Assembly (NCBI GenBank): GCA_022484805.1 | Contig: JAKVKP010000004.1 | Coordinates: 62,001 to 126,000, forward strand | Length of the DNA: 64,000 nt | From: Streptococcaceae bacterium | GTDB lineage: Bacteria; Bacillota; Bacilli; Lactobacillales; Streptococcaceae | Direction: 5' to 3' | In this document: one piece after another, positions 1 through 64,000 of the stretch | Layout: every line of letters begins with the position of its first letter | Position numbering within the stretch: position 1 is the first letter of the stretch | Position numbers and translations under genes: made by a program | Notes under the pieces: generated by a model | What the model was told of the DNA's origin: nothing | The model's database searches: none | What the model saw: the letters and a program-made list of their open reading frames with translations, nothing else

Positions 1-1
1 G

Positions 2-247
2 AAAGCAAATCGTCAAGAATACCTCGTACTTGATGATGAAAATTTTAATATTGACTTATCTATCGATTATTTGGTGGCTGAGCAAACCATTTGTAAAGAA
101 TTATTTTATAATTTTTTTGATAAATTAACTGAAAAGGAAGCAATTTTTTTGAAAAAAATTATCACTGATCCCACCACGCCAAAGGATGCTAAATTTAGAA
201 GGCTGAAGAAAAAATTGATGAAAGATTTATATGCAATCGATGATTAA
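2..247 (+). CDS. C-terminal fragment of an unidentified protein, possibly sigma-factor-like
   Basis: An open frame enters from the left edge and stops at TAA 245-247, leaving 81 residues; the start lies outside the window. The tail contains an LTEKEAIFLKK segment followed by a basic stretch ending in RRLKKKLMKDL. That weakly resembles the region-4 helix-turn-helix end of small sigma-70-like factors, but I see no decisive motif. It is followed by an AT-rich gap of 125 bases before the DUF960 gene on the same strand. The coding call is good; the family is a guess. Confidence 0.55.
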   Translation, partial: KANRQEYLVLDDENFNIDLSIDYLVAEQTICKELFYNFFDKLTEKEAIFLKKIITDPTTPKDAKFRRLKKKLMKDLYAIDD

Positions 248-372
248 TCTAAGCCTAAAGTAATTGCACTATCCTTGATTTTTTACCTTGCCTCCCGTAT
301 CATGTATATACATTTAGATGTTATATTGAAGTAGTAGACTTTAATCAAAAGTAATTACTTAAGGGGAATGAT

Positions 373-708
373 ATGATGACAGAATATTTTGAACGTAATC
401 GTAAACGCTTTGCTTCTTTTGGCATTGTTAATACCTTACCAGGTGAAATCATTGATAGCTTTTGGTTAATGATTGACCGAAATCTAAAGGGGCTGATTCC
501 TTTAAACAGTTTATTACACTTTAAGCTAATCAATCATCAGGGCATGTTGACAATTCATTATGCGAGCCTTGAGAATAATATTGCATTATCAATGGACTTG
601 CCTTTTATTTACGAAGAAGGATGGGCAACAGATGTCTATGCCTATGATAATGGTCATCAAGAAACGATTTTATTACCCGCTGAGTTGCCCGCTGGTGTAA
701 AGCACTAA
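373..708 (+). CDS. DUF960 family protein
   Basis: A 111-residue soluble protein with no signal peptide or membrane helix. The core ASFGIVNTLPGEIIDSFW, then a segment around DRNLKGLIPLN and a C-terminal region ending in ETILLPAELP, match my memory of the DUF960 family of staphylococci and lactic acid bacteria, whose function is unknown. An AAGGGGA ribosome site lies at 361-367. ATG 373 and ATG 376 are adjacent, so the start is uncertain by one codon. The gene stands alone between an unidentified upstream gene and a terminator shared with the convergent mtnN operon. Confidence 0.75.
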   Translation: MMTEYFERNRKRFASFGIVNTLPGEIIDSFWLMIDRNLKGLIPLNSLLHFKLINHQGMLTIHYASLENNIALSMDLPFIYEEGWATDVYAYDNGHQETILLPAELPAGVKH

Positions 709-952
709 AAAAATTAATGCCAACTCGAACTGATTTGACGAAAAAATCAATATGGCTATTAGGCAGCCGCCATCTATTACTCAAGCCTGTTTTAAATACG
801 ACAATTTTAGAAATACTTCTAAATTACGCTTCATGCGAATTGACCGATGTTTCTTGGAAAGATTGGGTAATCCGTAATATTAGAGCGATTTCATTTTAGA
901 ATAAATAAAAGTTGGGTAGAATTGCTTATTAGTTCAATTTATTATAGAACCC
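709..952. other. Spacer with two weak overlapping open frames, no supported gene
   Basis: This stretch between the DUF960 gene and the shared terminator is open in two plus-strand frames. One starts at ATG 717 and runs to 899. The other runs through about 755-880 and reads in part RQPPSITQACFKYDNF. Neither has a ribosome site or a recognisable family, so I do not call a gene. It could be the remains of a decayed gene. Confidence 0.4.
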
Positions 953-990
953 AAAAACGGATAATTGCCAAGGGTAACTATCCGCTTTTT
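953..990. terminator. Bidirectional terminator between the DUF960 gene and mtnN
   Basis: A run of A, a 12-base imperfect stem (CGGATAATTGCC against GGTAACTATCCG, two mismatches) and a run of T. It works on paper for both strands and sits just after the mtnN stop at 1003 on the minus strand. Confidence 0.7.
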
Positions 991-1002
991 AATTAGGAAT
1001 TC

Positions 1003-1695
1003 CTAAATCATCGCTTCTAAGAGCTGGATGACAGTTTTCGCCGAATTGCGACCTGCTTCTAAAATAAAATGATCAAAGCTTTCTGTTGCTTGATGGTCTG
1101 CCGTGTCACTGATTGCACGAACAACCACAAAGGGTTTGCTAAATGCTAAAGCTGTTTGAGCCACACTCGCACCCTCCATCTCAATTGCCAACGCCGATGG
1201 AAAATGAGACAGTATATTTTCAATTTTTTGACTGGAATTGATAAAACTATCGCCCGTCACAATTAACCCTTGATGCAAATTAAGACCACTTTGCTTAATC
1301 TGTTTTCCAAGCTCGCTAACAAAATACTTGCTAGATTCGAAATATAATGGCTGATTGGGTAGTTGACCATATTTATAACCAAATCCTGTAACATCGACAT
1401 CATGATATGCCAATTCTGTTGCAATCACAACATCACCAATTGAGATACCCTTGGCAACAGCCCCAGCAGAGCCTGAATGAATCAAGCCATCCACCTTAAA
1501 ACTGGTGATTAATAGGGTCGCGGCAATACTGCTCATTACCTTACCAATACCAGATTCAACTAAAACCACCTCATGGCGACCAATGACACCTTGATTGAAA
1601 ATAAAGTCACCAACTATACGCTTTTCACCATTAATCAGTGCAGCCGATAGTAATTTAATCTCTTCTGGCATCGCTGCAATAATTCCTATTTTCAT
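1003..1695 (-). CDS. mtnN: 5'-methylthioadenosine/S-adenosylhomocysteine nucleosidase
   Basis: A 230-residue cytoplasmic enzyme of the Pfs/MTAN family. It hydrolyses the N-glycosidic bond of methylthioadenosine and S-adenosylhomocysteine, feeding methionine salvage and the activated methyl cycle. The start MKIGIIAAMPEEIKLL carries the general-acid glutamate near residue 12. SGSAGAV and the substrate-binding AIEMEGA follow, and the catalytic aspartate sits in AISDTAD. Length is normal. GGAGG precedes the ATG. It is the last gene of nudF-small membrane protein-mtnN, separated from the preceding gene by no spacer, so co-transcription is very likely. A terminator follows. Confidence 0.95.
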   Translation of the reverse strand: MKIGIIAAMPEEIKLLSAALINGEKRIVGDFIFNQGVIGRHEVVLVESGIGKVMSSIAATLLITSFKVDGLIHSGSAGAVAKGISIGDVVIATELAYHDVDVTGFGYKYGQLPNQPLYFESSKYFVSELGKQIKQSGLNLHQGLIVTGDSFINSSQKIENILSHFPSALAIEMEGASVAQTALAFSKPFVVVRAISDTADHQATESFDHFILEAGRNSAKTVIQLLEAMI

Positions 1696-1983
1696 TTATA
1701 GCCTCCAAATTGCAAAAATTAAAATTCCTAATAAAAGAATAACAACAAATAGGGCACGATTTAAAAAGTGACGCCTTCCTTTCGATTTGTACTGCTCTAC
1801 TGTTCGATTGGATTTGACTTGCGCTTTTTCACTCTTTTTACGTTCCTTGCGATAATGATTATACATCGCTTTTTCACGTTCAGAATAAGATTTTTCAGAT
1901 TCTTGAATTTGTTGCTCTCGCAATCTTTCCTGCTTTTCCCGTTCCTTACGCAGCGCTTCTCTAGTAACTAATGGTTTTGACAC
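1696..1983 (-). CDS. Small highly charged protein with one C-terminal membrane helix
   Basis: A 95-residue protein of unknown function. Residues 1-70 are extremely rich in Lys, Arg and Glu and probably form a helix or coiled coil; residues 76-92 (ALFVVILLLGILIFAIW) form one membrane segment. That predicts a cytosolic basic domain anchored to the membrane by its C-terminus. It starts with GTG immediately after the nudF stop and ends directly before the mtnN start, so it is translationally tied to both. I recall similar small proteins between these two genes in other Lactobacillales, but I know of no assigned role. Confidence 0.8.
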   Translation of the reverse strand: MSKPLVTREALRKEREKQERLREQQIQESEKSYSEREKAMYNHYRKERKKSEKAQVKSNRTVEQYKSKGRRHFLNRALFVVILLLGILIFAIWRL

Positions 1984-2553
1984 CTACATCTCACCTTTCA
2001 ACCTCTTATTTTCCCAATATAATAGTGCAATCACTGTTTTGGCATCTTCAATTTCACCATTTTTCAATTTAGACTGCGCTTCTTCAAAGGTTAATTCCTG
2101 CTTCACAATCACCTCATCCTCATCTTGTGGTCTCGGATTTGCTTGTTTAACCAAATCCTTAGCAAAGAAAATATGTAATAGCTCATCGGCAAAACCAGGG
2201 GAGGTGTAAACCTCAGAAATCAATTCAATGGATTGCGCAAAATAACCAGTTTCTTCTTCTAACTCTCTCAATGCGGCCTCTTTAAGATGTGCACGCTCAC
2301 CAACTTCTAATTTACCAGCAGGAATTTCAAGTAAAATTTTTTCCATTGGCTTACGATACTGATTAATTAAGATAACCTTATCCTCGGGTGTGATTGCTAA
2401 AATTGCCACCCCACCAGGATGGAAAACCAATTCACGTTTGGCCTGACCTAGACCATTTGGTAATGCTACCTCATCGTGAACAACTTCAATAATTTGCCCT
2501 TTGAAAATTTTTTTACGATTTAAAGTTTTTTCTTCAAAATTTTTTAAATCCAT
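1984..2553 (-). CDS. nudF: ADP-ribose pyrophosphatase (Nudix hydrolase)
   Basis: A 189-residue Nudix hydrolase of the ADP-ribose pyrophosphatase type, expected to cleave ADP-ribose to AMP and ribose 5-phosphate. The Nudix box is clear: GKLEVGE, then LRELEEETGY, with the two extra residues usual in this subfamily. The upstream FHPGGVAILAI strand and the downstream YTSPGFADE also fit. I chose ATG 2553 because GGAG lies six bases before it; an in-frame ATG 12 bases upstream has no ribosome site. It is the first gene of the operon with the small membrane protein and mtnN. Confidence 0.92.
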   Translation of the reverse strand: MDLKNFEEKTLNRKKIFKGQIIEVVHDEVALPNGLGQAKRELVFHPGGVAILAITPEDKVILINQYRKPMEKILLEIPAGKLEVGERAHLKEAALRELEEETGYFAQSIELISEVYTSPGFADELLHIFFAKDLVKQANPRPQDEDEVIVKQELTFEEAQSKLKNGEIEDAKTVIALLYWENKRLKGEM

Positions 2554-2719
2554 CTTATTCTCCATTCTTTAGAACACCGATATTAAAAAAATTGTATCAC
2601 AAATCCAATAAATTAAGGGAAAACTTATAAACTTTAAGAAAAAATAAGTCTTTTGGCTTATTCTTTCTTAAAAAAAAAATGTTATAATTTTTCTATCATC
2701 AGTTGATGGAGGAAATCAT

Positions 2720-3493
2720 ATGTCTAAAAAAAGAAAAATCCCGACAAAAATACTTATCACTTTTCTTATCATGTTTATATTAGGTTGGAGTGACGACATC
2801 ACGCCTGAAATATTTTCAAATCTAGCCACCTGTATTGCACTGAATGCAATTTTTTGGACTTGGTCTTCTTTTAAAGCAACTTGCAAATGGTTTCTGCCTC
2901 TTTCTCTATTAATAGTTGTTTCAGACATCTCAGATTCACTATCTGGTTTTCTAGTAATCGGTCTGATAATCTATTATGCAATCTTTGCTAAGAAAGGACA
3001 TCGCATGAGACAAAAAGCAAAAACGAAAAAAACAAATGCTGAAAAAGAAAGATTATATCACGAAGCAGGTTTAAATGAACAAGATATTAAGGCATTTCGC
3101 AGTACAATGGCTGAGGTTAAGCAGAATATCATGGATTGGGAAAGTAACGTTAAACAAAACGCAACTCTGAAAAAAATCGAAAAAGAAACACAGGGTATTG
3201 TCGCCGCTAAGGCTTTATTCAAGGAAATTGTCGAAGAACCTAAACGTATTACAGAGGTTGATACATTTCTTTACAAACGATTACCAAATATCGTTAACTT
3301 AACTGAAAAGTATCTTAAAATAACAGCACATAAAATTAAGGCCGAATCAACCATCGAAACCTTGAAAAAAAGCGAAGATGTTATTCAAAAAGTATCACTG
3401 CAAATTTCTAATGATTATACCAAATTCGTATCAGATGATTTGGAAGATTTGACGATTGAAGCAGAGGTTGCAAAGGAAAATCTAAAAGATTAA
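2720..3493 (+). CDS. xpaC: XpaC-like membrane protein (5-bromo-4-chloroindolyl phosphate hydrolysis family)
   Basis: A 257-residue protein. Residues 8-95 hold three or four hydrophobic segments, followed by a long, mainly helical charged cytosolic region rich in Lys and Glu. This is the layout of the XpaC family, and the gene is paired with telA as in Bacillus, where xpaC-like and yaaN/yceH-like genes are neighbours. The biochemical activity is not established; the name comes from an indicator-dye phenotype. GGAGG precedes ATG 2720, and TATAAT at 2683-2688 may be the -10 box. Family assignment rests on layout, context and local similarity. Confidence 0.75.
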   Translation: MSKKRKIPTKILITFLIMFILGWSDDITPEIFSNLATCIALNAIFWTWSSFKATCKWFLPLSLLIVVSDISDSLSGFLVIGLIIYYAIFAKKGHRMRQKAKTKKTNAEKERLYHEAGLNEQDIKAFRSTMAEVKQNIMDWESNVKQNATLKKIEKETQGIVAAKALFKEIVEEPKRITEVDTFLYKRLPNIVNLTEKYLKITAHKIKAESTIETLKKSEDVIQKVSLQISNDYTKFVSDDLEDLTIEAEVAKENLKD

Positions 3494-3507
3494 TAATGAA
3501 TCGTTGC

Positions 3508-3580
3508 ATGATTCTCAATTAGAGTTGGTTGATGAATATATTTTCATTTCAAACCATCTTTAGTGAGAATCATGTTTTTT
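3508..3580 (+). terminator. Long hairpin between xpaC and telA, terminator-like
   Basis: A perfect outer stem, ATGATTCTCA with TGAGAATCAT, encloses an imperfect inner stem and is followed by six T. It could end xpaC transcripts or reduce read-through into telA. Confidence 0.6.
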
Positions 3581-3721
3581 CTATACAATTCACGCTTCTA
3601 CTTGTGTTAGCATATTGTTTATTTTACAATGATTTTAGTAGCAATTTTTAAAAATAATTAATTGATAATTTTTTGATAAATATTTAATAATAAACTCGAA
3701 AACTAATGAATGGAGAAAGAT

Positions 3722-4894
3722 ATGTCAAATGAAATTTTAGCTGATTTAATGAAATCAGATATTCCTGTTGAAACAACCACCTTACCTCAAGAGCAGCAAC
3801 AAGAAATTAAGGCGATGCAAGAAACAAACCGTGTCGCCAAAAGCTATGAAACACTGTCTGAAGAAGAATTAGAGCAGGCAAAGATACTGGCAAAGACAAT
3901 TGATGAAACGAACTCTCAAGCAGTTATTCAATATGGCGCCAATGCGCAAAATAAGCTAGCTGAATTTTCTAACGGTATGCTGACTCAAGTCAATTCTCAA
4001 GAAATTGGACCTGTTGGCGATGTTTTAAATGAACTGATGTTTAAGCTTCAAGAAGCAAATCCAGATGAATTAGTGGCGCAAGATAGCAATATCTTCAAAA
4101 AAATATTCGGCAAGGTTAAACAATCCATTTTTGAAATTACGCAAAAATATCAAAAAATTGGTGCCAGTATTGATAAAGTGGCGATTAAACTTAGTCACGA
4201 AAAAGATGAATTATTAAAAAGTAATACAACTTTAGATGGTTTATACAAGCAAAATTTAGATTATTTTAATGCACTCAATGTATTTATTGCTGCCGCCGAT
4301 TTAAAAAAGGATGAATTAGAAACCCAAACAATTCCAGAAGCTTTAGCAAAGGCAAATGAATCAGGCAATCAAATGGATATGCAAATTGTTTCTGATTTAC
4401 GCCAATTTGTTGATCGCCTTGACAAAAGATCTTACGATCTTAAGCTTGCACGTCAAATTACCATTCAGCAGGCTCCTCAAATTCGTTTGATTCAAAATAC
4501 CAATCAAGCTCTGGCTGAAAAAATTCAAACTTCAATTAATACAGCAATTCCTTTATGGAAAAACCAAGTCGCAATTGCCTTGACATTATTAAAACAAAAA
4601 GAGGCCATCACTGCTCAACGTCAGGTGTCAGAAACAACTAATGAATTATTGACCAAAAACAGTGAAATGCTAAAAACTTCTAGTATTGAGGCTGCCCGTG
4701 AAAATGAACGCGGAATAGTCGATATTGAAACACTCCGCAAAACGCAGAATGATTTGGTAGAAACAATTCAAGAAACCTTGCGAATTCAAGAAGAAGGGCG
4801 TACTAATCGACGCAATGCTGAAGTCGAATTAACGCAAATGGAAGAGGAATTAAAACAAAAGCTTCTAGAGGTGAATCAGACTCAAAACAAGTAA
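3722..4894 (+). CDS. telA: TelA/YaaN family toxic anion resistance protein
   Basis: A 390-residue soluble, almost entirely helical protein of the TelA family, associated with tellurite and other stress phenotypes; the molecular role is poorly defined. Typical features are an N-terminal Gln/Glu-rich segment, a central ANPDELVAQ and FGKVKQSIF region, and a long helical C-terminus with many Gln and Glu. I chose ATG 3722 over the in-frame ATG 3710 because GGAGA at 3712-3716 would lie inside the coding region if the earlier start were used. It follows xpaC on the same strand with a hairpin between them. A strong two-way terminator follows. Confidence 0.9.
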
Positions 4895-4913
4895 CAAATG
4901 ACAGATAACAATT

Positions 4914-4957
4914 AAAAACGTCTTAGCTTGACAAAATCTGAAAGCTAAGGCGTTTTT
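4914..4957. terminator. Strong bidirectional terminator between telA and the mae operon
   Basis: AAAAACGTCTTAGCTT pairs with AAGCTAAGGCGTTTTT over 16 base pairs with one G-T pair and a 12-base loop. It serves telA on the plus strand and the maeP-maeE unit on the minus strand. Confidence 0.9.
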
Positions 4958-4960
4958 ATT

Positions 4961-5194
4961 TTATGAATCAAAGATTAATCGACAAATTACCCAATCCGAT
5001 GGTTCGATAAAAAATGTAGAATATACTTCACTAGAAAAATCTAGCTTTTGCTCATCACTTAACCAGCTTTTTAGCAAATAGGTAGAAGAACATTGATATT
5101 TTGCTAATAATTGTTTTAATAAAATCTCTTTTTGTAAATTTCGTTGAATTATCTCGATATTATTAAAATGATTAGCCTCATTTTTTAACCGCAT
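4961..5194 (-). CDS. Possible small protein at the end of the malate operon
   Basis: A 77-residue open frame starting at ATG 5194, which overlaps the last 17 bases of maeE, and stopping only a few bases before the operon terminator. The sequence looks protein-like, with a Leu/Lys-rich helix followed by FIEPSDWVICRLIF, but I recognise no family. The ribosome site is weak (AAGAG), so translation would rely on coupling to maeE. It could also be a fortuitous reading frame in the 3' end of the transcript. Confidence 0.35.
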   Translation of the reverse strand: MRLKNEANHFNNIEIIQRNLQKEILLKQLLAKYQCSSTYLLKSWLSDEQKLDFSSEVYSTFFIEPSDWVICRLIFDS

Positions 5195-6335
5195 CGCGAA
5201 CACTCTTGGCAACCGCCTCTGCCACACCCTCTTGAAATGCACCTGGTATGATATAATCCGGCGTTAACTCATTATCTGGAATAATGCTAGCAACACCACG
5301 CGCTGCTGCTAATTGCATCTCAATAGTAATATCTGTGGCACGAGCATCCAATGCACCTCTAAAAATACCTGGAAAGGCAATCACATTATTGATTTGATTT
5401 GGAAAATCGCTTCTACCTGTTCCAACAATATAGGCACCAGCTGCTTTGGCAACATCTGGCATAATTTCAGGAATTGGATTAGCCATCGCAAAAATAATTG
5501 GTTTATCCGCCATTGTCTGAATCCAAGCTGGATTTAATACGTTCGGTGCAGAAACGCCAATGAAAATATCCGCACCCTTCACAGCATCCTCTAAAGTACC
5601 TTCTAAATGTGATAAGTTAGTTACCTTAGCAATCTCTTGGTGATGTGCTGGTAGCTCTGGATTAGTTGCTGAGATTATACCAATTTTATCAACAACAGTA
5701 ATATTTTTCGCACCTGCATCTAGCAGTAATGAGGTAATTGATAGACCTGCAGCGCCACCACCATTAACTACAATCTGTGCAGTTTCAAGCGGTTTATCAA
5801 TCAATTTCAAACTATTAATGACAGCCGCCAATACAACAATCGCTGTACCATGCTGATCATCATGGAATACTGGAATATCTAGCTCTTCAATCAAGCGACG
5901 TTCAATTTCAAAGCAACGTGGCGCACTAATATCTTCTAAATTAATCCCACCAAATGAGGGAGCAATTGCTTTAACGTGTGCAATAATTTCTTCCACATCT
6001 TGAGTAGCCAAAGAAAGTGGAATTGCATCTACATCAGCAAAGCGTTTGAATAAAGCTGCCTTGCCCTCCATAACAGGAATGGCTGCTTCTGGACCAATAT
6101 TACCAAGACCTAAAACGGCTGAACCATCAGTGACAACAGCAACTAAATTTCGTTTAGTTGTTAATTCATAAACTTTTTCCTTATCATTAGCAATCTCAGT
6201 ACACACGGCTGCTACTCCAGGCGTATAAGCAATTGCTAAATCCTCCATTGTATCAATTCTAACTTTCGGAATGACTTCTAGCTTACCACCTTTTGCTCTA
6301 CTAATTTCAATTGCTTTTGCTTTAACATCTGTCAT
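5178..6335 (-). CDS. maeE: Malic enzyme, NAD(P)-dependent
   Basis: A 385-residue short bacterial malic enzyme that oxidatively decarboxylates L-malate to pyruvate and CO2. Visible signatures are the catalytic tyrosine in AYTPGVA, the [13 protein letters not shown] segment, the metal-binding [10 protein letters not shown] and FHDDQHGTA, and the nucleotide-binding [10 protein letters not shown]. Length fits the NAD-type lactic acid bacterial enzyme. AAGGAG precedes the ATG. It lies 29 bases after maeP on the same strand, so transporter and enzyme form one transcript for growth on malate, opposite maeKR. This is not the malolactic enzyme, which is longer. Confidence 0.93.
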
Positions 6336-6364
6336 TATTAATACTCCTTCTAAATTATAATTAT

Positions 6365-7696
6365 TTAACTAAAAAATAAACGCATAATCGTAACCATCGT
6401 TAAAACTGTCAAAGCACCACCAAGCCGAGTTGCAACTTGGGCAAATGGCATTAAATTCATTCGATTGGCTGTTGAAAGAATCGCAACATCTCCTGTACCA
6501 CCCATGCCACTTTGACATGAGGTGATGATAGCTGCTTCAATCGGATACATATTCAAAAGACCACCAACAAAATAGCCTGTCAAAACAACGGTCAGAACAA
6601 CAGAAATAACCACTACAAAATATTGCCAAGTCAACATACCAACAGCATCTTTCAACGGAATATAAAGTAAGCCTAAACCAACCATCAATGGAAAAGTAAA
6701 GTTAGATGAGATAAATTTATAAAGCTGTTTTGAGCCTTTCGTCACATCTTCAGGTAAAAGATTTAAGTATTTAACAAACGCAGCTACTAAAATCATTAAA
6801 ACAGCGCCAGGAAAACCTGTAATATGCTCTAATAGCTTACCCGTAATAAAAATAGTACAAGCGATTAAAACACCGCCACCCATCAATTGCAAATCAGTCG
6901 GTGATTTATCCTCAGCCATTGCATCCGATAAATCTGTATCGTTAATTTTAACTAGCTCTCCGTTACCACATTTATGCTGCCATCTTTTATTTTGTCCCAT
7001 GCGACTTAAAACGGCTGAACTAATAATTGCAAAAAAATTACCGACAATCGTCGCGGGAATTAACTGACCCACAAGTTGTTCACTGGGCAATCCAGTCAAT
7101 GTACTATATCCCAGTGAGAGAGGTAAAATACCTTCACCAATTCCACCTGCTAAAACTGGTGTTACAATATAAAATAATGTATGTTCAAATCCAAGTCCTA
7201 ATAATGTACCGATTGCTGTACCAATAATCATTGCTAAAATCATACCTGTAAGCATTGGAATAATCATTCTGATTAAGCCTTGAATGAGTATTTTACGGTG
7301 CATACCTAAAATACTGCCACAAACTAAACAGGCGATATAAAAATATAAAAAATTAGCCTGCTTCATCAACATATCGGTAGCGTCTAGAACATTTTGATTA
7401 AAAACATTAAAAAAAACCAAAATTGATGGAATTAATAATGAACAAATTGCAGGACCGCCAAATAACTTTAATCCCGGAATATTCGCACCAAGCGTTCCTA
7501 AGAACCAGCCAAGTGTCAAAATAACAGCAAAGCCACCAATCATTGATACAGGTAATTGTTCCAAATAGCCAGTGACCATTACAATGACACTGACAACTAG
7601 ATAAACTGGTAACGGCAAAGCTCCTACTTTAAAACCCCTTAACTTTGTCCAACTAGCCTGCTCAGTTTTTTCAATTTTCTTTTTTGTAGCTTCCAT
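6365..7696 (-). CDS. maeP: 2-hydroxycarboxylate transporter, probable malate permease
   Basis: A 443-residue polytopic membrane protein of the 2HCT family (CitP/CitS/MleP/MaeP). It has about eleven hydrophobic segments and the two family GGxG signatures, GGIGEGILPLS near residue 185 and SGMGGTGD near residue 400, which form the re-entrant loops that carry the substrate. The family moves citrate or malate with Na+ or H+ or by exchange with lactate. Pairing with malic enzyme and an adjacent CitA/DcuS-type two-component system makes malate the likely substrate. AAAGGAG lies before the ATG. Transcription comes from the divergent control region with a cre site 24 bases upstream. Confidence 0.92.
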   Translation of the reverse strand: MEATKKKIEKTEQASWTKLRGFKVGALPLPVYLVVSVIVMVTGYLEQLPVSMIGGFAVILTLGWFLGTLGANIPGLKLFGGPAICSLLIPSILVFFNVFNQNVLDATDMLMKQANFLYFYIACLVCGSILGMHRKILIQGLIRMIIPMLTGMILAMIIGTAIGTLLGLGFEHTLFYIVTPVLAGGIGEGILPLSLGYSTLTGLPSEQLVGQLIPATIVGNFFAIISSAVLSRMGQNKRWQHKCGNGELVKINDTDLSDAMAEDKSPTDLQLMGGGVLIACTIFITGKLLEHITGFPGAVLMILVAAFVKYLNLLPEDVTKGSKQLYKFISSNFTFPLMVGLGLLYIPLKDAVGMLTWQYFVVVISVVLTVVLTGYFVGGLLNMYPIEAAIITSCQSGMGGTGDVAILSTANRMNLMPFAQVATRLGGALTVLTMVTIMRLFFS

Positions 7697-7719
7697 TTTG
7701 AAACTCCTTTACTTTTTAT

Positions 7720-7734
7720 TTGAAAGCGCTTTCT
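7720..7734. promoter_or_regulatory. Perfect cre-type catabolite repression site upstream of maeP
   Basis: TTGAAAGCGCTTTCT matches the cre consensus WTGNAANCGNWNNCW at every fixed position and has a palindromic core. It lies between the presumed maeP promoter and its start codon, a position suited to CcpA roadblock or repression. Confidence 0.8.
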
Positions 7735-7777
7735 TAATTACAATCTGAGTATAGCGAGTTAATTTTATCTTGTATCT

Positions 7778-7805
7778 TTATTTAATTAATTTAAGTATTA
7801 AATAA
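7778..7805. promoter_or_regulatory. Candidate MaeR-binding repeats in the maeP-maeK control region
   Basis: TTATTTAA at 7778-7785 and its reverse complement TTAAATAA at 7798-7805 lie one on each side of an AT-rich centre, 20 bases apart. The octamer agrees with the TTATT(A/T)AA element I recall for MaeR in Lactobacillus casei. On the maeP side the -10 candidate TATACT has no good -35, as expected of an activated promoter. AT-richness makes chance matches possible. Confidence 0.5.
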
Positions 7806-7886
7806 ATAAAGAAACAGAATTTAAATACTTTTAGCACCTATTATTCGATATAATCATCTTAGAAAAGATGATTTAGGAGAGAATAG

Positions 7887-9419
7887 ATGAAAGTAAAAAA
7901 TATTGCACTTTGGATTCGTTTGACATCTTTAATTTTTTTGGTCATCTCATTGTCTGTCGGCTATTTAGCCTTTCAACTAAATAATCATTTTTATCGATTA
8001 GAACAAACAAAGCAAGAAGACAACCTAATCGCCATCGGACAATCCTTAACTCATAATCAATTGGTAATCACCCAACTCGAGCAAGAGAAAACAAGTACAG
8101 AGCTACAAGGGTTAATTACAAGCGTCGAAGAAGATTTCAAGCTCAGCTTTATTGTTGTGATGACAACAGATAGTATTCGATTAACGCATCCAAATAAAGC
8201 GGAAATTAATCAAAAATTTCAAGGTGACGATGAAAAATACACGTTACAAACCGGTAAAACCTATATTTCCACTGCCAAGGGTACAATGGGAACATCCTTA
8301 CGCGGCTTTGTACCGGTCAAAAACCAAAGTGGTCAAGTCATTGGAGCGATTGCAATGGGACTAAATTTAAAAACAATTCATAAGCAATATCAACAAATTC
8401 AAAATTTAGTAATTATTAATATGGTCATTTGTTTAATTTTAAGTGTCATTATTGCCTCTGCTGTCGCTTTTTCTTTAAAAAAGGGCATGTTAGATATGAA
8501 CCGCAGCGAAATTAAGCTATTGGATGAAAAATATCGAGTCATGTTTGAGAATGTTTCCAATGCCATTATTCTGACTGATCCCCATGACCAGATTCAATTA
8601 ATCAATCCAGCGGGTGAAAAGATAATTCAAAAAATTTTAGGCGACACAGTAATTCAGCAAAAAAAAATATCAGATATTTTTCCAATTATCAAGCAGGTGA
8701 ATCCTATAAAATCTAGTCAAAATTATTTTCAAAATGCTGACACCGATTATCTAATTTCAACCACACCACTTGAAATTAATCAAAAAAACATTGGCTCATT
8801 AGTCATTATCCAGAATATTTCAGAAATGAAGGCCCTGCTTGGTCAATTGAATAATACAACGACTTACACCGCAGCCTTGCAAGTACAAACACACGATTTT
8901 TTAAATAAAATGCACGTCATTTATGGTTTGACCGATGCCAAGGAATATCAAAAGCTACGTGCCTATCTATCCGAAATTTTAGAGGCTGACCAAGAATTTA
9001 TCAGTCGTATCACCTATTTAGTTCATAATCCTGTCATCGCAGGCTTTCTGATTCAAGAGAGAACACTTTTTATCAATCAAAAAACGAATTTAATGTTAGA
9101 GATTTATCCTGACATTCCCAACTCAGCAGACTTTATACAGACACAAAATTGGATGCAGCTGATTGCTAAAATTCATCAGATTATCCTTGAACAAGAAATT
9201 TTTGACAACTTACAGGTTTCTATGAGTTATAATCAAAAATCAATAGAAAGTCACTACCAAACTTATTTTGAGCCATTTAAGGAAAATAGAATAAGGCAGG
9301 CATTAATAACACTTTCAAATGATTATTTACTAACAATAGCCAATAGTGTCCTGACCTATTCACTAAAAGAGGGCTGGTTTGACTTGTTGTTAATCACACC
9401 CTATCAGGAGGACGAATAA
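7887..9419 (+). CDS. maeK: MaeK-like sensor histidine kinase with a degenerate ATP-binding domain
   Basis: A 510-residue CitA/DcuS-family sensor. Layout: membrane helix at 12-30, extracellular sCache-like domain at about 35-165, membrane helix at 172-196, cytosolic PAS at about 215-320, then the family phosphoacceptor box QTHDFLNKMH with His336. The region after about residue 400, which should be a HATPase domain, lacks a recognisable N box (NLIENA-like), DxGxG and GLGL boxes, although it remains in frame to a stop that overlaps maeR. Its partner maeR is intact. The sensed ligand is presumably malate, by context with maePE. The loss may mean weak kinase activity or phosphatase-only or partner-dependent function. 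The family assignment is firm; the activity is not. Confidence 0.85.
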   Translation: MKVKNIALWIRLTSLIFLVISLSVGYLAFQLNNHFYRLEQTKQEDNLIAIGQSLTHNQLVITQLEQEKTSTELQGLITSVEEDFKLSFIVVMTTDSIRLTHPNKAEINQKFQGDDEKYTLQTGKTYISTAKGTMGTSLRGFVPVKNQSGQVIGAIAMGLNLKTIHKQYQQIQNLVIINMVICLILSVIIASAVAFSLKKGMLDMNRSEIKLLDEKYRVMFENVSNAIILTDPHDQIQLINPAGEKIIQKILGDTVIQQKKISDIFPIIKQVNPIKSSQNYFQNADTDYLISTTPLEINQKNIGSLVIIQNISEMKALLGQLNNTTTYTAALQVQTHDFLNKMHVIYGLTDAKEYQKLRAYLSEILEADQEFISRITYLVHNPVIAGFLIQERTLFINQKTNLMLEIYPDIPNSADFIQTQNWMQLIAKIHQIILEQEIFDNLQVSMSYNQKSIESHYQTYFEPFKENRIRQALITLSNDYLLTIANSVLTYSLKEGWFDLLLITPYQEDE

Positions 9420-10129
9420 TGTCGAAACTAAAATTATTGATTGTCGAAGATGATCCGATGGTGCTCTATATTAATAAAAATTATTTAAATAAAATAGCCG
9501 TCTTCAATGAAATACTTGAGGCTGATTCTTTTAATATCGCCCTTGAACACCTAACTAATCATCATTTTGATCTTGTTTTAATTGACATTCACTTAAAGCA
9601 AGGCAACGGACTTGACCTTGCTAAAGCGATTCGCGCTAAAAAAATTGAAACCGAAATCATTATGGTTACAGCATCTAATAACCGAAAAGATATTCAAGAA
9701 ATGTTAAAAATTGGTATTTTAGATTACCTCGTTAAACCCTTTAACTTTAAAAGATTAGAAAAAAGTATTTTGGCTTTTGTTAAGAAAAAAAACATTCTAG
9801 AACAAGCCGAAAAAATATCACAGACAGAGATTGATACACTAATCGGATTAAATAGCAACCATAATTTATCAAACGAAAAAGAATTAGAAAAGGGCTTAAC
9901 AAAAGAAACTGCCAATCGTATGCTTAAATTGATTCAAAATGCGCCAACTATCTTTACAGTCAATGATATTCAAGCGCAAACTAAGCTATCCCATGTATCC
10001 ATTCGAAAATACTTCAAATTTTTTGAAAAGGAAGGTTGGCTGATTGCTCAAACGGAATATGGGAGTATTGGTAGACCGATTATCTATTATTCAATTAACC
10101 CTGAAGGTCAGATGCCAAGTGAATACTAA
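9419..10129 (+). CDS. maeR: MaeR-like response regulator, CitB/DcuR family
   Basis: A 236-residue response regulator. The N-terminal receiver has the acidic pocket at E10-D12, the phosphoacceptor Asp56 in VLIDIHL, the MVTAS threonine/serine and the DYLVKPF lysine. The C-terminal domain has a helix-turn-helix around KLSHVSIRKYFKFFEKEGWL. It overlaps the last base of maeK (TAATG), with AGGAGGA before the ATG, so kinase and regulator are coupled. By family precedent it activates maePE and perhaps other malate genes from repeats in the 7.7-7.8 kb control region. A perfect two-way terminator follows. Confidence 0.92.
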   Translation: MSKLKLLIVEDDPMVLYINKNYLNKIAVFNEILEADSFNIALEHLTNHHFDLVLIDIHLKQGNGLDLAKAIRAKKIETEIIMVTASNNRKDIQEMLKIGILDYLVKPFNFKRLEKSILAFVKKKNILEQAEKISQTEIDTLIGLNSNHNLSNEKELEKGLTKETANRMLKLIQNAPTIFTVNDIQAQTKLSHVSIRKYFKFFEKEGWLIAQTEYGSIGRPIIYYSINPEGQMPSEY

Positions 10130-10184
10130 GTTAAAATGATGAGGCTTTCTAGCAACCGCTTCTGTAAAAATAATTTTAAAAGCA

Positions 10185-10221
10185 AATAAGGTAGTGAAAT
10201 TGAACTTTCACTACCTTATTT
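10185..10221. terminator. Bidirectional terminator between maeR and the aldo/keto reductase gene
   Basis: AATAAGGTAGTGAAA pairs perfectly with TTTCACTACCTTATT over a seven-base loop, with A and T runs on either side. Confidence 0.9.
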
Positions 10222-10227
10222 TCACTA

Positions 10228-11214
10228 TTATTTTAAAATACGATTAATTAAATTTAATTCAGCTTCGGAAAATTCTAAATTAGCCAGCGCCTTTAAATTA
10301 TCGTTAAGCTGATCTACTTTGGAAGCACCAACTAAAACACTAGCAACTGTTGGATTTCTTAAATTCCAAGCTAGAGCCATTTGAGCAAGTGACTGATCCC
10401 TGTTCTGAGCCAGATCATTTAATTGCTTAATCTTAGCTAAAGTAGATTCAACTTGATCCTCAGTTAAAAACGGACTATCTGAACGATGCGCACGTGAATC
10501 TTTTGGAATACCATTTAAGTAACGATTGCTCAGTAAGCCTTGTGCCAATGGACTGAAAACAATTGCACCCAACCCTTCTTGCTCTAAGACAGTTAAAAGT
10601 TCAGATTCAATCGTCCGATTGAACATATTATACTGCGGCTGATGACTAATAAACGGTGTCTGCCATGCTTTAAAATACTCAGCAATTTTCTTTGTTTGCT
10701 CTGGAGAATAATTAGATATACCGATATACAGCGCCTTACCCTGACGTATCAATAAATCTAGGGCATGGGCCGTTTCTTCAAGAGGTGTTTCTGGATCTGG
10801 ACAATGATGATAAAAAATATCAACATAATCTAACTGCATTCGCTTTAAGCTCTGATTACAACTGGCAATAATACTTTTCTTAGAGCCACCCTGTCCATAA
10901 GGCCCTTCCCACATATGAAAGCCAGCTTTTGAAGAAATAACCAACTCATCTCGATATGCCTTAAAATCTTCCTTAAAAATTTGACCAAAATTTATTTCTG
11001 CTGAACCAGCAGGTGGACCATAATTATTAGCTAAATCAAAGTGAGTAATACCACTATCAAATGCCCGACGCATAATTGCCCTTTGATTATCTATGCGATC
11101 AACCTCACCAAAATTGTGCCAAAAGCCAAGAGATAAAGCTGAAAGTTTTAGTCCTGAGTTACCAACACGCCGATAAATCATTTCTGCATAACGATTCTCA
11201 TTTTCTTGATACAT
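10228..11214 (-). CDS. Aldo/keto reductase, YghZ-like (glyceraldehyde 3-phosphate/methylglyoxal reductase type)
   Basis: A 328-residue NADPH-dependent aldo/keto reductase. Markers are the early RRVGNSGLKLSALSLG strand, the catalytic Asp and Tyr in FDLANNYGPPAGSAE, a conserved Lys in SSKAG, and the C-terminal nucleotide-binding VLVGASKVDQL. The GPPAGSAE loop points to the YghZ/KCNAB-like group, enzymes that detoxify aldehydes such as L-glyceraldehyde 3-phosphate and methylglyoxal. I prefer ATG 11214 (MYQENENRY, the usual family start, with GGGGA upstream) over ATG 11229. It is divergent from a MerR regulator with an operator between them, so aldehyde-responsive induction is likely. Confidence 0.85.
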   Translation of the reverse strand: MYQENENRYAEMIYRRVGNSGLKLSALSLGFWHNFGEVDRIDNQRAIMRRAFDSGITHFDLANNYGPPAGSAEINFGQIFKEDFKAYRDELVISSKAGFHMWEGPYGQGGSKKSIIASCNQSLKRMQLDYVDIFYHHCPDPETPLEETAHALDLLIRQGKALYIGISNYSPEQTKKIAEYFKAWQTPFISHQPQYNMFNRTIESELLTVLEQEGLGAIVFSPLAQGLLSNRYLNGIPKDSRAHRSDSPFLTEDQVESTLAKIKQLNDLAQNRDQSLAQMALAWNLRNPTVASVLVGASKVDQLNDNLKALANLEFSEAELNLINRILK

Positions 11215-11248
11215 TTTCAATATCCCCATTTCTTAATACATTCTCTAT

Positions 11249-11286
11249 ACTTTACTTAGTGTATCACTTAAAGTATCCTTTAAGTA
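11249..11286. promoter_or_regulatory. MerR-type operator and overlapping divergent promoters
   Basis: A perfect inverted repeat, ACTTAAAG-TATC-CTTTAAGT, lies at 11266-11285. On the minus strand it fills the gap between TTTACT (-35) and TACACT (-10), which are 19 bases apart, the overlong spacing typical of MerR-activated promoters. On the plus strand TTTACT and TATCCT are 17 apart and face the regulator gene, so the same protein could repress its own gene. Confidence 0.75.
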
Positions 11287-11309
11287 AAGCCTAAAATAAG
11301 GAGAAATAT

Positions 11310-11711
11310 GTGGAGATAGAAAGCAAGTTTACAATTAGTGAATTAAGCACAAAATTTAATTTAGCACCGTCTACCTTAAGGTATTATGAAGCAATTGAGC
11401 TTTTAGAACCAATTGAGCGAAATGGCAAACATCGTGTCTATCGTCAGACAGATATTGATCGTCTTGGAGCCATTCAGTGTTTTAAACAAACTGGTATGAC
11501 GATTAAACAAATCCAAACTTTTTTTGAAAATGAAAAAGTCGAAAATAATTTTGACATACTACTAACTGCCTTAACACAACAACAAGATAATATCGAAAAG
11601 CAAATCAACCAGCTAAAAGAAAATAAAAAATTTATTAAGAAAAAAATTAATCATTATCATTCTAAGAAGGAAGCATACTTAAATAATCAAATCGAACCAA
11701 AATGGCATTAA
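11310..11711 (+). CDS. MerR family transcriptional regulator
   Basis: A 133-residue regulator. The N-terminal winged helix-turn-helix reads FTISELSTKFNLAPSTLRYYE, then the wing with NGKHRVYRQTDIDRL, then a dimerisation coiled coil from about residue 80 rich in Gln and Lys. There is no Cys pair for metal binding; the short C-terminus resembles aldehyde- or stress-responsive members (AdhR/NmlR-like). GTG 11310 is the start, six bases after AAGGAG; the ATG one base earlier, at 11309, is in another frame and stops at once. It faces away from the aldo/keto reductase gene and probably controls it. Confidence 0.9.
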   Translation: MEIESKFTISELSTKFNLAPSTLRYYEAIELLEPIERNGKHRVYRQTDIDRLGAIQCFKQTGMTIKQIQTFFENEKVENNFDILLTALTQQQDNIEKQINQLKENKKFIKKKINHYHSKKEAYLNNQIEPKWH

Positions 11712-11794
11712 GTTAGAAAAACAATTACTAATTATTAATCGGGAAAATTTATTTTATAAAAAACTATTTTTAATAGATTATTTATAAATATTCA

Positions 11795-13306
11795 TTACGG
11801 CAAAACAGTTAACTTTAATTGGTACGGAGGCTCCGTTTTTGGATTATCTTGAATATAATCAATTAAAAGCTGTTGAACCTCAACACCAGTATTGAAAACG
11901 GAAGAAGCTTGCTGATAAACCTCATAACCACCCCCACCCAAAGCACGATAATTATTTAAAGCAACGACAAAACTATCCGTTGGTTGAACATCAGCTTGAC
12001 GATACTTAAGACTTACTAGACGATTGCCCACCGGACGACGGCTATCTAAGACATATTCGATACCAATAAAAAAATCATAATTATAATGTTCAACTTTTGG
12101 CGAGAGCCAGCGAGGATTTAAAACAATCCCTTCATTTGGCGAATAGGAAAAGTACTCTGCCGAATGTTCAATTGCTGCTTTTAACATCTGACCATTGAGC
12201 TTCACAATGTATAAAGTATTATCGTAAGGATAGTTACTCATAATATCACGAATTGTTAATGACTTGGGAATTGGATTTAATTGGTTAAACGAACTAACCA
12301 CGGCGATATCGGCATTTCCTTTTAACATTTCCACAGCACCGACGACTTCAATCCACGGACTACCTTTTTTAGCAAACTCCAAGTGTGTTTGTTTAGCAAT
12401 AGGCGCTTCTATCTCTCCGATTGGCTGACTTAAAAAATTTTGTACCTCTTGCTCAAGAGGAAGTAACTTTTCTGCTAAATTTTTATCATAAGAATTGTCG
12501 GGTATTTTAAGTTCACTTTTAATTTCAAGGTTATTTTCAGTCAAACAGCCTTCAATTTCAAAATAATTTTTCCCCATATTTGTTGGTTGAACGATGTAAG
12601 TACCAAATAAATACTGCCCTTCAATTGAAGCATGCTGATGGCCAGTTAAAAGCAAATCAAAGCTCAATTCCTTCGCAATTTTATAGCCAACATTTTCCCC
12701 TGATTCAGAAAGCAGCTCACCAGTTGCTAAATCTGCTTCAAAGCCACCATGATAAAGACAAATCGTCACATCTGCCGTATCCTTAATTCTTTCAAAAGCA
12801 GCTCTGGCAGCTTCAAATGGATCATTTATCCGAATATCAATAATATTTTGCGGATTTTCCCAAACATTGGTGAAATCGGTTGTAATACCAACAATACCAA
12901 TTTTTAGTCCGTTTTCCAATGTTTGAATCACAGAAGGAAAGAGTAAATTACCCGAAGCATCAGTAATATTCACAGTACTTACCTTGGCCTCTAAATGACT
13001 GAGATTTTCCTTTAATGCTTGAAAGCTATAATTAAAATCATGATTCCCTAAAGTAATCACATCATAACCAGCCGTATTCATTATCTCTGCAATACCTTGT
13101 TCATAATTTTGCTGCTTTTGAAAAAAATTAATATAAGGTGAACCTTGAAAAATATCGCCTCCATCTAAAACTAAAGTATTGCCATCCTTATTAAAATTCG
13201 CAATAACCTTTAGTAAACCCAGCGCTTTTTCTTGTTGATCTGTATAATCTGTTGGAAAAAGATAACCATGAATATCTGAAGTATAGTATATTTTAAACGA
13301 TTGCAT
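11795..13306 (-). CDS. Bifunctional metallophosphatase / 5'-nucleotidase, cytoplasmic
   Basis: A 503-residue member of the 5'-nucleotidase/2',3'-cyclic phosphodiesterase family (UshA/YfkN-like). Metal-binding motifs appear in order: SDIHGY, DGGDIFQGSP, LGNHDFN, and GHQHAS. The C-terminal substrate domain starts near residue 300, with NYPYDNTLY. Unlike UshA it has no signal peptide or wall anchor, so it should act inside the cell. ATG 13306 is the start, nine bases after AAAGGA; the TTG six bases upstream is too close to it. It follows phnE2 directly and is the last gene of the Phn transporter operon, suggesting that it releases phosphate from imported or internal phosphoesters. Confidence 0.88.
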   Translation of the reverse strand: MQSFKIYYTSDIHGYLFPTDYTDQQEKALGLLKVIANFNKDGNTLVLDGGDIFQGSPYINFFQKQQNYEQGIAEIMNTAGYDVITLGNHDFNYSFQALKENLSHLEAKVSTVNITDASGNLLFPSVIQTLENGLKIGIVGITTDFTNVWENPQNIIDIRINDPFEAARAAFERIKDTADVTICLYHGGFEADLATGELLSESGENVGYKIAKELSFDLLLTGHQHASIEGQYLFGTYIVQPTNMGKNYFEIEGCLTENNLEIKSELKIPDNSYDKNLAEKLLPLEQEVQNFLSQPIGEIEAPIAKQTHLEFAKKGSPWIEVVGAVEMLKGNADIAVVSSFNQLNPIPKSLTIRDIMSNYPYDNTLYIVKLNGQMLKAAIEHSAEYFSYSPNEGIVLNPRWLSPKVEHYNYDFFIGIEYVLDSRRPVGNRLVSLKYRQADVQPTDSFVVALNNYRALGGGGYEVYQQASSVFNTGVEVQQLLIDYIQDNPKTEPPYQLKLTVLP

Positions 13307-13312
13307 AAGCAA

Positions 13313-14125
13313 TTATCCTTTCAATAAAGCGTTCCGAATGCGTGATGAGAAGGTTTCAACTATCAGTATCAATAAGAATAAGCCAATTAATAAGGCACCA
13401 ACCTGAGACCATTTATAAGCATTCATTGCAAAAATTAAGGGTGCGCCAATACCGCCAGCACCGACTAAGCCTAGAATAGTGGCATCACGCAAATTCATAT
13501 CAAAGCGATACAGCAAAATTGAGAAAAAATCAGCCTTTAGCTGTGGAATAATCCCAAAACGAATTTTTTGAAAGAAAGACAAGCCTGCTGCATCCAAGGA
13601 TTCAAGGATACCATTATCTAAATCTTCAATTGTCTCAATAAACATCTTAGAAACCATCCCAATCGAAACAAAGCCTAAGGTCAAAACCCCAGCAGAAGCG
13701 CCTGGACCTGTCACGCGAATAAACATCAAACCGTATACAAATGGAGGTACCGTTCTAATCGCCATAATCAAAAAACGAATCGTATAAGCAATCGCTTTAG
13801 GCATCATATTCGTTGCAGATAAAAATGATAAGGGCACTGCAATTATTGCACCAACAATTGTTCCCAAAACAGCAATTGCAATTGTTTCTAAAAGCAGATA
13901 AAGTACACCAGAACTCGAAAAATTAAGTAAAAAAGCTAAATCTGGATGAAAAATACCTTTGAAAATATTTTTAGCAATTTGCACGCCATCTTTTGACAAT
14001 GGTTGTATCTTAATAACCGATGCAGACCAAATAAAAATTAATAATAAGATAATCATAATACCGAGATAATAATAAACACGGTTTGATTTTTTATCTAAAT
14101 ATTTTTGTATTAATAAATTTTCCAT
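13313..14125 (-). CDS. phnE: PhnE-type ABC transporter permease (second)
   Basis: A 270-residue membrane protein with six hydrophobic segments and the permease-ATPase coupling (EAA) loop around ESLDAAGLSFFQKIRFGIIP. The LRDATILGLVGAGGIG segment is characteristic of PhnE permeases. It probably pairs with the preceding permease as a heterodimer for import of phosphonate, phosphite or phosphate. Its stop is seven bases before the nucleotidase start, and it lies 52 bases after the first permease gene. Confidence 0.9.
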   Translation of the reverse strand: MENLLIQKYLDKKSNRVYYYLGIMIILLLIFIWSASVIKIQPLSKDGVQIAKNIFKGIFHPDLAFLLNFSSSGVLYLLLETIAIAVLGTIVGAIIAVPLSFLSATNMMPKAIAYTIRFLIMAIRTVPPFVYGLMFIRVTGPGASAGVLTLGFVSIGMVSKMFIETIEDLDNGILESLDAAGLSFFQKIRFGIIPQLKADFFSILLYRFDMNLRDATILGLVGAGGIGAPLIFAMNAYKWSQVGALLIGLFLLILIVETFSSRIRNALLKG

Positions 14126-14177
14126 AATTTTCCTAACTTCTTAATAATAAACAGTAATTCACGATTAACAGGCATCT

Positions 14178-14999
14178 CTAGGTTAAACGCGCTCGAATTT
14201 GTTGGCTAATCGTTTCAATACAGATAACAGCAACTAGCAAAGTCAAAAGAATCATGCCGACATTTTGATAATCACGCCAAGCAATATTTTCATTTAGAAT
14301 GACTCCAATTCCACCTGCACCAACATAACCTAAAATAGCTGCATATCTGACATTTCCTTCAAAATTAAACAAAGCCGTTGAAAGATAAATCGGTAATAAT
14401 TGCGGAATCACACCAACGACAAAGGCCTTTGCCTTAGAGGCACCTAAGGCTTCTAAAGCTTCAAAAACTGCCATATCAACTGTCTCTATTTGTTCAAATA
14501 ATTGCTTACCCATGTAGCTAAATGAAAAAATGAAAATGGCGACCGTTCCTGCAAAGGTCCCTAATCCCCAGATATAAGTTGCAATTAAAGCTGAAACTAG
14601 AGTCGGCAAAGTTCGTAGCACTGTAAAAATAATTCTGACCAATTGATTCAGCCATTTAATATGTACAATATTATTAGCAGCTAAAATAGCAAAGGGTACT
14701 GCTAAAATACAGCCTACAATTGAACCAATGAAGCTCATTTTAATCGTATCAAGCAATGGTGAAATAATTTTATCTAGATAGGATACTTCTGGTGGGAACA
14801 TTGCAAATAATATTTGCCAAAATTGGCGCCCATTTTGAACTAATTTCGCAAAATCAAATTCAGTAATATAAAGTGCTAAAACAATAATCACAACAAATAG
14901 AGCAACATAAATTGGTGTTCTAGTTGCCTTTTCCTCAACAACTTCCTGATTAGCTAAAACATAACGCTTTGGTTTAAAAATTTTATCATACAGATTCAT
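14178..14999 (-). CDS. phnE: PhnE-type ABC transporter permease (first)
   Basis: A 273-residue permease with a cytosolic N-terminus, about six membrane segments, an EAA-type loop with EALEALGASKAKAFVVGVIP, and VRYAAILGYVGAGGIG near the C-terminus. ATG 14999 is the likely start: it begins inside phnC, overlapping by 14 bases, with GAGGCG upstream, which indicates translational coupling. Longer in-frame starts exist further upstream but would overlap phnC more. It is paralogous to the next permease in the operon. Confidence 0.9.
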   Translation of the reverse strand: MNLYDKIFKPKRYVLANQEVVEEKATRTPIYVALFVVIIVLALYITEFDFAKLVQNGRQFWQILFAMFPPEVSYLDKIISPLLDTIKMSFIGSIVGCILAVPFAILAANNIVHIKWLNQLVRIIFTVLRTLPTLVSALIATYIWGLGTFAGTVAIFIFSFSYMGKQLFEQIETVDMAVFEALEALGASKAKAFVVGVIPQLLPIYLSTALFNFEGNVRYAAILGYVGAGGIGVILNENIAWRDYQNVGMILLTLLVAVICIETISQQIRARLT

Positions 15000-15744
15000 G
15001 TACAATCGCCTCTTTTCGATAAACCTCATCAAGAATTTCTTGGGTTACTGCTTCAGTTGGTCCATCAAAAATAATTTGACCCTGCCTAACAGCAATAATT
15101 CTTGTCGCATATTCTAAAGCAAGCTCAACATGGTGAATATTTATCAAAACCGTTTTATTCAGCTCTTCATTAATGAGTTTGAAATCATCCATCACTTCTC
15201 TGGCGGTAACTGGGTCCAAGGCAGCAACTGGCTCATCAGCTAAAAGAATTTGCGGATTTTGGGCCAGAGTTCGTGCCAAAGAAACACGCTGCTGTTGGCC
15301 ACCTGAAAGTTGATCCGTTCTGATAAAGGCCTTATCTAATATTCCAACACGATTAAGCGACTCTAAAGCAATTTTTTTATCAGCCTTTGAAAAAAGTCCA
15401 AATAATACTTTGATAAAAGTCATTTCAGGCACTCGAGCGCTCAAAACATTACGAATAACTGTTATTCGAGGCACTAGGTTATACGATTGAAAAATCATAC
15501 CAATTGAACGCCTAAATTTTCTTAACTCTTTTCCTTTAAGCTGTGAAACCTCTAAGCCATCAACATTTAAAACACCTGATGTAATATCGTTCAAACCATT
15601 AATCGTCCGAATTAATGTCGATTTTCCGGCTCCACTAGCACCAATAATGGCAACGAATTCACCTTGCTGAATTTCTAAATTAATACCATCAAGACCCTTT
15701 ACACCGTTAGGATATATTTTTGATACATTCTCAAATTTTATCAT
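14986..15744 (-). CDS. phnC: PhnC-type ABC transporter ATP-binding protein
   Basis: A 252-residue ABC ATPase. Walker A GASGAGKSTL, Q-loop FQSYNLVPRIT, signature LSGGQQQRV, Walker B ILLADEPVAALD and the H-loop in INIHHVELA are all intact. The insert around residues 90-120 after the Q-loop is typical of PhnC. The protein energises the two PhnE permeases. It is preceded by a long intercistronic hairpin that separates it from phnD, and it overlaps phnE. Confidence 0.93.
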   Translation of the reverse strand: MIKFENVSKIYPNGVKGLDGINLEIQQGEFVAIIGASGAGKSTLIRTINGLNDITSGVLNVDGLEVSQLKGKELRKFRRSIGMIFQSYNLVPRITVIRNVLSARVPEMTFIKVLFGLFSKADKKIALESLNRVGILDKAFIRTDQLSGGQQQRVSLARTLAQNPQILLADEPVAALDPVTAREVMDDFKLINEELNKTVLINIHHVELALEYATRIIAVRQGQIIFDGPTEAVTQEILDEVYRKEAIVHESV

Positions 15745-15793
15745 TTCGTTTTCTCTTTCCTAATTCATTATTTTTAAAATGGATTAAAAATAG

Positions 15794-15864
15794 AAAGTGC
15801 TTCTGTAATTGTTATCATTAGATGTTTTTCTAATGAACAAGCAACAACGTTACAGAAACACTTT
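15794..15864 (-). terminator. Long intercistronic hairpin between phnD and phnC
   Basis: Outer stem AAAGTGTTTCTGTAA with TTACAGAAGCACTTT and inner stem TCATTAGA with TCTAATGA, read on the minus strand. There is only a short T-rich tail. Such elements often leave the binding-protein mRNA more abundant than the downstream genes. Confidence 0.65.
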
Positions 15865-15889
15865 TAATATTCTACTTTAATAATAAATT

Positions 15890-16939
15890 TTAGCTATTCG
15901 CCTTCATCAGCTCTTGTGCTTTAATTTCAGATTTATAATCATCATTTGTAGCTTTCTTATAACCCTCATGTGAGTAAATGCCAATTACTTTTTTACCCTC
16001 ATCTGTTTTTGCTAAGTTAATCAAAGATTCTTGTAATGCTGATTTAAGGCCAGTTGTAATTGTTTTCGAATTTTTAGAAACAACAATGGCATCGTTATAA
16101 ATTGCCGGTGTCACTCCAATTACATTAGTTTCTGTCCAAATATCAGATTTACCATACTCTTTTGTCCATGCCTCTGCAAAATCTCGGCGAGCATCTGCAT
16201 AAACTGGTAAAACATCAATTTGTCCTGACGCTAAACGAGCAAAGCCTGAACCATATGAATCATTTTGAACAGTAGTTGTTAATTCAGTAATATTATGATC
16301 ATAATTTTCGTCTAACCAAAGTGATGGATAAATATAACCTGCTGAAGAAGTTGTTGATGCAAGTCCCCAATTAGCGCTACTTAAATCAGCCCAAGTGATT
16401 TTTTCACCAGCATTAATCTTTTTAGCAAGCTCTTGACCCTTTGCAGAAGGACCTGCGATGATTAATGAACGGTATGAAGTCGCCTGTTTATCTGTTGTTT
16501 CAGTTGCCTTACCATCATTCCAGTCTTTTGCATCTTCACTATCTTTATTTAATCCTGCACGAGTTGCAGTTAAAATAACATCTGTGTCATCTTTATATAA
16601 CGCATAAGTTCCACCAGAAACGCCATAACCAACATCCGCTGTACCAGAAGCTAATGCCTCACCAACAGCTTCGTAGTTAGTTCCTACAGAAATATTAACT
16701 TTTTCAACATTGTAGCCTTCTTTTTTTAATTCAGCCTTCAAAAGACTTTCCAAAGGTTCAGTTGCTGTCACAATATCATCAGGATTTTTTGAAGGTACAA
16801 ACATAACATTTAATTCACTCACATCTTTTGATTCTTCAGATGCCTCATTGCTGCTTGAAGAACAAGCTGTTAATGACATTGTCAAAGTTGCTAACGCTCC
16901 CAAAGCGAATAAACCTTTTTTCATTTTTTTACTAAACAT
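15890..16939 (-). CDS. phnD: PhnD-type substrate-binding lipoprotein
   Basis: A 349-residue extracytoplasmic binding protein. The N-terminus has a basic region, a hydrophobic helix and the lipobox LTAC with the lipidated Cys near residue 26, then a Ser-rich linker. Family signatures include MFVPSKNPDDIV near the start of the mature part, GTNYEAVGEALASG and GYGVSGGTYAL. The family binds phosphonates, phosphite or phosphate. No C-P lyase, phosphonatase or phosphite dehydrogenase gene is visible nearby, so the substrate is open. AAAGGAG precedes the ATG. It is the first gene of phnD-phnC-phnE-phnE-nucleotidase; TTGTCA and CATAAT with a 16-base spacer upstream are a plausible promoter. Confidence 0.9.
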   Translation of the reverse strand: MFSKKMKKGLFALGALATLTMSLTACSSSSNEASEESKDVSELNVMFVPSKNPDDIVTATEPLESLLKAELKKEGYNVEKVNISVGTNYEAVGEALASGTADVGYGVSGGTYALYKDDTDVILTATRAGLNKDSEDAKDWNDGKATETTDKQATSYRSLIIAGPSAKGQELAKKINAGEKITWADLSSANWGLASTTSSAGYIYPSLWLDENYDHNITELTTTVQNDSYGSGFARLASGQIDVLPVYADARRDFAEAWTKEYGKSDIWTETNVIGVTPAIYNDAIVVSKNSKTITTGLKSALQESLINLAKTDEGKKVIGIYSHEGYKKATNDDYKSEIKAQELMKANS

Positions 16940-17127
16940 TATTTCTCCTTTAAATTCTAAACAAGATGTTAGTTAATCAGGCATATGTCTTATCATTATG
17001 AAGAGAGTTAACCTGTTGACAACAGCATCTAATGTTTTTAATATTAGTCACCATTTATGGCAACAAAACAATTTTATACAAAAGATTTCAAAAATCTGTC
17101 TGCTTTTCGTAAAATTACTGTAAATGT

Positions 17128-18180
17128 TTATTTATTTCTTTTTTTCTTAATTAATAAATAGGCAATAATAGTTAATAGCAAAATAATAACAATTGCTAAA
17201 GTAATCAATAACAAATTGGGTTGATTATCTGAAGCAACCATCGTATCGGTCTGATTCAAAGCATTCGCCTCAGTTGCTTTAATTTTAAAATCATCCTTAA
17301 AAGTCCATTGATAGTCATATTTATCGGGTTCATTACTGTCAGTACCTGTTTTCTCATTTCCATAAATAATAGATTGATACTGATAATTTCCAGCCTTCAA
17401 GGCAGTACCATTTAAGAATAGTGGATAAGTAAAAACCGAATTTGGTGCCATCTGCATTTGTGCTTTCGTTTGTTCATAAACCAATTTACCAGTTGATTTT
17501 TGGTAAATTTTGGTTACAATTTTCATTTGATTTAAATAGGCACCTGCTAAGTTTCGATAATTGGCAACAATCGCATTACGATTATTCATTTGAGAAGCAG
17601 AAACATCCGAAAGCTTCAATTCAGGTACATCAGAAATCGAATCATCTTGTTGCATTAGTACCGCTACAACATAAGCAAATTGATTATTAATCGTTGCCCC
17701 ATCCAACTTCTCAGTATTTGAATTTGCCTGTTTTGATTGAAAAGTAATGCCAAATGCTAGTACACCTGAAAGATGATTATCTGGCATCTTCACTTCAAAG
17801 GTGTAATCCTTTGTCTCATTCGCTTCAAGTGAAATTTCTGCAGGCAAATCTATTAAATCTTTTATCTGATAAGCCAGTGAAGAATCAGATTGATTCACCG
17901 AAGGGCTATAATCAACCACACCGTTTACATTAGTTGTAGCCAAGCTTGCAGTAGCTCCCAGATTAACTTTTTCTGCTGTATTATTAAACAATTTGACCGT
18001 TAGCGTTTGCTGCTGTCCTTGGTCCAACTTTAGATGAAAATAATTAGATTCATCGTTTATTTGATTCGCTGGTAAAACTGGTTCAACAGCAAAATCGATT
18101 ACATTTGCAGTAGCCTTCTCTTGAAAACCTAAAATTGCCATCAAGACGCCTATTATTAATACTAATTTCCTAAATTTCAA
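17128..18180 (-). CDS. DUF916/DUF3324 cell-surface protein with C-terminal membrane anchor
   Basis: A 350-residue exported protein: signal peptide ending near residue 25 (AILGFQEKATA), an N-terminal DUF916-type beta domain (FAVEPVLPANQ; then FHLKLDQGQQQTLTVKLFNN), a second DUF3324-type domain, and a C-terminal membrane helix followed by KKKRNK. Proteins of this kind accompany WxL proteins and are thought to tether them to the envelope. I chose TTG 18180 because GAGGAG lies seven bases before it and it gives a normal signal peptide; the ATG at 18195 overlaps that ribosome site. It lies just after the WxL gene in the same direction. Confidence 0.85.
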   Translation of the reverse strand: MKFRKLVLIIGVLMAILGFQEKATANVIDFAVEPVLPANQINDESNYFHLKLDQGQQQTLTVKLFNNTAEKVNLGATASLATTNVNGVVDYSPSVNQSDSSLAYQIKDLIDLPAEISLEANETKDYTFEVKMPDNHLSGVLAFGITFQSKQANSNTEKLDGATINNQFAYVVAVLMQQDDSISDVPELKLSDVSASQMNNRNAIVANYRNLAGAYLNQMKIVTKIYQKSTGKLVYEQTKAQMQMAPNSVFTYPLFLNGTALKAGNYQYQSIIYGNEKTGTDSNEPDKYDYQWTFKDDFKIKATEANALNQTDTMVASDNQPNLLLITLAIVIILLLTIIAYLLIKKKRNK

Positions 18181-18291
18181 ATCTTTACTCCTCATAAAAA
18201 ATCGGCTAATAAATTCATAAAAGCTGATTAATAATTGCCCAAAAAGAACAACTATCATCAGCTTCTAAATAAATAATGCGATAAATTTAGC

Positions 18292-20610
18292 CTAAGGTGC
18301 TGGAACCATCGACAAGCGATAAGTTAAGCTAGTTTGGTAATTTTTGGCAAGTGGATTTGCCACACCAGGAATCGTTAAGAATACTGAAGATTGTCCTTCT
18401 TTATTTGAGTCACTGATACCAATATTAGCTTCTTGAGTTGAACCAAATGCAAGTGTCCAGACACCGCTACCTTGACCACGGTCAGCAGACATTAATACTG
18501 AACTTTGACCTGGAATTAATTCTAAACCACCCGAAACTTGTTCATTTTGAAGTGTCGTTGTTGCAATATAATTTTTAGGTAACTGCTCAGATGTAAGCCC
18601 ACCATCTAACAATTGTGAAGAATTGATTTTACCATTACCTAGAGTCAATTCAGCACCTGTTAATTCTTCATTATCCGCTGTTTTAAATTGACCGTTTTGA
18701 ACTACGTTTAAGACCCAGCCTGCATTGGTACCACGACGGTCTGAAACTTGAATATAATTAGCAGAAAGCGCATCACTATCCTGATACTTTTGAGCATATG
18801 CACCGTATGTTTTAGTTTGTCCTAAGATTTCTTGTTTACCAAAAGCAAAACTAGAGGCGTAGTCAATTGATAAAAGACCTTTTGAACCATAATCTGGTAC
18901 AGTACCATCAGGTAATACAGGTTTTACAGAGTCATTTGGACTTTCTGGATCTGTTGGATAAACAGTTTGATCAGAAGTTTGAAATTCAATATTACCTGTC
19001 ACATCATAGCTTGAGTTTTCAGTTGGTGTTTCTGGTTCTTCCGGCGTTACCGTTTCATCAGCCGCTTTCAACACAATTGCCTGTGTCAATACGTTCGTCT
19101 TGTTATTTCTTAGGCGGATATTATAAGAGCCCTCAGCAGAAACTTTAAAGTAAACATCTTGTACAGCATTTCCATTGGCATCAGCAGTCACATTAAAGCG
19201 ATTTGAATAGCCAAGTGTTTCATTCCAAGCATTATCACCAATTTTAGTTTGAGCAACCTGTGCACCTTGTGTAAAACCATTTTGTGCAGTTGGTGTATAT
19301 AAACCAAAGTCCAAACCTTCAACTGTACTATTTGCTGTTAAGCCTGAAAGAGTAATTGTAACTTTATTTTCCTTACCAACCGCAGTACTATCAATATTAA
19401 AGCCATACTGAATTGTAGCTGCTGGCGTCTCTGAAGAACCGTAGCTACCTGCTGCAAAGGTTGAGCTATCGTACCATTTATACTGAGCTTGAGAAGTTGA
19501 CCAAGGCTCACTTTGTGTTTCAGTCGTATTTTCTGGCGTTTCATAATCATATAGAGCTGTCTTTTCTGAAAGTGAAATTCCGCTCTCAGAGAATGTTGAA
19601 TATGATTCGTCTGTGCCTAACCAATCAATCAACTGAACTAATAATGTCGCATCATCGCCTTCTTTGAAGCCATCATAAGTTTTTTTCGTCTTACCAGTCT
19701 CTTCATTGGTATATTTTGGTGAAGCATCTTCAACAATTGATGAATCGCCAACAAAAGCCGCTTTTCCTTGACCACGTTTACTAATTGCAACATAGGCGCC
19801 TTCTTCTTTACCACCACCATTATAAACACCCTGGTCAACTGAATTGCTCCATTTGTTAGCACTTGTTAATCCTGATGGTAAATAAACCAAACCACGAGCC
19901 GTTTCTGGATTAGTAATTGCTAAAGTCGCACCTGCATGAACTGGCACCTCATCAACATTATTTAAAATACCGTATGCATCATCTAAAATGACTGACGAAG
20001 CATCCACATTATCAATGGCATTAAATCTAAAACGTAAACCAAAAGTATTACTTAGCCAATCGCTACTAACAACATCTTGCATCGCTTGAGAGTTCTTCTC
20101 AGCATCGGACATACCAGTAGTCATATCCGAATAGGCACCACGTCGATAGCCATTAAATGCTTCCGTTGTATCAATGCGATTTTTATTGCGGTCTGCATTA
20201 TAGTGATCACCAATATAAAATACTGCACCACCATTAGAAACATAGTCGGCAATTGCTTGCTGTTCACTTTGTTTGAACGGAATATTAGCCTCTGGAATCA
20301 CAAAAACATCATAAGCTTCTAAATCTGAAAGCGTAATCGGTGTTGTTTTTCTTAATTCTGTCACATAATAGCCTTCATTACCTAATGCATTCGCAAAATC
20401 CGAAAAGCCACCGTCAATCACCCAGTCAGCCGCACCGGCCGTTTGTGCATGCGTATTGTCAAAAAGAATTTTTTTACCATTTGCTGAGGCTGGTTGGATA
20501 ACCGCTGGTGCATCTAGTGCACTCTCTGCAAATGTCGTTGTCCCGCCTAATACACCCACTGCCAGCAAGCCAAATAATACGACCGCCGATTTAAATTTAA
20601 ATCTTTTCAT
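18292..20610 (-). CDS. Large WxL-domain surface protein with GATase-like N-terminal domain
   Basis: A 772-residue secreted protein. Signal peptide to about residue 28 (ending TTFAES). Residues about 45-340 resemble a flavodoxin/class I amidotransferase-like fold: KILFDNTHAQ, then DVFVIPEANIPF, YVSNGGAVFYIGDH, and AAFVGDSSIVED. Residues about 375-520 look like an Ig-like beta domain, followed by a Thr/Pro/Glu linker and a C-terminal WxL domain with both motifs, GWVL and VWTLAFGS, ending LTYRLSMVPAP. WxL domains bind peptidoglycan non-covalently. ATG 20610 follows AGGAGGAG. It is expressed from TTGGAA-16-TATAAT and followed by the DUF916 partner gene. The role of the N-terminal domain is unknown. 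Confidence 0.85.
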   Translation of the reverse strand: MKRFKFKSAVVLFGLLAVGVLGGTTTFAESALDAPAVIQPASANGKKILFDNTHAQTAGAADWVIDGGFSDFANALGNEGYYVTELRKTTPITLSDLEAYDVFVIPEANIPFKQSEQQAIADYVSNGGAVFYIGDHYNADRNKNRIDTTEAFNGYRRGAYSDMTTGMSDAEKNSQAMQDVVSSDWLSNTFGLRFRFNAIDNVDASSVILDDAYGILNNVDEVPVHAGATLAITNPETARGLVYLPSGLTSANKWSNSVDQGVYNGGGKEEGAYVAISKRGQGKAAFVGDSSIVEDASPKYTNEETGKTKKTYDGFKEGDDATLLVQLIDWLGTDESYSTFSESGISLSEKTALYDYETPENTTETQSEPWSTSQAQYKWYDSSTFAAGSYGSSETPAATIQYGFNIDSTAVGKENKVTITLSGLTANSTVEGLDFGLYTPTAQNGFTQGAQVAQTKIGDNAWNETLGYSNRFNVTADANGNAVQDVYFKVSAEGSYNIRLRNNKTNVLTQAIVLKAADETVTPEEPETPTENSSYDVTGNIEFQTSDQTVYPTDPESPNDSVKPVLPDGTVPDYGSKGLLSIDYASSFAFGKQEILGQTKTYGAYAQKYQDSDALSANYIQVSDRRGTNAGWVLNVVQNGQFKTADNEELTGAELTLGNGKINSSQLLDGGLTSEQLPKNYIATTTLQNEQVSGGLELIPGQSSVLMSADRGQGSGVWTLAFGSTQEANIGISDSNKEGQSSVFLTIPGVANPLAKNYQTSLTYRLSMVPAP

Positions 20611-20664
20611 CCTAAATAATCTCCTCCTAAAACAATTAAACATTGCAATTTTGCAACAAAGTAG

Positions 20665-20692
20665 ATTATATAGAACACTTTTTAATTTCCAA
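20665..20692 (-). promoter_or_regulatory. Promoter of the WxL gene
   Basis: On the minus strand TTGGAA and TATAAT are 16 bases apart. The leader that follows contains two palindromic TTGCAA elements separated by two bases (about 20643-20656), a possible regulator site. Confidence 0.6.
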
Positions 20693-21015
20693 TTGGCTTT
20701 CAGTAAATAAAAAGTAAAGTAAAATCATCAAAATCGGATTTACTTTTACAAATTAACTTATTTTTCAATAAATAAAATTTTAATCTATAACGACTAAACT
20801 ATGATAGAAATAAAATTATCAGTAAAAAAAATAATTCAAACCATCCTATATGTTTAATAAATTAATTTGTGACTATTTACTTTATATTTACATCCTGCCA
20901 AAAAGGCTCATCTTGATTCTAGTACTTTATTTTGAAATAAAGAGGTGGATTTTAATTTTACTGCTAACTATTTTAGAAATTAATAAACATAGTCGCTTTT
21001 GCTAACATGGGGCAT
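20693..21015. other. AT-rich spacer with no gene
   Basis: About 320 bases between the WxL promoter and the tRNA terminator. No open frame with a ribosome site is seen. An imperfect inverted repeat lies at about 20710-20750 (GTAAAATC with GATTTAC), of uncertain meaning. Confidence 0.5.
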
Positions 21016-21016
21016 C

Positions 21017-21043
21017 AAAAAAAGCCCATTCAAAAATGAGCCA
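21017..21043 (-). terminator. Terminator of the tRNA-Gln gene
   Basis: Minus-strand hairpin with GCTCATT and AATGGGC arms followed by seven T, starting 17 bases after the tRNA 3' end. Confidence 0.75.
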
Positions 21044-21059
21044 TTTCAACACTTATATA

Positions 21060-21131
21060 CTGGGGTAGCTGGATTCGAACCAACGCATGAGGGAGTCAAA
21101 GTCCCTTGCCTTACCGCTTGGCTATACCCCA
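21060..21131 (-). tRNA. tRNA-Gln (anticodon UUG)
   Basis: A 72-base cloverleaf on the minus strand: acceptor stem TGGGGTA with TACCCCA, D-loop AGCCAAGCGGTAAGG, anticodon loop CTTTGAC (anticodon TTG, reading CAA), T-loop GGTTCGAATCC, discriminator G. The 3' CCA is not encoded (the next bases are TAT), so it must be added by CCA-adding enzyme. It stands alone with its own terminator. Confidence 0.95.
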
Positions 21132-21240
21132 ATCAAACAAATAATAGTTTATCAAAAAATGATAGGTAATTTCAAGTAAAAATTATTTTTTTAATAAAAA
21201 TGACAAGTAACCAAAAGCTCGTCACTCATCATTCTAACTA

Positions 21241-21468
21241 CTATCCCAGATTAAAATTTAAAATTGCTTGATTAATTGCCTCATCTTCAGTTTTTAATAA
21301 ATTTTCCAATTTCCCATTCTTTAAGACAGCAAATTTATCATCAACTGCTACGACTTCAGCAATTTCACGCTTGCCAATTTTTATTGATAAGCCATCTTTA
21401 ACCTGTCCTTGGTATTTGACTTTCGAATCCGTAACTGTAACCTCAATATCTTTATTTTTCTTAGACAT
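21241..21468 (-). CDS. DUF2969 family small protein
   Basis: A 75-residue protein with no membrane segment and many charged residues: KDIEVTVTDSKVKY, then IGKREIAEVVAVDDKFAVLKNG, then a helix TEDEAINQAILNFNLG. This matches the DUF2969 family found in Lactobacillales, function unknown. GGAGGA eight bases before ATG 21468 decides the start; the in-frame TTG upstream overlaps the ribosome site. It is a single gene between the tRNA and the dehydrogenase gene. Confidence 0.75.
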   Translation of the reverse strand: MSKKNKDIEVTVTDSKVKYQGQVKDGLSIKIGKREIAEVVAVDDKFAVLKNGKLENLLKTEDEAINQAILNFNLG

Positions 21469-21531
21469 GTCATCCTCCAATTTCTATCTCATTCATTGTA
21501 GCAAACAATAGACCTGATTGACTAATAAAAA

Positions 21532-22842
21532 TTAGATTTTCTTACCAGCATTCAGCCTACCCTCAGGATCAAATGCAAATTTAATCTTTTGATAAAGTGA
21601 ATACAAATTCGGATCAAGGTGCTTAATGAAATACGGGCGCTTTAAGGTGCCAATACCATGCTCTGCGCTTGCCAAGCCACCAACTTGATTAACATAATGA
21701 TACATTTTTTCAAGATAATTCGAAAGTGATTTTTGCCAAAGCTGATCAGACAACGATTTTTTTAAGATTAATGCATGAATATTACCATCACCAGCATGCC
21801 CAAAGGTTACGATTTCAAGCTTTTCTGCTTCAGCAATTGCTTTTAAATACTTAACCGTTTCGGTGATTTTAGAAGTTGGAACAACGATATCAACTGGTTC
21901 AGCAATTGTTTGCGCCTGAACACCCGCTGCCAAATTATCTCTTAGCTGCCAAGCAATTTTGGCTTGCTGCTCACTCAAATCAACTTGGGTACGACTATTT
22001 TTTAGGATATTTTTAATGAGCACTTTTTCTTGTCCTACTTGCTCTAAATTACCATCAAGCGTTAACAAGATAAAGGCTTCGCCATCTTCGATAAAAAGCT
22101 GCTGATTTAAATAAATTTCTGCATATTTTAGACCTTCACGCTCAAAAAATTCAACAGATGCAGGTCGAACACCTGTTTTAAGAATCGCTGCAACATTTTC
22201 AATGGCTAAGTCCAAATTATCAAAGCTGATTAAGATTGATTGACTCACTTGTGGCTGCGCAATAACTTTCAAAGTTGCCCGTGTAATAATCGCCAAAGTG
22301 CCTTCAGAGCCAATTATCAAGTCTTTAAGATCATAATTTGTGCTATCCTTTTGATTAATGCTACCTAATTCTAAAACTGTACCATCAATCAAAACAACTT
22401 GTAATGCTTTAACAAAATCACGCGTCACGCCATATTTAACCGCACGCATCCCGCCAGCATTCGTTGAGATATTGCCACCGATTGTTGCTTGCTTTGCTCC
22501 TGGATCAGGTGGATAAAAATAACCTCTTGCTTCAACATAATCATAAATTTGATTAAGTGTAACGCCTGCTTCTACAGTTAAAGAGCCTGTCGCTTCATCC
22601 AAATCTAAAATTTTATTCCATCCACTTAAATCAATTAATAATTCATCATGCTCTGGCAGTGTCGCACCTGAAAGACCCGTGTTGGCACCAATTACAATTA
22701 CCCCAATTTGTTGTGCTTTAGCAAATGTCAACGCGTCAACTAATTCGGCTAAATCAGTCGGCTTGACTACACCATATGCGCTTCCAGTTAAACCTGTCAT
22801 ATTATCGACTAGATACTCTGCAGTTGCCTCAATTATTTCCAT
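21532..22842 (-). CDS. FAD-linked 2-hydroxyacid dehydrogenase, GlcD/D-lactate dehydrogenase-like
   Basis: A 436-residue flavoprotein of the GlcD/LDHD group (PCMH FAD-binding domain plus vanillyl-alcohol-oxidase-type cap). The FAD-binding core includes GANTGLSGATLPEH, DPGAKQATIGGNISTNAGG and DLIIGSEGTLAIITRATLKV. The C-terminal half has FGHAGDGNIH and SAEHGIGTLKR with the substrate and metal histidines. It oxidises glycolate, D-lactate or a similar acid; the exact substrate cannot be read. I chose ATG 22842 (MEIIEATAEYL, GAGGGA five bases upstream). An open extension of 41 codons upstream has no ribosome site. No GlcE/GlcF partners are nearby, consistent with a stand-alone enzyme. Confidence 0.88.
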   Translation of the reverse strand: MEIIEATAEYLVDNMTGLTGSAYGVVKPTDLAELVDALTFAKAQQIGVIVIGANTGLSGATLPEHDELLIDLSGWNKILDLDEATGSLTVEAGVTLNQIYDYVEARGYFYPPDPGAKQATIGGNISTNAGGMRAVKYGVTRDFVKALQVVLIDGTVLELGSINQKDSTNYDLKDLIIGSEGTLAIITRATLKVIAQPQVSQSILISFDNLDLAIENVAAILKTGVRPASVEFFEREGLKYAEIYLNQQLFIEDGEAFILLTLDGNLEQVGQEKVLIKNILKNSRTQVDLSEQQAKIAWQLRDNLAAGVQAQTIAEPVDIVVPTSKITETVKYLKAIAEAEKLEIVTFGHAGDGNIHALILKKSLSDQLWQKSLSNYLEKMYHYVNQVGGLASAEHGIGTLKRPYFIKHLDPNLYSLYQKIKFAFDPEGRLNAGKKI

Positions 22843-23055
22843 TTTTTCCCTCATCTCATTAACTTTATCAATTAATTGTTTATCTATTAAGAATAACGAT
22901 TTTTTAAAGTATTTCAAGTACAAAAATACTAGAAAATCTCGATTAAATATTCTAAATGATACCATTATTAAATTTAAGTCTTAAAATCGGCAATCCTTTC
23001 ATCTTTTGAATATGATATCAAGCAAACTCTAAATATGATATTATAAAACAAATTA

Positions 23056-23087
23056 AGTATTAACTAATGACAATCAGTCTTAATACT
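23056..23087. repeat. Inverted repeat upstream of corA
   Basis: AGTATTAA and TTAATACT form a perfect eight-base dyad with a 16-base spacer, about 50 bases before the corA start. It could be an operator or an mRNA leader hairpin. It is not the M-box magnesium riboswitch. Confidence 0.4.
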
Positions 23088-23135
23088 AGCGTAAAGAAAA
23101 AAGATCATGATTAAGTATAGCTAACGGGAGTCTCA

Positions 23136-24074
23136 ATGATTACATATTATAAAATAGAAAATAACAAAATGGTTGATACGATAAACGAGGCCGAATGCAT
23201 TTGGATTCACCTTGAAAAGCCTGATATTAACGAGATTAAAGCAATTAAACAAGAATATCAATTGCCACTAGATTATCTGACTGATATTTTGGATGATAAC
23301 GAAAACTCGCGCTTTGAAATTAATACAGAAGCAGCAGAAACCTCCTTGACGCTCTTGCAATTTCCTAAAAAAGAAACAAAGGGTGCTGGTATTACAACCA
23401 TCTTAACCTATCCATTCGCAATTATTTTGACTGCCAACCAGAAAATTATCACTGCAAGTAATCATCGCAAAACTTTTTTAAATACTGTCCTCAAGCAGGA
23501 TTTTTACCCTGATAGACTAATTCAGCAATTATTTTACGCATTCGTCTTTAGCCTATCCAAAAAATATAATTATTATCTGGAGGAGCTACGTAAAGCAAGC
23601 GATGAATTAGAGGACGAGCTATTATCTAGCTCGGAAAATCGACCTCTACACAAAATGGTTGAGATAAAAAAAAGCCTCGTTTTCTTTGAAGAATCACTCA
23701 GAAGTAATGTCGTTGGTTTAACTGAAATTTACGATGGCAAATTACTTAATAACGATGAATTTAGAAATCAAATCTTTGACTGCATTATTGAGAGCAAGCA
23801 AGCACTTTCTAGTACCCGTGTTCAGATGAAATTAATCGACAATGTATCAGATATTTTCAGCTCAATCGTTTCAAATAACTTGAATATTGTTATGAAAATA
23901 CTGACTAGCTTAACAATTGTTCTAACGATTCCGACAATTGTTGGCGGCTTCTATGGTATGAATGTTAAAATTCCCGGCTCTGATGATCCTTATGCCTTTT
24001 ACCTCATTTTAATTGGCACCATTGTTTTTTGTATTATAATGATTCGTTTACTTAAACGTAAACGCCTAATGTAA
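23136..24074 (+). CDS. corA: CorA-family magnesium/divalent cation transporter
   Basis: A 312-residue membrane protein. The long N-terminal cytosolic domain is followed by two C-terminal membrane helices. The family signature YGMN at the end of the first helix (GGFYGMNVKIPG) and the loop PGSDDPYAF are present. CorA proteins form pentameric channels for Mg2+ and sometimes Co2+, Ni2+ or Zn2+. A basic tail (LLKRKRLM) ends the protein. GGGAG lies before ATG 23136. Transcription may continue into the small membrane protein gene 53 bases downstream. Confidence 0.93.
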   Translation: MITYYKIENNKMVDTINEAECIWIHLEKPDINEIKAIKQEYQLPLDYLTDILDDNENSRFEINTEAAETSLTLLQFPKKETKGAGITTILTYPFAIILTANQKIITASNHRKTFLNTVLKQDFYPDRLIQQLFYAFVFSLSKKYNYYLEELRKASDELEDELLSSSENRPLHKMVEIKKSLVFFEESLRSNVVGLTEIYDGKLLNNDEFRNQIFDCIIESKQALSSTRVQMKLIDNVSDIFSSIVSNNLNIVMKILTSLTIVLTIPTIVGGFYGMNVKIPGSDDPYAFYLILIGTIVFCIIMIRLLKRKRLM

Positions 24075-24092
24075 GTTTACTTTATTGATATT

Positions 24093-24130
24093 GGAGGTGA
24101 AACAATCAATTCAAATTGATTGCAATCATG
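24093..24130 (+). promoter_or_regulatory. Ribosome site separated from its ATG by a hairpin
   Basis: GGAGG at 24093-24097 is 30 bases before ATG 24128, too far for normal initiation. The intervening CAATCAAT-TCAA-ATTGATTG (24103-24122) is a perfect eight-base-pair hairpin; if folded, it leaves an effective spacing of ten bases. No other ribosome site or suitable start is seen. Confidence 0.55.
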
Positions 24131-24328
24131 AAAAATCTCTTTAATACCCAATCAATCATCCTTGAAACAGGTATCTTAATTCTATCTACCCTTGTCCTAC
24201 TTATTCTACTGACAAGTGACATGGTTCGTGACTTTAAATGGTATCTTTTTATTGTTTTTTTGATTGTCAATGGCACACTCTCAATTATCCATATTAAAAA
24301 CATCCATGAAGAAAAACAAAAAAAATAA
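24128..24328 (+). CDS. Small two-helix membrane protein
   Basis: A 66-residue protein of unknown function with two membrane segments (about residues 10-32, ILETGILILSTLVLLILL, and 39-57, KWYLFIVFLIVNGTLSI) and a short basic/acidic tail, HEEKQKK. It lies 53 bases after corA on the same strand. ATG 24128 is the assigned start; TTG 24116 lies in the hairpin that separates the ribosome site from the coding region. Its stop codon lies within the stem of the terminator shared with tagO. It could be an accessory of the magnesium channel, but that is inference from position only. Confidence 0.65.
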   Translation: MKNLFNTQSIILETGILILSTLVLLILLTSDMVRDFKWYLFIVFLIVNGTLSIIHIKNIHEEKQKK

Positions 24329-24351
24329 AGACAATTCTACTTGTCTTTATT
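24324..24351. terminator. Shared terminator overlapping the ends of two convergent genes
   Basis: AATAAAGACA pairs with TGTCTTTATT. The stop codon of the small membrane protein (24326-24328) is in one arm and the tagO stop (24337-24339) is in the loop, so the stem also encodes the last residues of TagO. Confidence 0.8.
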
Positions 24352-25518
24352 CTTTTCTGCTTTTTTTTTATCACGACGTACTCGATGCTGGATAAGCATA
24401 AAATGACGATATTTAGGATTACCAAATAGTTTCATTAATTTAAGCATCGGTGTTCGTTTTTCACCAAAAATACCAACCATCTCGGCGAATAATTCAACAC
24501 CAATTAGACTAGCAACTAATAACATACTAGCACCCAATTTACTGGAAACATTAATTAATAAAGCAATAAATGAAAAAATAAGTGTAATTGCATAAATCAT
24601 TAAGACCGCACCGCGATGTGAAAACCCTAATGAAATTAATCGATGATGTAAATGCATTCTATCAGGCGAGGTAATACTCTGATTGTTAAGCTTTCTACGA
24701 ATAATAGCAAAAACAGTATCAGTAATAGGTACACCAAAAATTAACATCGGTGTCAAAACGGCAACAAAGGTCGCATTTTTCAGACCCTGCAACGAAATTA
24801 CTGAAATCATAAAACCAAGAAAAAGAGCACCAGTGTCACCTAAATAAATTTTGGCTGGATTAAAATTATAAGGTAAAAATCCTAAAATAGCTGCAATCAA
24901 GGTAAAAATGGCAATTGAAACATAAACATTAATTTCGCCTAAAAAGAAATAGCCAATAATTCCAATTGTCGTTAATGAAATAACCGAAACACCCGAAACT
25001 AAGCCATCCAGACCATCCATTAAATTAACCGCATTAGTCAATGAAAGAATCCAAATAATTGTCAGTGGCAATGATAACCACCATTCAAAATTAACTAAAC
25101 CAATCATTGGAAATGTCATGCTATCAAAGCGAGCTTTAGTGAAAAACCAGATAATCAGTCCAGCTACGATAATACCAGCTGTTTTCTGCCTGGGCGAAAT
25201 TTCCTTAATATCATCCACCAACCCCGTGATAACGACCAATGCTGAAGCAAGAATATATGGCAAAATATACTTTAAAAAAGTAACGTCTGGAATCACGATG
25301 CCAACGATTTTAGGTAAAATTAAGATACATGAAATCGTAAAAGAAATAAATATGGCAAGTCCACCAGCACTAGGCATTGGAACCTTATTAATTCTCCGCT
25401 CATTAGGCATATCAACAGCACCAATTTTAATTGCGATTAGCTTCACAATAGGTGTTAAGCTAAGTGAGATCAAAAAAGTAATCAGCAATGTGATTAAATA
25501 ATAAAATGTAAACTGCAT
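24337..25518 (-). CDS. tagO: Undecaprenyl-phosphate GlcNAc-1-phosphate transferase (TagO/WecA type)
   Basis: A 393-residue polytopic enzyme of the MraY/WecA family, about ten to eleven membrane helices. It transfers a sugar phosphate to undecaprenyl phosphate and starts wall teichoic acid or other wall glycopolymers. Diagnostic loops: VDMPNERRINKVPMPSAGG, NLMDGLDGLVSG, NPAKIYLGDTGALFLG, and the histidine motif DRMHLHHRL. A basic tail (RRDKKKAEKNKDK) ends the protein. It lies about 240 bases from the LCP ligase gene on the same strand, an enzyme expected to attach the finished polymer to peptidoglycan. Confidence 0.93.
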   Translation of the reverse strand: MQFTFYYLITLLITFLISLSLTPIVKLIAIKIGAVDMPNERRINKVPMPSAGGLAIFISFTISCILILPKIVGIVIPDVTFLKYILPYILASALVVITGLVDDIKEISPRQKTAGIIVAGLIIWFFTKARFDSMTFPMIGLVNFEWWLSLPLTIIWILSLTNAVNLMDGLDGLVSGVSVISLTTIGIIGYFFLGEINVYVSIAIFTLIAAILGFLPYNFNPAKIYLGDTGALFLGFMISVISLQGLKNATFVAVLTPMLIFGVPITDTVFAIIRRKLNNQSITSPDRMHLHHRLISLGFSHRGAVLMIYAITLIFSFIALLINVSSKLGASMLLVASLIGVELFAEMVGIFGEKRTPMLKLMKLFGNPKYRHFMLIQHRVRRDKKKAEKNKDK

Positions 25519-25686
25519 AAATTTCCAACCTTATCTGATAATAACTGCAATCATTATTAATAATTCTTATTAACTAATCTCTAAATAATTTCTATTTTTG
25601 GGATAGATTATCACCATTATAACATATCCTATTCTCATTTTTGCTGATATTAAAAACAAAAAAACTTAACATTACTTCATCAAAAA

Positions 25687-25713
25687 AGAGTGCGACTAAA
25701 TTAATCACACTCT
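25687..25713 (-). terminator. Terminator of the LCP gene
   Basis: Minus-strand stem AGAGTGTGA with TCGCACTCT, followed by a run of T, just after the LCP stop at 25761. Confidence 0.75.
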
Positions 25714-25760
25714 CAAATCATTTAAAACTATTCACATTTATAAATAACTAAATTGACGTA

Positions 25761-26939
25761 TTAATAATTAACAGTACCATCCGCAGCAGCCCCTGTCCCA
25801 CTATCATAATAAGTTCCTGCATTTGGATCTGTACTATAGGTATAATCACTGCTTGTAGTTGTATCGCTGGAGCTTGAATAGCCGTAAGTATCCGCAGTAA
25901 TGATATCTGAATTTAGGACTTCTGCTGTTGCTTCACCAAGCTGTGACTTCAAAACATTTTGAATTTCCAACAGTTGAGTTGCGTCAGCTAACTGATAATA
26001 AATACCATCGATTTGCGTACTAGTTCCTTGTAGTTGCTTCGAATCAATTGTATCAAAGCTATCTTTATAACCTAATAAATTTTTAATATTAGTCGCATTT
26101 GATTCAATATTTGTTTTAAGATTGGTCTTAATTGCTGTCAAGATTTTTTGATAATTTGAAACGCTATCTAAACTTAGCATTTTTTCTAAAATTTTCGTTA
26201 CTACTTCACGCTGTCTCTTCTGACGACCAACGTCACCCTCTGGATCCTGATATCGCATTCTGGCGTATGCTAGACCTGTTTTACCATCTAGATGAATTTT
26301 TTGCAGTTCACCGTTTACCTCTTCACTTGCAGGAACTGTCGCAACAAAGTCACCATCTTCTACAGTAAATTCGCCATAATTATTAACAACATCGATACCA
26401 CCAACAGCATCAATTAAGGAACTCAATCCATCCATATTAATAATGGCATATTTATCAATTGGAATATCCAATAGCTTTTGGATTGTCAAAATACTCATTT
26501 CAGTTTGACCATATGCGTAGGCATGATTCAATTTATCCTGAATACCATTTTCAGCATTACCTTCGGGTCCAACCATATTAACCAATAAATCACGATCCAA
26601 AGAGACAATTGTAGTTTTCTTTTCAGTCGGATTAATCGTCACGACCATCATTGAATCACTGCGTCCCTCCCATTGATCCGTACGACCAACACCGCCAGTA
26701 TCAATCCCCATTAGCAATATTGAAAAAGGCTGAGTCGCTTCCAGCACCTCTTCACGATCTTTGGTTGCTGAATTACCAATACTCTCATAAGTTTCTTTCA
26801 TTGAATTTTCAGCAGCAAAATAAGCCGTTGCAACATAGCTTCCGGCGGCAACTACAGAAATACCAAAAATACTCAGCAAAATAATTATAATTTTTTTTGC
26901 CAAAGATTTCTTAGGCTTGTGGCTCTCTAAACGAGACAT
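25761..26939 (-). CDS. LytR-CpsA-Psr (LCP) family glycopolymer ligase
   Basis: A 392-residue membrane-anchored enzyme: short cytosolic N-terminus (KPKKSLAKK), one membrane helix (IIIILLSIFGISVVAAGSY), then an extracellular LCP domain. Conserved features are ILLMGIDTGG, the Arg/Asp segment GRSDSMMVVTINP, SLDRDLLV, KLNHAYAYG, VDAVGGIDVVN and YARMRYQDPEGDVGRQKRQ. LCP proteins transfer wall teichoic acid or capsule from undecaprenyl carriers to peptidoglycan. The C-terminus is Ser/Thr/Tyr/Gly-rich and low-complexity. ATG 26939 is chosen for GAGGAG upstream. Confidence 0.93.
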   Translation of the reverse strand: MSRLESHKPKKSLAKKIIIILLSIFGISVVAAGSYVATAYFAAENSMKETYESIGNSATKDREEVLEATQPFSILLMGIDTGGVGRTDQWEGRSDSMMVVTINPTEKKTTIVSLDRDLLVNMVGPEGNAENGIQDKLNHAYAYGQTEMSILTIQKLLDIPIDKYAIINMDGLSSLIDAVGGIDVVNNYGEFTVEDGDFVATVPASEEVNGELQKIHLDGKTGLAYARMRYQDPEGDVGRQKRQREVVTKILEKMLSLDSVSNYQKILTAIKTNLKTNIESNATNIKNLLGYKDSFDTIDSKQLQGTSTQIDGIYYQLADATQLLEIQNVLKSQLGEATAEVLNSDIITADTYGYSSSSDTTTSSDYTYSTDPNAGTYYDSGTGAAADGTVNY

Positions 26940-27080
26940 ATTGTTCTCCTCTTTTAAATTAGATAATGGATATTTTCTCAAATATCACTGGAAAAAACAA
27001 GACTTTACGAAATTTTATACAAAATCTTAACCTTTTCCACATTATTTATTCGATAATTAATCTATTTATTCATTAATTAT

Positions 27081-27596
27081 CTAGTCAATCATTCTTCCCA
27101 TAAATAAAACTTCAATGTATTCGCCACTTTTTAAGCGTGCACCACGCAACTTCTCTCCTTCAATTATAAAGCCTTTCCTTAAATAAAGCTGAACTGCCTT
27201 TTCATTTCTTTTTTGCACCGTGAGCTCTAATCGTTTAATCACTTTAGACTCTACCGCCCACTCAATAACCGCATCCATTAAAAATTTACCAATACCATAG
27301 CCTTGATAATCACTTAAAATACTAATACCTAGTTCACCAATATGAAAGACGCGATAATGTGAGTCGCCGTAAATGGAAGCAGTTCCAACAATTTTGTCGT
27401 CAACCAAAGCCAACATTAGAGTATTGTTCGGCGATTCATAAATTGCAGCTAGAGCCAGCGCTTCATCCTCAACTGAAATATCAACACCTTTTTCATCCAT
27501 TGTTAAAAATTCTGATTCGCCACCAATTTGTTTTAAAACATTCAAGAGCATTGCTGCATCGTCTGGTATTGCTTCTCTTATTATTAAATCATTCAT
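27081..27596 (-). CDS. GNAT family N-acetyltransferase
   Basis: A 171-residue acetyl-CoA-dependent transferase. The N-terminal IREAIPDDAAMLLNVLKQI strand-helix, the central beta strands with IVGTASIYG and the motif A loop ILSDYQGYGIGKFLMDAV (pyrophosphate-binding QxxGxG/A) are clear. LELTVQKRNEKAVQLYLRKGF is the usual motif B end. Its ATG overlaps the tsaE end by eight bases, as is common when a GNAT gene follows tsaE in Lactobacillales. The substrate is unknown; RimI-like protein acetylation is not supported by any visible feature. Confidence 0.88.
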   Translation of the reverse strand: MNDLIIREAIPDDAAMLLNVLKQIGGESEFLTMDEKGVDISVEDEALALAAIYESPNNTLMLALVDDKIVGTASIYGDSHYRVFHIGELGISILSDYQGYGIGKFLMDAVIEWAVESKVIKRLELTVQKRNEKAVQLYLRKGFIIEGEKLRGARLKSGEYIEVLFMGRMID

Positions 27597-28044
27597 TTGA
27601 AAATGCCTCTTTTAGCTCGTCAATTATCGCCTGATACTTTTCATCGGTTGTTTCAAAACTAATCTCCCGACCCTCTCGAGCTTGACTAATGGTAATTTGG
27701 AGAAATGCTTCTGGCAAATACTTACCAAGCAGCTCCCCCCACTCTACTACTGTAACGCCATCACCATAAAAATAATCGTCCAATTCCAAATCCTGAACAT
27801 GATTGGCTGTTCGATAAACATCCATATGATAAAATGGTATTCTTCCAGAATGATATTCTCGCACAATCGTATATGTCGGGCTTTTTACCATCTCGGTCAC
27901 ACCAAGACCCTTGGCAATTCCTTTAGATAGACTTGTTTTTCCAGTACCTAAATTTCCAGTTAAAATCACGGTTGAACCCGCGAAGAGCTGTTTACCTAAC
28001 CACTGGCCCAATTGATTAGTCTGTCCTTCAGAGCTTAAATACAT
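27589..28044 (-). CDS. tsaE: tRNA threonylcarbamoyladenosine biosynthesis ATPase TsaE
   Basis: A 151-residue P-loop ATPase needed, with TsaB and TsaD, for t6A37 modification of ANN-decoding tRNAs. Walker A is GNLGTGKTSLSKGIA; KSPTYTIVREY, the HMDVYR strand and VVEWGELLGKYLP follow in the family order. Length is normal. It overlaps the GNAT gene downstream. tsaB and tsaD are not in the window. Confidence 0.93.
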   Translation of the reverse strand: MYLSSEGQTNQLGQWLGKQLFAGSTVILTGNLGTGKTSLSKGIAKGLGVTEMVKSPTYTIVREYHSGRIPFYHMDVYRTANHVQDLELDDYFYGDGVTVVEWGELLGKYLPEAFLQITISQAREGREISFETTDEKYQAIIDELKEAFSNE

Positions 28045-28279
28045 ACCTTCATTTCCCTTCTAAATCAAAATTAATTAAAATAATATTCTTCTAAATTATT
28101 GCTATTGTTGACCACTATCTGGTGGATTAAATCACTTAATCTTCCCATGATTGTATCATATTTATCATGTAGTTAATTAAAAATTGGTAACATTTAGAAA
28201 GTATAAATAACTCTAGAATAATGGTCTAATTTATTATACTATTAGTTAATTAAAACAAAATAACGAATGGAGGATAAGC

Positions 28280-29170
28280 TTGAATAAAGGATTAACACAG
28301 CTTCTAATATGCTATTTCTTGTGGGGTAGCTTGAGTATTTATTGGCATACATTAAGTACGGTGAATGCCATTGATATTTTATTTTATCGAATCATTTTTT
28401 CATTTTTGACTATGCTAATTCTATTAATCACCACAGATCAACTTAGTCTTGTCTGGAACGAAACAAAGCAAACCTTTCGACAGCCAAAACCATTTTTTAG
28501 AATTATTAGCACTGCAATTCTAATTACTATTAACTGGGGAACATACATTTATTCTGTCAATCATGGACAGGCCACTGAGGCAAGTTTGGGCTACTATATC
28601 ATGCCTTTATTAAGCGTTCTTTTGGCAGTCATCTTTTTAAAAGAGCAGCTATCGAGAAATACCTTAATCGCACTTGGCTTTTCACTCGTCGGTGTAATCG
28701 TTTTAACAATCATGCAGGGTGGACTGCCACTACCCGTTACCCTAATGGCACTAGCCTTCTCCTTCTATGGTCTAGTTAAAAAAGGATTAGCAATTTCTAC
28801 AATCACAGCGATGACTCTTGAATCTGCTATAATGATACCAGTCGCCATTATTTACTTTATTTTATCGAAACACCAACCATTATGGCAATATTCGCCAAAA
28901 ATTATTTTATTAACTCTTTTATCCGGTGTAATTACCATTATTCCACTTATTTTATATACTGAAGCTTTGAAGCATTTAAAGCTATCTACTGTTGGTTTAT
29001 TACAATATCTTAATCCGACCATTCAATTAGTTATTGCTGTCTTTGTTTTAAAGGAAACCTATAATTTATCTAAATTGATCGCCTTTAGCTTTATTTGGAT
29101 TGGTGTTCTGATTTTTTGTATTGGACAATGGCATTCGTATCGCGTAGAAAATAAAACACAAATCGATTAG
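28280..29170 (+). CDS. rarD: RarD-like EamA family transporter
   Basis: A 296-residue inner-membrane protein with ten predicted helices in two EamA repeats. The opening YFLWGSLSIYWH, then IDILFYRIIFS, INWGTYIYSVNHG, ATEASLGYYIMPLLSV and a final LKHLKLSTVGLLQYLNPT match the RarD (chloramphenicol-sensitivity) subfamily. The substrate is unknown. The start is TTG 28280, about six bases after GGAGGA. It precedes yaaA-recF on the same strand with an 11-base gap. Confidence 0.88.
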   Translation: MNKGLTQLLICYFLWGSLSIYWHTLSTVNAIDILFYRIIFSFLTMLILLITTDQLSLVWNETKQTFRQPKPFFRIISTAILITINWGTYIYSVNHGQATEASLGYYIMPLLSVLLAVIFLKEQLSRNTLIALGFSLVGVIVLTIMQGGLPLPVTLMALAFSFYGLVKKGLAISTITAMTLESAIMIPVAIIYFILSKHQPLWQYSPKIILLTLLSGVITIIPLILYTEALKHLKLSTVGLLQYLNPTIQLVIAVFVLKETYNLSKLIAFSFIWIGVLIFCIGQWHSYRVENKTQID

Positions 29171-29181
29171 TAAGGAGAATT

Positions 29182-29523
29182 ATGGACTATATTATTTTTG
29201 ATGAATTTATTAAACTTGGAGATTTACTTAAAGATTTGGATATCATTTCAAGTGGCGGACAGGCAAAATACTATTTGCCGGAAAACCCCGTCATTGTAGA
29301 TGGCGAATCAGAAATCAGACGTGGCCGCAAAATTTATCCAAATATGGTATTAATTATTGAAGGTAGTACAATCAATACTATTAAGGCAAATGCTGAACAG
29401 CAAACCGAAAAACAAGCCGATTTAGCGGAAAAGAAGCGCGTTCAAGCTTTAGTTAAACAGTTAAATCAGAAAAAAACTTCAAACAGAAGGAAAAAAAATA
29501 AGCCGAAATTCCCAGGACAATAA
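29182..29523 (+). CDS. yaaA: S4-domain RNA-binding protein YaaA
   Basis: A 113-residue protein with an S4 RNA-binding fold in residues 8-70: FIKLGDLLKDLDIISSGGQA, then FLxEN-like YLPENPVIVDGE and RRGRKIYPNMVLIIEG. A charged tail runs from 80 to 113. It is normally found immediately before recF, as here (two bases between them), and is thought to act in ribosome assembly. AAGGAG precedes the ATG. dnaA and dnaN, often neighbours in Bacillus, are not adjacent. Confidence 0.92.
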   Translation: MDYIIFDEFIKLGDLLKDLDIISSGGQAKYYLPENPVIVDGESEIRRGRKIYPNMVLIIEGSTINTIKANAEQQTEKQADLAEKKRVQALVKQLNQKKTSNRRKKNKPKFPGQ

Positions 29524-29525
29524 TT

Positions 29526-30620
29526 ATGAAATTACTCAATATCTTTCTGAAAAATTTCAGAAATTACCCAGAATTAAAATTAGAATTTAATCCTAATCTC
29601 AATATTTTTATTGGTGAAAATGCACAAGGAAAGACAAATCTACTCGAGAGTATTTATTTCTTAGCCTTGACACGTAGCCCGAGAACCGCCAGCGAAAAGG
29701 AATTGATTCGTTGGCAGCAATCCAACACTCTCGTTAGTGGTGTATTATCACGTGATATCGGTAAAATGGATTTAGAAATTCAATTATCTTCGAAAGGTCG
29801 TAAAACTAAGATTAATCGATTGGAACAAAAAAAACTTTCTGATTACATTGGTAAAATGAATGTCGTTTTGTTTTCCCCCGAAGACTTAGAATTAGTTAAA
29901 GGTAGTCCAGCCAAAAGACGACGCTTCATCGATATTGAACTTGGGCAAATCAATCCAATCTACCTCTATGATTTGAGCCAATATCATCGTATTTTAAAGC
30001 AGCGCAACAGCTATCTCAAAAAAGATAATATTGATGAAATCTATTTAAGTGTCTTGGATGAACAATTGGTAGAATTCGGCAGTAAGGTTATTGAAGCAAG
30101 AAGCCTATTCATCAAACAGCTAGAAAAAAATGCGCAAGCACTCCATCAAAAAATTAGTCACGGCAAGGAAGAATTGAGCTTAGAATATCAAACACAGCTA
30201 CCAATCAGCAATGACCTTCAAAAAGTGTATCTGGAAAAGCTAAAGCATGATAGGCAACGTGAAAGTTTTCAGAAAACTACCTTAACAGGCCCACACCGCG
30301 ATGAATTAATTTTCATTGTTAACGATAACCCCGTGGCAGTTTATGGCTCACAAGGACAACAAAGAACCACTGCACTGAGTATCAAGCTGGCTGAAATTGA
30401 ATTGATGAAGCAAGAGGTCGGCGAATATCCAATTTTACTTCTAGATGATGTGATGAGCGAATTAGATAATCAAAGGCAGATAGACCTTTTAGAATCCGTT
30501 TTAGGTAAAACGCAGACCTTTGTGACAACAACAACTTTGGATCACCTCCAAAATCTACCTGATGCCCTAACAATTTATCAGGTGAATAATGGCAGTCTAT
30601 CAGTTGCAGCATCAGAATAA
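29526..30620 (+). CDS. recF: DNA replication/repair protein RecF
   Basis: A 364-residue SMC-like ATPase that loads RecA at gaps. Walker A is FIGENAQGKTNLLE near residues 29-43. The family segment LALTRSPRTASEKELIRW and the VLFSPEDLELVKGSPAKRR region are present, as are the ABC-type signature YGSQGQQRTTALSI and Walker B ILLLDDVMSELD. Length is normal. It is preceded by yaaA and followed by an unrelated esterase, so this recF locus is detached from dnaA-dnaN-gyrBA. Confidence 0.95.
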   Translation: MKLLNIFLKNFRNYPELKLEFNPNLNIFIGENAQGKTNLLESIYFLALTRSPRTASEKELIRWQQSNTLVSGVLSRDIGKMDLEIQLSSKGRKTKINRLEQKKLSDYIGKMNVVLFSPEDLELVKGSPAKRRRFIDIELGQINPIYLYDLSQYHRILKQRNSYLKKDNIDEIYLSVLDEQLVEFGSKVIEARSLFIKQLEKNAQALHQKISHGKEELSLEYQTQLPISNDLQKVYLEKLKHDRQRESFQKTTLTGPHRDELIFIVNDNPVAVYGSQGQQRTTALSIKLAEIELMKQEVGEYPILLLDDVMSELDNQRQIDLLESVLGKTQTFVTTTTLDHLQNLPDALTIYQVNNGSLSVAASE

Positions 30621-30736
30621 GTCAGCTAAGGCAATCACGTGAAAGAGTTTTTCTATTAGTCTTTCTACTAAATTGTAGTAAAATAATACTAAACTATTCA
30701 AATAATAATTAGGATGACTAGAAAGTAGGAATAAAA

Positions 30737-31525
30737 GTGGCAATCTTTCAAATCGAATATCGTTCAGACTTACTGGATATGGATCGCAATATGAATGTAA
30801 TTTTACCTGATTTAAATGAATTGGCACCAAATGAAACACTTGAGGATATCCCCGTGCTTTATTTACTTCATGGTATGGCTGGTAATCATAACACTTGGCT
30901 AAAGCGAACAGGCATCGCTCGATTAGTTCGTCATACAAAGCTGGCAATCGTGATGCCTTCTACCGACTTAGCTTGGTATAGTGATACACAATATGGAATG
31001 CCTTATTTTACCGCCTTAACCGAAGAACTACCGAAAATTATTCAAGAATTTTTCCCACAAATTTCAACAAAACGAGAAAAAAACTTTGTTGCAGGATTAT
31101 CAATGGGGGGCTATGGCGCCTTTAAGTTTGCCTTCCTAACCGAGCGTTTTAGCTACGCAGCAAGCTTATCTGGTTGTCTGTCCTTCAAAGGGATGAAGCC
31201 AACTGACCTTGGTCAAGAGGCATATTGGAACGGTATCTTTGGTGATTTTAATTTATTTGATACCAGTGAAAACAATCTAATGGTTGCTGCTGAAAATCAA
31301 GTCAAGCTCCAACACACACTGCCCAAATTATACGCATGGTGTGGTCACCAAGACTTTCTCTATCAAGCTAATCTTTATGCTATAGAGCAGCTAGAAAAGC
31401 TCAAATATGATTTAACATTTGAATCTGCTGATGGTAAACATGAATGGTACTATTGGGATAAGCAGATTGACCGCGTTCTTGAATGGCTACCAATTGACTA
31501 CGTTAAAGAAGAACGCCTAAGTTAA
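30737..31525 (+). CDS. estA: Esterase of the esterase D / tributyrin esterase family
   Basis: A 262-residue cytoplasmic alpha/beta hydrolase. The strand before the oxyanion hole reads VLYLLHGMAGNHNTWLKRTG; the nucleophile Ser lies in AGLSMGGYGAFKFA, and the acid and base probably in GHQDF and GKHEWYYW. The family includes the lactic acid bacterial tributyrin esterases acting on short-chain esters. The start is GTG 30737 after GTAGGA. It is a single gene with a downstream terminator. Confidence 0.88.
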   Translation: MAIFQIEYRSDLLDMDRNMNVILPDLNELAPNETLEDIPVLYLLHGMAGNHNTWLKRTGIARLVRHTKLAIVMPSTDLAWYSDTQYGMPYFTALTEELPKIIQEFFPQISTKREKNFVAGLSMGGYGAFKFAFLTERFSYAASLSGCLSFKGMKPTDLGQEAYWNGIFGDFNLFDTSENNLMVAAENQVKLQHTLPKLYAWCGHQDFLYQANLYAIEQLEKLKYDLTFESADGKHEWYYWDKQIDRVLEWLPIDYVKEERLS

Positions 31526-31553
31526 AAAAGCTCAGCATATAAAAAACAATTAA

Positions 31554-31597
31554 TAGGCTAATGATGACTAGAGATACTAGTTTTCATTGGCTTTTTT
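31554..31597 (+). terminator. Terminator of the esterase gene
   Basis: AGGCTAATGATGACTAG pairs imperfectly with CTAGTTTTCATTGGCT, followed by six T. Confidence 0.75.
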
Positions 31598-31699
31598 ATG
31601 GTCACTTTAAATAAAATAGCAATTTCCCATTTTTGTATACAATTTCAGATATCATTTATGATAAAATGGGCTAAGATAAAAAAATCAGAGGAGGAAAAC

Positions 31700-32371
31700 A
31701 TGAATTTAAAAGAAATGGTCGGTATTGAAGCAGCAAAATATATTAAAGATGGAATGATTGTCGGTCTAGGTACTGGCTCAACAGCAGCCTATATGACTAA
31801 AGAAGTCGGACGACGTGTTAAGGAGGAAGGACTTGAGATTATTGGTGTCACAACCTCTCATGATACTGCGAAGCTTGCTAAATCACTTAATATTCCACTA
31901 AAGTCAATTGATGAAGTTTCACATGTTGATATCACAATTGATGGAGCTGATGAAATTGCCGAAGACTTTTCAGGCACAAAAGGGGGGGGAGCTGCACTTT
32001 TATTCGAAAAGATTGTTGCAACCTATTCTAAGGAAATTATCTGGATTGTAGATCAATCTAAAATGGTTAAAAAGCTAGGCGCATTTCCATTACCAATTGA
32101 AGTGATTCCTTACGGTAGCCAACAGCTATTCACCTATTTTGACAAACAGGGCTATCAACCAAGCTTCCGCAAAGATAATGACAATTTATTGTTGAAAACG
32201 GATTCAAATAATTATATCATTGATTTACATTTAGAAAAAATAGAAAATCCCAAATCATTAGCCAATGAACTAGATCATTTGGTCGGTGTTGTTGAACACG
32301 GACTATTTATTGACATGGTCTCTCGTGTCATTGTGGGCTATGATGATGGGCCAAAAACATTAGAGGTGTAA
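31700..32371 (+). CDS. rpiA: Ribose-5-phosphate isomerase A
   Basis: A 223-residue isomerase interconverting ribose 5-phosphate and ribulose 5-phosphate in the pentose phosphate pathway. Signature motifs are [36 protein letters not shown] with the catalytic Asp, and [14 protein letters not shown] 31700 follows GAGGAGG; in-frame starts further upstream lie before the promoter-like TTGTAT and TATGAT. It is followed at once by the FNT channel gene (five bases), so the two are probably co-transcribed. Confidence 0.94.
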
Positions 32372-32375
32372 AATA

Positions 32376-33134
32376 GTGAGAACTCCAGAAGAAACGTTAG
32401 CATTCACAATTGAAATGGCCGATAAAAAAATTCATAAACCCCTTGAAAGTAAGCTAATCCTTTCTTTTATCGGTGGGGCAATGATTTCCCTAGGCTATCT
32501 CGCTTATATTAGAGTAGCAGCGAGCATGGCCGAAGACTGGGGAAGCGTAGCTTCATTTCTTGGTGCCTGCGTCTTTCCAATCGGATTAATTGTAATTCTA
32601 TTGGCTGGAGGCGAATTGATTACTGGTAATATGATGGTCGTTTTTGCTGGCTTATTGGATAAAAAAGTTTCATGGCTAGAATTAATCAAAAATTGGCTAG
32701 TGATTACTTTTGGTAATCTTATTGGTGCACTATTTGTGGCCTTTTTCTTTGGCAAGGTTACTGGATTACTAACTAGCGGTGATTTTTTAGTTGAGGCTAT
32801 TAGTTTAGCACACGCTAAGGTTAACGCCACACCAGCTCAAGCCTTTTTCTCAGGAATCGGTTGTAATTGGTTTGTCGGTTTAGCACTCTGGTTATGCTAT
32901 GCTGCCAAGGATACCGCAGGCAAAATTTTAGCAATTTGGTTCCCTGTTATGACTTTCGTCGCAATTGGTTTTCAGCATAGTGTTGCAAATGCGTTTCTAA
33001 TTCCATTTGGCATGATGATGGGCGAGGTTACGCTAACTCAATTTCTTGGCAATTTCATCTTTGTTTACCTTGGTAATATTGTAGGTGGTGCTATCTTTGT
33101 TGCATTATTCTACTATAAGTCCTTCAAACATTAA
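32376..33134 (+). CDS. Formate/nitrite transporter (FNT) family channel
   Basis: A 252-residue membrane protein with six hydrophobic segments, typical of the FocA/NirC fold. SFIGGAMISLGYLAYIR, LAGGELITGNMMVVFAG (with the family tGN motif in the broken helix) and GIGCNWFVGLALWL are family positions. FNT channels carry formate, nitrite or hydrosulfide; lactic acid bacteria mostly use them for formate or lactate/acetate. The substrate here is not decided. The start is GTG 32376, with GAGGTG across the rpiA stop serving as ribosome site. No pyruvate formate-lyase gene is nearby. Confidence 0.88.
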   Translation: MRTPEETLAFTIEMADKKIHKPLESKLILSFIGGAMISLGYLAYIRVAASMAEDWGSVASFLGACVFPIGLIVILLAGGELITGNMMVVFAGLLDKKVSWLELIKNWLVITFGNLIGALFVAFFFGKVTGLLTSGDFLVEAISLAHAKVNATPAQAFFSGIGCNWFVGLALWLCYAAKDTAGKILAIWFPVMTFVAIGFQHSVANAFLIPFGMMMGEVTLTQFLGNFIFVYLGNIVGGAIFVALFYYKSFKH

Positions 33135-33218
33135 AAAATGGCTAAATACAACTAACTAAAAAACAAGCATCAGCTAAAAATGTCAAGACTGTTTGTCTCA
33201 TGGCGTATTTTGACTTAT

Positions 33219-33286
33219 GTTGTAATTTTCGATGATTTGAAGCCCACAAATTATAGGCTTCAAAAGATTGCAAAAAATGCTACAAC
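33219..33286. repeat. Extended dyad upstream of the resolvase-like gene
   Basis: Inner repeat TTTGAAGCC with GGCTTCAAA (33236-33264, 11-base spacer) flanked by outer arms GTTGTA and TACAAC. It has no T tract, so it is not a terminator. Its place 28 bases before the next start makes it a candidate operator or recombination-like site. Confidence 0.45.
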
Positions 33287-33313
33287 TAGCTCTAAAATAA
33301 GGAGGCGAATTCT

Positions 33314-33808
33314 ATGGCTGTGATTGGTTTTATCCATCAATCAGATGAGCGTGTCCAGCTATCGGATTACGCTTGCCAACAATATTTTCAAAGTAATGAT
33401 TTTGCATTATTTATAAAAAAATTAAAAACAAACGATACTGTAATCATTCCTGAATTAGCAACAATCCAAAAATCAACGCGTCAGCTTGGTAAAATTGTTC
33501 CAAAGCTTATCGAAAAACAAATTCGCTTAATTGCTGTTAAAGAAAAAATTGATACGGAAAACGATAAGGATTTTTACCAGCATATTCTCACTCTTGCTGA
33601 TTTAGATAGAACAATCACGAAAAACAGAATTAGAACTGGGATTAGTCGTGCTAAAAAAGATAATCGTGTCGGTGGTAGACCAAGAATTAATCCAAAAACA
33701 ATTGAGAAAATCAATGATTATTACCACAATCGCCATTTTACAATTCAAATGACAGCCGATAAATTAAATATTTCAGTTGGTACCGTTTACAAGTACTTGA
33801 AAAAATAG
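33314..33808 (+). CDS. Degenerate serine recombinase (resolvase) homologue, probably DNA-binding only
   Basis: A 164-residue protein with resolvase architecture: an N-terminal catalytic-fold domain (VIGFIHQSDERV), the long E-helix region with ADLDRTITKNRIRTG, and a C-terminal Hin-type helix-turn-helix starting VGGRPRINPKTIEKIND and ending LNISVGTVYKYLKK. Ser at position 10 survives, but the usual Arg of RVS is His, and the DRLGR active-site motif reads ATIQK. The catalytic arginines are therefore missing, and strand exchange is unlikely. GGAGG precedes the ATG. An extended dyad lies upstream. A regulator or structural DNA-binding role is the best inference. Confidence 0.75.
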   Translation: MAVIGFIHQSDERVQLSDYACQQYFQSNDFALFIKKLKTNDTVIIPELATIQKSTRQLGKIVPKLIEKQIRLIAVKEKIDTENDKDFYQHILTLADLDRTITKNRIRTGISRAKKDNRVGGRPRINPKTIEKINDYYHNRHFTIQMTADKLNISVGTVYKYLKK

Positions 33809-33885
33809 GATACCTCTAGAAATTTAATGGAATTCATAGTAAACTGAATGAGGAATGAAAAAATTTTAAAGGAGCGATTTCTTAA

Positions 33886-34581
33886 ATGGCAAAATTAGTC
33901 TTTGCACGTCATGGTTTATCTGAATGGAATGAAAAAAACTTATTCACAGGTTGGGCTGATGTTGATTTAGCTGAACAAGGTGTTGAAGAAGCAATTAAAG
34001 CAGGTCAATTAGTTAAGGAAGCTGGCATTGAATTTGATATCGCCTATACTTCTGTTTTAAAACGTGCAATTAAAACAACAAACTACGTTTTAGAATTTTC
34101 TGACCAATTATGGGTACCAGTTGAAAAATCTTGGCGCTTAAACGAACGTCATTATGGCGGTTTAACAGGTTTAAATAAAGCTGATGCTGCTGCAAAACAT
34201 GGTGATGAGCAAGTCCACATCTGGAGACGTTCATACGATACATTACCACCATTAATGCCTCGTGATGATGAATATTCAGCACATACTGATCGTCGTTACG
34301 CTTTGTTGGATGATTCTGTTGTTCCTGATGCAGAAAACTTAAAAGTAACTTTAGAACGTGCCTTGCCTTTCTGGGAAGACAAAATTGCACCTGCACTTAA
34401 AGAAGGTAAAAATGTCTTTGTTGGTGCTCATGGTAACTCAATTCGTGCATTAGTAAAACATATCGAACAATTATCTGATGATGAAATTATGGATGTTGAA
34501 ATCCCTAACTTCCCACCATTAGTTTATGATTTCGATGATAAATTAAATGTCAAAGATAAATATTACTTACAAGAAAAATAA
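33886..34581 (+). CDS. gpmA: 2,3-bisphosphoglycerate-dependent phosphoglycerate mutase
   Basis: A 231-residue glycolytic enzyme interconverting 3- and 2-phosphoglycerate. The phosphohistidine motif is [10 protein letters not shown] (His9). FTGWADVDL, the [20 protein letters not shown] segment and the second histidine in [12 protein letters not shown] are all intact. Codon usage is strongly biased to preferred low-GC codons, as expected of a highly expressed gene. AAAGGAGCGA precedes the ATG. Confidence 0.96.
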
Positions 34582-34590
34582 TCTTAATTC

Positions 34591-34628
34591 AAAAAGACGT
34601 GTCGCTTAATAGCCACACGTCTTTTTTT
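34591..34628. terminator. Bidirectional terminator between gpmA and srtA
   Basis: AAAAAGACGTGT pairs with ACACGTCTTTTT with a 12-base loop. Runs of A and T lie on both sides. Confidence 0.9.
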
Positions 34629-35385
34629 ACCAAGTCATTTGATTATACTTTTGCTCAAAGGCATTGGTAACAGACTGACTCGCATCAGCTAACGAATAGC
34701 TTTTTTCAAAATTAGCACGGACAATGACTCGATTAGTTGCATTAGCATCACTACAGGTGACTAAGGTCAATACCTTTTGATTTTCAATATCATCAATTAC
34801 TTCTCCGTGATCTGGAGAAACTTCGTAAACCTCTGTGATTTCATATTCATAAATATTGCTTGTATCAGTTAAGTACACTTTTTGACCAACCTGAGCAGGT
34901 CCTTCTTTTAAAGGTGAAAAAAGCATTTTCGGTTGTCCAGCAACATAATGGCTCGCCAAAGCATAATTACCTTCCCCCATTTTCTGATCAACCTTCATCG
35001 TACCAGCACCCCAAAGCAAATTCGTATTATCAATACCTTTAAAAATAGGCAGATTAAGATTAATTTCCGGAATCGCTATCCCACCAATAACCGGCAGATT
35101 TTGATTCGCTATCTGAGCTTCTAGGACCGCTTCAGTACTTAAGGGTTCAACTGATGAAAAATCAAAATTCCCTGCTGAATCATTATTTTTTTTAACCTTT
35201 GACTCTGTCACCTTAGAGATATGATATTGGTTGGCGTTTAACCCCATTAGAAAATACTTAATTTGATTATTAAACACTAGTGCTAAACCAATTATCAACA
35301 TCAAAATCAGAAATAGATTGATGACTGTATTTTTAAAACGATGTGGTTTGGCATTTTCAGTGGTTTGACGGCGTTTTTTGTTCAT
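34627..35385 (-). CDS. srtA: Class A sortase
   Basis: A 252-residue transpeptidase that anchors LPxTG proteins to peptidoglycan. N-terminal membrane helix at about residues 18-40 (VINLFLILMLIIGLALVF), then an extracellular sortase barrel. The catalytic His is in LASHYV, the Cys in LTLVTCSDANATNR, where the downstream Arg is also visible. IAIPEINLNLPIFKG and GAGTMKVDQKMG are usual class A segments. It is next to apbE on the same strand (seven bases), and no sortase substrate is encoded nearby, as expected of a housekeeping enzyme. Confidence 0.93.
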   Translation of the reverse strand: MNKKRRQTTENAKPHRFKNTVINLFLILMLIIGLALVFNNQIKYFLMGLNANQYHISKVTESKVKKNNDSAGNFDFSSVEPLSTEAVLEAQIANQNLPVIGGIAIPEINLNLPIFKGIDNTNLLWGAGTMKVDQKMGEGNYALASHYVAGQPKMLFSPLKEGPAQVGQKVYLTDTSNIYEYEITEVYEVSPDHGEVIDDIENQKVLTLVTCSDANATNRVIVRANFEKSYSLADASQSVTNAFEQKYNQMTW

Positions 35386-35392
35386 AATGCTC

Positions 35393-36466
35393 CTATTCTA
35401 AATCACTATTATTACCTAAGGTATAACCCGACTCTGCTTCAATATCAAAATTATCTGCCAATCCTTTTGACAAATATATTTTATTTTCTTTGGTTACAAA
35501 AATTGCTTCATAGCCTTTTTTATCATTGATATACTCAAGACCTTTTTTAATGCCTAATGAATATACAATTGTTGAGTAGGCATCATCCGTCATTGAGCTT
35601 TTCCCTATAATTGTAACACTTTGCAAGTCATTATCAAATGGATAGCCTGTTTCTGGATCCAGCATATGATGATATTTTACTCCGTCAACCTCTAGATAAC
35701 GCTCATATATACCACTCGTCACAAACGATTCATCACTACCTTTAACATAGCCCAAAACCGTATTTCTCGCTTTATTCGGATCCTGAATACCAACTGTCCA
35801 TGCTTCCTCATTGTCCTCTTTGGGTGAATTACCAATTACATAGACATTACCACCTAAATTAACAATTGCACAGGTTACTCCTTTTTTTTCAAGCAATGCC
35901 ACAACCTGGTCTGTGATAAAGCCTTTGGCAATCGCTCCCGCATCTATCTGCATTCCTTTTTCAGTCAAATAAGCTGTTGAATTAGTCGTATCCAAAACGA
36001 GTTTATTATAATCAATCAACTGGAGTGCCTGATCAATCTCTGATTGAGACGGTTTTTTAGCATCCGAAAAGCCAATATGCCATAATTTTGTTAATGCACC
36101 AATCGTAATATCAAAAGATCCTTGATCTTCAGAAGCTGATTTAGCATACACAAGCATTTTCATAATATCTTTAGGAACTTTGACAGGTTTAATGCCAGCA
36201 TTTTCATTAACTTCGTCTAAAATAGAACCATCTTCATTAACGGTAATTTCATCATCATATTTTTTAATTAATTCAATTGCATCCGTTAAGGCCTCTTCTT
36301 TATTTTTATCATAAACTTTTATATCAACATAAGTCCCTAATGCAAAAATATCCTGCTTATTTGGCTTACTAAGTAAATTATTGTCTTTGTCAGCTTGAGC
36401 ACACCCACCTAACATTCCTATTAATAGCATAACAAATAATAGCTTAAATTTATTTGTAAACTTCAT
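35393..36466 (-). CDS. apbE: FAD:protein FMN transferase (ApbE), lipoprotein
   Basis: A 357-residue exported flavin transferase that attaches FMN covalently to Thr or Ser of extracytoplasmic proteins. Signal peptide with lipobox LGGC (Cys near 22). FALGTYVDIKVYD, the substrate-binding MQIDAGAIAKGFITD, AIVNLGGNVYVIG and metal/active-site MTDDAYSTIVYSLG are family motifs. In Listeria monocytogenes a related lipoprotein, FmnB, flavinylates PplA for extracellular electron transfer. Here the gene is divergent from an Ndh2-like dehydrogenase; no FMN-bind acceptor protein is visible in the window. Confidence 0.92.
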   Translation of the reverse strand: MKFTNKFKLLFVMLLIGMLGGCAQADKDNNLLSKPNKQDIFALGTYVDIKVYDKNKEEALTDAIELIKKYDDEITVNEDGSILDEVNENAGIKPVKVPKDIMKMLVYAKSASEDQGSFDITIGALTKLWHIGFSDAKKPSQSEIDQALQLIDYNKLVLDTTNSTAYLTEKGMQIDAGAIAKGFITDQVVALLEKKGVTCAIVNLGGNVYVIGNSPKEDNEEAWTVGIQDPNKARNTVLGYVKGSDESFVTSGIYERYLEVDGVKYHHMLDPETGYPFDNDLQSVTIIGKSSMTDDAYSTIVYSLGIKKGLEYINDKKGYEAIFVTKENKIYLSKGLADNFDIEAESGYTLGNNSDLE

Positions 36467-36558
36467 TATTTTTTCCTTTCAAAAACGTTTTAAACTTACT
36501 ACATTATAACTTAAATAAACAATTATTTAACATCAAATTAATTGATTGTGTTTCAAAT

Positions 36559-36573
36559 TTGGAAGCGTTATAA
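36559..36573. promoter_or_regulatory. Cre-like site in the apbE-ndh control region
   Basis: TTGGAAGCGTTATAA matches the cre consensus at all but one fixed position and lies just before the TATAAT -10 candidate of the dehydrogenase gene. Catabolite control of the pair is possible. Confidence 0.4.
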
Positions 36574-36615
36574 TTAAAGTGCTATTATTATAATATTATA
36601 AAAGGAGTTTTTACA

Positions 36616-38544
36616 TTGGCTAAACAAAAAATAATTGTTATTGGCGCGGGCTTCGCTGGTTTGTCTGCGACAAGATACCTTTCAAAAAAACTAAAAGACT
36701 CCGCTGAAATCACACTTATTGATAAGCATAGTTATCACACAATGATGACACAGCTTCATGAGGTTGCAGCAGGAAGAATTGAACCAGACGGTGTTCAATA
36801 TGATTTACAGCGACTACTTGGCAGAAGAAAAAATGTTTCAATTGTAACCGATAAAGTAACTAAAATTGACAAAGAAAATAAAATTGTTACGACTGAACTC
36901 AACACTTATCAATATGATTCAATTATTGTAGCTGTTGGTGGTGAACCTAACGATTTTGGCGTACCTGGTGTTAAAGAACACGGCTTTACACTTTGGTCAT
37001 TTGAAGATGCAATGAAAATTCGACGTCACCTTGATAAAACTGTTGAAAAAGCGGCTCAGGAAAAAAATCCAGAAAAACGAAAAGCATTACTCACTTTCTT
37101 AGTTGCTGGCTCAGGCTTTACAGGTATCGAAATGGTTGGCGAATTAGTTGATTGGAAATTTGTTGCGGCAAAGCAATACAAATTGGATCCTGAAGAGTTT
37201 ACAATTGGCGTTGTTGAAATGATGCCAACAATTTTGAATATGCTACCTCGTGTTGATGCAGATAAAGGGCACCGCTTCTTAGATAAAAAAGGTGTAAAAA
37301 TCCTTACAAATCATGCAATCACAGCTGTAGCCCCAGACCATGTTTCAATTAAAGATGGTGAGGATATTCCATCACACACCTTAATTTGGACCACAGGTGT
37401 CCAAGGTAATACAGAAGCAAAGGCTTACGAGCTTAATGAAACTGAACGTGGCAATCGACTTCAAGCCAATCAATATATGGAAGCAATTGGCTATGAAGAC
37501 AAGGATATCTATGTTGCTGGGGATATCTCGGCATACGTTGAGCCTGAAACTGGACGTCCGACACCACAGATTGTTCAAGCGGCCGAAGGCACAGGTCATA
37601 CGGCTGCAGCTAATATTGTTGCTAAAATAAAAGGTGAGGAAAAACATACTTATAAACCAAATTATTCTGGCTTTATGGTATCTGTCGGTTCAAAATGGGG
37701 CGTTGCTTACATTATGGAGACACTTCATTTAAGTGGCTTTCTAGCTATGATAATGAAGCATTTCATCTATATTATCTATACGCTTCAAGTTGGTTCAGGT
37801 TATTATTTCTTCCAATACTTTAAAAATGAATTTTTCCATACTAAAAATGAAAGAAATGTTGGCCGTGGTCATCTTTCGCGACTTGGAAATGTCCTTTGGA
37901 GTGTACCACTGCGGGTTTTCTATGGTTTTGTCTGGCTAATTGAGGCTAGTCATAAAGTTGTCGGTGATGGAGACTACCTTAAGCCTTCTACTTGGTTTGG
38001 CAAAGGTTCATGGTTTACAAACGACATTCAATTCCCATTTGATTGGTTGCATCAAACTGCAGCTGCGACAACCGGTGCAAGTGAAGCAGCTGGCTCTGCA
38101 GGCAGTACAGCTACGGAAACAGCTAGTAAAACAGCGGAATTTGGCTTAAGCTATGCCTATGGTTCAGAACCAATGGCTGTATTTGATAAAATGCCAAAAT
38201 TCTTAGAACCTGTTATGAAATTTATGATTCCGAATAAAGATGTCGCATTATTTATGCAAAAATTCATGACAATTGTAGAAATCCTAATTGCCTTAGCCTT
38301 AATTGCTGGTCTATTTACATTTATTGCAAGCGCAGTAACTGCTGGCTTGACTGTGATGTTTTGTCTATCTGGTATGTTTTACTGGGTCAATATCTGGTTC
38401 GTCTTTGTTGCCATCGCCTTAATGAATGGCTCTGGACGCTCACTTGGCTTAGACAAATGGGTACAGCCTTGGATTCAAAGAAAACTCGGTGGCTGGTGGT
38501 ATGGCAAAGTCAAGTCTATCTACTCGGGTCGAAAATCTGCTTAA
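36616..38544 (+). CDS. ndh: NADH dehydrogenase type II with extra C-terminal membrane domain (Ndh2-like)
   Basis: A 642-residue protein. Residues 1-400 form an ordinary NDH-2: FAD-binding IIVIGAGFAGLSATRYL, NADH-binding AGSGFTGIEMVGEL, and the second FAD motif VAGDISAYV. Ordinary NDH-2 proteins end near 400. Here about 240 residues follow: a hydrophobic segment near 380-400, a Thr/Ala/Ser-rich linker near 490-515 and several DoxX-like membrane helices from about 555 to 605. In Listeria the Ndh2 used in flavin-based extracellular electron transfer is set apart by such a C-terminal membrane domain. Start is TTG 36616 after AAAGGAG. The gene is divergent from apbE. Confidence 0.9.
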   Translation: MAKQKIIVIGAGFAGLSATRYLSKKLKDSAEITLIDKHSYHTMMTQLHEVAAGRIEPDGVQYDLQRLLGRRKNVSIVTDKVTKIDKENKIVTTELNTYQYDSIIVAVGGEPNDFGVPGVKEHGFTLWSFEDAMKIRRHLDKTVEKAAQEKNPEKRKALLTFLVAGSGFTGIEMVGELVDWKFVAAKQYKLDPEEFTIGVVEMMPTILNMLPRVDADKGHRFLDKKGVKILTNHAITAVAPDHVSIKDGEDIPSHTLIWTTGVQGNTEAKAYELNETERGNRLQANQYMEAIGYEDKDIYVAGDISAYVEPETGRPTPQIVQAAEGTGHTAAANIVAKIKGEEKHTYKPNYSGFMVSVGSKWGVAYIMETLHLSGFLAMIMKHFIYIIYTLQVGSGYYFFQYFKNEFFHTKNERNVGRGHLSRLGNVLWSVPLRVFYGFVWLIEASHKVVGDGDYLKPSTWFGKGSWFTNDIQFPFDWLHQTAAATTGASEAAGSAGSTATETASKTAEFGLSYAYGSEPMAVFDKMPKFLEPVMKFMIPNKDVALFMQKFMTIVEILIALALIAGLFTFIASAVTAGLTVMFCLSGMFYWVNIWFVFVAIALMNGSGRSLGLDKWVQPWIQRKLGGWWYGKVKSIYSGRKSA

Positions 38545-38547
38545 TTC

Positions 38548-38578
38548 AAAAAGCTCTGAGCAACTGCTCAGAGCTTTT
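38548..38578 (+). terminator. Terminator of the NADH dehydrogenase gene
   Basis: AAAAGCTCTGAGCA and TGCTCAGAGCTTTT form a near-perfect stem with a tight loop of three bases and a short T run. Confidence 0.85.
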
Positions 38579-38667
38579 ATTTCGCATGAAGTATATATTT
38601 TTATTCCATTTTGCTTTATAATATAGAATCATACTGCTAATAGTCTTAATTATGGGATGGTATATTT

Positions 38668-38991
38668 ATGCTAAATCTAAAACGTGTCGCGGCCTACTGG
38701 TCCAAAAGATTATTTCATAATTTCATCAATGCGCCTGTTGTTAATTCCCAGCCTTTGGAATTATCCGAAGACGCTCGCTACCAAATCAAAACAGCGCTAA
38801 CTCAAAACCGCATTGTCGTTATTAATTATCGAAACGATGATGGGGATTATTCTATTATCAATGGCAAAATTAATCGTTATCAGCCCGCCAAAAATCTCTT
38901 AATCATTACTACTGCGGATCAACAAGTCAGACTGATTCAATTATCAAAAATCAAGAAGATAAGAGTATTACCAAGAGAAACTGCAAATTAA
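38668..38991 (+). CDS. Small hypothetical protein
   Basis: A 107-residue soluble protein of unknown function. The N-terminus is basic and aromatic (RVAAYWSKRLFHNFINAP). The C-terminal half (residues 45-105) alternates beta-strand patterns such as RIVVINYRNDDG, INGKINRYQ and LLIITTADQQVRLIQLSKIKKIRV, which resembles a small Sm-like or YolD-like barrel; I do not assign a family. GGGATGG upstream is a weak ribosome site. Its TAA stop overlaps the convergent rsmI stop by four bases (TTAA), leaving no room for a separate terminator. Confidence 0.6.
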   Translation: MLNLKRVAAYWSKRLFHNFINAPVVNSQPLELSEDARYQIKTALTQNRIVVINYRNDDGDYSIINGKINRYQPAKNLLIITTADQQVRLIQLSKIKKIRVLPRETAN

Positions 38992-39839
38992 CGATTATGA
39001 AATTCAGAATAAACTAATTGTTTTTCAACACCATTGCGCTTGGCAACCTTCTTAATGGCTATTTTTGATGATATTCCAGTTTCAATTAAGCGCTCAACTT
39101 GTTCTGTATAGCTACCTTCTATTTCTGAAGCGACTATTTCAGTTTCTCCAGAAACAATTAATAAACATTCTCCTTTTATCGGCTCATTAACTAAGCTTTC
39201 CAAAATCTCGCTAATTGAACCTCGGCGATATTCCTCATACAATTTTGTTAATTCTCGAGCCAATACAATCTGACGATTACCATAAATCTCCAAAAATGAT
39301 GTCAAAGTCTTAGCAACTCTAAAAGGTGACTCATAAAAAATTTGAGTTTCAGGATAAGACTTTTTAGCCTCTAAAAACTTTTTTTGCTCCCCAGCTTTTC
39401 GTGGCAAAAAGCCATAAAAAATATGAGGTTGAGGTATTAAACCACTAGCAATCAAAGCAGTGATACCTGCGCTCGGACCTGGCAAGGCAATCACGTCAAT
39501 CTCATTTTCAATACAGGCTGCCACAAGATTTTGACCTGGGTCGCTAATACTGGGCATGCCAGCATCGCTAACTTGAGCGATTGACTGTCCATTTTGCATG
39601 ATTTGAATTAGAAATGGAATTTTTTCCATTGCGTTATGCTCATGAAAACTAATTTGTTTTTTAGAAATCTCTAGATGCTTCAAAAGCTTACCAGTATTCC
39701 TCGTATCCTCGCTTGCAATCAAATCAACAGCACCTAAAACTTCAATCGCTCTTAAAGTAATATCAGCTAAATTGCCAATTGGTGTCGGTACCAAATAAAG
39801 CTTACCACCTGATTTTTTAAAGCTTCTTTGTATTTTCAT
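38988..39839 (-). CDS. rsmI: 16S rRNA (cytidine-1402-2'-O)-methyltransferase
   Basis: A 283-residue tetrapyrrole-methylase-fold enzyme that methylates C1402 in the decoding centre. The N-terminal LYLVPTPIGNLADITLRA, the IASEDTRNTGKLLKH, SFHEHN, VSDAGMPSISDPG and ALPGPSAGITAL motifs are all present. ATG 39839 is chosen because AAGGAG lies seven bases upstream; the longer in-frame starts lack one. It lies downstream of yabA in the same direction with a terminator between. Confidence 0.94.
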   Translation of the reverse strand: MKIQRSFKKSGGKLYLVPTPIGNLADITLRAIEVLGAVDLIASEDTRNTGKLLKHLEISKKQISFHEHNAMEKIPFLIQIMQNGQSIAQVSDAGMPSISDPGQNLVAACIENEIDVIALPGPSAGITALIASGLIPQPHIFYGFLPRKAGEQKKFLEAKKSYPETQIFYESPFRVAKTLTSFLEIYGNRQIVLARELTKLYEEYRRGSISEILESLVNEPIKGECLLIVSGETEIVASEIEGSYTEQVERLIETGISSKIAIKKVAKRNGVEKQLVYSEFHNR

Positions 39840-39913
39840 TTGAAACTCCTTAACCATTGCTTCCATAAACAATTACCCACTAGCGACACAAAATACAGCT
39901 ATAACTTAAAAAT

Positions 39914-39947
39914 TATAACCACCCTCAATTCAAAAAGGGCGGTCATA
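39914..39947 (-). terminator. Terminator between yabA and rsmI
   Basis: Minus-strand stem ATGACCGCCCT with AGGGTGGTTAT followed by AATTTTT, directly after the yabA stop. Confidence 0.65.
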
Positions 39948-39949
39948 GT

Positions 39950-40300
39950 TTAACGATAAATAACATCCATACAGAATAAACATGGCTCATCATCAATCCG
40001 ACGTTGTCCGTAAAATTGGTTGCAAATATGGAAGCCTTCTTCATAAATATTTTCTAAATTTAATCTCGACTTAGAAATTTTCTGACTGCTTTCTGATTTA
40101 ATGGTTTTTGAAACATCTTCACTAACTAGATTCGTTAAATCATCAATCCGTTCACGTAATCTTTCATTTTCAACACGTAAAGTAGTATTTTCTTCAACAA
40201 TCTCATTTAAAGCTTGTTGCGTTTCACCTAGTTCATTCGCAATTAACGCCAATAAACGTTCTAAATCATTAAAATTATCGACTAGCTTTTTTTTATCCAC
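39950..40300 (-). CDS. yabA: Replication initiation control protein YabA
   Basis: A 116-residue regulator that binds DnaA and DnaN and limits initiation. The N-terminal part (residues 1-65) is a leucine-rich coiled coil that mediates tetramerisation (FNDLERLLALIANELGETQ, then TLRVENERLRERIDDL). The C-terminal zinc-binding domain carries HICNQFYGQRR and EPCLFC. GTG 40300 is the start, five bases after GAGGGAG; a longer open frame without ribosome site extends into ricT. It lies in the tmk-darA-holB-ricT-yabA order known from many Firmicutes. Confidence 0.93.
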   Translation of the reverse strand: MDKKKLVDNFNDLERLLALIANELGETQQALNEIVEENTTLRVENERLRERIDDLTNLVSEDVSKTIKSESSQKISKSRLNLENIYEEGFHICNQFYGQRRIDDEPCLFCMDVIYR

Positions 40301-40316
40301 AGCGACTCCCTCTTGA

Positions 40317-41123
40317 TTATTTTGATGTAAATTCAATTTCTTCAATCGCATAATCAACTAAAACAGGAGCCTGGTCAAAACGAATTTTCACAATTCCTTG
40401 AATGACATTCATGCCCTCAACACGACCAGTGCCTTCATGAGTCATAACCCGCTGTCCCCAATCTGGAAAAGTTCGTTTAGCAGTCTCGTAAAATTCATCT
40501 TCGTACTGCAAACAGCATAATAATCGTCCGCATAGGCCAGAAATTTTAATTGGATTAAGTGACAAACTTTGATTTTTCGCCATTTTAATTGAAACTGGTA
40601 AAAAATCACCTAAAAAACTTGAACAGCATAGAACACGTCCACATGGTCCAAGACCACCAACGACTTTTGCCTCATCTCTTGGCCCAACCTGACGCAATTC
40701 AATTCGCAAATGAAACTTGGCTGCTAAAACCTTCAAAAGTTCACGAAAATCGACTCGTCCTTCAGCCGTGAAATATACAATTAGTCGCTCTTTATCTAAT
40801 GTATACTCAACTTGTAATAATTTCATACCAAGCTTTAAATTACTAATACAATGTGCGACTTGACTTAACGTGTCTTTCGCATCCTCAATATTTTGTTCAT
40901 AACGTCTAATATCTTCATCTGTAGCAGGCTTTACCTCTAAAAGCTGGTCCGGTAAATCTGCAGCTTGCATTAAACGATTAGTATAATAAACCTTACCCAA
41001 CATTCGACCATTTTTCGTTTTGGCGACAACTAAATCATTCACATTATATTGACAATTCGCTAAGTAATAACTAATTTCTCCTAATTTCTTAAAACGAACA
41101 CCAATAACCTCTTCTTTATTCAA
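40317..41123 (-). CDS. ricT: PSP1-domain regulatory protein RicT/YaaT
   Basis: A 268-residue PSP1 protein. The domain core spans about 60-200, with YTLDKERLIVYFTAEGRVDF and ELRQVGPRDEAKVVGGLGPCG, and the cysteine-rich GPCGRVLCC and GLCGRLLCC motifs. In Bacillus subtilis RicT works with RicA and RicF in an FeS-containing complex that aids RNase Y-dependent mRNA processing. The start is TTG 41123 after GGAGA. It lies four bases after holB and 16 bases before yabA. Confidence 0.93.
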   Translation of the reverse strand: MNKEEVIGVRFKKLGEISYYLANCQYNVNDLVVAKTKNGRMLGKVYYTNRLMQAADLPDQLLEVKPATDEDIRRYEQNIEDAKDTLSQVAHCISNLKLGMKLLQVEYTLDKERLIVYFTAEGRVDFRELLKVLAAKFHLRIELRQVGPRDEAKVVGGLGPCGRVLCCSSFLGDFLPVSIKMAKNQSLSLNPIKISGLCGRLLCCLQYEDEFYETAKRTFPDWGQRVMTHEGTGRVEGMNVIQGIVKIRFDQAPVLVDYAIEEIEFTSK

Positions 41124-41127
41124 AATA

Positions 41128-42018
41128 TCATCTCCAAAGTGAATCTATAACTAACATCTCTAGGCAATTTTGAAAACTAACATTAAACTGAAAATTTTTT
41201 TCTGCTTCAAAAAGATTTGCCGACAAACGGCTATCTTTGCTGGTCAGCATTTGCCTTTCAAAATAATAAGCTAATACATTAAATGCAACTTTCTGCTTCT
41301 CTTTATCATCAAAAATAGGTACCAATTTTGCACCGACAGCAACAAAACTTTCCTTATTACCATTTGCTAAATCTGTCACCCATTTTTGAACAAACTGCAC
41401 GCCTTGATTAAACCACTGACTTTCATTTAAAAGTTGCGCATCACTCATACTATTCGTCACATTTGCCAATAAATCAGCCTTAGTGGGTAAAATATCATGT
41501 TGCTTCAAATCCTCACTAAAGGCGAAGAAGTTTTTTCTAAATGGAATAATCTGTGTTCGTGACTGTATGGTTGGTAACACGCGTCCTAATTGATTGGTTA
41601 ATAAAAATAAGTATGTATTAGGATTTGGTTCTTCAATAAACTTTAATAAAGCATTCGCAGCTCCCGGACTTAATAAATCAGCCGATTTAATGATAAAAAC
41701 ACGCTGATTTCCCTCAACGCCGGTTTGTGACATCTCACTAATTAATTCTCTAACTTGATTCACTTTAATTGTGTTGCCAACTGGCTGAATAAGTCGAACA
41801 TCCGAAAAATCATTAGCAGCAATTAGCTGACAATTTCGGCATTTACCGCAGGGTAAATGCTGTTCTTTTTGCTGGCAGAATAAGCTTTGAGCCAACCAAA
41901 TAGCAAAATCTAAGCTGAAATAATCACCATTAAAAAGGTAAGCATGAAATAGAGAATTTTTTTGTACTATTTTTTTAAACCGCTGATACAAAACTGGTTG
42001 TACATCACGTATATCCAT
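41128..42018 (-). CDS. holB: DNA polymerase III delta' subunit
   Basis: A 296-residue clamp-loader subunit. The zinc cluster has CQQ and CGKCRNC around residues 48-62. The P-loop position (FNGDYFSLDFA) lacks GKT, normal for delta', which does not bind ATP. VFIIKSADLLSPGAANALLKFIEEPNPNTYLFLLT and LPTIQSRTQIIPF are strongly conserved. The C-terminal collar domain follows. It is between darA and ricT with gaps of only a few bases. Confidence 0.93.
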   Translation of the reverse strand: MDIRDVQPVLYQRFKKIVQKNSLFHAYLFNGDYFSLDFAIWLAQSLFCQQKEQHLPCGKCRNCQLIAANDFSDVRLIQPVGNTIKVNQVRELISEMSQTGVEGNQRVFIIKSADLLSPGAANALLKFIEEPNPNTYLFLLTNQLGRVLPTIQSRTQIIPFRKNFFAFSEDLKQHDILPTKADLLANVTNSMSDAQLLNESQWFNQGVQFVQKWVTDLANGNKESFVAVGAKLVPIFDDKEKQKVAFNVLAYYFERQMLTSKDSRLSANLFEAEKNFQFNVSFQNCLEMLVIDSLWR

Positions 42019-42020
42019 TA

Positions 42021-42356
42021 TTAAAATCTCAAAAAGCTTTCAACCGGTAGAACGAAAACTGTTGCACCACCAACCTCAACCTCGATTGGATAAGGCACTT
42101 GACCATCCATTGATAAATCTAAAGTAATTGGTGACTGAACATATGACTTTCTAGCTTTACTTGTTTCTTCAATCAGCTTAAGCACTTCGTCTACACGTTC
42201 ATCCTCAATCCCAACAATAAAGGTGGCATTCCCAGATTTTAAAAAGCCACCAGTAGATGAAAGCTTAGTTGCCCTAACATTATGATCAATAAATTTATTT
42301 GAAAGTCGATTTGCATCTTTATCCTGTACAATTGCTAAAATCATTTTCATTTTCAT
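42021..42356 (-). CDS. darA: Cyclic-di-AMP receptor DarA (PstA, YaaQ)
   Basis: A 111-residue PII-like protein that binds c-di-AMP. The order of motifs fits: ILAIVQDKDANRLSNKFID, RATKLSSTGGFLKSGNATFIVG with the ligand-binding Thr/Gly loop, and a C-terminal strand pair GATVFVLPVESFLRF. It is a trimer in its relatives; its target protein is not known. ATG 42356 follows GGAG closely; ATG 42350 is an alternative. It lies between tmk and holB, the canonical place. Confidence 0.93.
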   Translation of the reverse strand: MKMKMILAIVQDKDANRLSNKFIDHNVRATKLSSTGGFLKSGNATFIVGIEDERVDEVLKLIEETSKARKSYVQSPITLDLSMDGQVPYPIEVEVGGATVFVLPVESFLRF

Positions 42357-42365
42357 CAAGCTCCT

Positions 42366-43007
42366 CTATTTAAAATTTTCTGGAAAACGGTTAACAATTA
42401 ATTGATAGGCTTCTTCGAGAATTTTATCTGGTGTCTGCCGAGCATCAATTTTTTTTATTCGTTCTGGATATAATTCTAAAACATTTAAAAATCCATGCCT
42501 AACAAGCTGATGCACGGCGATTGATTCCATATCAATTCGATTAATTTCATCTTGACGATGCTGCATAATTCGCTTTAATCCAGTCTCTGGATCTAAATCA
42601 AGTAATAATGTCAGCTGTGGTAAAAGACCGTCAGTGGCAAATTCGTTCAATTCAGCGATTACACTAATTCCTAGCTTTCTTGCTTGTCCTTGATATGCCA
42701 ATGAACTATCCACGTAACGATCAGCAATTACCAGTTTGTCCGCTTCTAATGCTGGCATTACCTTTTCAACCAAATGTTGCCTGCGGCTCGCTGCAAATAA
42801 TAAAGCTTCAGTCCGCGCATCCATCTCTGAATTCTCGGGATCCAAGATAATCCGACGTATTTGTTCCGAAATTTTAATCCCACCTGGTTCACGAGTTGCA
42901 ATAATATCCGCACGACTACTTGACTTCAGCTTAGGAATTAAAGCATTTATTAAGGTTGTTTTACCTGAACCCTCCGGTCCTTCAATTGAAATAAATATGC
43001 CACTCAT
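42366..43007 (-). CDS. tmk: Thymidylate kinase
   Basis: A 213-residue kinase phosphorylating dTMP to dTDP. Visible are the P-loop EGPEGSGKTTLI, the ATREPGG loop, the DRYVDSSLAYQG motif with the DR(Y/H) nucleotide contact and the RMDEI-like LID region around LKRIMQHRQDEINRID. ATG 43007 follows GGAG; the in-frame TTG 12 bases upstream overlaps the site. It is the first gene of the tmk-darA-holB-ricT-yabA cluster. Confidence 0.95.
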   Translation of the reverse strand: MSGIFISIEGPEGSGKTTLINALIPKLKSSSRADIIATREPGGIKISEQIRRIILDPENSEMDARTEALLFAASRRQHLVEKVMPALEADKLVIADRYVDSSLAYQGQARKLGISVIAELNEFATDGLLPQLTLLLDLDPETGLKRIMQHRQDEINRIDMESIAVHQLVRHGFLNVLELYPERIKKIDARQTPDKILEEAYQLIVNRFPENFK

Positions 43008-43198
43008 TCTATTCTCCAATACATTTCATTTCAAGATACATTACTTATAACAATTTTACTTTAAAACTCATTAAAAATAAAGGCTAGTCCTTTGTTGTTT
43101 TAGTTGAATTCGTTAATTTCTTTCTCTATTTTTAAATTTTAATGCTACAATAGAGTTATATTATGGTTATTAATTATTAATTTATAAGGAGTAAATTT

Positions 43199-43492
43199 AT
43201 GGTACCATTTTTAATCTATTGGGCAGGCGTATTAGCTGGTATTGGCTTCTTCGCGTTAACTATTTTCTTTACTATTTTTTATTTAGCCAAAAAGGAAAAT
43301 GGAAATCTTTGGGCTTTTGCTTTCTTTGATGTATTGCTCGCGATTATTCTAGCAATTATAGTTTTTGTCTATCGTGCAAACAATGGCTTCGATATCACGC
43401 AATACTCAAATCTATACTTCACAGTCATCATCAGCTTAGTCGCTATGGCGATTATCCAAAGCATCTTTGGTCGTACGCCAAAAGAAGCTTAG
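43199..43492 (+). CDS. Small three-helix membrane protein, unknown function
   Basis: A 97-residue hydrophobic protein with about three membrane segments (residues 5-30, 40-60 and 70-90) and the short charged loop AKKENGN. No family is recognised. It starts at ATG 43199 after AAGGAG and is a single gene on the plus strand, divergent from tmk and convergent with the unknown operon, sharing the terminator that follows. Confidence 0.7.
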   Translation: MVPFLIYWAGVLAGIGFFALTIFFTIFYLAKKENGNLWAFAFFDVLLAIILAIIVFVYRANNGFDITQYSNLYFTVIISLVAMAIIQSIFGRTPKEA

Positions 43493-43497
43493 TCAAC

Positions 43498-43536
43498 AAA
43501 AAGGGATCTGTCCAAAAGACAGAAACCCTTTTTTAT
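43498..43536. terminator. Bidirectional terminator at the convergent gene ends
   Basis: AAAAAGGG and TGTC pair with GACA and CCCTTTTT, with poly-A and poly-T sides. It serves the small membrane protein gene and the unknown minus-strand operon. Confidence 0.85.
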
Positions 43537-44756
43537 ATTAGCTGATTTAAGATTTTATTTTCATTTTGAATTTGGTCAAATAACTGATTAATTTTTGTAA
43601 ATAACTGAGCTTGCGTTGGGTTTACTAAATAAATCAATTCCTTAGAAAATCGTTTTTTCTTTTGTGGTAAATGATCAATAATAGCCTGAGCTTGTTCTTT
43701 CAAATCATTTAATTCATCCAATGAAATTTCAACAGGTACATCACCAAGTATTTCTGCAAAGCGCTCCACATTTGAACCAATGTACTTCATACTATCTTCA
43801 TGATAAGCCCACAAACTAGCCAATTTATTCGCTTTTATAATAATGGTATCCAGCTGATAATCATCATAATGCTGGTAGTCACCATCATCAATAATCGCCA
43901 ATGCCGTAGATTGTTGATCAGAAGTGGTTGGGGCACCCTTGATAAAATCTTTAATTTTATCAAACCATGAATTTTTGATCATCGTCCTATTTGCCCGAGA
44001 CACTTTCATCTCTTCGATTATAGTCAAATTTTTCTTAGGTTCTGGTAAATCTATTGACTGATCTGAAACAGAATCAGGTACTCCTTTAGTAATTGATTCG
44101 TCTGAATCCTCCTCAGTAGACGGCGATTCCTCCGATTGCACATCCTTAGCTTCACCTAAATCCATATTCGCTAAAGGACTCTCACCCATAAAGGTATCAC
44201 CCAAATTTTTACCACTTGTTTTATCAATAATGTCGAAAGACCCTGAAATAATTGGCTCTTTTTCAAGCAGAATATCATCATACAATGTATTAATGCGCGT
44301 CTCACCATCAATCAATGCATTGGATCTTTTTTGATAGGACCAATAAATCCGCTCAACTTCATGACTCCATACTAAAACCGTAAATCCAGAATCCGTTTTC
44401 TTATCTAAAAAAGAAAGAGTTCTTCCATTGGTAGAAAATGAAAAGGCGATATATTTTAAATGCAAAATGACCTCTAACCCTTTTTTTTCTGCTACAGCTT
44501 GATATAAAACCTTTTGAGGAAAGTTTTTTGCAAAATCATCTAATATGCCTTCATAATCTGGTTGTTGCTCCCAAGGCAAGGAAATGTCCCTTTTATACTC
44601 TCGAACTTTTCTTTTTTTTAATTGAGACAGGAAGTAATCTTCATAATATTCTCGATTAAATGGATAATTAAAGTATGTTTCAAAACTATCTTGAAGTTGC
44701 TTTAAAAATTGTTCCTTAATATTCCCTTGAACAAATTTAAAAACAATATCATTCAT
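43533..44756 (-). CDS. Unknown acidic protein with a central disordered linker
   Basis: A 407-residue cytoplasmic protein with no signal or membrane helix. Residues 1-150 form a mixed alpha/beta region with several aromatic pairs (YFNYPFNREYYEDYF, then LVWSHEVERIYWSYQ). Residues about 195-245 are a Ser/Glu/Asp-rich, probably disordered linker. Residues 255-407 look helical, ending in a long C-terminal helix (FTKINQLFDQIQNENKIL). No family is recognised. It follows the coiled-coil gene by seven bases, with AGGTG upstream, so the two proteins are made together and may interact. Confidence 0.75.
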   Translation of the reverse strand: MNDIVFKFVQGNIKEQFLKQLQDSFETYFNYPFNREYYEDYFLSQLKKRKVREYKRDISLPWEQQPDYEGILDDFAKNFPQKVLYQAVAEKKGLEVILHLKYIAFSFSTNGRTLSFLDKKTDSGFTVLVWSHEVERIYWSYQKRSNALIDGETRINTLYDDILLEKEPIISGSFDIIDKTSGKNLGDTFMGESPLANMDLGEAKDVQSEESPSTEEDSDESITKGVPDSVSDQSIDLPEPKKNLTIIEEMKVSRANRTMIKNSWFDKIKDFIKGAPTTSDQQSTALAIIDDGDYQHYDDYQLDTIIIKANKLASLWAYHEDSMKYIGSNVERFAEILGDVPVEISLDELNDLKEQAQAIIDHLPQKKKRFSKELIYLVNPTQAQLFTKINQLFDQIQNENKILNQLI

Positions 44757-44763
44757 TTTTCAC

Positions 44764-45528
44764 CTATTCTTCTGCTAATAAACGATCAATTGCTTCTTGG
44801 GGATTTTCCTCAAAGAATTTGCCAAAAATCGTCTGCGTTCCATCATTAAATTGTTGCATCCGATGATATAAATCACTCACCTCAGAACGTAAAACATCAC
44901 GCTTAACCGATATCGTTGCAAGCGTATCAATCACCTCTTGCTGTGCCTTAGCAATCATATCATCACTCTGGTTTTCAGCAATTGCTAACATCTCATCCCG
45001 CCGACTAGCCGCCTCTGCAATCATCCGCTCAGCTTCTTCTTTGGCTACTTGATTTATTCGCTCAGCCTCTGCTTGCGCTGCTTTTTTAGTCTCATCAGCA
45101 ATTTTAAGTGCCTCAAGCCTCAATTCAGTAATATCATGTTCGTTATATTTTGGCTGATTAGCTTCTAATTCAACAACCTTATTTTTTAATAATTGATTCT
45201 GACTATCTAATTGTGAATTTTTAACTTTCAACTCAGCTAGCGACTCTACTGCATCCGTCCGCGCAATGTACTTTTCATTTAAATCTTCATATTTTTTACT
45301 TGTTGTTCTTAAATCCTCATGTAGACTAGCAATTTGCTTATCCTTATTTTTAATTTCATCATAAACATTATCTAATTGCTGTAATTGTTCTGTTTTTGCT
45401 TGTAATTCATCTGAAACCTTAGCTAATCTCGCCTTTAATCCATTATTCTCATCAGTAATCGTTTGAATTTCAATTTCTAATCCTGCTAATTCTGACTTAC
45501 TAAATTTTTTTCCCGTATTTCTCATCAT
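44764..45528 (-). CDS. Long coiled-coil protein, unknown function
   Basis: A 254-residue protein almost wholly coiled coil from about residue 10 to 215, with regular Leu/Glu/Lys heptads (for example LDSQNQLLKNKVVELEAN). The part from 150 to 190 is rich in Ala/Glu (AEAERINQVAKEEAERM), similar in style to DivIVA or ATP-synthase b-type helices but without the DivIVA N-terminal motif. The C-terminus TIFGKFFEENPQEAIDRLL may be a short interaction tail. It lies between a small membrane protein gene (54 bases upstream) and the acidic protein gene. GGAGG precedes the ATG. Confidence 0.75.
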   Translation of the reverse strand: MMRNTGKKFSKSELAGLEIEIQTITDENNGLKARLAKVSDELQAKTEQLQQLDNVYDEIKNKDKQIASLHEDLRTTSKKYEDLNEKYIARTDAVESLAELKVKNSQLDSQNQLLKNKVVELEANQPKYNEHDITELRLEALKIADETKKAAQAEAERINQVAKEEAERMIAEAASRRDEMLAIAENQSDDMIAKAQQEVIDTLATISVKRDVLRSEVSDLYHRMQQFNDGTQTIFGKFFEENPQEAIDRLLAEE

Positions 45529-45582
45529 TTTTGAGTTCCTCCAATAATGCCTAATTTCTATTAATAACAGTAAAAAATAAAA

Positions 45583-46098
45583 TTAATTATAATTTTTACT
45601 ATACTTCTGAACCACTTCAAGCTGGTCTGAAAAAATTCGATTAGTCGGCAAACCTCTAAGCTTATAATCGCACCAAACAATAAAATTCATCGGTAGAACA
45701 GTTGGACGGTAGCTATAAATATATATTTCCTCGCCAACCTCACGACTTTCAAAGTTCGATATATAATTTCCTGCACGGTTATTTTGATAATAGACAATTT
45801 CAGATTTAGTAAGTGGTGATTTCAATACCAAATGTTTTTCGTCTTTTTCTATAATTTCAAATCTTGCCTCAATTGTTGCGGCCTTAACTCCACGTATAAT
45901 TGGATTAGAGGCTACAACTAGCACCAATAAAAATAAGAATATTATTGGTGTTCCTATCATAAAACCGCAAAAAAACTTACGCTGCTTCAATAAATTATCA
46001 CTATCTTTAGTATTAAAATAATTCTTTATAATTAAAGATAAAGAAAATAGAAACCAAAAAATCAGGAAAATAGTCAATAAATTAATTAATAAATTCAT
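45583..46098 (-). CDS. Membrane protein with two N-terminal helices, unknown function
   Basis: A 171-residue protein with hydrophobic segments at 3-25 and 47-68 and an outer or cytosolic beta-rich domain in residues 75-165 (ARFEIIEKDEKHLVLKSP, then YYQNNRAGNYISNF). No family is recognised. It is the first gene of a run with the coiled-coil and acidic proteins. GGGGGATGAG is the ribosome site. No transporter or enzyme motif is visible. Confidence 0.7.
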   Translation of the reverse strand: MNLLINLLTIFLIFWFLFSLSLIIKNYFNTKDSDNLLKQRKFFCGFMIGTPIIFLFLLVLVVASNPIIRGVKAATIEARFEIIEKDEKHLVLKSPLTKSEIVYYQNNRAGNYISNFESREVGEEIYIYSYRPTVLPMNFIVWCDYKLRGLPTNRIFSDQLEVVQKYSKNYN

Positions 46099-46173
46099 CT
46101 CATCCCCCGAATCATTTTACGATTAATGATAATTATATAACGGAATGCACCTCAGTACAATCAATATGGATAG

Positions 46174-46217
46174 TTTCCCGAACATTTTAAAACTTTTTAA
46201 ATTAATAATCGAACAAT
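46174..46217 (+). promoter_or_regulatory. Two PurBox-like sites upstream of the purine permease gene
   Basis: TTTCCCGAACATT (46174-46186) and ATAATCGAACAAT (46205-46217) match AWWWCCGAACWWT, the PurR box I recall from lactococci and relatives, at 11 and 12 of 13 positions. Their cores are 31 bases apart, about three helical turns, in the same direction. This is an inference from the motif and the gene function. Confidence 0.65.
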
Positions 46218-46276
46218 TAAAATAAAATGATGTTAATTTTTGTTAGACTCTTAAAGTACCTAATATTTTATGTTAA

Positions 46277-47572
46277 ATGAAAGCAATTACTGTGAAATTT
46301 GAACTTAACGAACAAAAAAATGGTCAAGCGGCCATTTTAGGTTTACAGCATTTATTAGCAATGTATTCTGGTAGTATTCTAGTCCCAATTTTAATCGCCA
46401 GTGCTCTGAATTATTCCTCTGAGCAATTAACTTATCTGATTTCAACAGATATTTTTATGTGTGGAGTAGCCACTTTTCTACAATTACAAATGAACAAATA
46501 TTTTGGTATTGGCTTACCTGTCGTTTTAGGTGTTGCCTTCCAATCTGTTGCACCACTTTCTTTAATTGGTGCGAAGCATGGATCAGGTGCGATATTTGGC
46601 TCAATCATCGCTTCTGGTGTCTTTGTTATTTTAATTTCAGGCTTTTTTGCTAAAGTAAGGCGCTTTTTCCCACCATTAGTGACTGGCTCTGTAATTACAG
46701 TAATTGGATTAACTCTAATCCCAGTTGCCATGGGTAATATTGCCAATAATCAAACACCAGCCGACTTAAAAAGCTTAGGTCTAGCTGGTTTAACCATTAT
46801 TATTATTTTAGCCATTCAATTCTTAACAAAGGGCTTTTTACGTTCAATTGCTGTTTTAATCGGTTTGGTGATTGGTACAATCGCAGCCAGTACAGTCGGA
46901 ATGGTTGATACTAGTGTCATCCAAGAAGCACCTGTTTTTCATTTACCAACTCCGTTTTTCTTCGGTGCACCCAAATTTGAATTAACTTCAATCATTATGA
47001 TGATTATCATCGCTATGGTTTCAATGGTAGAATCAACAGGTGTCTATCTTGCACTTTCTGATATCACTGGACAAGAGCTTTCACAAAAAAAATTAAAAAA
47101 TGGCTATCGTGCTGAAGGTTTAGCAGTCTTACTAGGTGGGATTTTCAATACCTTCCCATACACTGGATTCTCTCAAAATGTCGGACTAGTGCAACTCTCA
47201 GGTATCCGTTCTCGTAAACCAATTTTCTTTACGGCATTATTCTTAATGATTCTAGGTCTCGTACCAAAATTTGGCGCAATGGCACAATTAGTACCTGCAC
47301 CCGTCCTTGGCGGTGGGATGCTTGTATTATTTGGAATGGTAGCAGTTCAGGGTATGAGAATGCTTGGTAACGTGGATTTCAACAATGAGCATAATCTATT
47401 AATCGCCGGCTTTTCAATTGCCGTTGGTCTCGGCTTCAATAGTTCGGCAAGTATCTTTACTAACCTGCCTAGTAGTCTACAAATGTTCATCTCAAATGGT
47501 ATCGTAATGGCATCTGTGACTGCGATTATCCTAAACAGTATTTTCAATCGTCAATCTATCAAAGAATTATAA
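46277..47572 (+). CDS. pbuX: Nucleobase:cation symporter-2, probable xanthine permease
   Basis: A 431-residue polytopic protein of the NCS2 family with about 12 to 14 helices. The opening QAAILGLQHLLAMYSGSILVP, the QLQMNKYFGIGLPVVLG region and the substrate-site motif NTFPYTGFSQNVGLVQLSGIRSR identify the xanthine/uric-acid branch rather than the uracil branch (UraA). Upstream PurBox-like sites support a purine substrate. No xpt lies before it. The ATG 46277 has no ribosome site; the -10 candidate TAATAT at 46261-46266 ends only ten bases earlier, so the message may be leaderless. Confidence 0.88.
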   Translation: MKAITVKFELNEQKNGQAAILGLQHLLAMYSGSILVPILIASALNYSSEQLTYLISTDIFMCGVATFLQLQMNKYFGIGLPVVLGVAFQSVAPLSLIGAKHGSGAIFGSIIASGVFVILISGFFAKVRRFFPPLVTGSVITVIGLTLIPVAMGNIANNQTPADLKSLGLAGLTIIIILAIQFLTKGFLRSIAVLIGLVIGTIAASTVGMVDTSVIQEAPVFHLPTPFFFGAPKFELTSIIMMIIIAMVSMVESTGVYLALSDITGQELSQKKLKNGYRAEGLAVLLGGIFNTFPYTGFSQNVGLVQLSGIRSRKPIFFTALFLMILGLVPKFGAMAQLVPAPVLGGGMLVLFGMVAVQGMRMLGNVDFNNEHNLLIAGFSIAVGLGFNSSASIFTNLPSSLQMFISNGIVMASVTAIILNSIFNRQSIKEL

Positions 47573-47588
47573 AAAAATATTCACATAA

Positions 47589-47622
47589 AAGGAGGTGGGA
47601 CATAAGTCCACACCTCCTTTTG
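47589..47622. terminator. Bidirectional terminator between pbuX and the glycosyltransferase operon
   Basis: AAAGGAGGTG with CACCTCCTTT forms a perfect stem, enclosing a small inner GGAC/GTCC stem. A related element lies after the last permease gene near 63364. Confidence 0.9.
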
Positions 47623-47624
47623 CT

Positions 47625-48572
47625 TTAAATTTTAATGATTGCTAGGGCATCCCCCAAAAGTGAACGCAGATTAGAAAAAGAACGATATCTTGAATTAAAA
47701 TACACTTTGATTAGCTTAAAAATATTTCTATGCTCGATAACATTCAAACGCTCAACATAATAGTCCTCTCTTGAGGCCAAATCATAACAATACTTACTCG
47801 GAGCATATTGTAAGGCAAAATTAACTCGGTAAAGCTCTAGGGAAACCTGAGCAAAACGCTGATTGACCCGTTTTTCAGTCGATTGCGTCATACTTGCCAA
47901 GCCAATAGTATTTGTTGAATGTATTCGATACTGAATGAGAGGCTTGCAATAAAAATAACATCCATTTTTTAAACTTGAAATCAAAGCAAGTGACCAATCG
48001 TGCTCTAGCTCTGGATATAAATTATGCTTTAACGCCTCAATTACCTGTCGTCTAACCGCCATTGTACAGCCCTGAGCAAAATTCTTCATCAAAAGATCCT
48101 GATAGTTAACTTGAATTAAATCACCAGCATCAGCTTGAAAATCAAGCATCCCATAATTTGAACGAACATCTTTTATTTCTAATAAATCACCAGAATCATT
48201 AATTAATTCAAAATCACTTGCTAACGTTAAGATAAAAGGCTTTTCTTTCATAATAGCAACCATCTGCTCAACCTTGTCATGGTGCCAATAGTCATCTTGA
48301 TCGCAAAGAAAAACAATATCTCCCGAGCTCGCAAATAATGCTTGTGTAAAATTTGCCTTAAATCCTTGATTTTGACGATTAATCTTAAAAGTCCAGTGCT
48401 TTAGTTGATAATGATTAATGTAATCTCTGATTAATATCGCCGTATCATCTGTTGATAAGTCATCAAAAATTAGCACTTCATCTGGTTGCAGGGTCTGCAA
48501 GCGAATACTATCCAGTTGCGTCTTCAAATACTTAGTCCCATTATAAGTTGTTAAAACTAAAGAAATCTGCAT
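47625..48572 (-). CDS. GT2 family glycosyltransferase (rhamnosyltransferase-like)
   Basis: A 315-residue GT-A enzyme. The N-terminal ISLVLTTYNGTKYLKTQLDSI and the FDDLSTDDT motif, then the divalent-metal site VFLCDQDDYWH with the aspartate pair, are typical. The C-terminal part carries a short acceptor-binding region. The ILRNYL-like GT2 sugar-donor class (often dTDP-rhamnose) is suggested by the rmlD gene in the same operon; this is inference. It is the last gene of the operon, followed by a terminator. Confidence 0.85.
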   Translation of the reverse strand: MQISLVLTTYNGTKYLKTQLDSIRLQTLQPDEVLIFDDLSTDDTAILIRDYINHYQLKHWTFKINRQNQGFKANFTQALFASSGDIVFLCDQDDYWHHDKVEQMVAIMKEKPFILTLASDFELINDSGDLLEIKDVRSNYGMLDFQADAGDLIQVNYQDLLMKNFAQGCTMAVRRQVIEALKHNLYPELEHDWSLALISSLKNGCYFYCKPLIQYRIHSTNTIGLASMTQSTEKRVNQRFAQVSLELYRVNFALQYAPSKYCYDLASREDYYVERLNVIEHRNIFKLIKVYFNSRYRSFSNLRSLLGDALAIIKI

Positions 48573-48581
48573 ACTGCCTCA

Positions 48582-49544
48582 CTAATTCATATTATTCTTT
48601 TCCTTCCAGTAAATCACAATACTAAAAAGAATATTGAAATATTTTAAATATAAAGATTTGCCATTTTTTTCATTAATATAAATATTTAATTTGTAATTTG
48701 GAAAATTAGATTTCACCTTATCTAAAACAATTTTAACTCCTCGATAAAATTGCTTAAAATCCTTTGATTTTGCCAAGCGCTTAATAAATGTTCCAAATAA
48801 ATATCGAACATAGGTGTATTCAAGCTCCGCTTGGTATGTTTCGAAAATACCACGAGATTGATAATCCGTGACTAAATCATCCATATTATCAATTAATTGA
48901 TACAATTTTTCATTATAAGTATAAGTAATTGAATTTTCAGTTTGAACATAATAGTAACAACTATCAGAAATACTACCAATTAATTTTAAGTCTGGATAAA
49001 GCTGATTCAAAAACAATATATCCTCATACCAAAAATCTGGCTTAAAACGATATTTTTTGATAATTTCTGCTTTGTAAAGTTTGTTCCATAAAACTGCATA
49101 AGCATCTACCAAAAGCTGTTTATTATGTTGATAATCGCGTATCCCCGAATCAATTTCAATTTGACGATCTGGATAAATCATCACACTATTACAGGCCACC
49201 ATATCAAAGTTATCGGATACTATCTTATGATGTAGTTTTTCATACATGTCTTCAGTCACATAATCATCACTATCCACAAAACCAATAAATTTACCGTGTG
49301 CCACTTCGATACCTTTATTTCTAGCTTCTGAAACACCTACATTTTTAGATTCAATAACCAATAATTGATTGGGATAATTAGCTTTTAAGCCAGCTAAAAT
49401 TTGTCCTGTTGCATCAGTTGAACCATCATTAATCACGATTATTTCAATATTTGAATAGGTTTGATTGACAAGGGATTCGATACAACGCGTAATCTGAGCC
49501 TCACGATTGTATACTGGAACAATAATACTTATTTTATCAATCAT
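48582..49544 (-). CDS. GT2 family glycosyltransferase (EpsJ-like)
   Basis: A 320-residue GT-A enzyme. IIVPVYNREAQITRCIESLVNQ, INDGSTD and FVDSDDYV (the DxD metal site) are clear, and WYEDILF is a conserved acceptor/catalytic region. The C-terminus has hydrophobic stretches rather than a defined domain. AAAGGGG precedes the ATG. Gaps of 9 and 13 bases to its neighbours show one transcriptional unit of wall or exopolysaccharide synthesis. Confidence 0.88.
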   Translation of the reverse strand: MIDKISIIVPVYNREAQITRCIESLVNQTYSNIEIIVINDGSTDATGQILAGLKANYPNQLLVIESKNVGVSEARNKGIEVAHGKFIGFVDSDDYVTEDMYEKLHHKIVSDNFDMVACNSVMIYPDRQIEIDSGIRDYQHNKQLLVDAYAVLWNKLYKAEIIKKYRFKPDFWYEDILFLNQLYPDLKLIGSISDSCYYYVQTENSITYTYNEKLYQLIDNMDDLVTDYQSRGIFETYQAELEYTYVRYLFGTFIKRLAKSKDFKQFYRGVKIVLDKVKSNFPNYKLNIYINEKNGKSLYLKYFNILFSIVIYWKEKNNMN

Positions 49545-49557
49545 ATTAACCCCTTTT

Positions 49558-50418
49558 TTAAGACTGAATGCTGTAAATAATTTTGAAAATAAAATAGGTC
49601 ACGCCATAGGTTGATTTTAATAAAAAACGTTCAACCCAATTTGCATGATTATATGTTGTTTGAAAATAATATTGACTCTTTTTTAATTGCTGATATTTTT
49701 TCAGCTTTTTTAGGCTCTTGTCAATTGAAACAGAATGATTATGAAAAATTGAGGTAGTACAATCTAGATATACTGATAATCCTGCATTTTTCAGCTTTTT
49801 GGCGATAATATCCTCTTCATAATATAAAAAGGTATGTTCATCAAAATAATCAACCTTTTCAAGCGATAATGTATCAATTAAGAAAAAGCAGCCCAAAACG
49901 GCTTCAACAGGTACAGCCTGACGGTTTTCATAATAGCTATCCTTGTAGCCAATCAAAATTGGACGTAGATACCAGTGAATATAGACAATATTTAACAAAG
50001 TATCTTTAATCGGTGTCGGGATTCGCCAACCACGACTAATACCCTCTCGTTCTCTAACTACTGGTGCAACAATTGCAGCATGATTTTGAGCTTTGCATAA
50101 AAGTAATGAATCAATCATTGATTCATCATCGATTTCAATATCTGGATTACTAAGAATCACATTGCAATGTCCAAAAATGGTTTGCGCATAACGACTACCA
50201 TAATTCATCGCATAGGCATAGCCCTTATTTGCTTCACTTTGAATGACATGAATTCGCTCAGAATGGTATTTTTGATATAAATACTCAAAAGAATTATCAC
50301 TAGATTTATTATCCAGTACAACAATTAAATCAAGATTTTGATAATCCTTAATATTATCAATTAACTGCTCTGCCGTCTGCGCATCATTGTAATTAATTAT
50401 TATAAAAACTGTCTTCAT
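49558..50418 (-). CDS. GT2 family glycosyltransferase (rhamnosyltransferase-like)
   Basis: A 286-residue enzyme with a short GT-A fold. IIINYNDAQTAEQLIDNI, VLDNKSSDNSFEYL and ILSNPDIEIDDESMI (metal-site loop) are present, followed by a region around FFLIDTLSLEKVDYFDEHTFLYYEEDIIAKKLK, typical of WbbL/RfbF-like rhamnosyltransferases. AGAGGGATG precedes the ATG. It lies after the split GT28 pair and before two further GT2 genes. Confidence 0.86.
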   Translation of the reverse strand: MKTVFIIINYNDAQTAEQLIDNIKDYQNLDLIVVLDNKSSDNSFEYLYQKYHSERIHVIQSEANKGYAYAMNYGSRYAQTIFGHCNVILSNPDIEIDDESMIDSLLLCKAQNHAAIVAPVVREREGISRGWRIPTPIKDTLLNIVYIHWYLRPILIGYKDSYYENRQAVPVEAVLGCFFLIDTLSLEKVDYFDEHTFLYYEEDIIAKKLKNAGLSVYLDCTTSIFHNHSVSIDKSLKKLKKYQQLKKSQYYFQTTYNHANWVERFLLKSTYGVTYFIFKIIYSIQS

Positions 50419-50469
50419 TCATCCCTCTTTGCTAATTTTCTTTTTATCTGCTCCAATCAGCCTCTGAGT

Positions 50470-50946
50470 TTAGGCATCAATCCAGTTTTTCATCAATTGA
50501 CAAAAAACTTGGTTATGACTGTGATAAATTTCAGGTTCAAATGCTTGTGCTTTTGTTAATGCAGACTGCAATTGATCAACTTCATTGCATCCAATAATAT
50601 AGCCAAGCTGGTCAAAATGCTCTACAATTTCCCGCTGATGATTATTTTCATGCTCACCATAGCTTTCTTGTCTCGGAACAGCAATTGTTTTTTTTCCAAG
50701 CTGAAGCGCCGAAAGAATAGTGCCGACCCCTCCATGTGTAATCACTAATTGGCTTTGCTCAAGATAATTTTGAAAAGTTTCAATCGGGATAGACGCTACA
50801 ACTTCCATTAAATCTGATTCAAAAGCAGTTTGACCTGATTGAGCAATGACTGGCTCACAGATTACACCAATTCGAATTAGGCGTTCTACCTCGATTAATA
50901 ATCTTGAAAAATTTTGATCCTGAGTACCTACGGTTACAAATATCAT
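50470..50946 (-). CDS. Glycosyltransferase catalytic subunit, Alg13/Cps14G type
   Basis: A 158-residue protein with the C-terminal GT28 donor-binding fold. The N-terminus IFVTVGTQDQNFSRLL and the central VITHGGVGTILSAL and KKTIAVPRQESYGEHENNHQ segments are the typical UDP-sugar-binding motifs. In streptococcal capsule and exopolysaccharide loci, such proteins work with an Alg14-like partner (Cps14F) as beta-1,4-galactosyltransferase. The partner is the gene immediately upstream, with a nine-base gap. Confidence 0.88.
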   Translation of the reverse strand: MIFVTVGTQDQNFSRLLIEVERLIRIGVICEPVIAQSGQTAFESDLMEVVASIPIETFQNYLEQSQLVITHGGVGTILSALQLGKKTIAVPRQESYGEHENNHQREIVEHFDQLGYIIGCNEVDQLQSALTKAQAFEPEIYHSHNQVFCQLMKNWIDA

Positions 50947-50955
50947 AAAGCTCTC

Positions 50956-51426
50956 CTAAAAAATCCAGCCACCTAATTTAGCCTTTGGGTACATTTTAAG
51001 CATACTTTCCCACTGAACAACAAATACATCGGCAATTGGATAAACCAAACGACCCGAAAGCGATTTACTCTCTATATTAGCAAAAGTTTCAATATAAATC
51101 ACTTTACGCCTAAACAATTTTGCAATATAGCACATCGGTACTGCAGTATGTGCACCGGTCGTCACAACAACTGATGGCTGATATTTTAGAAAAATTGCAA
51201 GACTTTTTAGACAATTGTATGGAAAAATAAAGGCATAGGCCAATAAATGATGCTTTGTTCCGTATTTTAAAAAAGAAACTCGATTGTCATATGTCGCCTT
51301 CAATGAAAAGTTAGCTTCTGTCTTTTCAGTAACTAGCCGATAATCATAATATGAGAAAATAGCCTTTAGCTGAAGCAATTCAGTTAGATGGCCACCAGTA
51401 CTTGAAATAAACATTACTTTTTTCAT
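50956..51426 (-). CDS. Glycosyltransferase membrane subunit, Alg14/Cps14F type
   Basis: A 156-residue protein: the SSTGGHLTELLQLKAIF motif near the start, a central membrane-associated helix (AYAFIFPYNCLKSLAIF), VVTTGAHTAVPMCYIAKL, and YIETFANIESKSLSGRLVYPIADVFVVQW. These match the Alg14-like anchor subunit that recruits the Alg13-like catalytic subunit. I chose ATG 51426 (MKKVMFIS), six bases after AGAGGAA. It lies between rmlD and its catalytic partner. Confidence 0.88.
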   Translation of the reverse strand: MKKVMFISSTGGHLTELLQLKAIFSYYDYRLVTEKTEANFSLKATYDNRVSFLKYGTKHHLLAYAFIFPYNCLKSLAIFLKYQPSVVVTTGAHTAVPMCYIAKLFRRKVIYIETFANIESKSLSGRLVYPIADVFVVQWESMLKMYPKAKLGGWIF

Positions 51427-51459
51427 CTCAATTCCTCTCACTATTAATCAAACCAGTAG

Positions 51460-52302
51460 TTATTGTGCTTCGTTTGCTAACATTCCCTTTAAAGCTTCCT
51501 GCCAAGTAGGAATGACAAAGCCGGTAGCTTTGGCTTTCGTTAAATCAAGCACTGAGTATTGTGGGCGTTTCGCCTTCTGTGGATACTCTTCACTTGTTAC
51601 AGGAGCAACCTCAACGTCTGTATCCTTAAGAATCTCTTTAGCAAAATCATACCATGTACACGCATCATCATTTGATAGATGATAATAGCCAAATTCTTGC
51701 TTCGTATCCACCAAATAAGTTATAAATTCAGCTAAAGTTCGCGTCCAAGTTGGTCTACCATATTGATCATTCACAACTGTAATCTTAGGATGCGATTGCG
51801 CTAATTTTTGCATAGTGAAGACAAAATTATGACCGTAATTACCAAAAACCCAGCTCGTTCTAATAATATAAAACTTTGAGGCATACTTCTCAATTGCTTC
51901 CTCACCTAAGCGCTTAGTACGACCATATTCATTTTGTGGATTCGTTTTTTCATCCACCGAATATTCGCCATCTTTTTTAGTGCCATCAAAAACATAATCT
52001 GTTGAAATATAAATCACTAGTGCGCCAACTGCCTCAGCCGCTTTAGCAATATTTTCAGTTCCCGTTACATTAATTTTATAATCTAATGCCTTACCTTCAT
52101 CTTCAGCCTTATCAACTGCAGTATAGGCAGCACAATGAAAAACAATTGTTGGCTTCATTTGATTAAATTTTTCAATCACCTGTGCTTCATCAGTAATATC
52201 CAGTTCAGCAACATCAGTTCCTGTATAAGTAATACCTCGTTCATCTAGTAAATAACGTAATTCTGTCCCTAGCTGCCCACTTGCTCCAGTAATTAATATC
52301 AT
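51460..52302 (-). CDS. rmlD: dTDP-4-dehydrorhamnose reductase
   Basis: A 280-residue extended short-chain dehydrogenase making dTDP-L-rhamnose, the last step of the RmlABCD pathway. The nucleotide-binding GASGQLGTELRYLL, the YISTDYVFDGTK segment, the catalytic YGRTK (Tyr-x-x-x-Lys) and RTSWVFG are intact. rmlA, rmlB and rmlC are not in the window. It heads the glycosyltransferase operon, pointing to a rhamnose-containing wall polysaccharide or exopolysaccharide. AGGAGAG precedes the ATG. Confidence 0.94.
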   Translation of the reverse strand: MILITGASGQLGTELRYLLDERGITYTGTDVAELDITDEAQVIEKFNQMKPTIVFHCAAYTAVDKAEDEGKALDYKINVTGTENIAKAAEAVGALVIYISTDYVFDGTKKDGEYSVDEKTNPQNEYGRTKRLGEEAIEKYASKFYIIRTSWVFGNYGHNFVFTMQKLAQSHPKITVVNDQYGRPTWTRTLAEFITYLVDTKQEFGYYHLSNDDACTWYDFAKEILKDTDVEVAPVTSEEYPQKAKRPQYSVLDLTKAKATGFVIPTWQEALKGMLANEAQ

Positions 52303-52512
52303 TAAATTTTCTCTCCTAGCTTAATATAATTATGGCTACATTCCTGTCTTATTTTAACATATTCGCGATTATTTTGACGACTTTTCATTTTTTTGTCAAA
52401 GTCATCATTAAAATCAACCAGACAGGTAATTTTATGCTAATATTTATTTAAACATTTTTAACTAAAATTAACATTAATTCTTATCTAAATATAAGATTTG
52501 TGAGGTTCGATT

Positions 52513-53250
52513 ATGGATGCAAAATTTAGCGCCAAAACAGCACTATTAGCCGGTAAAATTTTAATGGAAAATAATGCAGAAATGCACCGAATTGAAGACT
52601 GTATTCGAAGAATTGGAGAAACTGAGGGTATAGAAATTACAAGCTATACAACTCAAACAGGCATCTTTGTCAATATCGAACAATATGACATCATGATGTT
52701 GAGAAACGTCACTCGCCGTGTTACAAACCTTGAAAAAATTGCACAGGTCAATCAAGCAATCCGCGATTTTTCAACTAACCAATCTAGCATCATCGAGCTC
52801 CATCAGCGATTAGAAGTAATTGAAACTGAAAACTTCTTCTTTCCCGCTTGGCTTGAGGTACTCGCCGCCGGAATCGTAAGTGCTTCATTAATGATGCTTT
52901 TAAATGGCAAATTTACTGACTTTTTCCCAACCTTTTTAATTGGCAGTCTCAGCTATATTGTTTACTTACTAACATCTATGCGTTTTGGGTTAAAATTTCT
53001 CGCCGAAATTCTCGCTGCAATCGTTATTGGTAGTCTCGCCGCATTATTTCAATATTATAATTGGATAACGCAAATAAATGCTGTACTAACTGGAGCAGTC
53101 ATGCCATTAGTCCCCGGCGTATTAATTACCAATTCCATTCGTGACTTACTTTCTGGTCACCTAATTAGTGGACTATCTCGGGGAGCTGAGGCAACGATTA
53201 CCGTCTTAATGATTGCTTTTGGCATTGTCTTTACACTCAAATTATTTTAG
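52513..53250 (+). CDS. Threonine/serine exporter, N-terminal half (ThrE/YjjP type)
   Basis: A 245-residue protein: a cytosolic start (AKTALLAGKILMENNAEMHRIEDCI) with the family's conserved helix and TSYTTQTGIFVNI, then five membrane helices from about residue 115. This is the YjjP/DUF1212 half of the split ThrE family. Fused members in Corynebacterium export threonine and serine. The other half is the next gene, 19 bases downstream. GAGG lies before the ATG. Confidence 0.85.
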   Translation: MDAKFSAKTALLAGKILMENNAEMHRIEDCIRRIGETEGIEITSYTTQTGIFVNIEQYDIMMLRNVTRRVTNLEKIAQVNQAIRDFSTNQSSIIELHQRLEVIETENFFFPAWLEVLAAGIVSASLMMLLNGKFTDFFPTFLIGSLSYIVYLLTSMRFGLKFLAEILAAIVIGSLAALFQYYNWITQINAVLTGAVMPLVPGVLITNSIRDLLSGHLISGLSRGAEATITVLMIAFGIVFTLKLF

Positions 53251-53269
53251 GAATTATGAAAGGAAGCCT

Positions 53270-53704
53270 ATGCTTATTCAACTTATTTTTAGCTTCTTTG
53301 GTTCGCTCGCATTTGGTGTTATTGCCAACGTTCCAAGGCGTAGTTTGCTAGCTGGTGGATTCACAGGGATGATTGGTTGGTTAATCTATTTGGCATTTCA
53401 AAAAATAGAATTAGGCGTCGCTTTCTCAACCTTAATTGCTTCAATCGCCATCGGTTTGACTAGCAAACTCTTCGCCAAAAAATTTAAACTACCAGTCACC
53501 ATTTTTAATATTCCGGGAATTATTCCCTTAGTTCCTGGAGGCTTAGCATATGAAGCAATTAACCACTTTGGACTTGGCAGCTATGCTATCGGTATTGAAA
53601 AAATGATTGATACAATTGCTATCGGTCTCGCCATTGCAATTGGTCTAATCATCAGTGAAGCATTTGAATTTAAGATAAATAAAAAGCAATCAACTCGTCA
53701 GTGA
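53270..53704 (+). CDS. Threonine/serine exporter, C-terminal half (ThrE/YjjB type)
   Basis: A 144-residue membrane protein with four to five helices: FGSLAFGVIANVPRRSLLAGGFTGMIGW and FNIPGIIPLVPGGLAYEAI are family landmarks of the DUF3815/YjjB half. It is expected to form a complex with the preceding protein. I chose ATG 53270 after AAAGGAA. A longer in-frame start overlaps the upstream gene but has no ribosome site. An imperfect hairpin lies at the gene end. Confidence 0.86.
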   Translation: MLIQLIFSFFGSLAFGVIANVPRRSLLAGGFTGMIGWLIYLAFQKIELGVAFSTLIASIAIGLTSKLFAKKFKLPVTIFNIPGIIPLVPGGLAYEAINHFGLGSYAIGIEKMIDTIAIGLAIAIGLIISEAFEFKINKKQSTRQ

Positions 53705-53740
53705 TTACATCTTATCACACGAATTGCTTGCTTTCTTTAA
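53685..53740 (+). terminator. Possible terminator at the end of the exporter pair
   Basis: Nested stems: AAGCAAT with ATTGCTT, CGT with ACG, and GTGAT with ATCAC, followed by GCTTTCTTT. The first arm lies inside the end of the coding region. Confidence 0.5.
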
Positions 53741-54086
53741 TCAATAAATTTCCGTTTTATCATTCATTCAATCTCGTGCAGTTTTCATGTTTAGAGACCT
53801 CCCTCAAGTTAACCATTTAATTTCTCCAGGCTAAAACTCAGAGAATAGATACAAATTCATTAAAATAAAATACTGGAAATAACTGATATAATCTAAAAGA
53901 GAGATCATTTATTTTTAATCAGCAGCCGTGAATCGAGCTGAAAATTAACTGTTAAAGCGTATTCATGATATAATTTTCAGATATACAAAACATTCATATA
54001 TTATCATAAAAAAATTATAGATAGCCTTAGCTTAAGGTAAAAAATTACATTATTATCTATCAAAATTCTGACAGTCTGGAGTCCTG
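53741..54086 (+). other. AT-rich spacer with a promoter for the lipid kinase gene
   Basis: About 345 bases without a gene. TATAAT at 53969-53974 with TTAACT 18 bases upstream is a plausible promoter. A small palindrome, CCTTA-GC-TTAAGG, lies at about 54023-54035. Nothing else is recognised. Confidence 0.5.
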
Positions 54087-54992
54087 ATGAGCTATTATCA
54101 TATTATTGTTAATCAAGAAGCTGGCAATTCTAAGAACAAAACAAAAATACAACAAATTTATAATCAGCTGACTTCCGAAAAGAAAAATTTCAAAATCTAC
54201 CAGACCCGATATGCGGGTGAAGAAGAGCAAATCGCAAAACACATTGTTTCAATTATGGCAGAATCCGATCGCATTCTTGTTATAGGAGGTGATGGCACAC
54301 TTTCAAATGTATTACAAGGCGTTGGTGAAGTCGCTGTTGGGTACATTGCCACAGGAACCGGTAATGATTTTGCTAAGGGGGTTCACTTAACATTAGAGCC
54401 ATTGGCTGCATTAAAGCAATTTGAATTAAGCAAAGGAAAAAAATTAAATGTCATAAGTTATAAAATAAATAATAAAGCACATTTAGCACTTAATAACGTT
54501 GGTGTTGGACTAGATGCTGCTGTTGTCGCCAAAACTAATCAATCAAAATCTAAAAAAATATTGAATCGTTTACACCTTGGCAATCTCTCATATATCGTCA
54601 TTTTATTTCGATTGCTTTTCCAGCAGCAACCATTTCCTGTCGAAATCACAACCGATGATTATTTCCTAAGAGTTGACAATGCTTTTTTACTAACAATTAC
54701 CAATCATCCATACTTTGGTGGCGGGATTCCACTATGGCCCGATGCTGATATTTATAGTAATAAAATCGATATCGTTTTAATTAAAAGGTATAATATATTC
54801 AAGCTACTCTATCTACTAATCCTAATTGTGACACGCCGTCAAATGAACCACTCAGATATTATTCATTTAAAAACAGATCATTTAAGAATCAAAATATTAA
54901 ATCCTGAATATTTGCAGGCAGATGGCGAAGATGCGCCACAAAAACCCTACGAAATTCAATTTAATACTCAAGAACATAATTTTTGGCTATAA
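54087..54992 (+). CDS. Diacylglycerol/lipid kinase (DgkB/YegS/BmrU family)
   Basis: A 301-residue enzyme of the diacylglycerol kinase catalytic-domain family. YHIIVNQEAGNSKNKTK at the N-terminus, the nucleotide-binding GGDGTLSNVLQG, GTGNDFAKG and the late ADGEDAPQ loop are present. Members phosphorylate diacylglycerol or other lipids, recycling lipid carriers made by lipoteichoic acid synthesis; the substrate is not decided here. GGAG lies six bases before the ATG. It is a single gene followed by a strong two-way terminator. Confidence 0.9.
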   Translation: MSYYHIIVNQEAGNSKNKTKIQQIYNQLTSEKKNFKIYQTRYAGEEEQIAKHIVSIMAESDRILVIGGDGTLSNVLQGVGEVAVGYIATGTGNDFAKGVHLTLEPLAALKQFELSKGKKLNVISYKINNKAHLALNNVGVGLDAAVVAKTNQSKSKKILNRLHLGNLSYIVILFRLLFQQQPFPVEITTDDYFLRVDNAFLLTITNHPYFGGGIPLWPDADIYSNKIDIVLIKRYNIFKLLYLLILIVTRRQMNHSDIIHLKTDHLRIKILNPEYLQADGEDAPQKPYEIQFNTQEHNFWL

Positions 54993-55001
54993 AAATAATC
55001 C

Positions 55002-55035
55002 CTTGGCAAGGCTGATAATATCCAGTCTTGCCAAG
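55002..55035. terminator. Bidirectional terminator between the lipid kinase and the wal operon
   Basis: CTTGGCAAGGCTG pairs with CCAGTCTTGCCAAG over a small loop. AT-rich flanks lie on both sides. It ends the plus-strand gene and walRKHI. Confidence 0.8.
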
Positions 55036-55068
55036 AGATTTATTTGATTTGCATAAATTTACCAATAA

Positions 55069-55911
55069 TTATTCTGATTCATTAATTTTGGTGACTGTTG
55101 TCTCTGTAATAATATTGCTATTAAGTGCATTAACTTTTTCTATTTGAGTTGTTTTATTCGATTTAACCTCTGACTGTACCTTAACGAACCAAGTTGGTAC
55201 ATAAACATTTTCACGATTTAATTCAATAATACGCGTATAGCCTAGCTGTAAAGAAAGAATCTTTGATTTTTCCGGAATTCTCAAATTATTGTACAAAGCA
55301 ATAATAGCTTCACGTTCTGAAATCAAATCCTCTGCCTCACGCAATGGTTTAATATTAATTAAATAATTTTGAGAAATAAGTGTAAACTTATACAGGTTAT
55401 CCGTAACGGTCAAATCTAGTACCGTGCGACTATTTTCATCCAAAAATGGTAGAGATTTATATGATTGTGAAAGTACAATTTCCCCTTCTTTTTTATCATA
55501 ATATGAAAATGAAGATAAATAACTGTACTCCGAAGCATTATAAATGGATGTACTTTTTTTAAGTAATTGCTTAATTGCAGCGTCATCCACTTTCTTGTCC
55601 AAATAAATGACATTAGTTGGCGTTGCTTTAATTTCACCATTTGAACTTTCAACTATATTTTTAACATCTAAGTTTTTAAATTCTGTCACAAGCTCTTTTT
55701 TTTCAGCGCTTAAATAATAGCCCTTTTGATGCTTAGTTGATAAGGTATCCACCTCAATATCATCTTTTTCTAAGCGGTACTCAATATTTGATTTAATTTG
55801 ATTCGACACCGAGCCATATTTTGCACGATTTTCTTGATAAATACTAAATAGGAAAAAATTTAATATTACAAAAACCGCAATAAAAATATTTTGTATGTTT
55901 TTAAAATCCAT
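55069..55911 (-). CDS. walI: WalK regulatory protein WalI (YycI)
   Basis: A 280-residue membrane-anchored protein: short N-terminus, one membrane helix (residues 9-24, IFIAVFVILNFFLFSIYQ), then an extracellular YycI domain with beta-rich repeats. In Bacillus it forms, with WalH, a complex with WalK that restrains the kinase. The position after walH, with nine bases between, and the GAGGTGAG site before ATG fit the operon. Identification rests on layout and neighbours more than on a single motif. Confidence 0.88.
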   Translation of the reverse strand: MDFKNIQNIFIAVFVILNFFLFSIYQENRAKYGSVSNQIKSNIEYRLEKDDIEVDTLSTKHQKGYYLSAEKKELVTEFKNLDVKNIVESSNGEIKATPTNVIYLDKKVDDAAIKQLLKKSTSIYNASEYSYLSSFSYYDKKEGEIVLSQSYKSLPFLDENSRTVLDLTVTDNLYKFTLISQNYLINIKPLREAEDLISEREAIIALYNNLRIPEKSKILSLQLGYTRIIELNRENVYVPTWFVKVQSEVKSNKTTQIEKVNALNSNIITETTVTKINESE

Positions 55912-55919
55912 GACTCACC

Positions 55920-57176
55920 TCACATTAAATCCGACGTATCGCGCCATTCGTTATCAATCTTAACAAACCATTCTGGAACCAATTCAACAACCTGTGTATT
56001 ATCCCCTAAGCTATGCCAAGTGTAGCCAATACAAATATTTTCAATCTTAACTGAGGGGTCCTTGGTTTTTATCGCATCAATAATCGTTTGACTTGGTTTT
56101 AAAGAAATCGTCGCATCCGTTGGAATAGGCACTTGAATGGCCTCCAAATTAGTTCTAACTGTTTGCACCGATTGTTTAGCATTAACTTCAAAAGTAATTT
56201 GTCCTTTATAATCCTGATTAATAATTGGATAACCTTCAATAAACATTAGATACTGCAAATAATTATCATTTTTTTCAAACAATCTTAAATTAGTCAATTC
56301 TTTACTTACCGCTTTGACATAGGTTAAGCTGTCCTCCAAGCTTTTTTCTTTTTTACCAATTTCCTTGAAAGTAACAATTCCAGTATTTTCATTAACAATC
56401 AACCGAGTAGAATCGTTACCAAGATAGTTAACCTCTGCTTGTGAATCAATCGTTTGAACTTCATTATTATTACCGAAAAATAAAGTTTTAAAAATATTCT
56501 GCGCTTGGGTGCTATATATATAATTATATTTTTTTAGTGTTATCTGATCTTGATACAAATACATGAGATGATTATCAATTTGATTTAGCGTAACGGGTAT
56601 TGTTTCAATACCATCTTGATTAATCAGCTTAGTAAGTTTATCCTGAGAAAATTCTACCGTAGTTTCAAGCATCGATCTATTATCGTCATTATAAAAAATT
56701 AATTTATTTTGCTTAGCATTAATCGCAATTCTATTAAAAGCCTTCATTGAAATATCTGACTCATCAAGATTTAATTCATAATATTTAATATAATTATCTA
56801 AAGTAAACGCATATGGATAAACAAGTTCAATTTGCCCAGTCTCATTAATCGCTTCTGAATAATTAGTAGCCGATAACATCTCCAGTTGGCCAATTTTTTC
56901 AAAATTCATATTGGAAATTTGATCCTGAACTTTTTTGATTAAACCATTACCAATTAGAATATTCGATTGACCCGATTCATGTTGAACAATTTGATTTGCT
57001 AAAAATAATTTTTTAGTATCCAATTCGGTTGTATCCTTAACCTGATTCACCTGATTGGTTACCTTTTCACCAGTTACAGGATGTAGCCAAACATTATAAG
57101 TAAAGAAAAGGCTTAATGAAACCAGAAAAATAAGTAAAATCACGCGAATTCGATCAATCCAAATATTACGCTCCAT
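55920..57176 (-). CDS. walH: WalK regulatory protein WalH (YycH)
   Basis: A 418-residue protein with one N-terminal membrane helix (RVILLIFLVSLSLFFTYNVW) and a large extracellular YycH domain. Its ATG 57176 shares a base with the walK stop codon (TGATG), with GAGGAG upstream, so translation is coupled; a GTG further upstream would overlap walK more. In Bacillus, WalH and WalI interact with WalK at the membrane and modulate its activity. Such a protein is not in streptococci, which helps place the organism. Confidence 0.9.
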   Translation of the reverse strand: MERNIWIDRIRVILLIFLVSLSLFFTYNVWLHPVTGEKVTNQVNQVKDTTELDTKKLFLANQIVQHESGQSNILIGNGLIKKVQDQISNMNFEKIGQLEMLSATNYSEAINETGQIELVYPYAFTLDNYIKYYELNLDESDISMKAFNRIAINAKQNKLIFYNDDNRSMLETTVEFSQDKLTKLINQDGIETIPVTLNQIDNHLMYLYQDQITLKKYNYIYSTQAQNIFKTLFFGNNNEVQTIDSQAEVNYLGNDSTRLIVNENTGIVTFKEIGKKEKSLEDSLTYVKAVSKELTNLRLFEKNDNYLQYLMFIEGYPIINQDYKGQITFEVNAKQSVQTVRTNLEAIQVPIPTDATISLKPSQTIIDAIKTKDPSVKIENICIGYTWHSLGDNTQVVELVPEWFVKIDNEWRDTSDLM

Positions 57177-59017
57177 CAATCCCACTCCTCTACTTCAAAA
57201 TCTGCTTGCTCAGGTAAGACAAGGGTAAAGGTTGAGCCCTCACCTTCTTGACTTTTTGCCCATATATAACCCCGATGAGCTTTCATTACTTCACGAGCAA
57301 TCGCTAAGCCCAAGCCTGTACCACCTTGTTTGCGCGCACGTGCCTTGTCCACCCGATAAAATCGATCAAATATTTTACCAAGATCCTTGCGTGGAATGCC
57401 CATACCTTCATCCGTTACGCTCAAAATAACCTGGTGCTGAACAGTTTTAAGTCGAACCGTGATAACTCCACCATCTGGAGAATATTTAATTGCATTATTC
57501 ATCACATTATCTATTACCTGAGTCATTTTATCTGTATCTACCTCAACCCAAGCCGTTTCTAACTGAAAATCACGCTCAATAATATATTTCTTCAAATCGC
57601 TATCATTATTCATCATTTGATCAAAACGATTTAAAGCAAATTCAACTAAATTAACGAAATTGACAATCTCTAAATCCAAATGAACATTACCATCATCCAT
57701 TCTTGATAAATTCAATAAATCATTAATCATTCGAATCATTCGATTGGTTTCTTCAAGCGAAACATCAATAAATTCAGGCGCTATTTTTTGATCACGCCAT
57801 GCACCATCCTGCAATGCTTCAAGGTAACTTTTAACAGATGTCAAAGGTGTTCTAAGCTCGTGAGAAACATTCGATACAAAATTTCGGCGTTCTCGCTCAT
57901 TCTTTTCTTGCTCAGTGACATCATGCAATACCGCAACTAAACCACTGATAAAGCCTGATTCACGGCGTAATAGAGCAAAATCTGATTTCAAAGAGATAAA
58001 ATCTTCGTTTGCATCCACTCGGTCAATCACAATTTCTGGACGATTTTCTAATAAATCACGCATTGTATATTCTTTTTCTAATTCAAAAAGCTGTAAAATA
58101 GAAGTTCCAATAACATCTGAACGCTCCATATTCAACTGATCCAATGCGGGTTGGTTAATTAAAACTACCTTGCCACGACGATCGGTTGCAATCACACCGT
58201 CAGTCATATAGGTCAAGACATTATTTAGCTTATTTTGTTCACTTTCCATTGTATCCTGTGTCCGCTCAATACGATTGGATAAGAGGTTAAAGGTTGTACC
58301 AAGCTCTGACAGCTCATCTTCACCAACAACCTTAATTTTGCTTGAATAGTCTCCGTAAGCAATCTTGAAAGCCTGCTTTTCCATCTCTTTAATCGGTTTT
58401 GTAATTGATCGAGCAAATAATAAAGCAACAACAACAGCGATTAAACCTGCTACAAAGGACGCACTGTAAAAAATAGTTGCAATATCTTGAACACGATTAT
58501 ATTGCTGACTAATGTCGCTCTTGACATAGATTGCACCTAAAACTGAGTCACCTGTGCTATTTTGGATTGGCTGAACATTGATGTAAACTTGTCGCCCATC
58601 ATCAACAATTTCCTTACGCTTCAGGGTAAAGTCCATTAAATCTAAATAATCATTTTTTTTACCAATTAATTCATCATTGCTTGAGCCCACAGCGGCACGA
58701 ATAACTTCTTTACTATCCACAATTCTCGCTTCTAGAATGTCCGAAGCGTTAAACGATTCCAATTGATTTTGCAAAACTTCATTTTTTTGCTCGTCAGTCT
58801 CTGTCATGTCGCTAAAAATATCGCCTGCACTTGTTGCAAGCTGAGAAACACGATTATTCACTGTCTCCTTATAATCTGAAATCGTGGTCTGCTCTAAATT
58901 TTGAATAAAAATATTGCCAATAATCTCTATTGAGACAAGTAAAATGAGTAAAAATGAAATCGTAATTTTAAAATTAATACTTTTCCAAAATACCCATTTT
59001 TTCTTTTTTCCAATCAA
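57176..59017 (-). CDS. walK: Cell-wall sensor histidine kinase WalK
   Basis: A 613-residue kinase. Membrane helix at about 12-33, extracellular PAS/Cache domain to about 180, second helix near 182-205, HAMP around 205-255, PAS around 260-370, dimerisation domain with SHELRTPLTSVKSYLEAL near residue 388, then the ATPase domain with NNAIKYSPDGG, DEGMGIPRKDLGKIF and GTGLGLAIA. It controls peptidoglycan hydrolases and is usually essential. The start is TTG 59017, after AGGTGG. It is preceded by walR with about 134 bases of spacer, and its stop overlaps walH. Confidence 0.95.
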   Translation of the reverse strand: MIGKKKKWVFWKSINFKITISFLLILLVSIEIIGNIFIQNLEQTTISDYKETVNNRVSQLATSAGDIFSDMTETDEQKNEVLQNQLESFNASDILEARIVDSKEVIRAAVGSSNDELIGKKNDYLDLMDFTLKRKEIVDDGRQVYINVQPIQNSTGDSVLGAIYVKSDISQQYNRVQDIATIFYSASFVAGLIAVVVALLFARSITKPIKEMEKQAFKIAYGDYSSKIKVVGEDELSELGTTFNLLSNRIERTQDTMESEQNKLNNVLTYMTDGVIATDRRGKVVLINQPALDQLNMERSDVIGTSILQLFELEKEYTMRDLLENRPEIVIDRVDANEDFISLKSDFALLRRESGFISGLVAVLHDVTEQEKNERERRNFVSNVSHELRTPLTSVKSYLEALQDGAWRDQKIAPEFIDVSLEETNRMIRMINDLLNLSRMDDGNVHLDLEIVNFVNLVEFALNRFDQMMNNDSDLKKYIIERDFQLETAWVEVDTDKMTQVIDNVMNNAIKYSPDGGVITVRLKTVQHQVILSVTDEGMGIPRKDLGKIFDRFYRVDKARARKQGGTGLGLAIAREVMKAHRGYIWAKSQEGEGSTFTLVLPEQADFEVEEWD

Positions 59018-59151
59018 GCTCTACCCACCTTCCCATTTGAACCCATCTACCAAAGTCCAAGCTTTTTAATATAAAAATTGCCAGAGCCCCTCGCTCTGGC
59101 AGACAGCTCTATTTCATTCAACAATGATTCCTTAGAATTCACTCAAAATAT

Positions 59152-59859
59152 TTAATCAGTTTCTGGATTTCTTAAATAATAACCAACACCACGACGCGTC
59201 ACAAGGTAGACAGGTCGGCTAGGTGAATCTTCAATTTTTTCACGTAGACGCCGAACAGTAACATCCACCGTTCTCACATCACCAAAATAATCATAGCCCC
59301 AAACCACTTGCAATAAATGCTCACGAGTCATTACCTGACCAATATGACTAGCAAGATAATATAGCAACTCAAATTCACGATGCGTTAGTTCAATTTTTTG
59401 ACCACGTTTTGAAATGATATAAGCTTCAGGATGAATTGTTAATTCAGAAATCGTAATATCCTCTTTAGAATCATCTGGATGCTTATTAGGCTCACTATCA
59501 CCACCACGACGCAAGTTTGCCTTAACACGTGCAATCAATTCACGATTTGAAAAAGGTTTGGTCACATAATCATCAGCGCCTAATTCTAAGCCCAAAACCT
59601 TGTCAAATTCTGAATCCTTGGCAGAAACCATAATAATTGGTGTATTGTGCGTCTTACGGATTTCACGAGCCACCTCAAGACCATCTACTTTTGGTAACAT
59701 TAAATCCAGTAAAACCAAATCCGGATGCTCTTCATTAAATTTTTGAATCGCTTCCTCTCCATCAAAAGCTGTTGAAACCTCATAGCCTTCTTTAGTTAGA
59801 TTAAATTTTACAATATCCGAAATCGGTTTTTCATCATCTACAATTAGAATTTTTTTCAA
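59152..59859 (-). CDS. walR: Cell-wall response regulator WalR
   Basis: A 235-residue OmpR/PhoB-type regulator. The receiver [20 protein letters not shown] has the acidic pair, [16 protein letters not shown] the phosphoacceptor Asp, VSAKDSEFD the switch, and [20 protein letters not shown] the Lys. The winged-helix DNA-binding domain is intact ([14 protein letters not shown], then [13 protein letters not shown]). I start it at TTG 59859, six bases after AGGTG, giving the canonical KKILIVDD beginning; an in-frame GTG nine bases earlier lies in the ribosome site. It heads walRKHI. Confidence 0.95.
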
Positions 59860-59889
59860 TCGGTACACCTACTTTCCCATTGTCACCCT

Positions 59890-59918
59890 ATTATAGCTAA
59901 TTTTACCTCAAATGTAAA
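59890..59918 (-). promoter_or_regulatory. Promoter of walRKHI
   Basis: On the minus strand, TTTACA and TATAAT are 17 bases apart, about 30 bases before the walR start. Confidence 0.75.
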
Positions 59919-60076
59919 AGCAAGGCGTTTTAATCAGCAAATAACTGTTCTATTTTATAACTTTTCAAATTTTTTTCATAACAAATAAATAAAGAATTTT
60001 CTTAATTAATCCCCCGCTATACGACACTTATAACCCCTGCAAACGCTACCTTCATCGGTTTTTTTAACTATCCATT

Positions 60077-60105
60077 TTGACATTTACTTTAACCTTTGAT
60101 AAACT
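60077..60105 (+). promoter_or_regulatory. Promoter of the amino-acid transporter operon
   Basis: TTGACA and TAAACT are 17 bases apart. It lies 65 bases before ATG 60170, which supports that start rather than an open frame that begins inside the promoter. Confidence 0.85.
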
Positions 60106-60169
60106 TAAAAAGCGCTATGTTAGATTTTATAACATTCTCTGCAAAATAATAAAAAAGGAAGTGCTCTGT

Positions 60170-60928
60170 ATGATAAAATTTTCTCACGTTGAAAAATATT
60201 ATGGTGATTACCATGCACTAAGAGATATAAATCTCGAAATCGAGAAAGGACAAGTTGTTGTCTTAATCGGTCCTTCTGGGTCCGGTAAATCAACATTAAT
60301 TCGTACCATAAACGCGCTTGAGGAAATCAATAGCGGAACACTTAATGTGAATGGACACGATGTTTCCAAGGCTAGTCCAAAAGAACTTACCGAACTTCGA
60401 AAAGAGGCCGGAATGGTATTCCAACATTTCAACCTTTATCCTCATAAAACCGTTTTAGAAAATATTACACTCGCACCAGTCAAAGTGTTAGGACAAGATA
60501 TTAGAGAAGCAACTCGAACAGCAGAAAAATTCCTAAAATTCGTTAGTATGTGGGATAAAAAAGATGCTTATCCAAACACTCTCTCTGGTGGACAAAAGCA
60601 ACGGATTGCAATCGCAAGAGGCTTGGCAATGAACCCGGAATTATTATTATTTGATGAACCAACTTCTGCTCTAGATCCAGAAACCATTGGGGACGTTTTG
60701 GCTGTTATGCAAAAATTAGCAAAAGAAGGCATGAGCATGATTGTCGTAACACACGAAATGGGCTTTGCACGAGAAGTGGCCGATCGGGTCATCTTTATGG
60801 CGGAGGGACAAATCCTAGAGGACACCACAGATGTTCAAGGATTTTTTGATCACCCTAAAGAAGAACGTGCCAAACAGTTCTTGAGCAAAATTATTAATCA
60901 CACCTCAGACAAAGTCATTTCTGACTAA
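60170..60928 (+). CDS. glnQ: Polar amino-acid ABC transporter ATP-binding protein (GlnQ type)
   Basis: A 252-residue ABC ATPase. Walker [14 protein letters not shown]-loop [11 protein letters not shown], signature LSGGQKQR, Walker [16 protein letters not shown], and the H-loop VVTHEMGFA are intact. The family drives uptake of glutamine, glutamate or related amino acids. AAGGAAGTG precedes the ATG. It comes first here, followed by a 285-base gap, then glnH and two permease genes. Confidence 0.94.
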
Positions 60929-61213
60929 GCTGCTAAAAGTGCTCATTCATGTGCCCAAGGAGGTCATATAACCCTCCAAAGAAACATTGAGCCTTTAGCC
61001 TAGCTATCAGACTAAAATAATCTAGCTTCAACGGTTGGAAGCACACGCCATAAGTTAAAATAATTTATGACAATATTCAAACTAATCCTTCAGAGCCTTT
61101 GAGCTCATCTTAAATGCAAGCCTGATTGAATACCATTGTCCCTCTAATTATTTTGCACTTAGATTAGTGTTCCATAATGTGCCGTTTCAGCTTTTTAGAA
61201 TAGGAGTATACAA
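60929..61213 (+). other. 285-base spacer between glnQ and glnH, no gene
   Basis: No open frame with a ribosome site. GGAGG and CCTCC (about 60959-60976) and an imperfect hairpin CTTCAACGGTTGGAAG (near 61026) are possible RNA structures; CTAGCT occurs twice near 61000-61025. A separate promoter or regulatory leader for glnH is possible. Confidence 0.4.
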
Positions 61214-62023
61214 ATGATGAAACCAATCAAAAAATTGCTACCATTTGTTATGAGCCTTGTGACCTTGTTTATTTTATCAGGGTGTGGCAAGGGGCTAGCA
61301 GATAAAAATGTAGCTGAAATCGTTCAAAGCGATCAAAAAATTATTTGGGGCGTAAAAAACGACACTCGACTATTCGGCATGATCAACATTGAAACAGGTG
61401 AAATCGAAGGTTTCGATATTGATATTGCAAAAGCCATCACCAAAGAAATACTAGGCGACGAAAGTAAAGCAGAATTTGTCGAAGTAACCAGTAAAACAAG
61501 AATTCCATTATTAAAAAACGGTAATATTGATGCAATTATTGCAACCATGACCATCACCGATGAACGTAAAAAGCAAGTTGATTTTTCACAAGTTTATTTC
61601 GATGCTGGTCAATCTCTTTTAGTTAAAAAAGGCTCAGATATTCAATCAATTGATGACCTTGATGCTTCTACAACCGTCTTGGCTGTAAAAGGCTCTACGT
61701 CAGTTGTAAATATTAAAAAAGCAGCACCTGAAGCCAAGGTTTTAGAATTTGAAAACTACGCTGAATGCTTTACCGCACTTAAATCAGGTCAAGGTGATGC
61801 TATGACTACCGATAATTCTATCCTATTAGGCTTACAAACTGATAATCCAGACTACGAGTTAACCGGTGGTAATTTCACGAATGAACCTTACGGCATCGCC
61901 ATCAACAAGGGACAAACTGAATTTCTAGCACAAGTCAATAAAGCTTTAGACACATTACACGAAAATGGGACTTACGATGAAATCTATAATAAATGGTTCC
62001 CTAATTTGAAGGAGGCGGAATAA
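61214..62023 (+). CDS. glnH: Polar amino-acid ABC transporter binding lipoprotein (GlnH type)
   Basis: A 269-residue extracytoplasmic binding protein. Signal peptide with lipobox LSGC near residue 25, then the periplasmic-type fold: IIWGVKNDTRLFGMI, IEGFDIDIAKAITKEIL, DAIIATMTITDERKKQVDFSQVYF, and VKKGSDIQSIDDL, the typical family 3 order. AGGAG precedes ATG 61214. It should bind glutamine or glutamate by family, although the ligand is not provable. Two permease genes follow with four- and 12-base gaps. Confidence 0.92.
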   Translation: MMKPIKKLLPFVMSLVTLFILSGCGKGLADKNVAEIVQSDQKIIWGVKNDTRLFGMINIETGEIEGFDIDIAKAITKEILGDESKAEFVEVTSKTRIPLLKNGNIDAIIATMTITDERKKQVDFSQVYFDAGQSLLVKKGSDIQSIDDLDASTTVLAVKGSTSVVNIKKAAPEAKVLEFENYAECFTALKSGQGDAMTTDNSILLGLQTDNPDYELTGGNFTNEPYGIAINKGQTEFLAQVNKALDTLHENGTYDEIYNKWFPNLKEAE

Positions 62024-62026
62024 GCT

Positions 62027-62677
62027 ATGTTGACAATCATCCAAAACTACTGGCCAGAGCTACTTTCCGGCTTTAAAATAACCCTCTTTTCAAGCATCAT
62101 CGCTTTAATTTTAAGCTTAGTTATTGGCACGCTAATGGCAATCTTACAACTCACTAAGAATAAAATAATTGCCTTTTTAGCTAAAGCATACGTAGAAATT
62201 TTTAGAAATATTCCACTTTTGGTCATTGTAATGTTTTTCTTTATCGTCTTACCAATGAGTGGGCTACCTGTTGACGGCTTTACTGCTGGTACAATCGGAC
62301 TGGCATTATATACTTCTGCATTTATTGCTGAAACCATTCGTGCAGGTATTCTTGGCGTCCCAGTTGGACAAGTTGAAGCCGGTCTATCTAGTGGATTTAC
62401 CTCTTCTCAAGTTTACCAATACATTGTTTTGCCACAAGCATTTAAAATTGTAATTCCACCGCTTGGTAATCAATTTATCAATTTAGTTAAAAATAGTTCT
62501 ATTTTAGCAGTTGCTGCTGGTCTTGATTTAATGTATCAAGGTGATGCTATTGCGAGTTTAACTTTTGATACAGTCAATACCTACATCGTTGTCGCTGGCT
62601 TCTATTTAATTCTAACTTTGCCATTAAGTTACTTAATGAATTATTTAGAGCGTCGCTGGTCAATCACTGAAGGATAG
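62027..62677 (+). CDS. Amino-acid ABC transporter permease (first)
   Basis: A 216-residue membrane protein of the HisMQ/GlnP type: about five helices and the EAA-type coupling loop in AGLSSGFTSSQVYQYIVLPQAF (roughly residues 119-140). RNIPLLVIVMFFFIVLP is typical of the family. The ribosome site, GGAGG, lies inside the end of glnH. It pairs with the next permease. Confidence 0.92.
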   Translation: MLTIIQNYWPELLSGFKITLFSSIIALILSLVIGTLMAILQLTKNKIIAFLAKAYVEIFRNIPLLVIVMFFFIVLPMSGLPVDGFTAGTIGLALYTSAFIAETIRAGILGVPVGQVEAGLSSGFTSSQVYQYIVLPQAFKIVIPPLGNQFINLVKNSSILAVAAGLDLMYQGDAIASLTFDTVNTYIVVAGFYLILTLPLSYLMNYLERRWSITEG

Positions 62678-62689
62678 GAGGAGTAATTA

Positions 62690-63352
62690 ATGGAAAATTT
62701 TATAGATGCTTATTCTTGGATTAATTTACGCTTCCTTTTCAAAGGCCTGGTCGTCACTTTCCAAGTTGCCACTGCTTCAATTTTGCTTAGTTTCTTAATC
62801 GGCACCTTACTTGGTTGGTTACGCTTTGCTAAATTGCCATTCATTTCAAAAATTGTAGGACTGATTATTGATATAATTCGTAACCTACCTTTACTACTCA
62901 TTATTTTCTTCACCTACTTTGCAATTCCTCAATTAACGGGAATTCGTTTTAATATATTCTGGGCAGCAGTTACTGCCTTGACCATCTTTGAATCTGCAAT
63001 GGTTTCTGAAATCATTCGTGCAGGGCTAGTTGCAATTCCAAGAGGTCAAATGGAGGCTGGCTTATCCACTGGATTAAGCAAAAAGGCAACAATGTTTTAC
63101 ATCATTTTTCCACAAGCATTTCGAATGATGATTCCAGCCTTAGTTTCTCAATTTATTTCACTGGTTAAGGATACTTCACTTGCGATTATTATTTCGCTAC
63201 CAGAATTAACACATCAAGCACAAATTATCTATGGTCAAAATTCCAATTACGTTATCCCGATGTTTTTACTATTAGCAGTTATATATTTTATCATCTGCTA
63301 TTTCCTAAGCATCATCTCAAAAATATTGGAAAAAAGACTCAGCTATGCTTAA
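62690..63352 (+). CDS. Amino-acid ABC transporter permease (second)
   Basis: A 220-residue permease with five membrane helices, RNLPLLLIIFFTYFAIP and the EAA-type loop in AGLSTGLSKKATMFYIIFPQAFR. The paired permeases are usual for glutamine transport in lactic acid bacteria. AGGAGGAG precedes the ATG. A hairpin terminator follows directly after the stop. Confidence 0.92.
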   Translation: MENFIDAYSWINLRFLFKGLVVTFQVATASILLSFLIGTLLGWLRFAKLPFISKIVGLIIDIIRNLPLLLIIFFTYFAIPQLTGIRFNIFWAAVTALTIFESAMVSEIIRAGLVAIPRGQMEAGLSTGLSKKATMFYIIFPQAFRMMIPALVSQFISLVKDTSLAIIISLPELTHQAQIIYGQNSNYVIPMFLLLAVIYFIICYFLSIISKILEKRLSYA

Positions 63353-63363
63353 AATTTAGATTA

Positions 63364-63396
63364 TCAAAGGTGGGGATATAAATCCTTGCCTTTTTT
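63364..63396 (+). terminator. Terminator of the amino-acid transporter operon
   Basis: AAAGGTGGGGAT with ATCCTTGCCTTT forms an imperfect stem with a four-base loop and a T run, similar in style to the one at 47589. Confidence 0.7.
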
Positions 63397-63489
63397 AATC
63401 TTCTTTTCCAAAAAAACATTGGTCAGACTACTCCAATTATGAATTGATTAATTTTAAATATTTATTTATGAAAAAAAAAATAAATTTGA

Positions 63490-63495
63490 TATAAT
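63490..63495 (+). promoter_or_regulatory. Probable -10 box for the degV gene
   Basis: TATAAT with TTATGA about 18 bases upstream. A long AT-rich leader of about 150 bases follows, with no other gene-like feature and an inverted pair ACTGGT/ACCAGT at 63512-63562. Confidence 0.45.
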
Positions 63496-63651
63496 TGAAA
63501 CAGACATAATACTGGTATAACACTAATAATTTATTTTAATTAGGAATATATAACCAGTTTTAATTATTTTCCAATTCAAAATGAAAACGAACCAGCAATA
63601 GCTAAATGAGCTAAGCCGAATGTCCGTTTATTAAAAAGGAGTATTCATTAT

Positions 63652-64000
63652 ATGAGTAGCATAAAAATCGTAACCGATTCTTCAATCACTATTGAAGAAG
63701 GACTTGCCGAAAAATTAGGAATTACCATTGTCTCTTTATCATTTATGATTGATGGTATTGTTTATCAAGACAGCGAAGTCTCTGGTAATGAATTTATGCG
63801 GATGATGGCTGAAGGTCGAACACTTCCTAAGACAAGCCAACCTCCCATCGGAGAATTTGTAGAAATTTATAAACAGTTAATGGCTGATGGCAGTTCAATT
63901 ATCTCAATTCATATGTCGCAATCACTAAGTGGAACAGTAGAAGCTGCACGTCAAGCTAGTAAGCTGGTAGAAGGTGACATTACTGTGATTGACTCTGGCT
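63652..64000 (+). CDS. DegV family fatty-acid-binding protein, partial
   Basis: The first 116 residues of a DegV protein; the rest lies beyond the window. IKIVTDSSITIEEGLAEKL, IVSLSFMIDGIVYQD and the TSQPPIGEFVEIYKQL and IHMSQSLSGTVEAARQA motifs fit the family, where the Ser/Thr contact the lipid carboxylate. Relatives (FakB) bind fatty acids for the FakA kinase, so a lipid-metabolism role is likely; whether it is a FakB with a FakA partner cannot be checked. AAAGGAG lies before the ATG. Confidence 0.9.
   Translation, partial: MSSIKIVTDSSITIEEGLAEKLGITIVSLSFMIDGIVYQDSEVSGNEFMRMMAEGRTLPKTSQPPIGEFVEIYKQLMADGSSIISIHMSQSLSGTVEAARQASKLVEGDITVIDSG

Follow-up and report, generated by a model that had tools for sequence, protein, structure and literature searches.

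A Mae1-group malate sensor MaeK that lacks the ATP site in a Streptococcaceae bacterium

The maeK gene in the 64,000-nucleotide stretch of DNA analysed here (the window) encodes a MaeK of the Mae1 group, which is genuine and well preserved without being new: Lactobacillales MaeK proteins without an ATP site have been described and named Mae1 (Miguel-Romero et al., 2017; PMC5457438). MaeK very probably gates the phosphorylation of the response regulator MaeR without any ATP-dependent kinase activity of its own, a degree of confidence that covers the gating itself and neither of the phosphate routes discussed below. The initial annotation had called this an unusual control mode, which holds in comparison with ordinary two-component systems, but the state is shared by the Lactobacillales Mae1 proteins and already published. 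The authors of the 2017 study posed the question of how a sensor kinase without an ATP site still controls the phosphorylation of its regulator. The window adds a Mae1-type member from another genus, and our wider comparison found the ATP-site loss in a single clade only, saw no intermediates and recorded an invariant phosphoacceptor His.

The mae locus and the sensor half of MaeK

Pfam matches (Table 1) located a Cache domain, a PAS domain and a SPOB_a helix with His336 in MaeK, which is the layout of the Mae1 group and agrees with the initial annotation that the sensor, PAS and phosphoacceptor box are intact. The frame had also been read as open up to a stop overlapping maeR, and the open reading frame indeed ends with a stop codon that overlaps the ATG of maeR. 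MaeK matched the NCBIfam DcuS/MalK subfamily model with E 1.4e-72, aligned only to residue 430, and its score was less than half the cut-off. MaeR is a normal response regulator, as had been noted from the sequence: the receiver residues E10, D11, D12, D56, T84 and K106 are all intact. Its best PDB match was 5lwk (E 6e-27), which is presumably the receiver domain of MaeR from Lacticaseibacillus casei (L. casei) described by Miguel-Romero et al. (2017).

Table 1. Features of the mae locus, in window positions.
Feature	Position	Strand	Evidence or remark
maeE, malic enzyme	5178..6335	-	NCBIfam NADP-dependent malic enzyme, E 2e-105
maeP, malate/citrate-family transporter, divergent from maeK	6365..7696	-	TIGR00783, E 1e-162
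cre-like palindrome TGAAAGCGCTTTCT, upstream of maeP	7721..7734	.	read directly and by pattern match; kept in same-genus ortholog L013
MaeR-box-like TTATTTAA	7778..7785	+	exact match
Second MaeR-box-like TTATTTAA	7798..7805	-	exact match; preserved in L013
maeK, Mae1-type malate sensor, 510 aa, complete	7887..9419	+	ORF
Single Cache domain, extracytoplasmic, residues 41-172	8007..8402	+	Pfam sCache_3_2, E 2e-24
PAS domain, matched residues 214-255	8526..8651	+	Pfam PAS_8, E 7e-5, above cut-off
SPOB_a/DHp phosphoacceptor helix, residues 320-367	8844..8987	+	Pfam SPOB_a, E 7e-11
His336, putative phosphoacceptor, within QTHDFLNK	8892..8894	+	invariant in relatives
Degenerate CA domain, residues 393-510, without N, D/G1 and G2 boxes and without ATP lid	9063..9416	+	no HATPase_c; motif table
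N-box-equivalent position AKIHQIILEQ, residues 427-436, Asn absent	9165..9194	+	alignment to canonical GNLxxNALDA
maeR, CitB/DcuR-type response regulator	9419..10129	+	Pfam Response_reg, E 2.6e-26; DcuR model, E 8.5e-49

The order of maeK-maeR with a divergent maeP-maeE pair is that of the Mae1 group, and the divergent pair was found at 39 of the 41 named loci with a degenerate MaeK. The mae promoter of the window carries two exact matches to TTATT(A/T)AA on opposite strands; a repeat search found no direct repeats in this promoter, and the arrangement is palindrome-like only. Across 38 mae intergenic regions, this MaeR-box-like motif (TTATTWAA) was matched 48 times against 6.1 expected from base-shuffled sequence, an enrichment of about eightfold that does not amount to 38 independent counts, since the mae loci are related. 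The cre-like palindrome suggests that malate use may be subject to catabolite repression.

Two Enterococcus loci have other neighbours. In Enterococcus columbae (L043, 3085-4608 and 4866-7113), the degenerate maeK-maeR pair adjoins a divergent gene for an FAD-binding oxidoreductase resembling a secreted fumarate-reductase-type flavoprotein, with no maeP-maeE; this pair may have moved to another C4-dicarboxylate function. In Enterococcus canis (L041, 4995-7188), no maeP or maeE lies within about 5 kb of the degenerate maeK-maeR, whose neighbours are genes for a P-type ATPase and a phosphoesterase.

Loss of the ATP site in a preserved C-terminus

A Pfam scan of the MaeK protein detected no HATPase_c domain, and the last 120 residues scanned alone matched nothing credible. 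Scanning the whole genome in six frames for HATPase_c gave 13 other domains and no match at the maeK locus in any of the frames; WalK, encoded in the same window (57179-59017), served as the positive control (E 1.3e-31). In the alignment, the N-box Asn, DxGxG and GxGL were each present in all 39 canonical relatives and absent from the window MaeK and the 41 Lactobacillales MaeK (0/42). A deletion removes the lid-to-G2 stretch in 42/42 degenerate MaeK, and the C-terminus past E391 spans 114-130 residues (median 121) in these proteins versus 137-144 (median 141) in the canonical relatives. An active DcuS/MalK histidine kinase would have an intact HATPase_c domain with N, DxGxG and GxGL boxes, none of which MaeK has; a CA domain without N, D, F and G boxes and without the lid is instead the Mae1-group state. 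The motif table, Pfam and the six-frame scan thus agree with the initial annotation that no N box, DxGxG or GLGL-type box exists in the C-terminus. The alignment with the 39 canonical relatives revealed no recognisable ATP-contact box in the window MaeK. The degenerate region begins at about residue 393 (9063), slightly earlier than the start at 9080 given in the initial annotation.

The reading that a sequencing error, a frameshift or a pseudogene explains maeK starts from the missing motifs and has nothing further in its favour. L013, the same-genus ortholog, whose record bears the title Enterococcus sp. MMGLQ5-1, is 85% identical over the full length of the protein, and its frame is open to the stop, as it is in almost every relative. 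The last 110 residues are 77% identical to those of this same-genus species, with dN/dS of about 0.07-0.09. The value for the whole degenerate CA domain (residues 393-510) is 0.08-0.10, and that for the His336 region against the same ortholog is about 0.01. Judged by the identity and dN/dS of the last 110 residues, the C-terminus is under purifying selection, although no other part of the protein is less constrained. The lack of a HATPase_c match in every frame at maeK rules out a frameshifted ATPase domain. With ATP-site loss also shared across the order, the probability of error or decay is negligible, and we rejected this reading.

The structure prediction that had been proposed for the C-terminus was carried out with AlphaFold using 25 aligned relatives, and gave a confident CA-like fold without a lid-sized insertion. 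The CA-like part consists of alternating helices and strands, with block means of confidence mostly about 89-95. The helical part was modelled poorly, probably because the protein was modelled as a monomer. The best PDB fold matches of the model were kinase cores or CA domains of AgrC, DesK and VanS, with a TM of 0.69 by target length for the AgrC CA domain (4bxi); the phosphotransferases Spo0B and ChpT were also among the matches. A profile of the DHp-CA region had Spo0B as its sole PDB sequence-profile match, a weak one (E 0.06). The region without the ATP site is therefore predicted to keep a CA-like fold, in common with the Mae1 group.

This predicted fold is what speaks for a divergent but active ATPase or kinase. 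All ATP-contact boxes are gone and the lid is deleted, and the L. casei ortholog showed no ATP binding and no autokinase activity, which makes an active domain very improbable. In detail, L. casei MaeK did not autophosphorylate and did not bind AMPPNP or Mg (PMC5457438). The loss of every ATP-contact motif, together with these published tests, supports the view that the window MaeK is kinase-dead, one of the possibilities raised in the initial annotation: a CA domain that cannot bind ATP leaves MaeK unable to autophosphorylate. On grounds of homology, we regard this state as nearly certain for the window protein.

One clade of degenerate MaeK

One scan of named bacterial genomes yielded 80 MaeK relatives, which together with the window MaeK split sharply into 42 degenerate proteins (the window and 41 others) and 39 canonical ones. 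The canonical relatives belong to Bacillaceae, Paenibacillaceae and similar groups, and the records of the degenerate ones are all titled Lactobacillales except L015. The latter is titled Sedimentibacter sp. SX930, but the tree places its maeK within Trichococcus, and mislabelling or contamination of the record is probable. In a maximum-likelihood tree built without the CA columns, one branch with 100/100 support separated the 42 degenerate MaeK from all others. A second tree, also without the CA columns and including canonical Lactobacillales kinases, again recovered the degenerate set as one group (100/100). His336 and Asn340 were invariant in both sets (42/42 degenerate, 39/39 canonical), and L142 and L149, the most divergent members, retain them too.

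As a wider sample, 396 Lactobacillales genomes were searched, and matches were found in 71. Among the matches fetched and read from these 71 genomes, those with higher scores were all degenerate and those with lower scores canonical, with the exception of low-scoring G211 (L149), a divergent MaeK member that is fully degenerate. No intermediate between degenerate and canonical MaeK was present among them. Forms transitional between Mae2-like and Mae1 were considered and rejected: all of the sampled matches with middling scores, in one Lactobacillales family (f4) and elsewhere, proved fully degenerate, and the weaker matches sampled proved canonical.

Seven Lactobacillales genomes (G085, G093, G124, G133, G139, G179, G193) contain one strong and one weak match each, which fits the presence of both a degenerate (Mae1) and a canonical (Mae2-like) malate sensor in one cell; the sequence was read, and is canonical, for the weak match of G093 only (L152). 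Another Lactobacillales genome has a maeK-like gene in two pieces, one of them with an internal TAG (L146, G266:C6:22307-23795), probably a decayed copy. In all six Streptococcus maeK (L038, L042, L045, L047, L051, L082), the residue equivalent to 337 is not acidic but Thr, Ser, Lys or Arg, and the His and the +4 Asn are kept. The clade pattern, the invariant His and the loss of the acidic residue in Streptococcus should aid the design of tests, and they leave the known picture unchanged.

The phosphate route to MaeR and comparison with known systems

In the proposed mechanism, malate would be sensed by the Cache domain of MaeK, and the signal would pass through the PAS domain to the helix pair that carries His336 and to the CA-like domain without an ATP site. 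MaeK would then gate the phosphorylation of MaeR at Asp56 from a donor other than its own ATP, and MaeR~P would switch on maePE and maeKR. The function of MaeK in the window organism is transferred from L. casei by orthology, and the window protein shares only about 33% identity with its nearest counterpart from the L. casei group in our set (L035). In L. casei, MaeK and its C-terminus were needed for growth on malate, deletion of maeK or of the C-terminus abolished rather than derepressed this growth, and the phosphoacceptor Asp of MaeR was needed in vivo (PMC5457438).

The initial annotation had also allowed for a MaeK biased toward phosphatase activity. A phosphatase-only sensor, stripping MaeR of phosphate unless malate is present, would account for the conserved HDxxN motif, which is associated with phosphatase activity. 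However, L. casei MaeK failed to remove phosphate from MaeR~P in vitro (PMC5457438), and it acts positively in vivo, as the loss of growth on deletion shows; a phosphatase bias is therefore unsupported. The six Streptococcus members without the acidic residue after the His also argue against a phosphatase-only MaeK, which we consider improbable.

The route by which phosphate reaches MaeR can only be inferred. We give about even chances to passage of phosphate, or its removal, through His336, in a use of the kinase core like that of Spo0B and ChpT, because His336 and Asn340 are invariant; the residue of L. casei MaeK that corresponds to His336 is His334. Neither acetyl phosphate nor phosphoenolpyruvate phosphorylated L. 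casei MaeK (PMC5457438), and this, together with its inactivity on MaeR~P, means that there is no direct support for a role of His336. The Streptococcus substitutions combined with the invariance of His336 and Asn340 would fit a His that is still used without autophosphorylation. Two rival explanations are versions of the preferred reading, gating without own kinase activity, that settle the route, and we regard the relay through His and the pure scaffold as about equally likely.

If MaeK is a pure allosteric scaffold, malate would lead to a domain-swapped MaeR dimer that takes phosphate from a small molecule such as acetyl phosphate, and His336 would stay phosphate-free. This was proposed by the L. 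casei authors, who found that MaeR alone was poorly phosphorylated, that crystals of its receiver domain contain a swapped dimer and that acetyl phosphate does not phosphorylate MaeK (PMC5457438). The invariance of His336 and Asn340 in 42/42 members, the divergent L142 and L149 included, would be unneeded here unless these residues are structural, and the scaffold falls not far short of an even chance. If, on the other hand, His336 is phosphorylated in trans, by HPr or EI of the PTS or by another histidine kinase, and the phosphate is relayed to MaeR in a Spo0B-like manner, the invariant phosphoacceptor motif is accounted for, and the Spo0B sequence match and the Spo0B and ChpT fold matches point the same way. 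The 2017 authors named the PTS and acetyl phosphate as candidate phosphate sources (PMC5457438), and S. pyogenes ptsI/ptsH mutants showed no induction of maePE (cited in PMC5457438), but such mutants also alter metabolite pools, and phosphoenolpyruvate and acetyl phosphate left L. casei MaeK unlabelled. We put the trans relay somewhat below an even chance. That Mae1-type MaeK is a Spo0B-like membrane phosphotransferase whose His336 takes phosphate specifically from the PTS (HPr~P/EI~P) for MaeR is doubtful; if true, such a relay would couple the use of malate to sugar transport in a direct way. We also considered a second kinase of the CitA type working in trans and rejected it, with MaeK the only SPOB_a-type kinase found in the genome (assembly 90% complete); other HATPase_c kinases exist, and another source of phosphate for MaeR is possible. 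In the literature searched, we found no work after 2017 that solves the mechanism of MaeK, and a search for general pseudokinase histidine kinases returned nothing.

Among known systems, the closest is MaeK/MaeR of L. casei (Mae1), with which the window shares the Cache-PAS-SPOB_a order, a degenerate CA domain without ATP boxes, maeR downstream, divergent maeP-maeE, an intact MaeR phosphosite and MaeR-box-like promoter sites. It differs in having a MaeK of about 33% protein identity to L. zeae MaeK, and two exact MaeR boxes on opposite strands where three direct repeats are reported for L. casei. The Mae2-group and Bacillus MalK/DcuS-type kinases match it in the architecture of sensor, PAS and DHp and in the family of the response regulator, but they keep the N, D/G1 and G2 boxes that the window MaeK lacks, and are set apart from the degenerate clade in the tree (100/100). 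Spo0B and ChpT resemble MaeK in having a His-bearing helical bundle followed by a CA-like domain, and both are fold matches. The CA domains of Spo0B and ChpT are not known to bind ATP. These two are soluble relay proteins without sensor domains, whereas MaeK is a sensor located in the membrane and has a direct cognate regulator.
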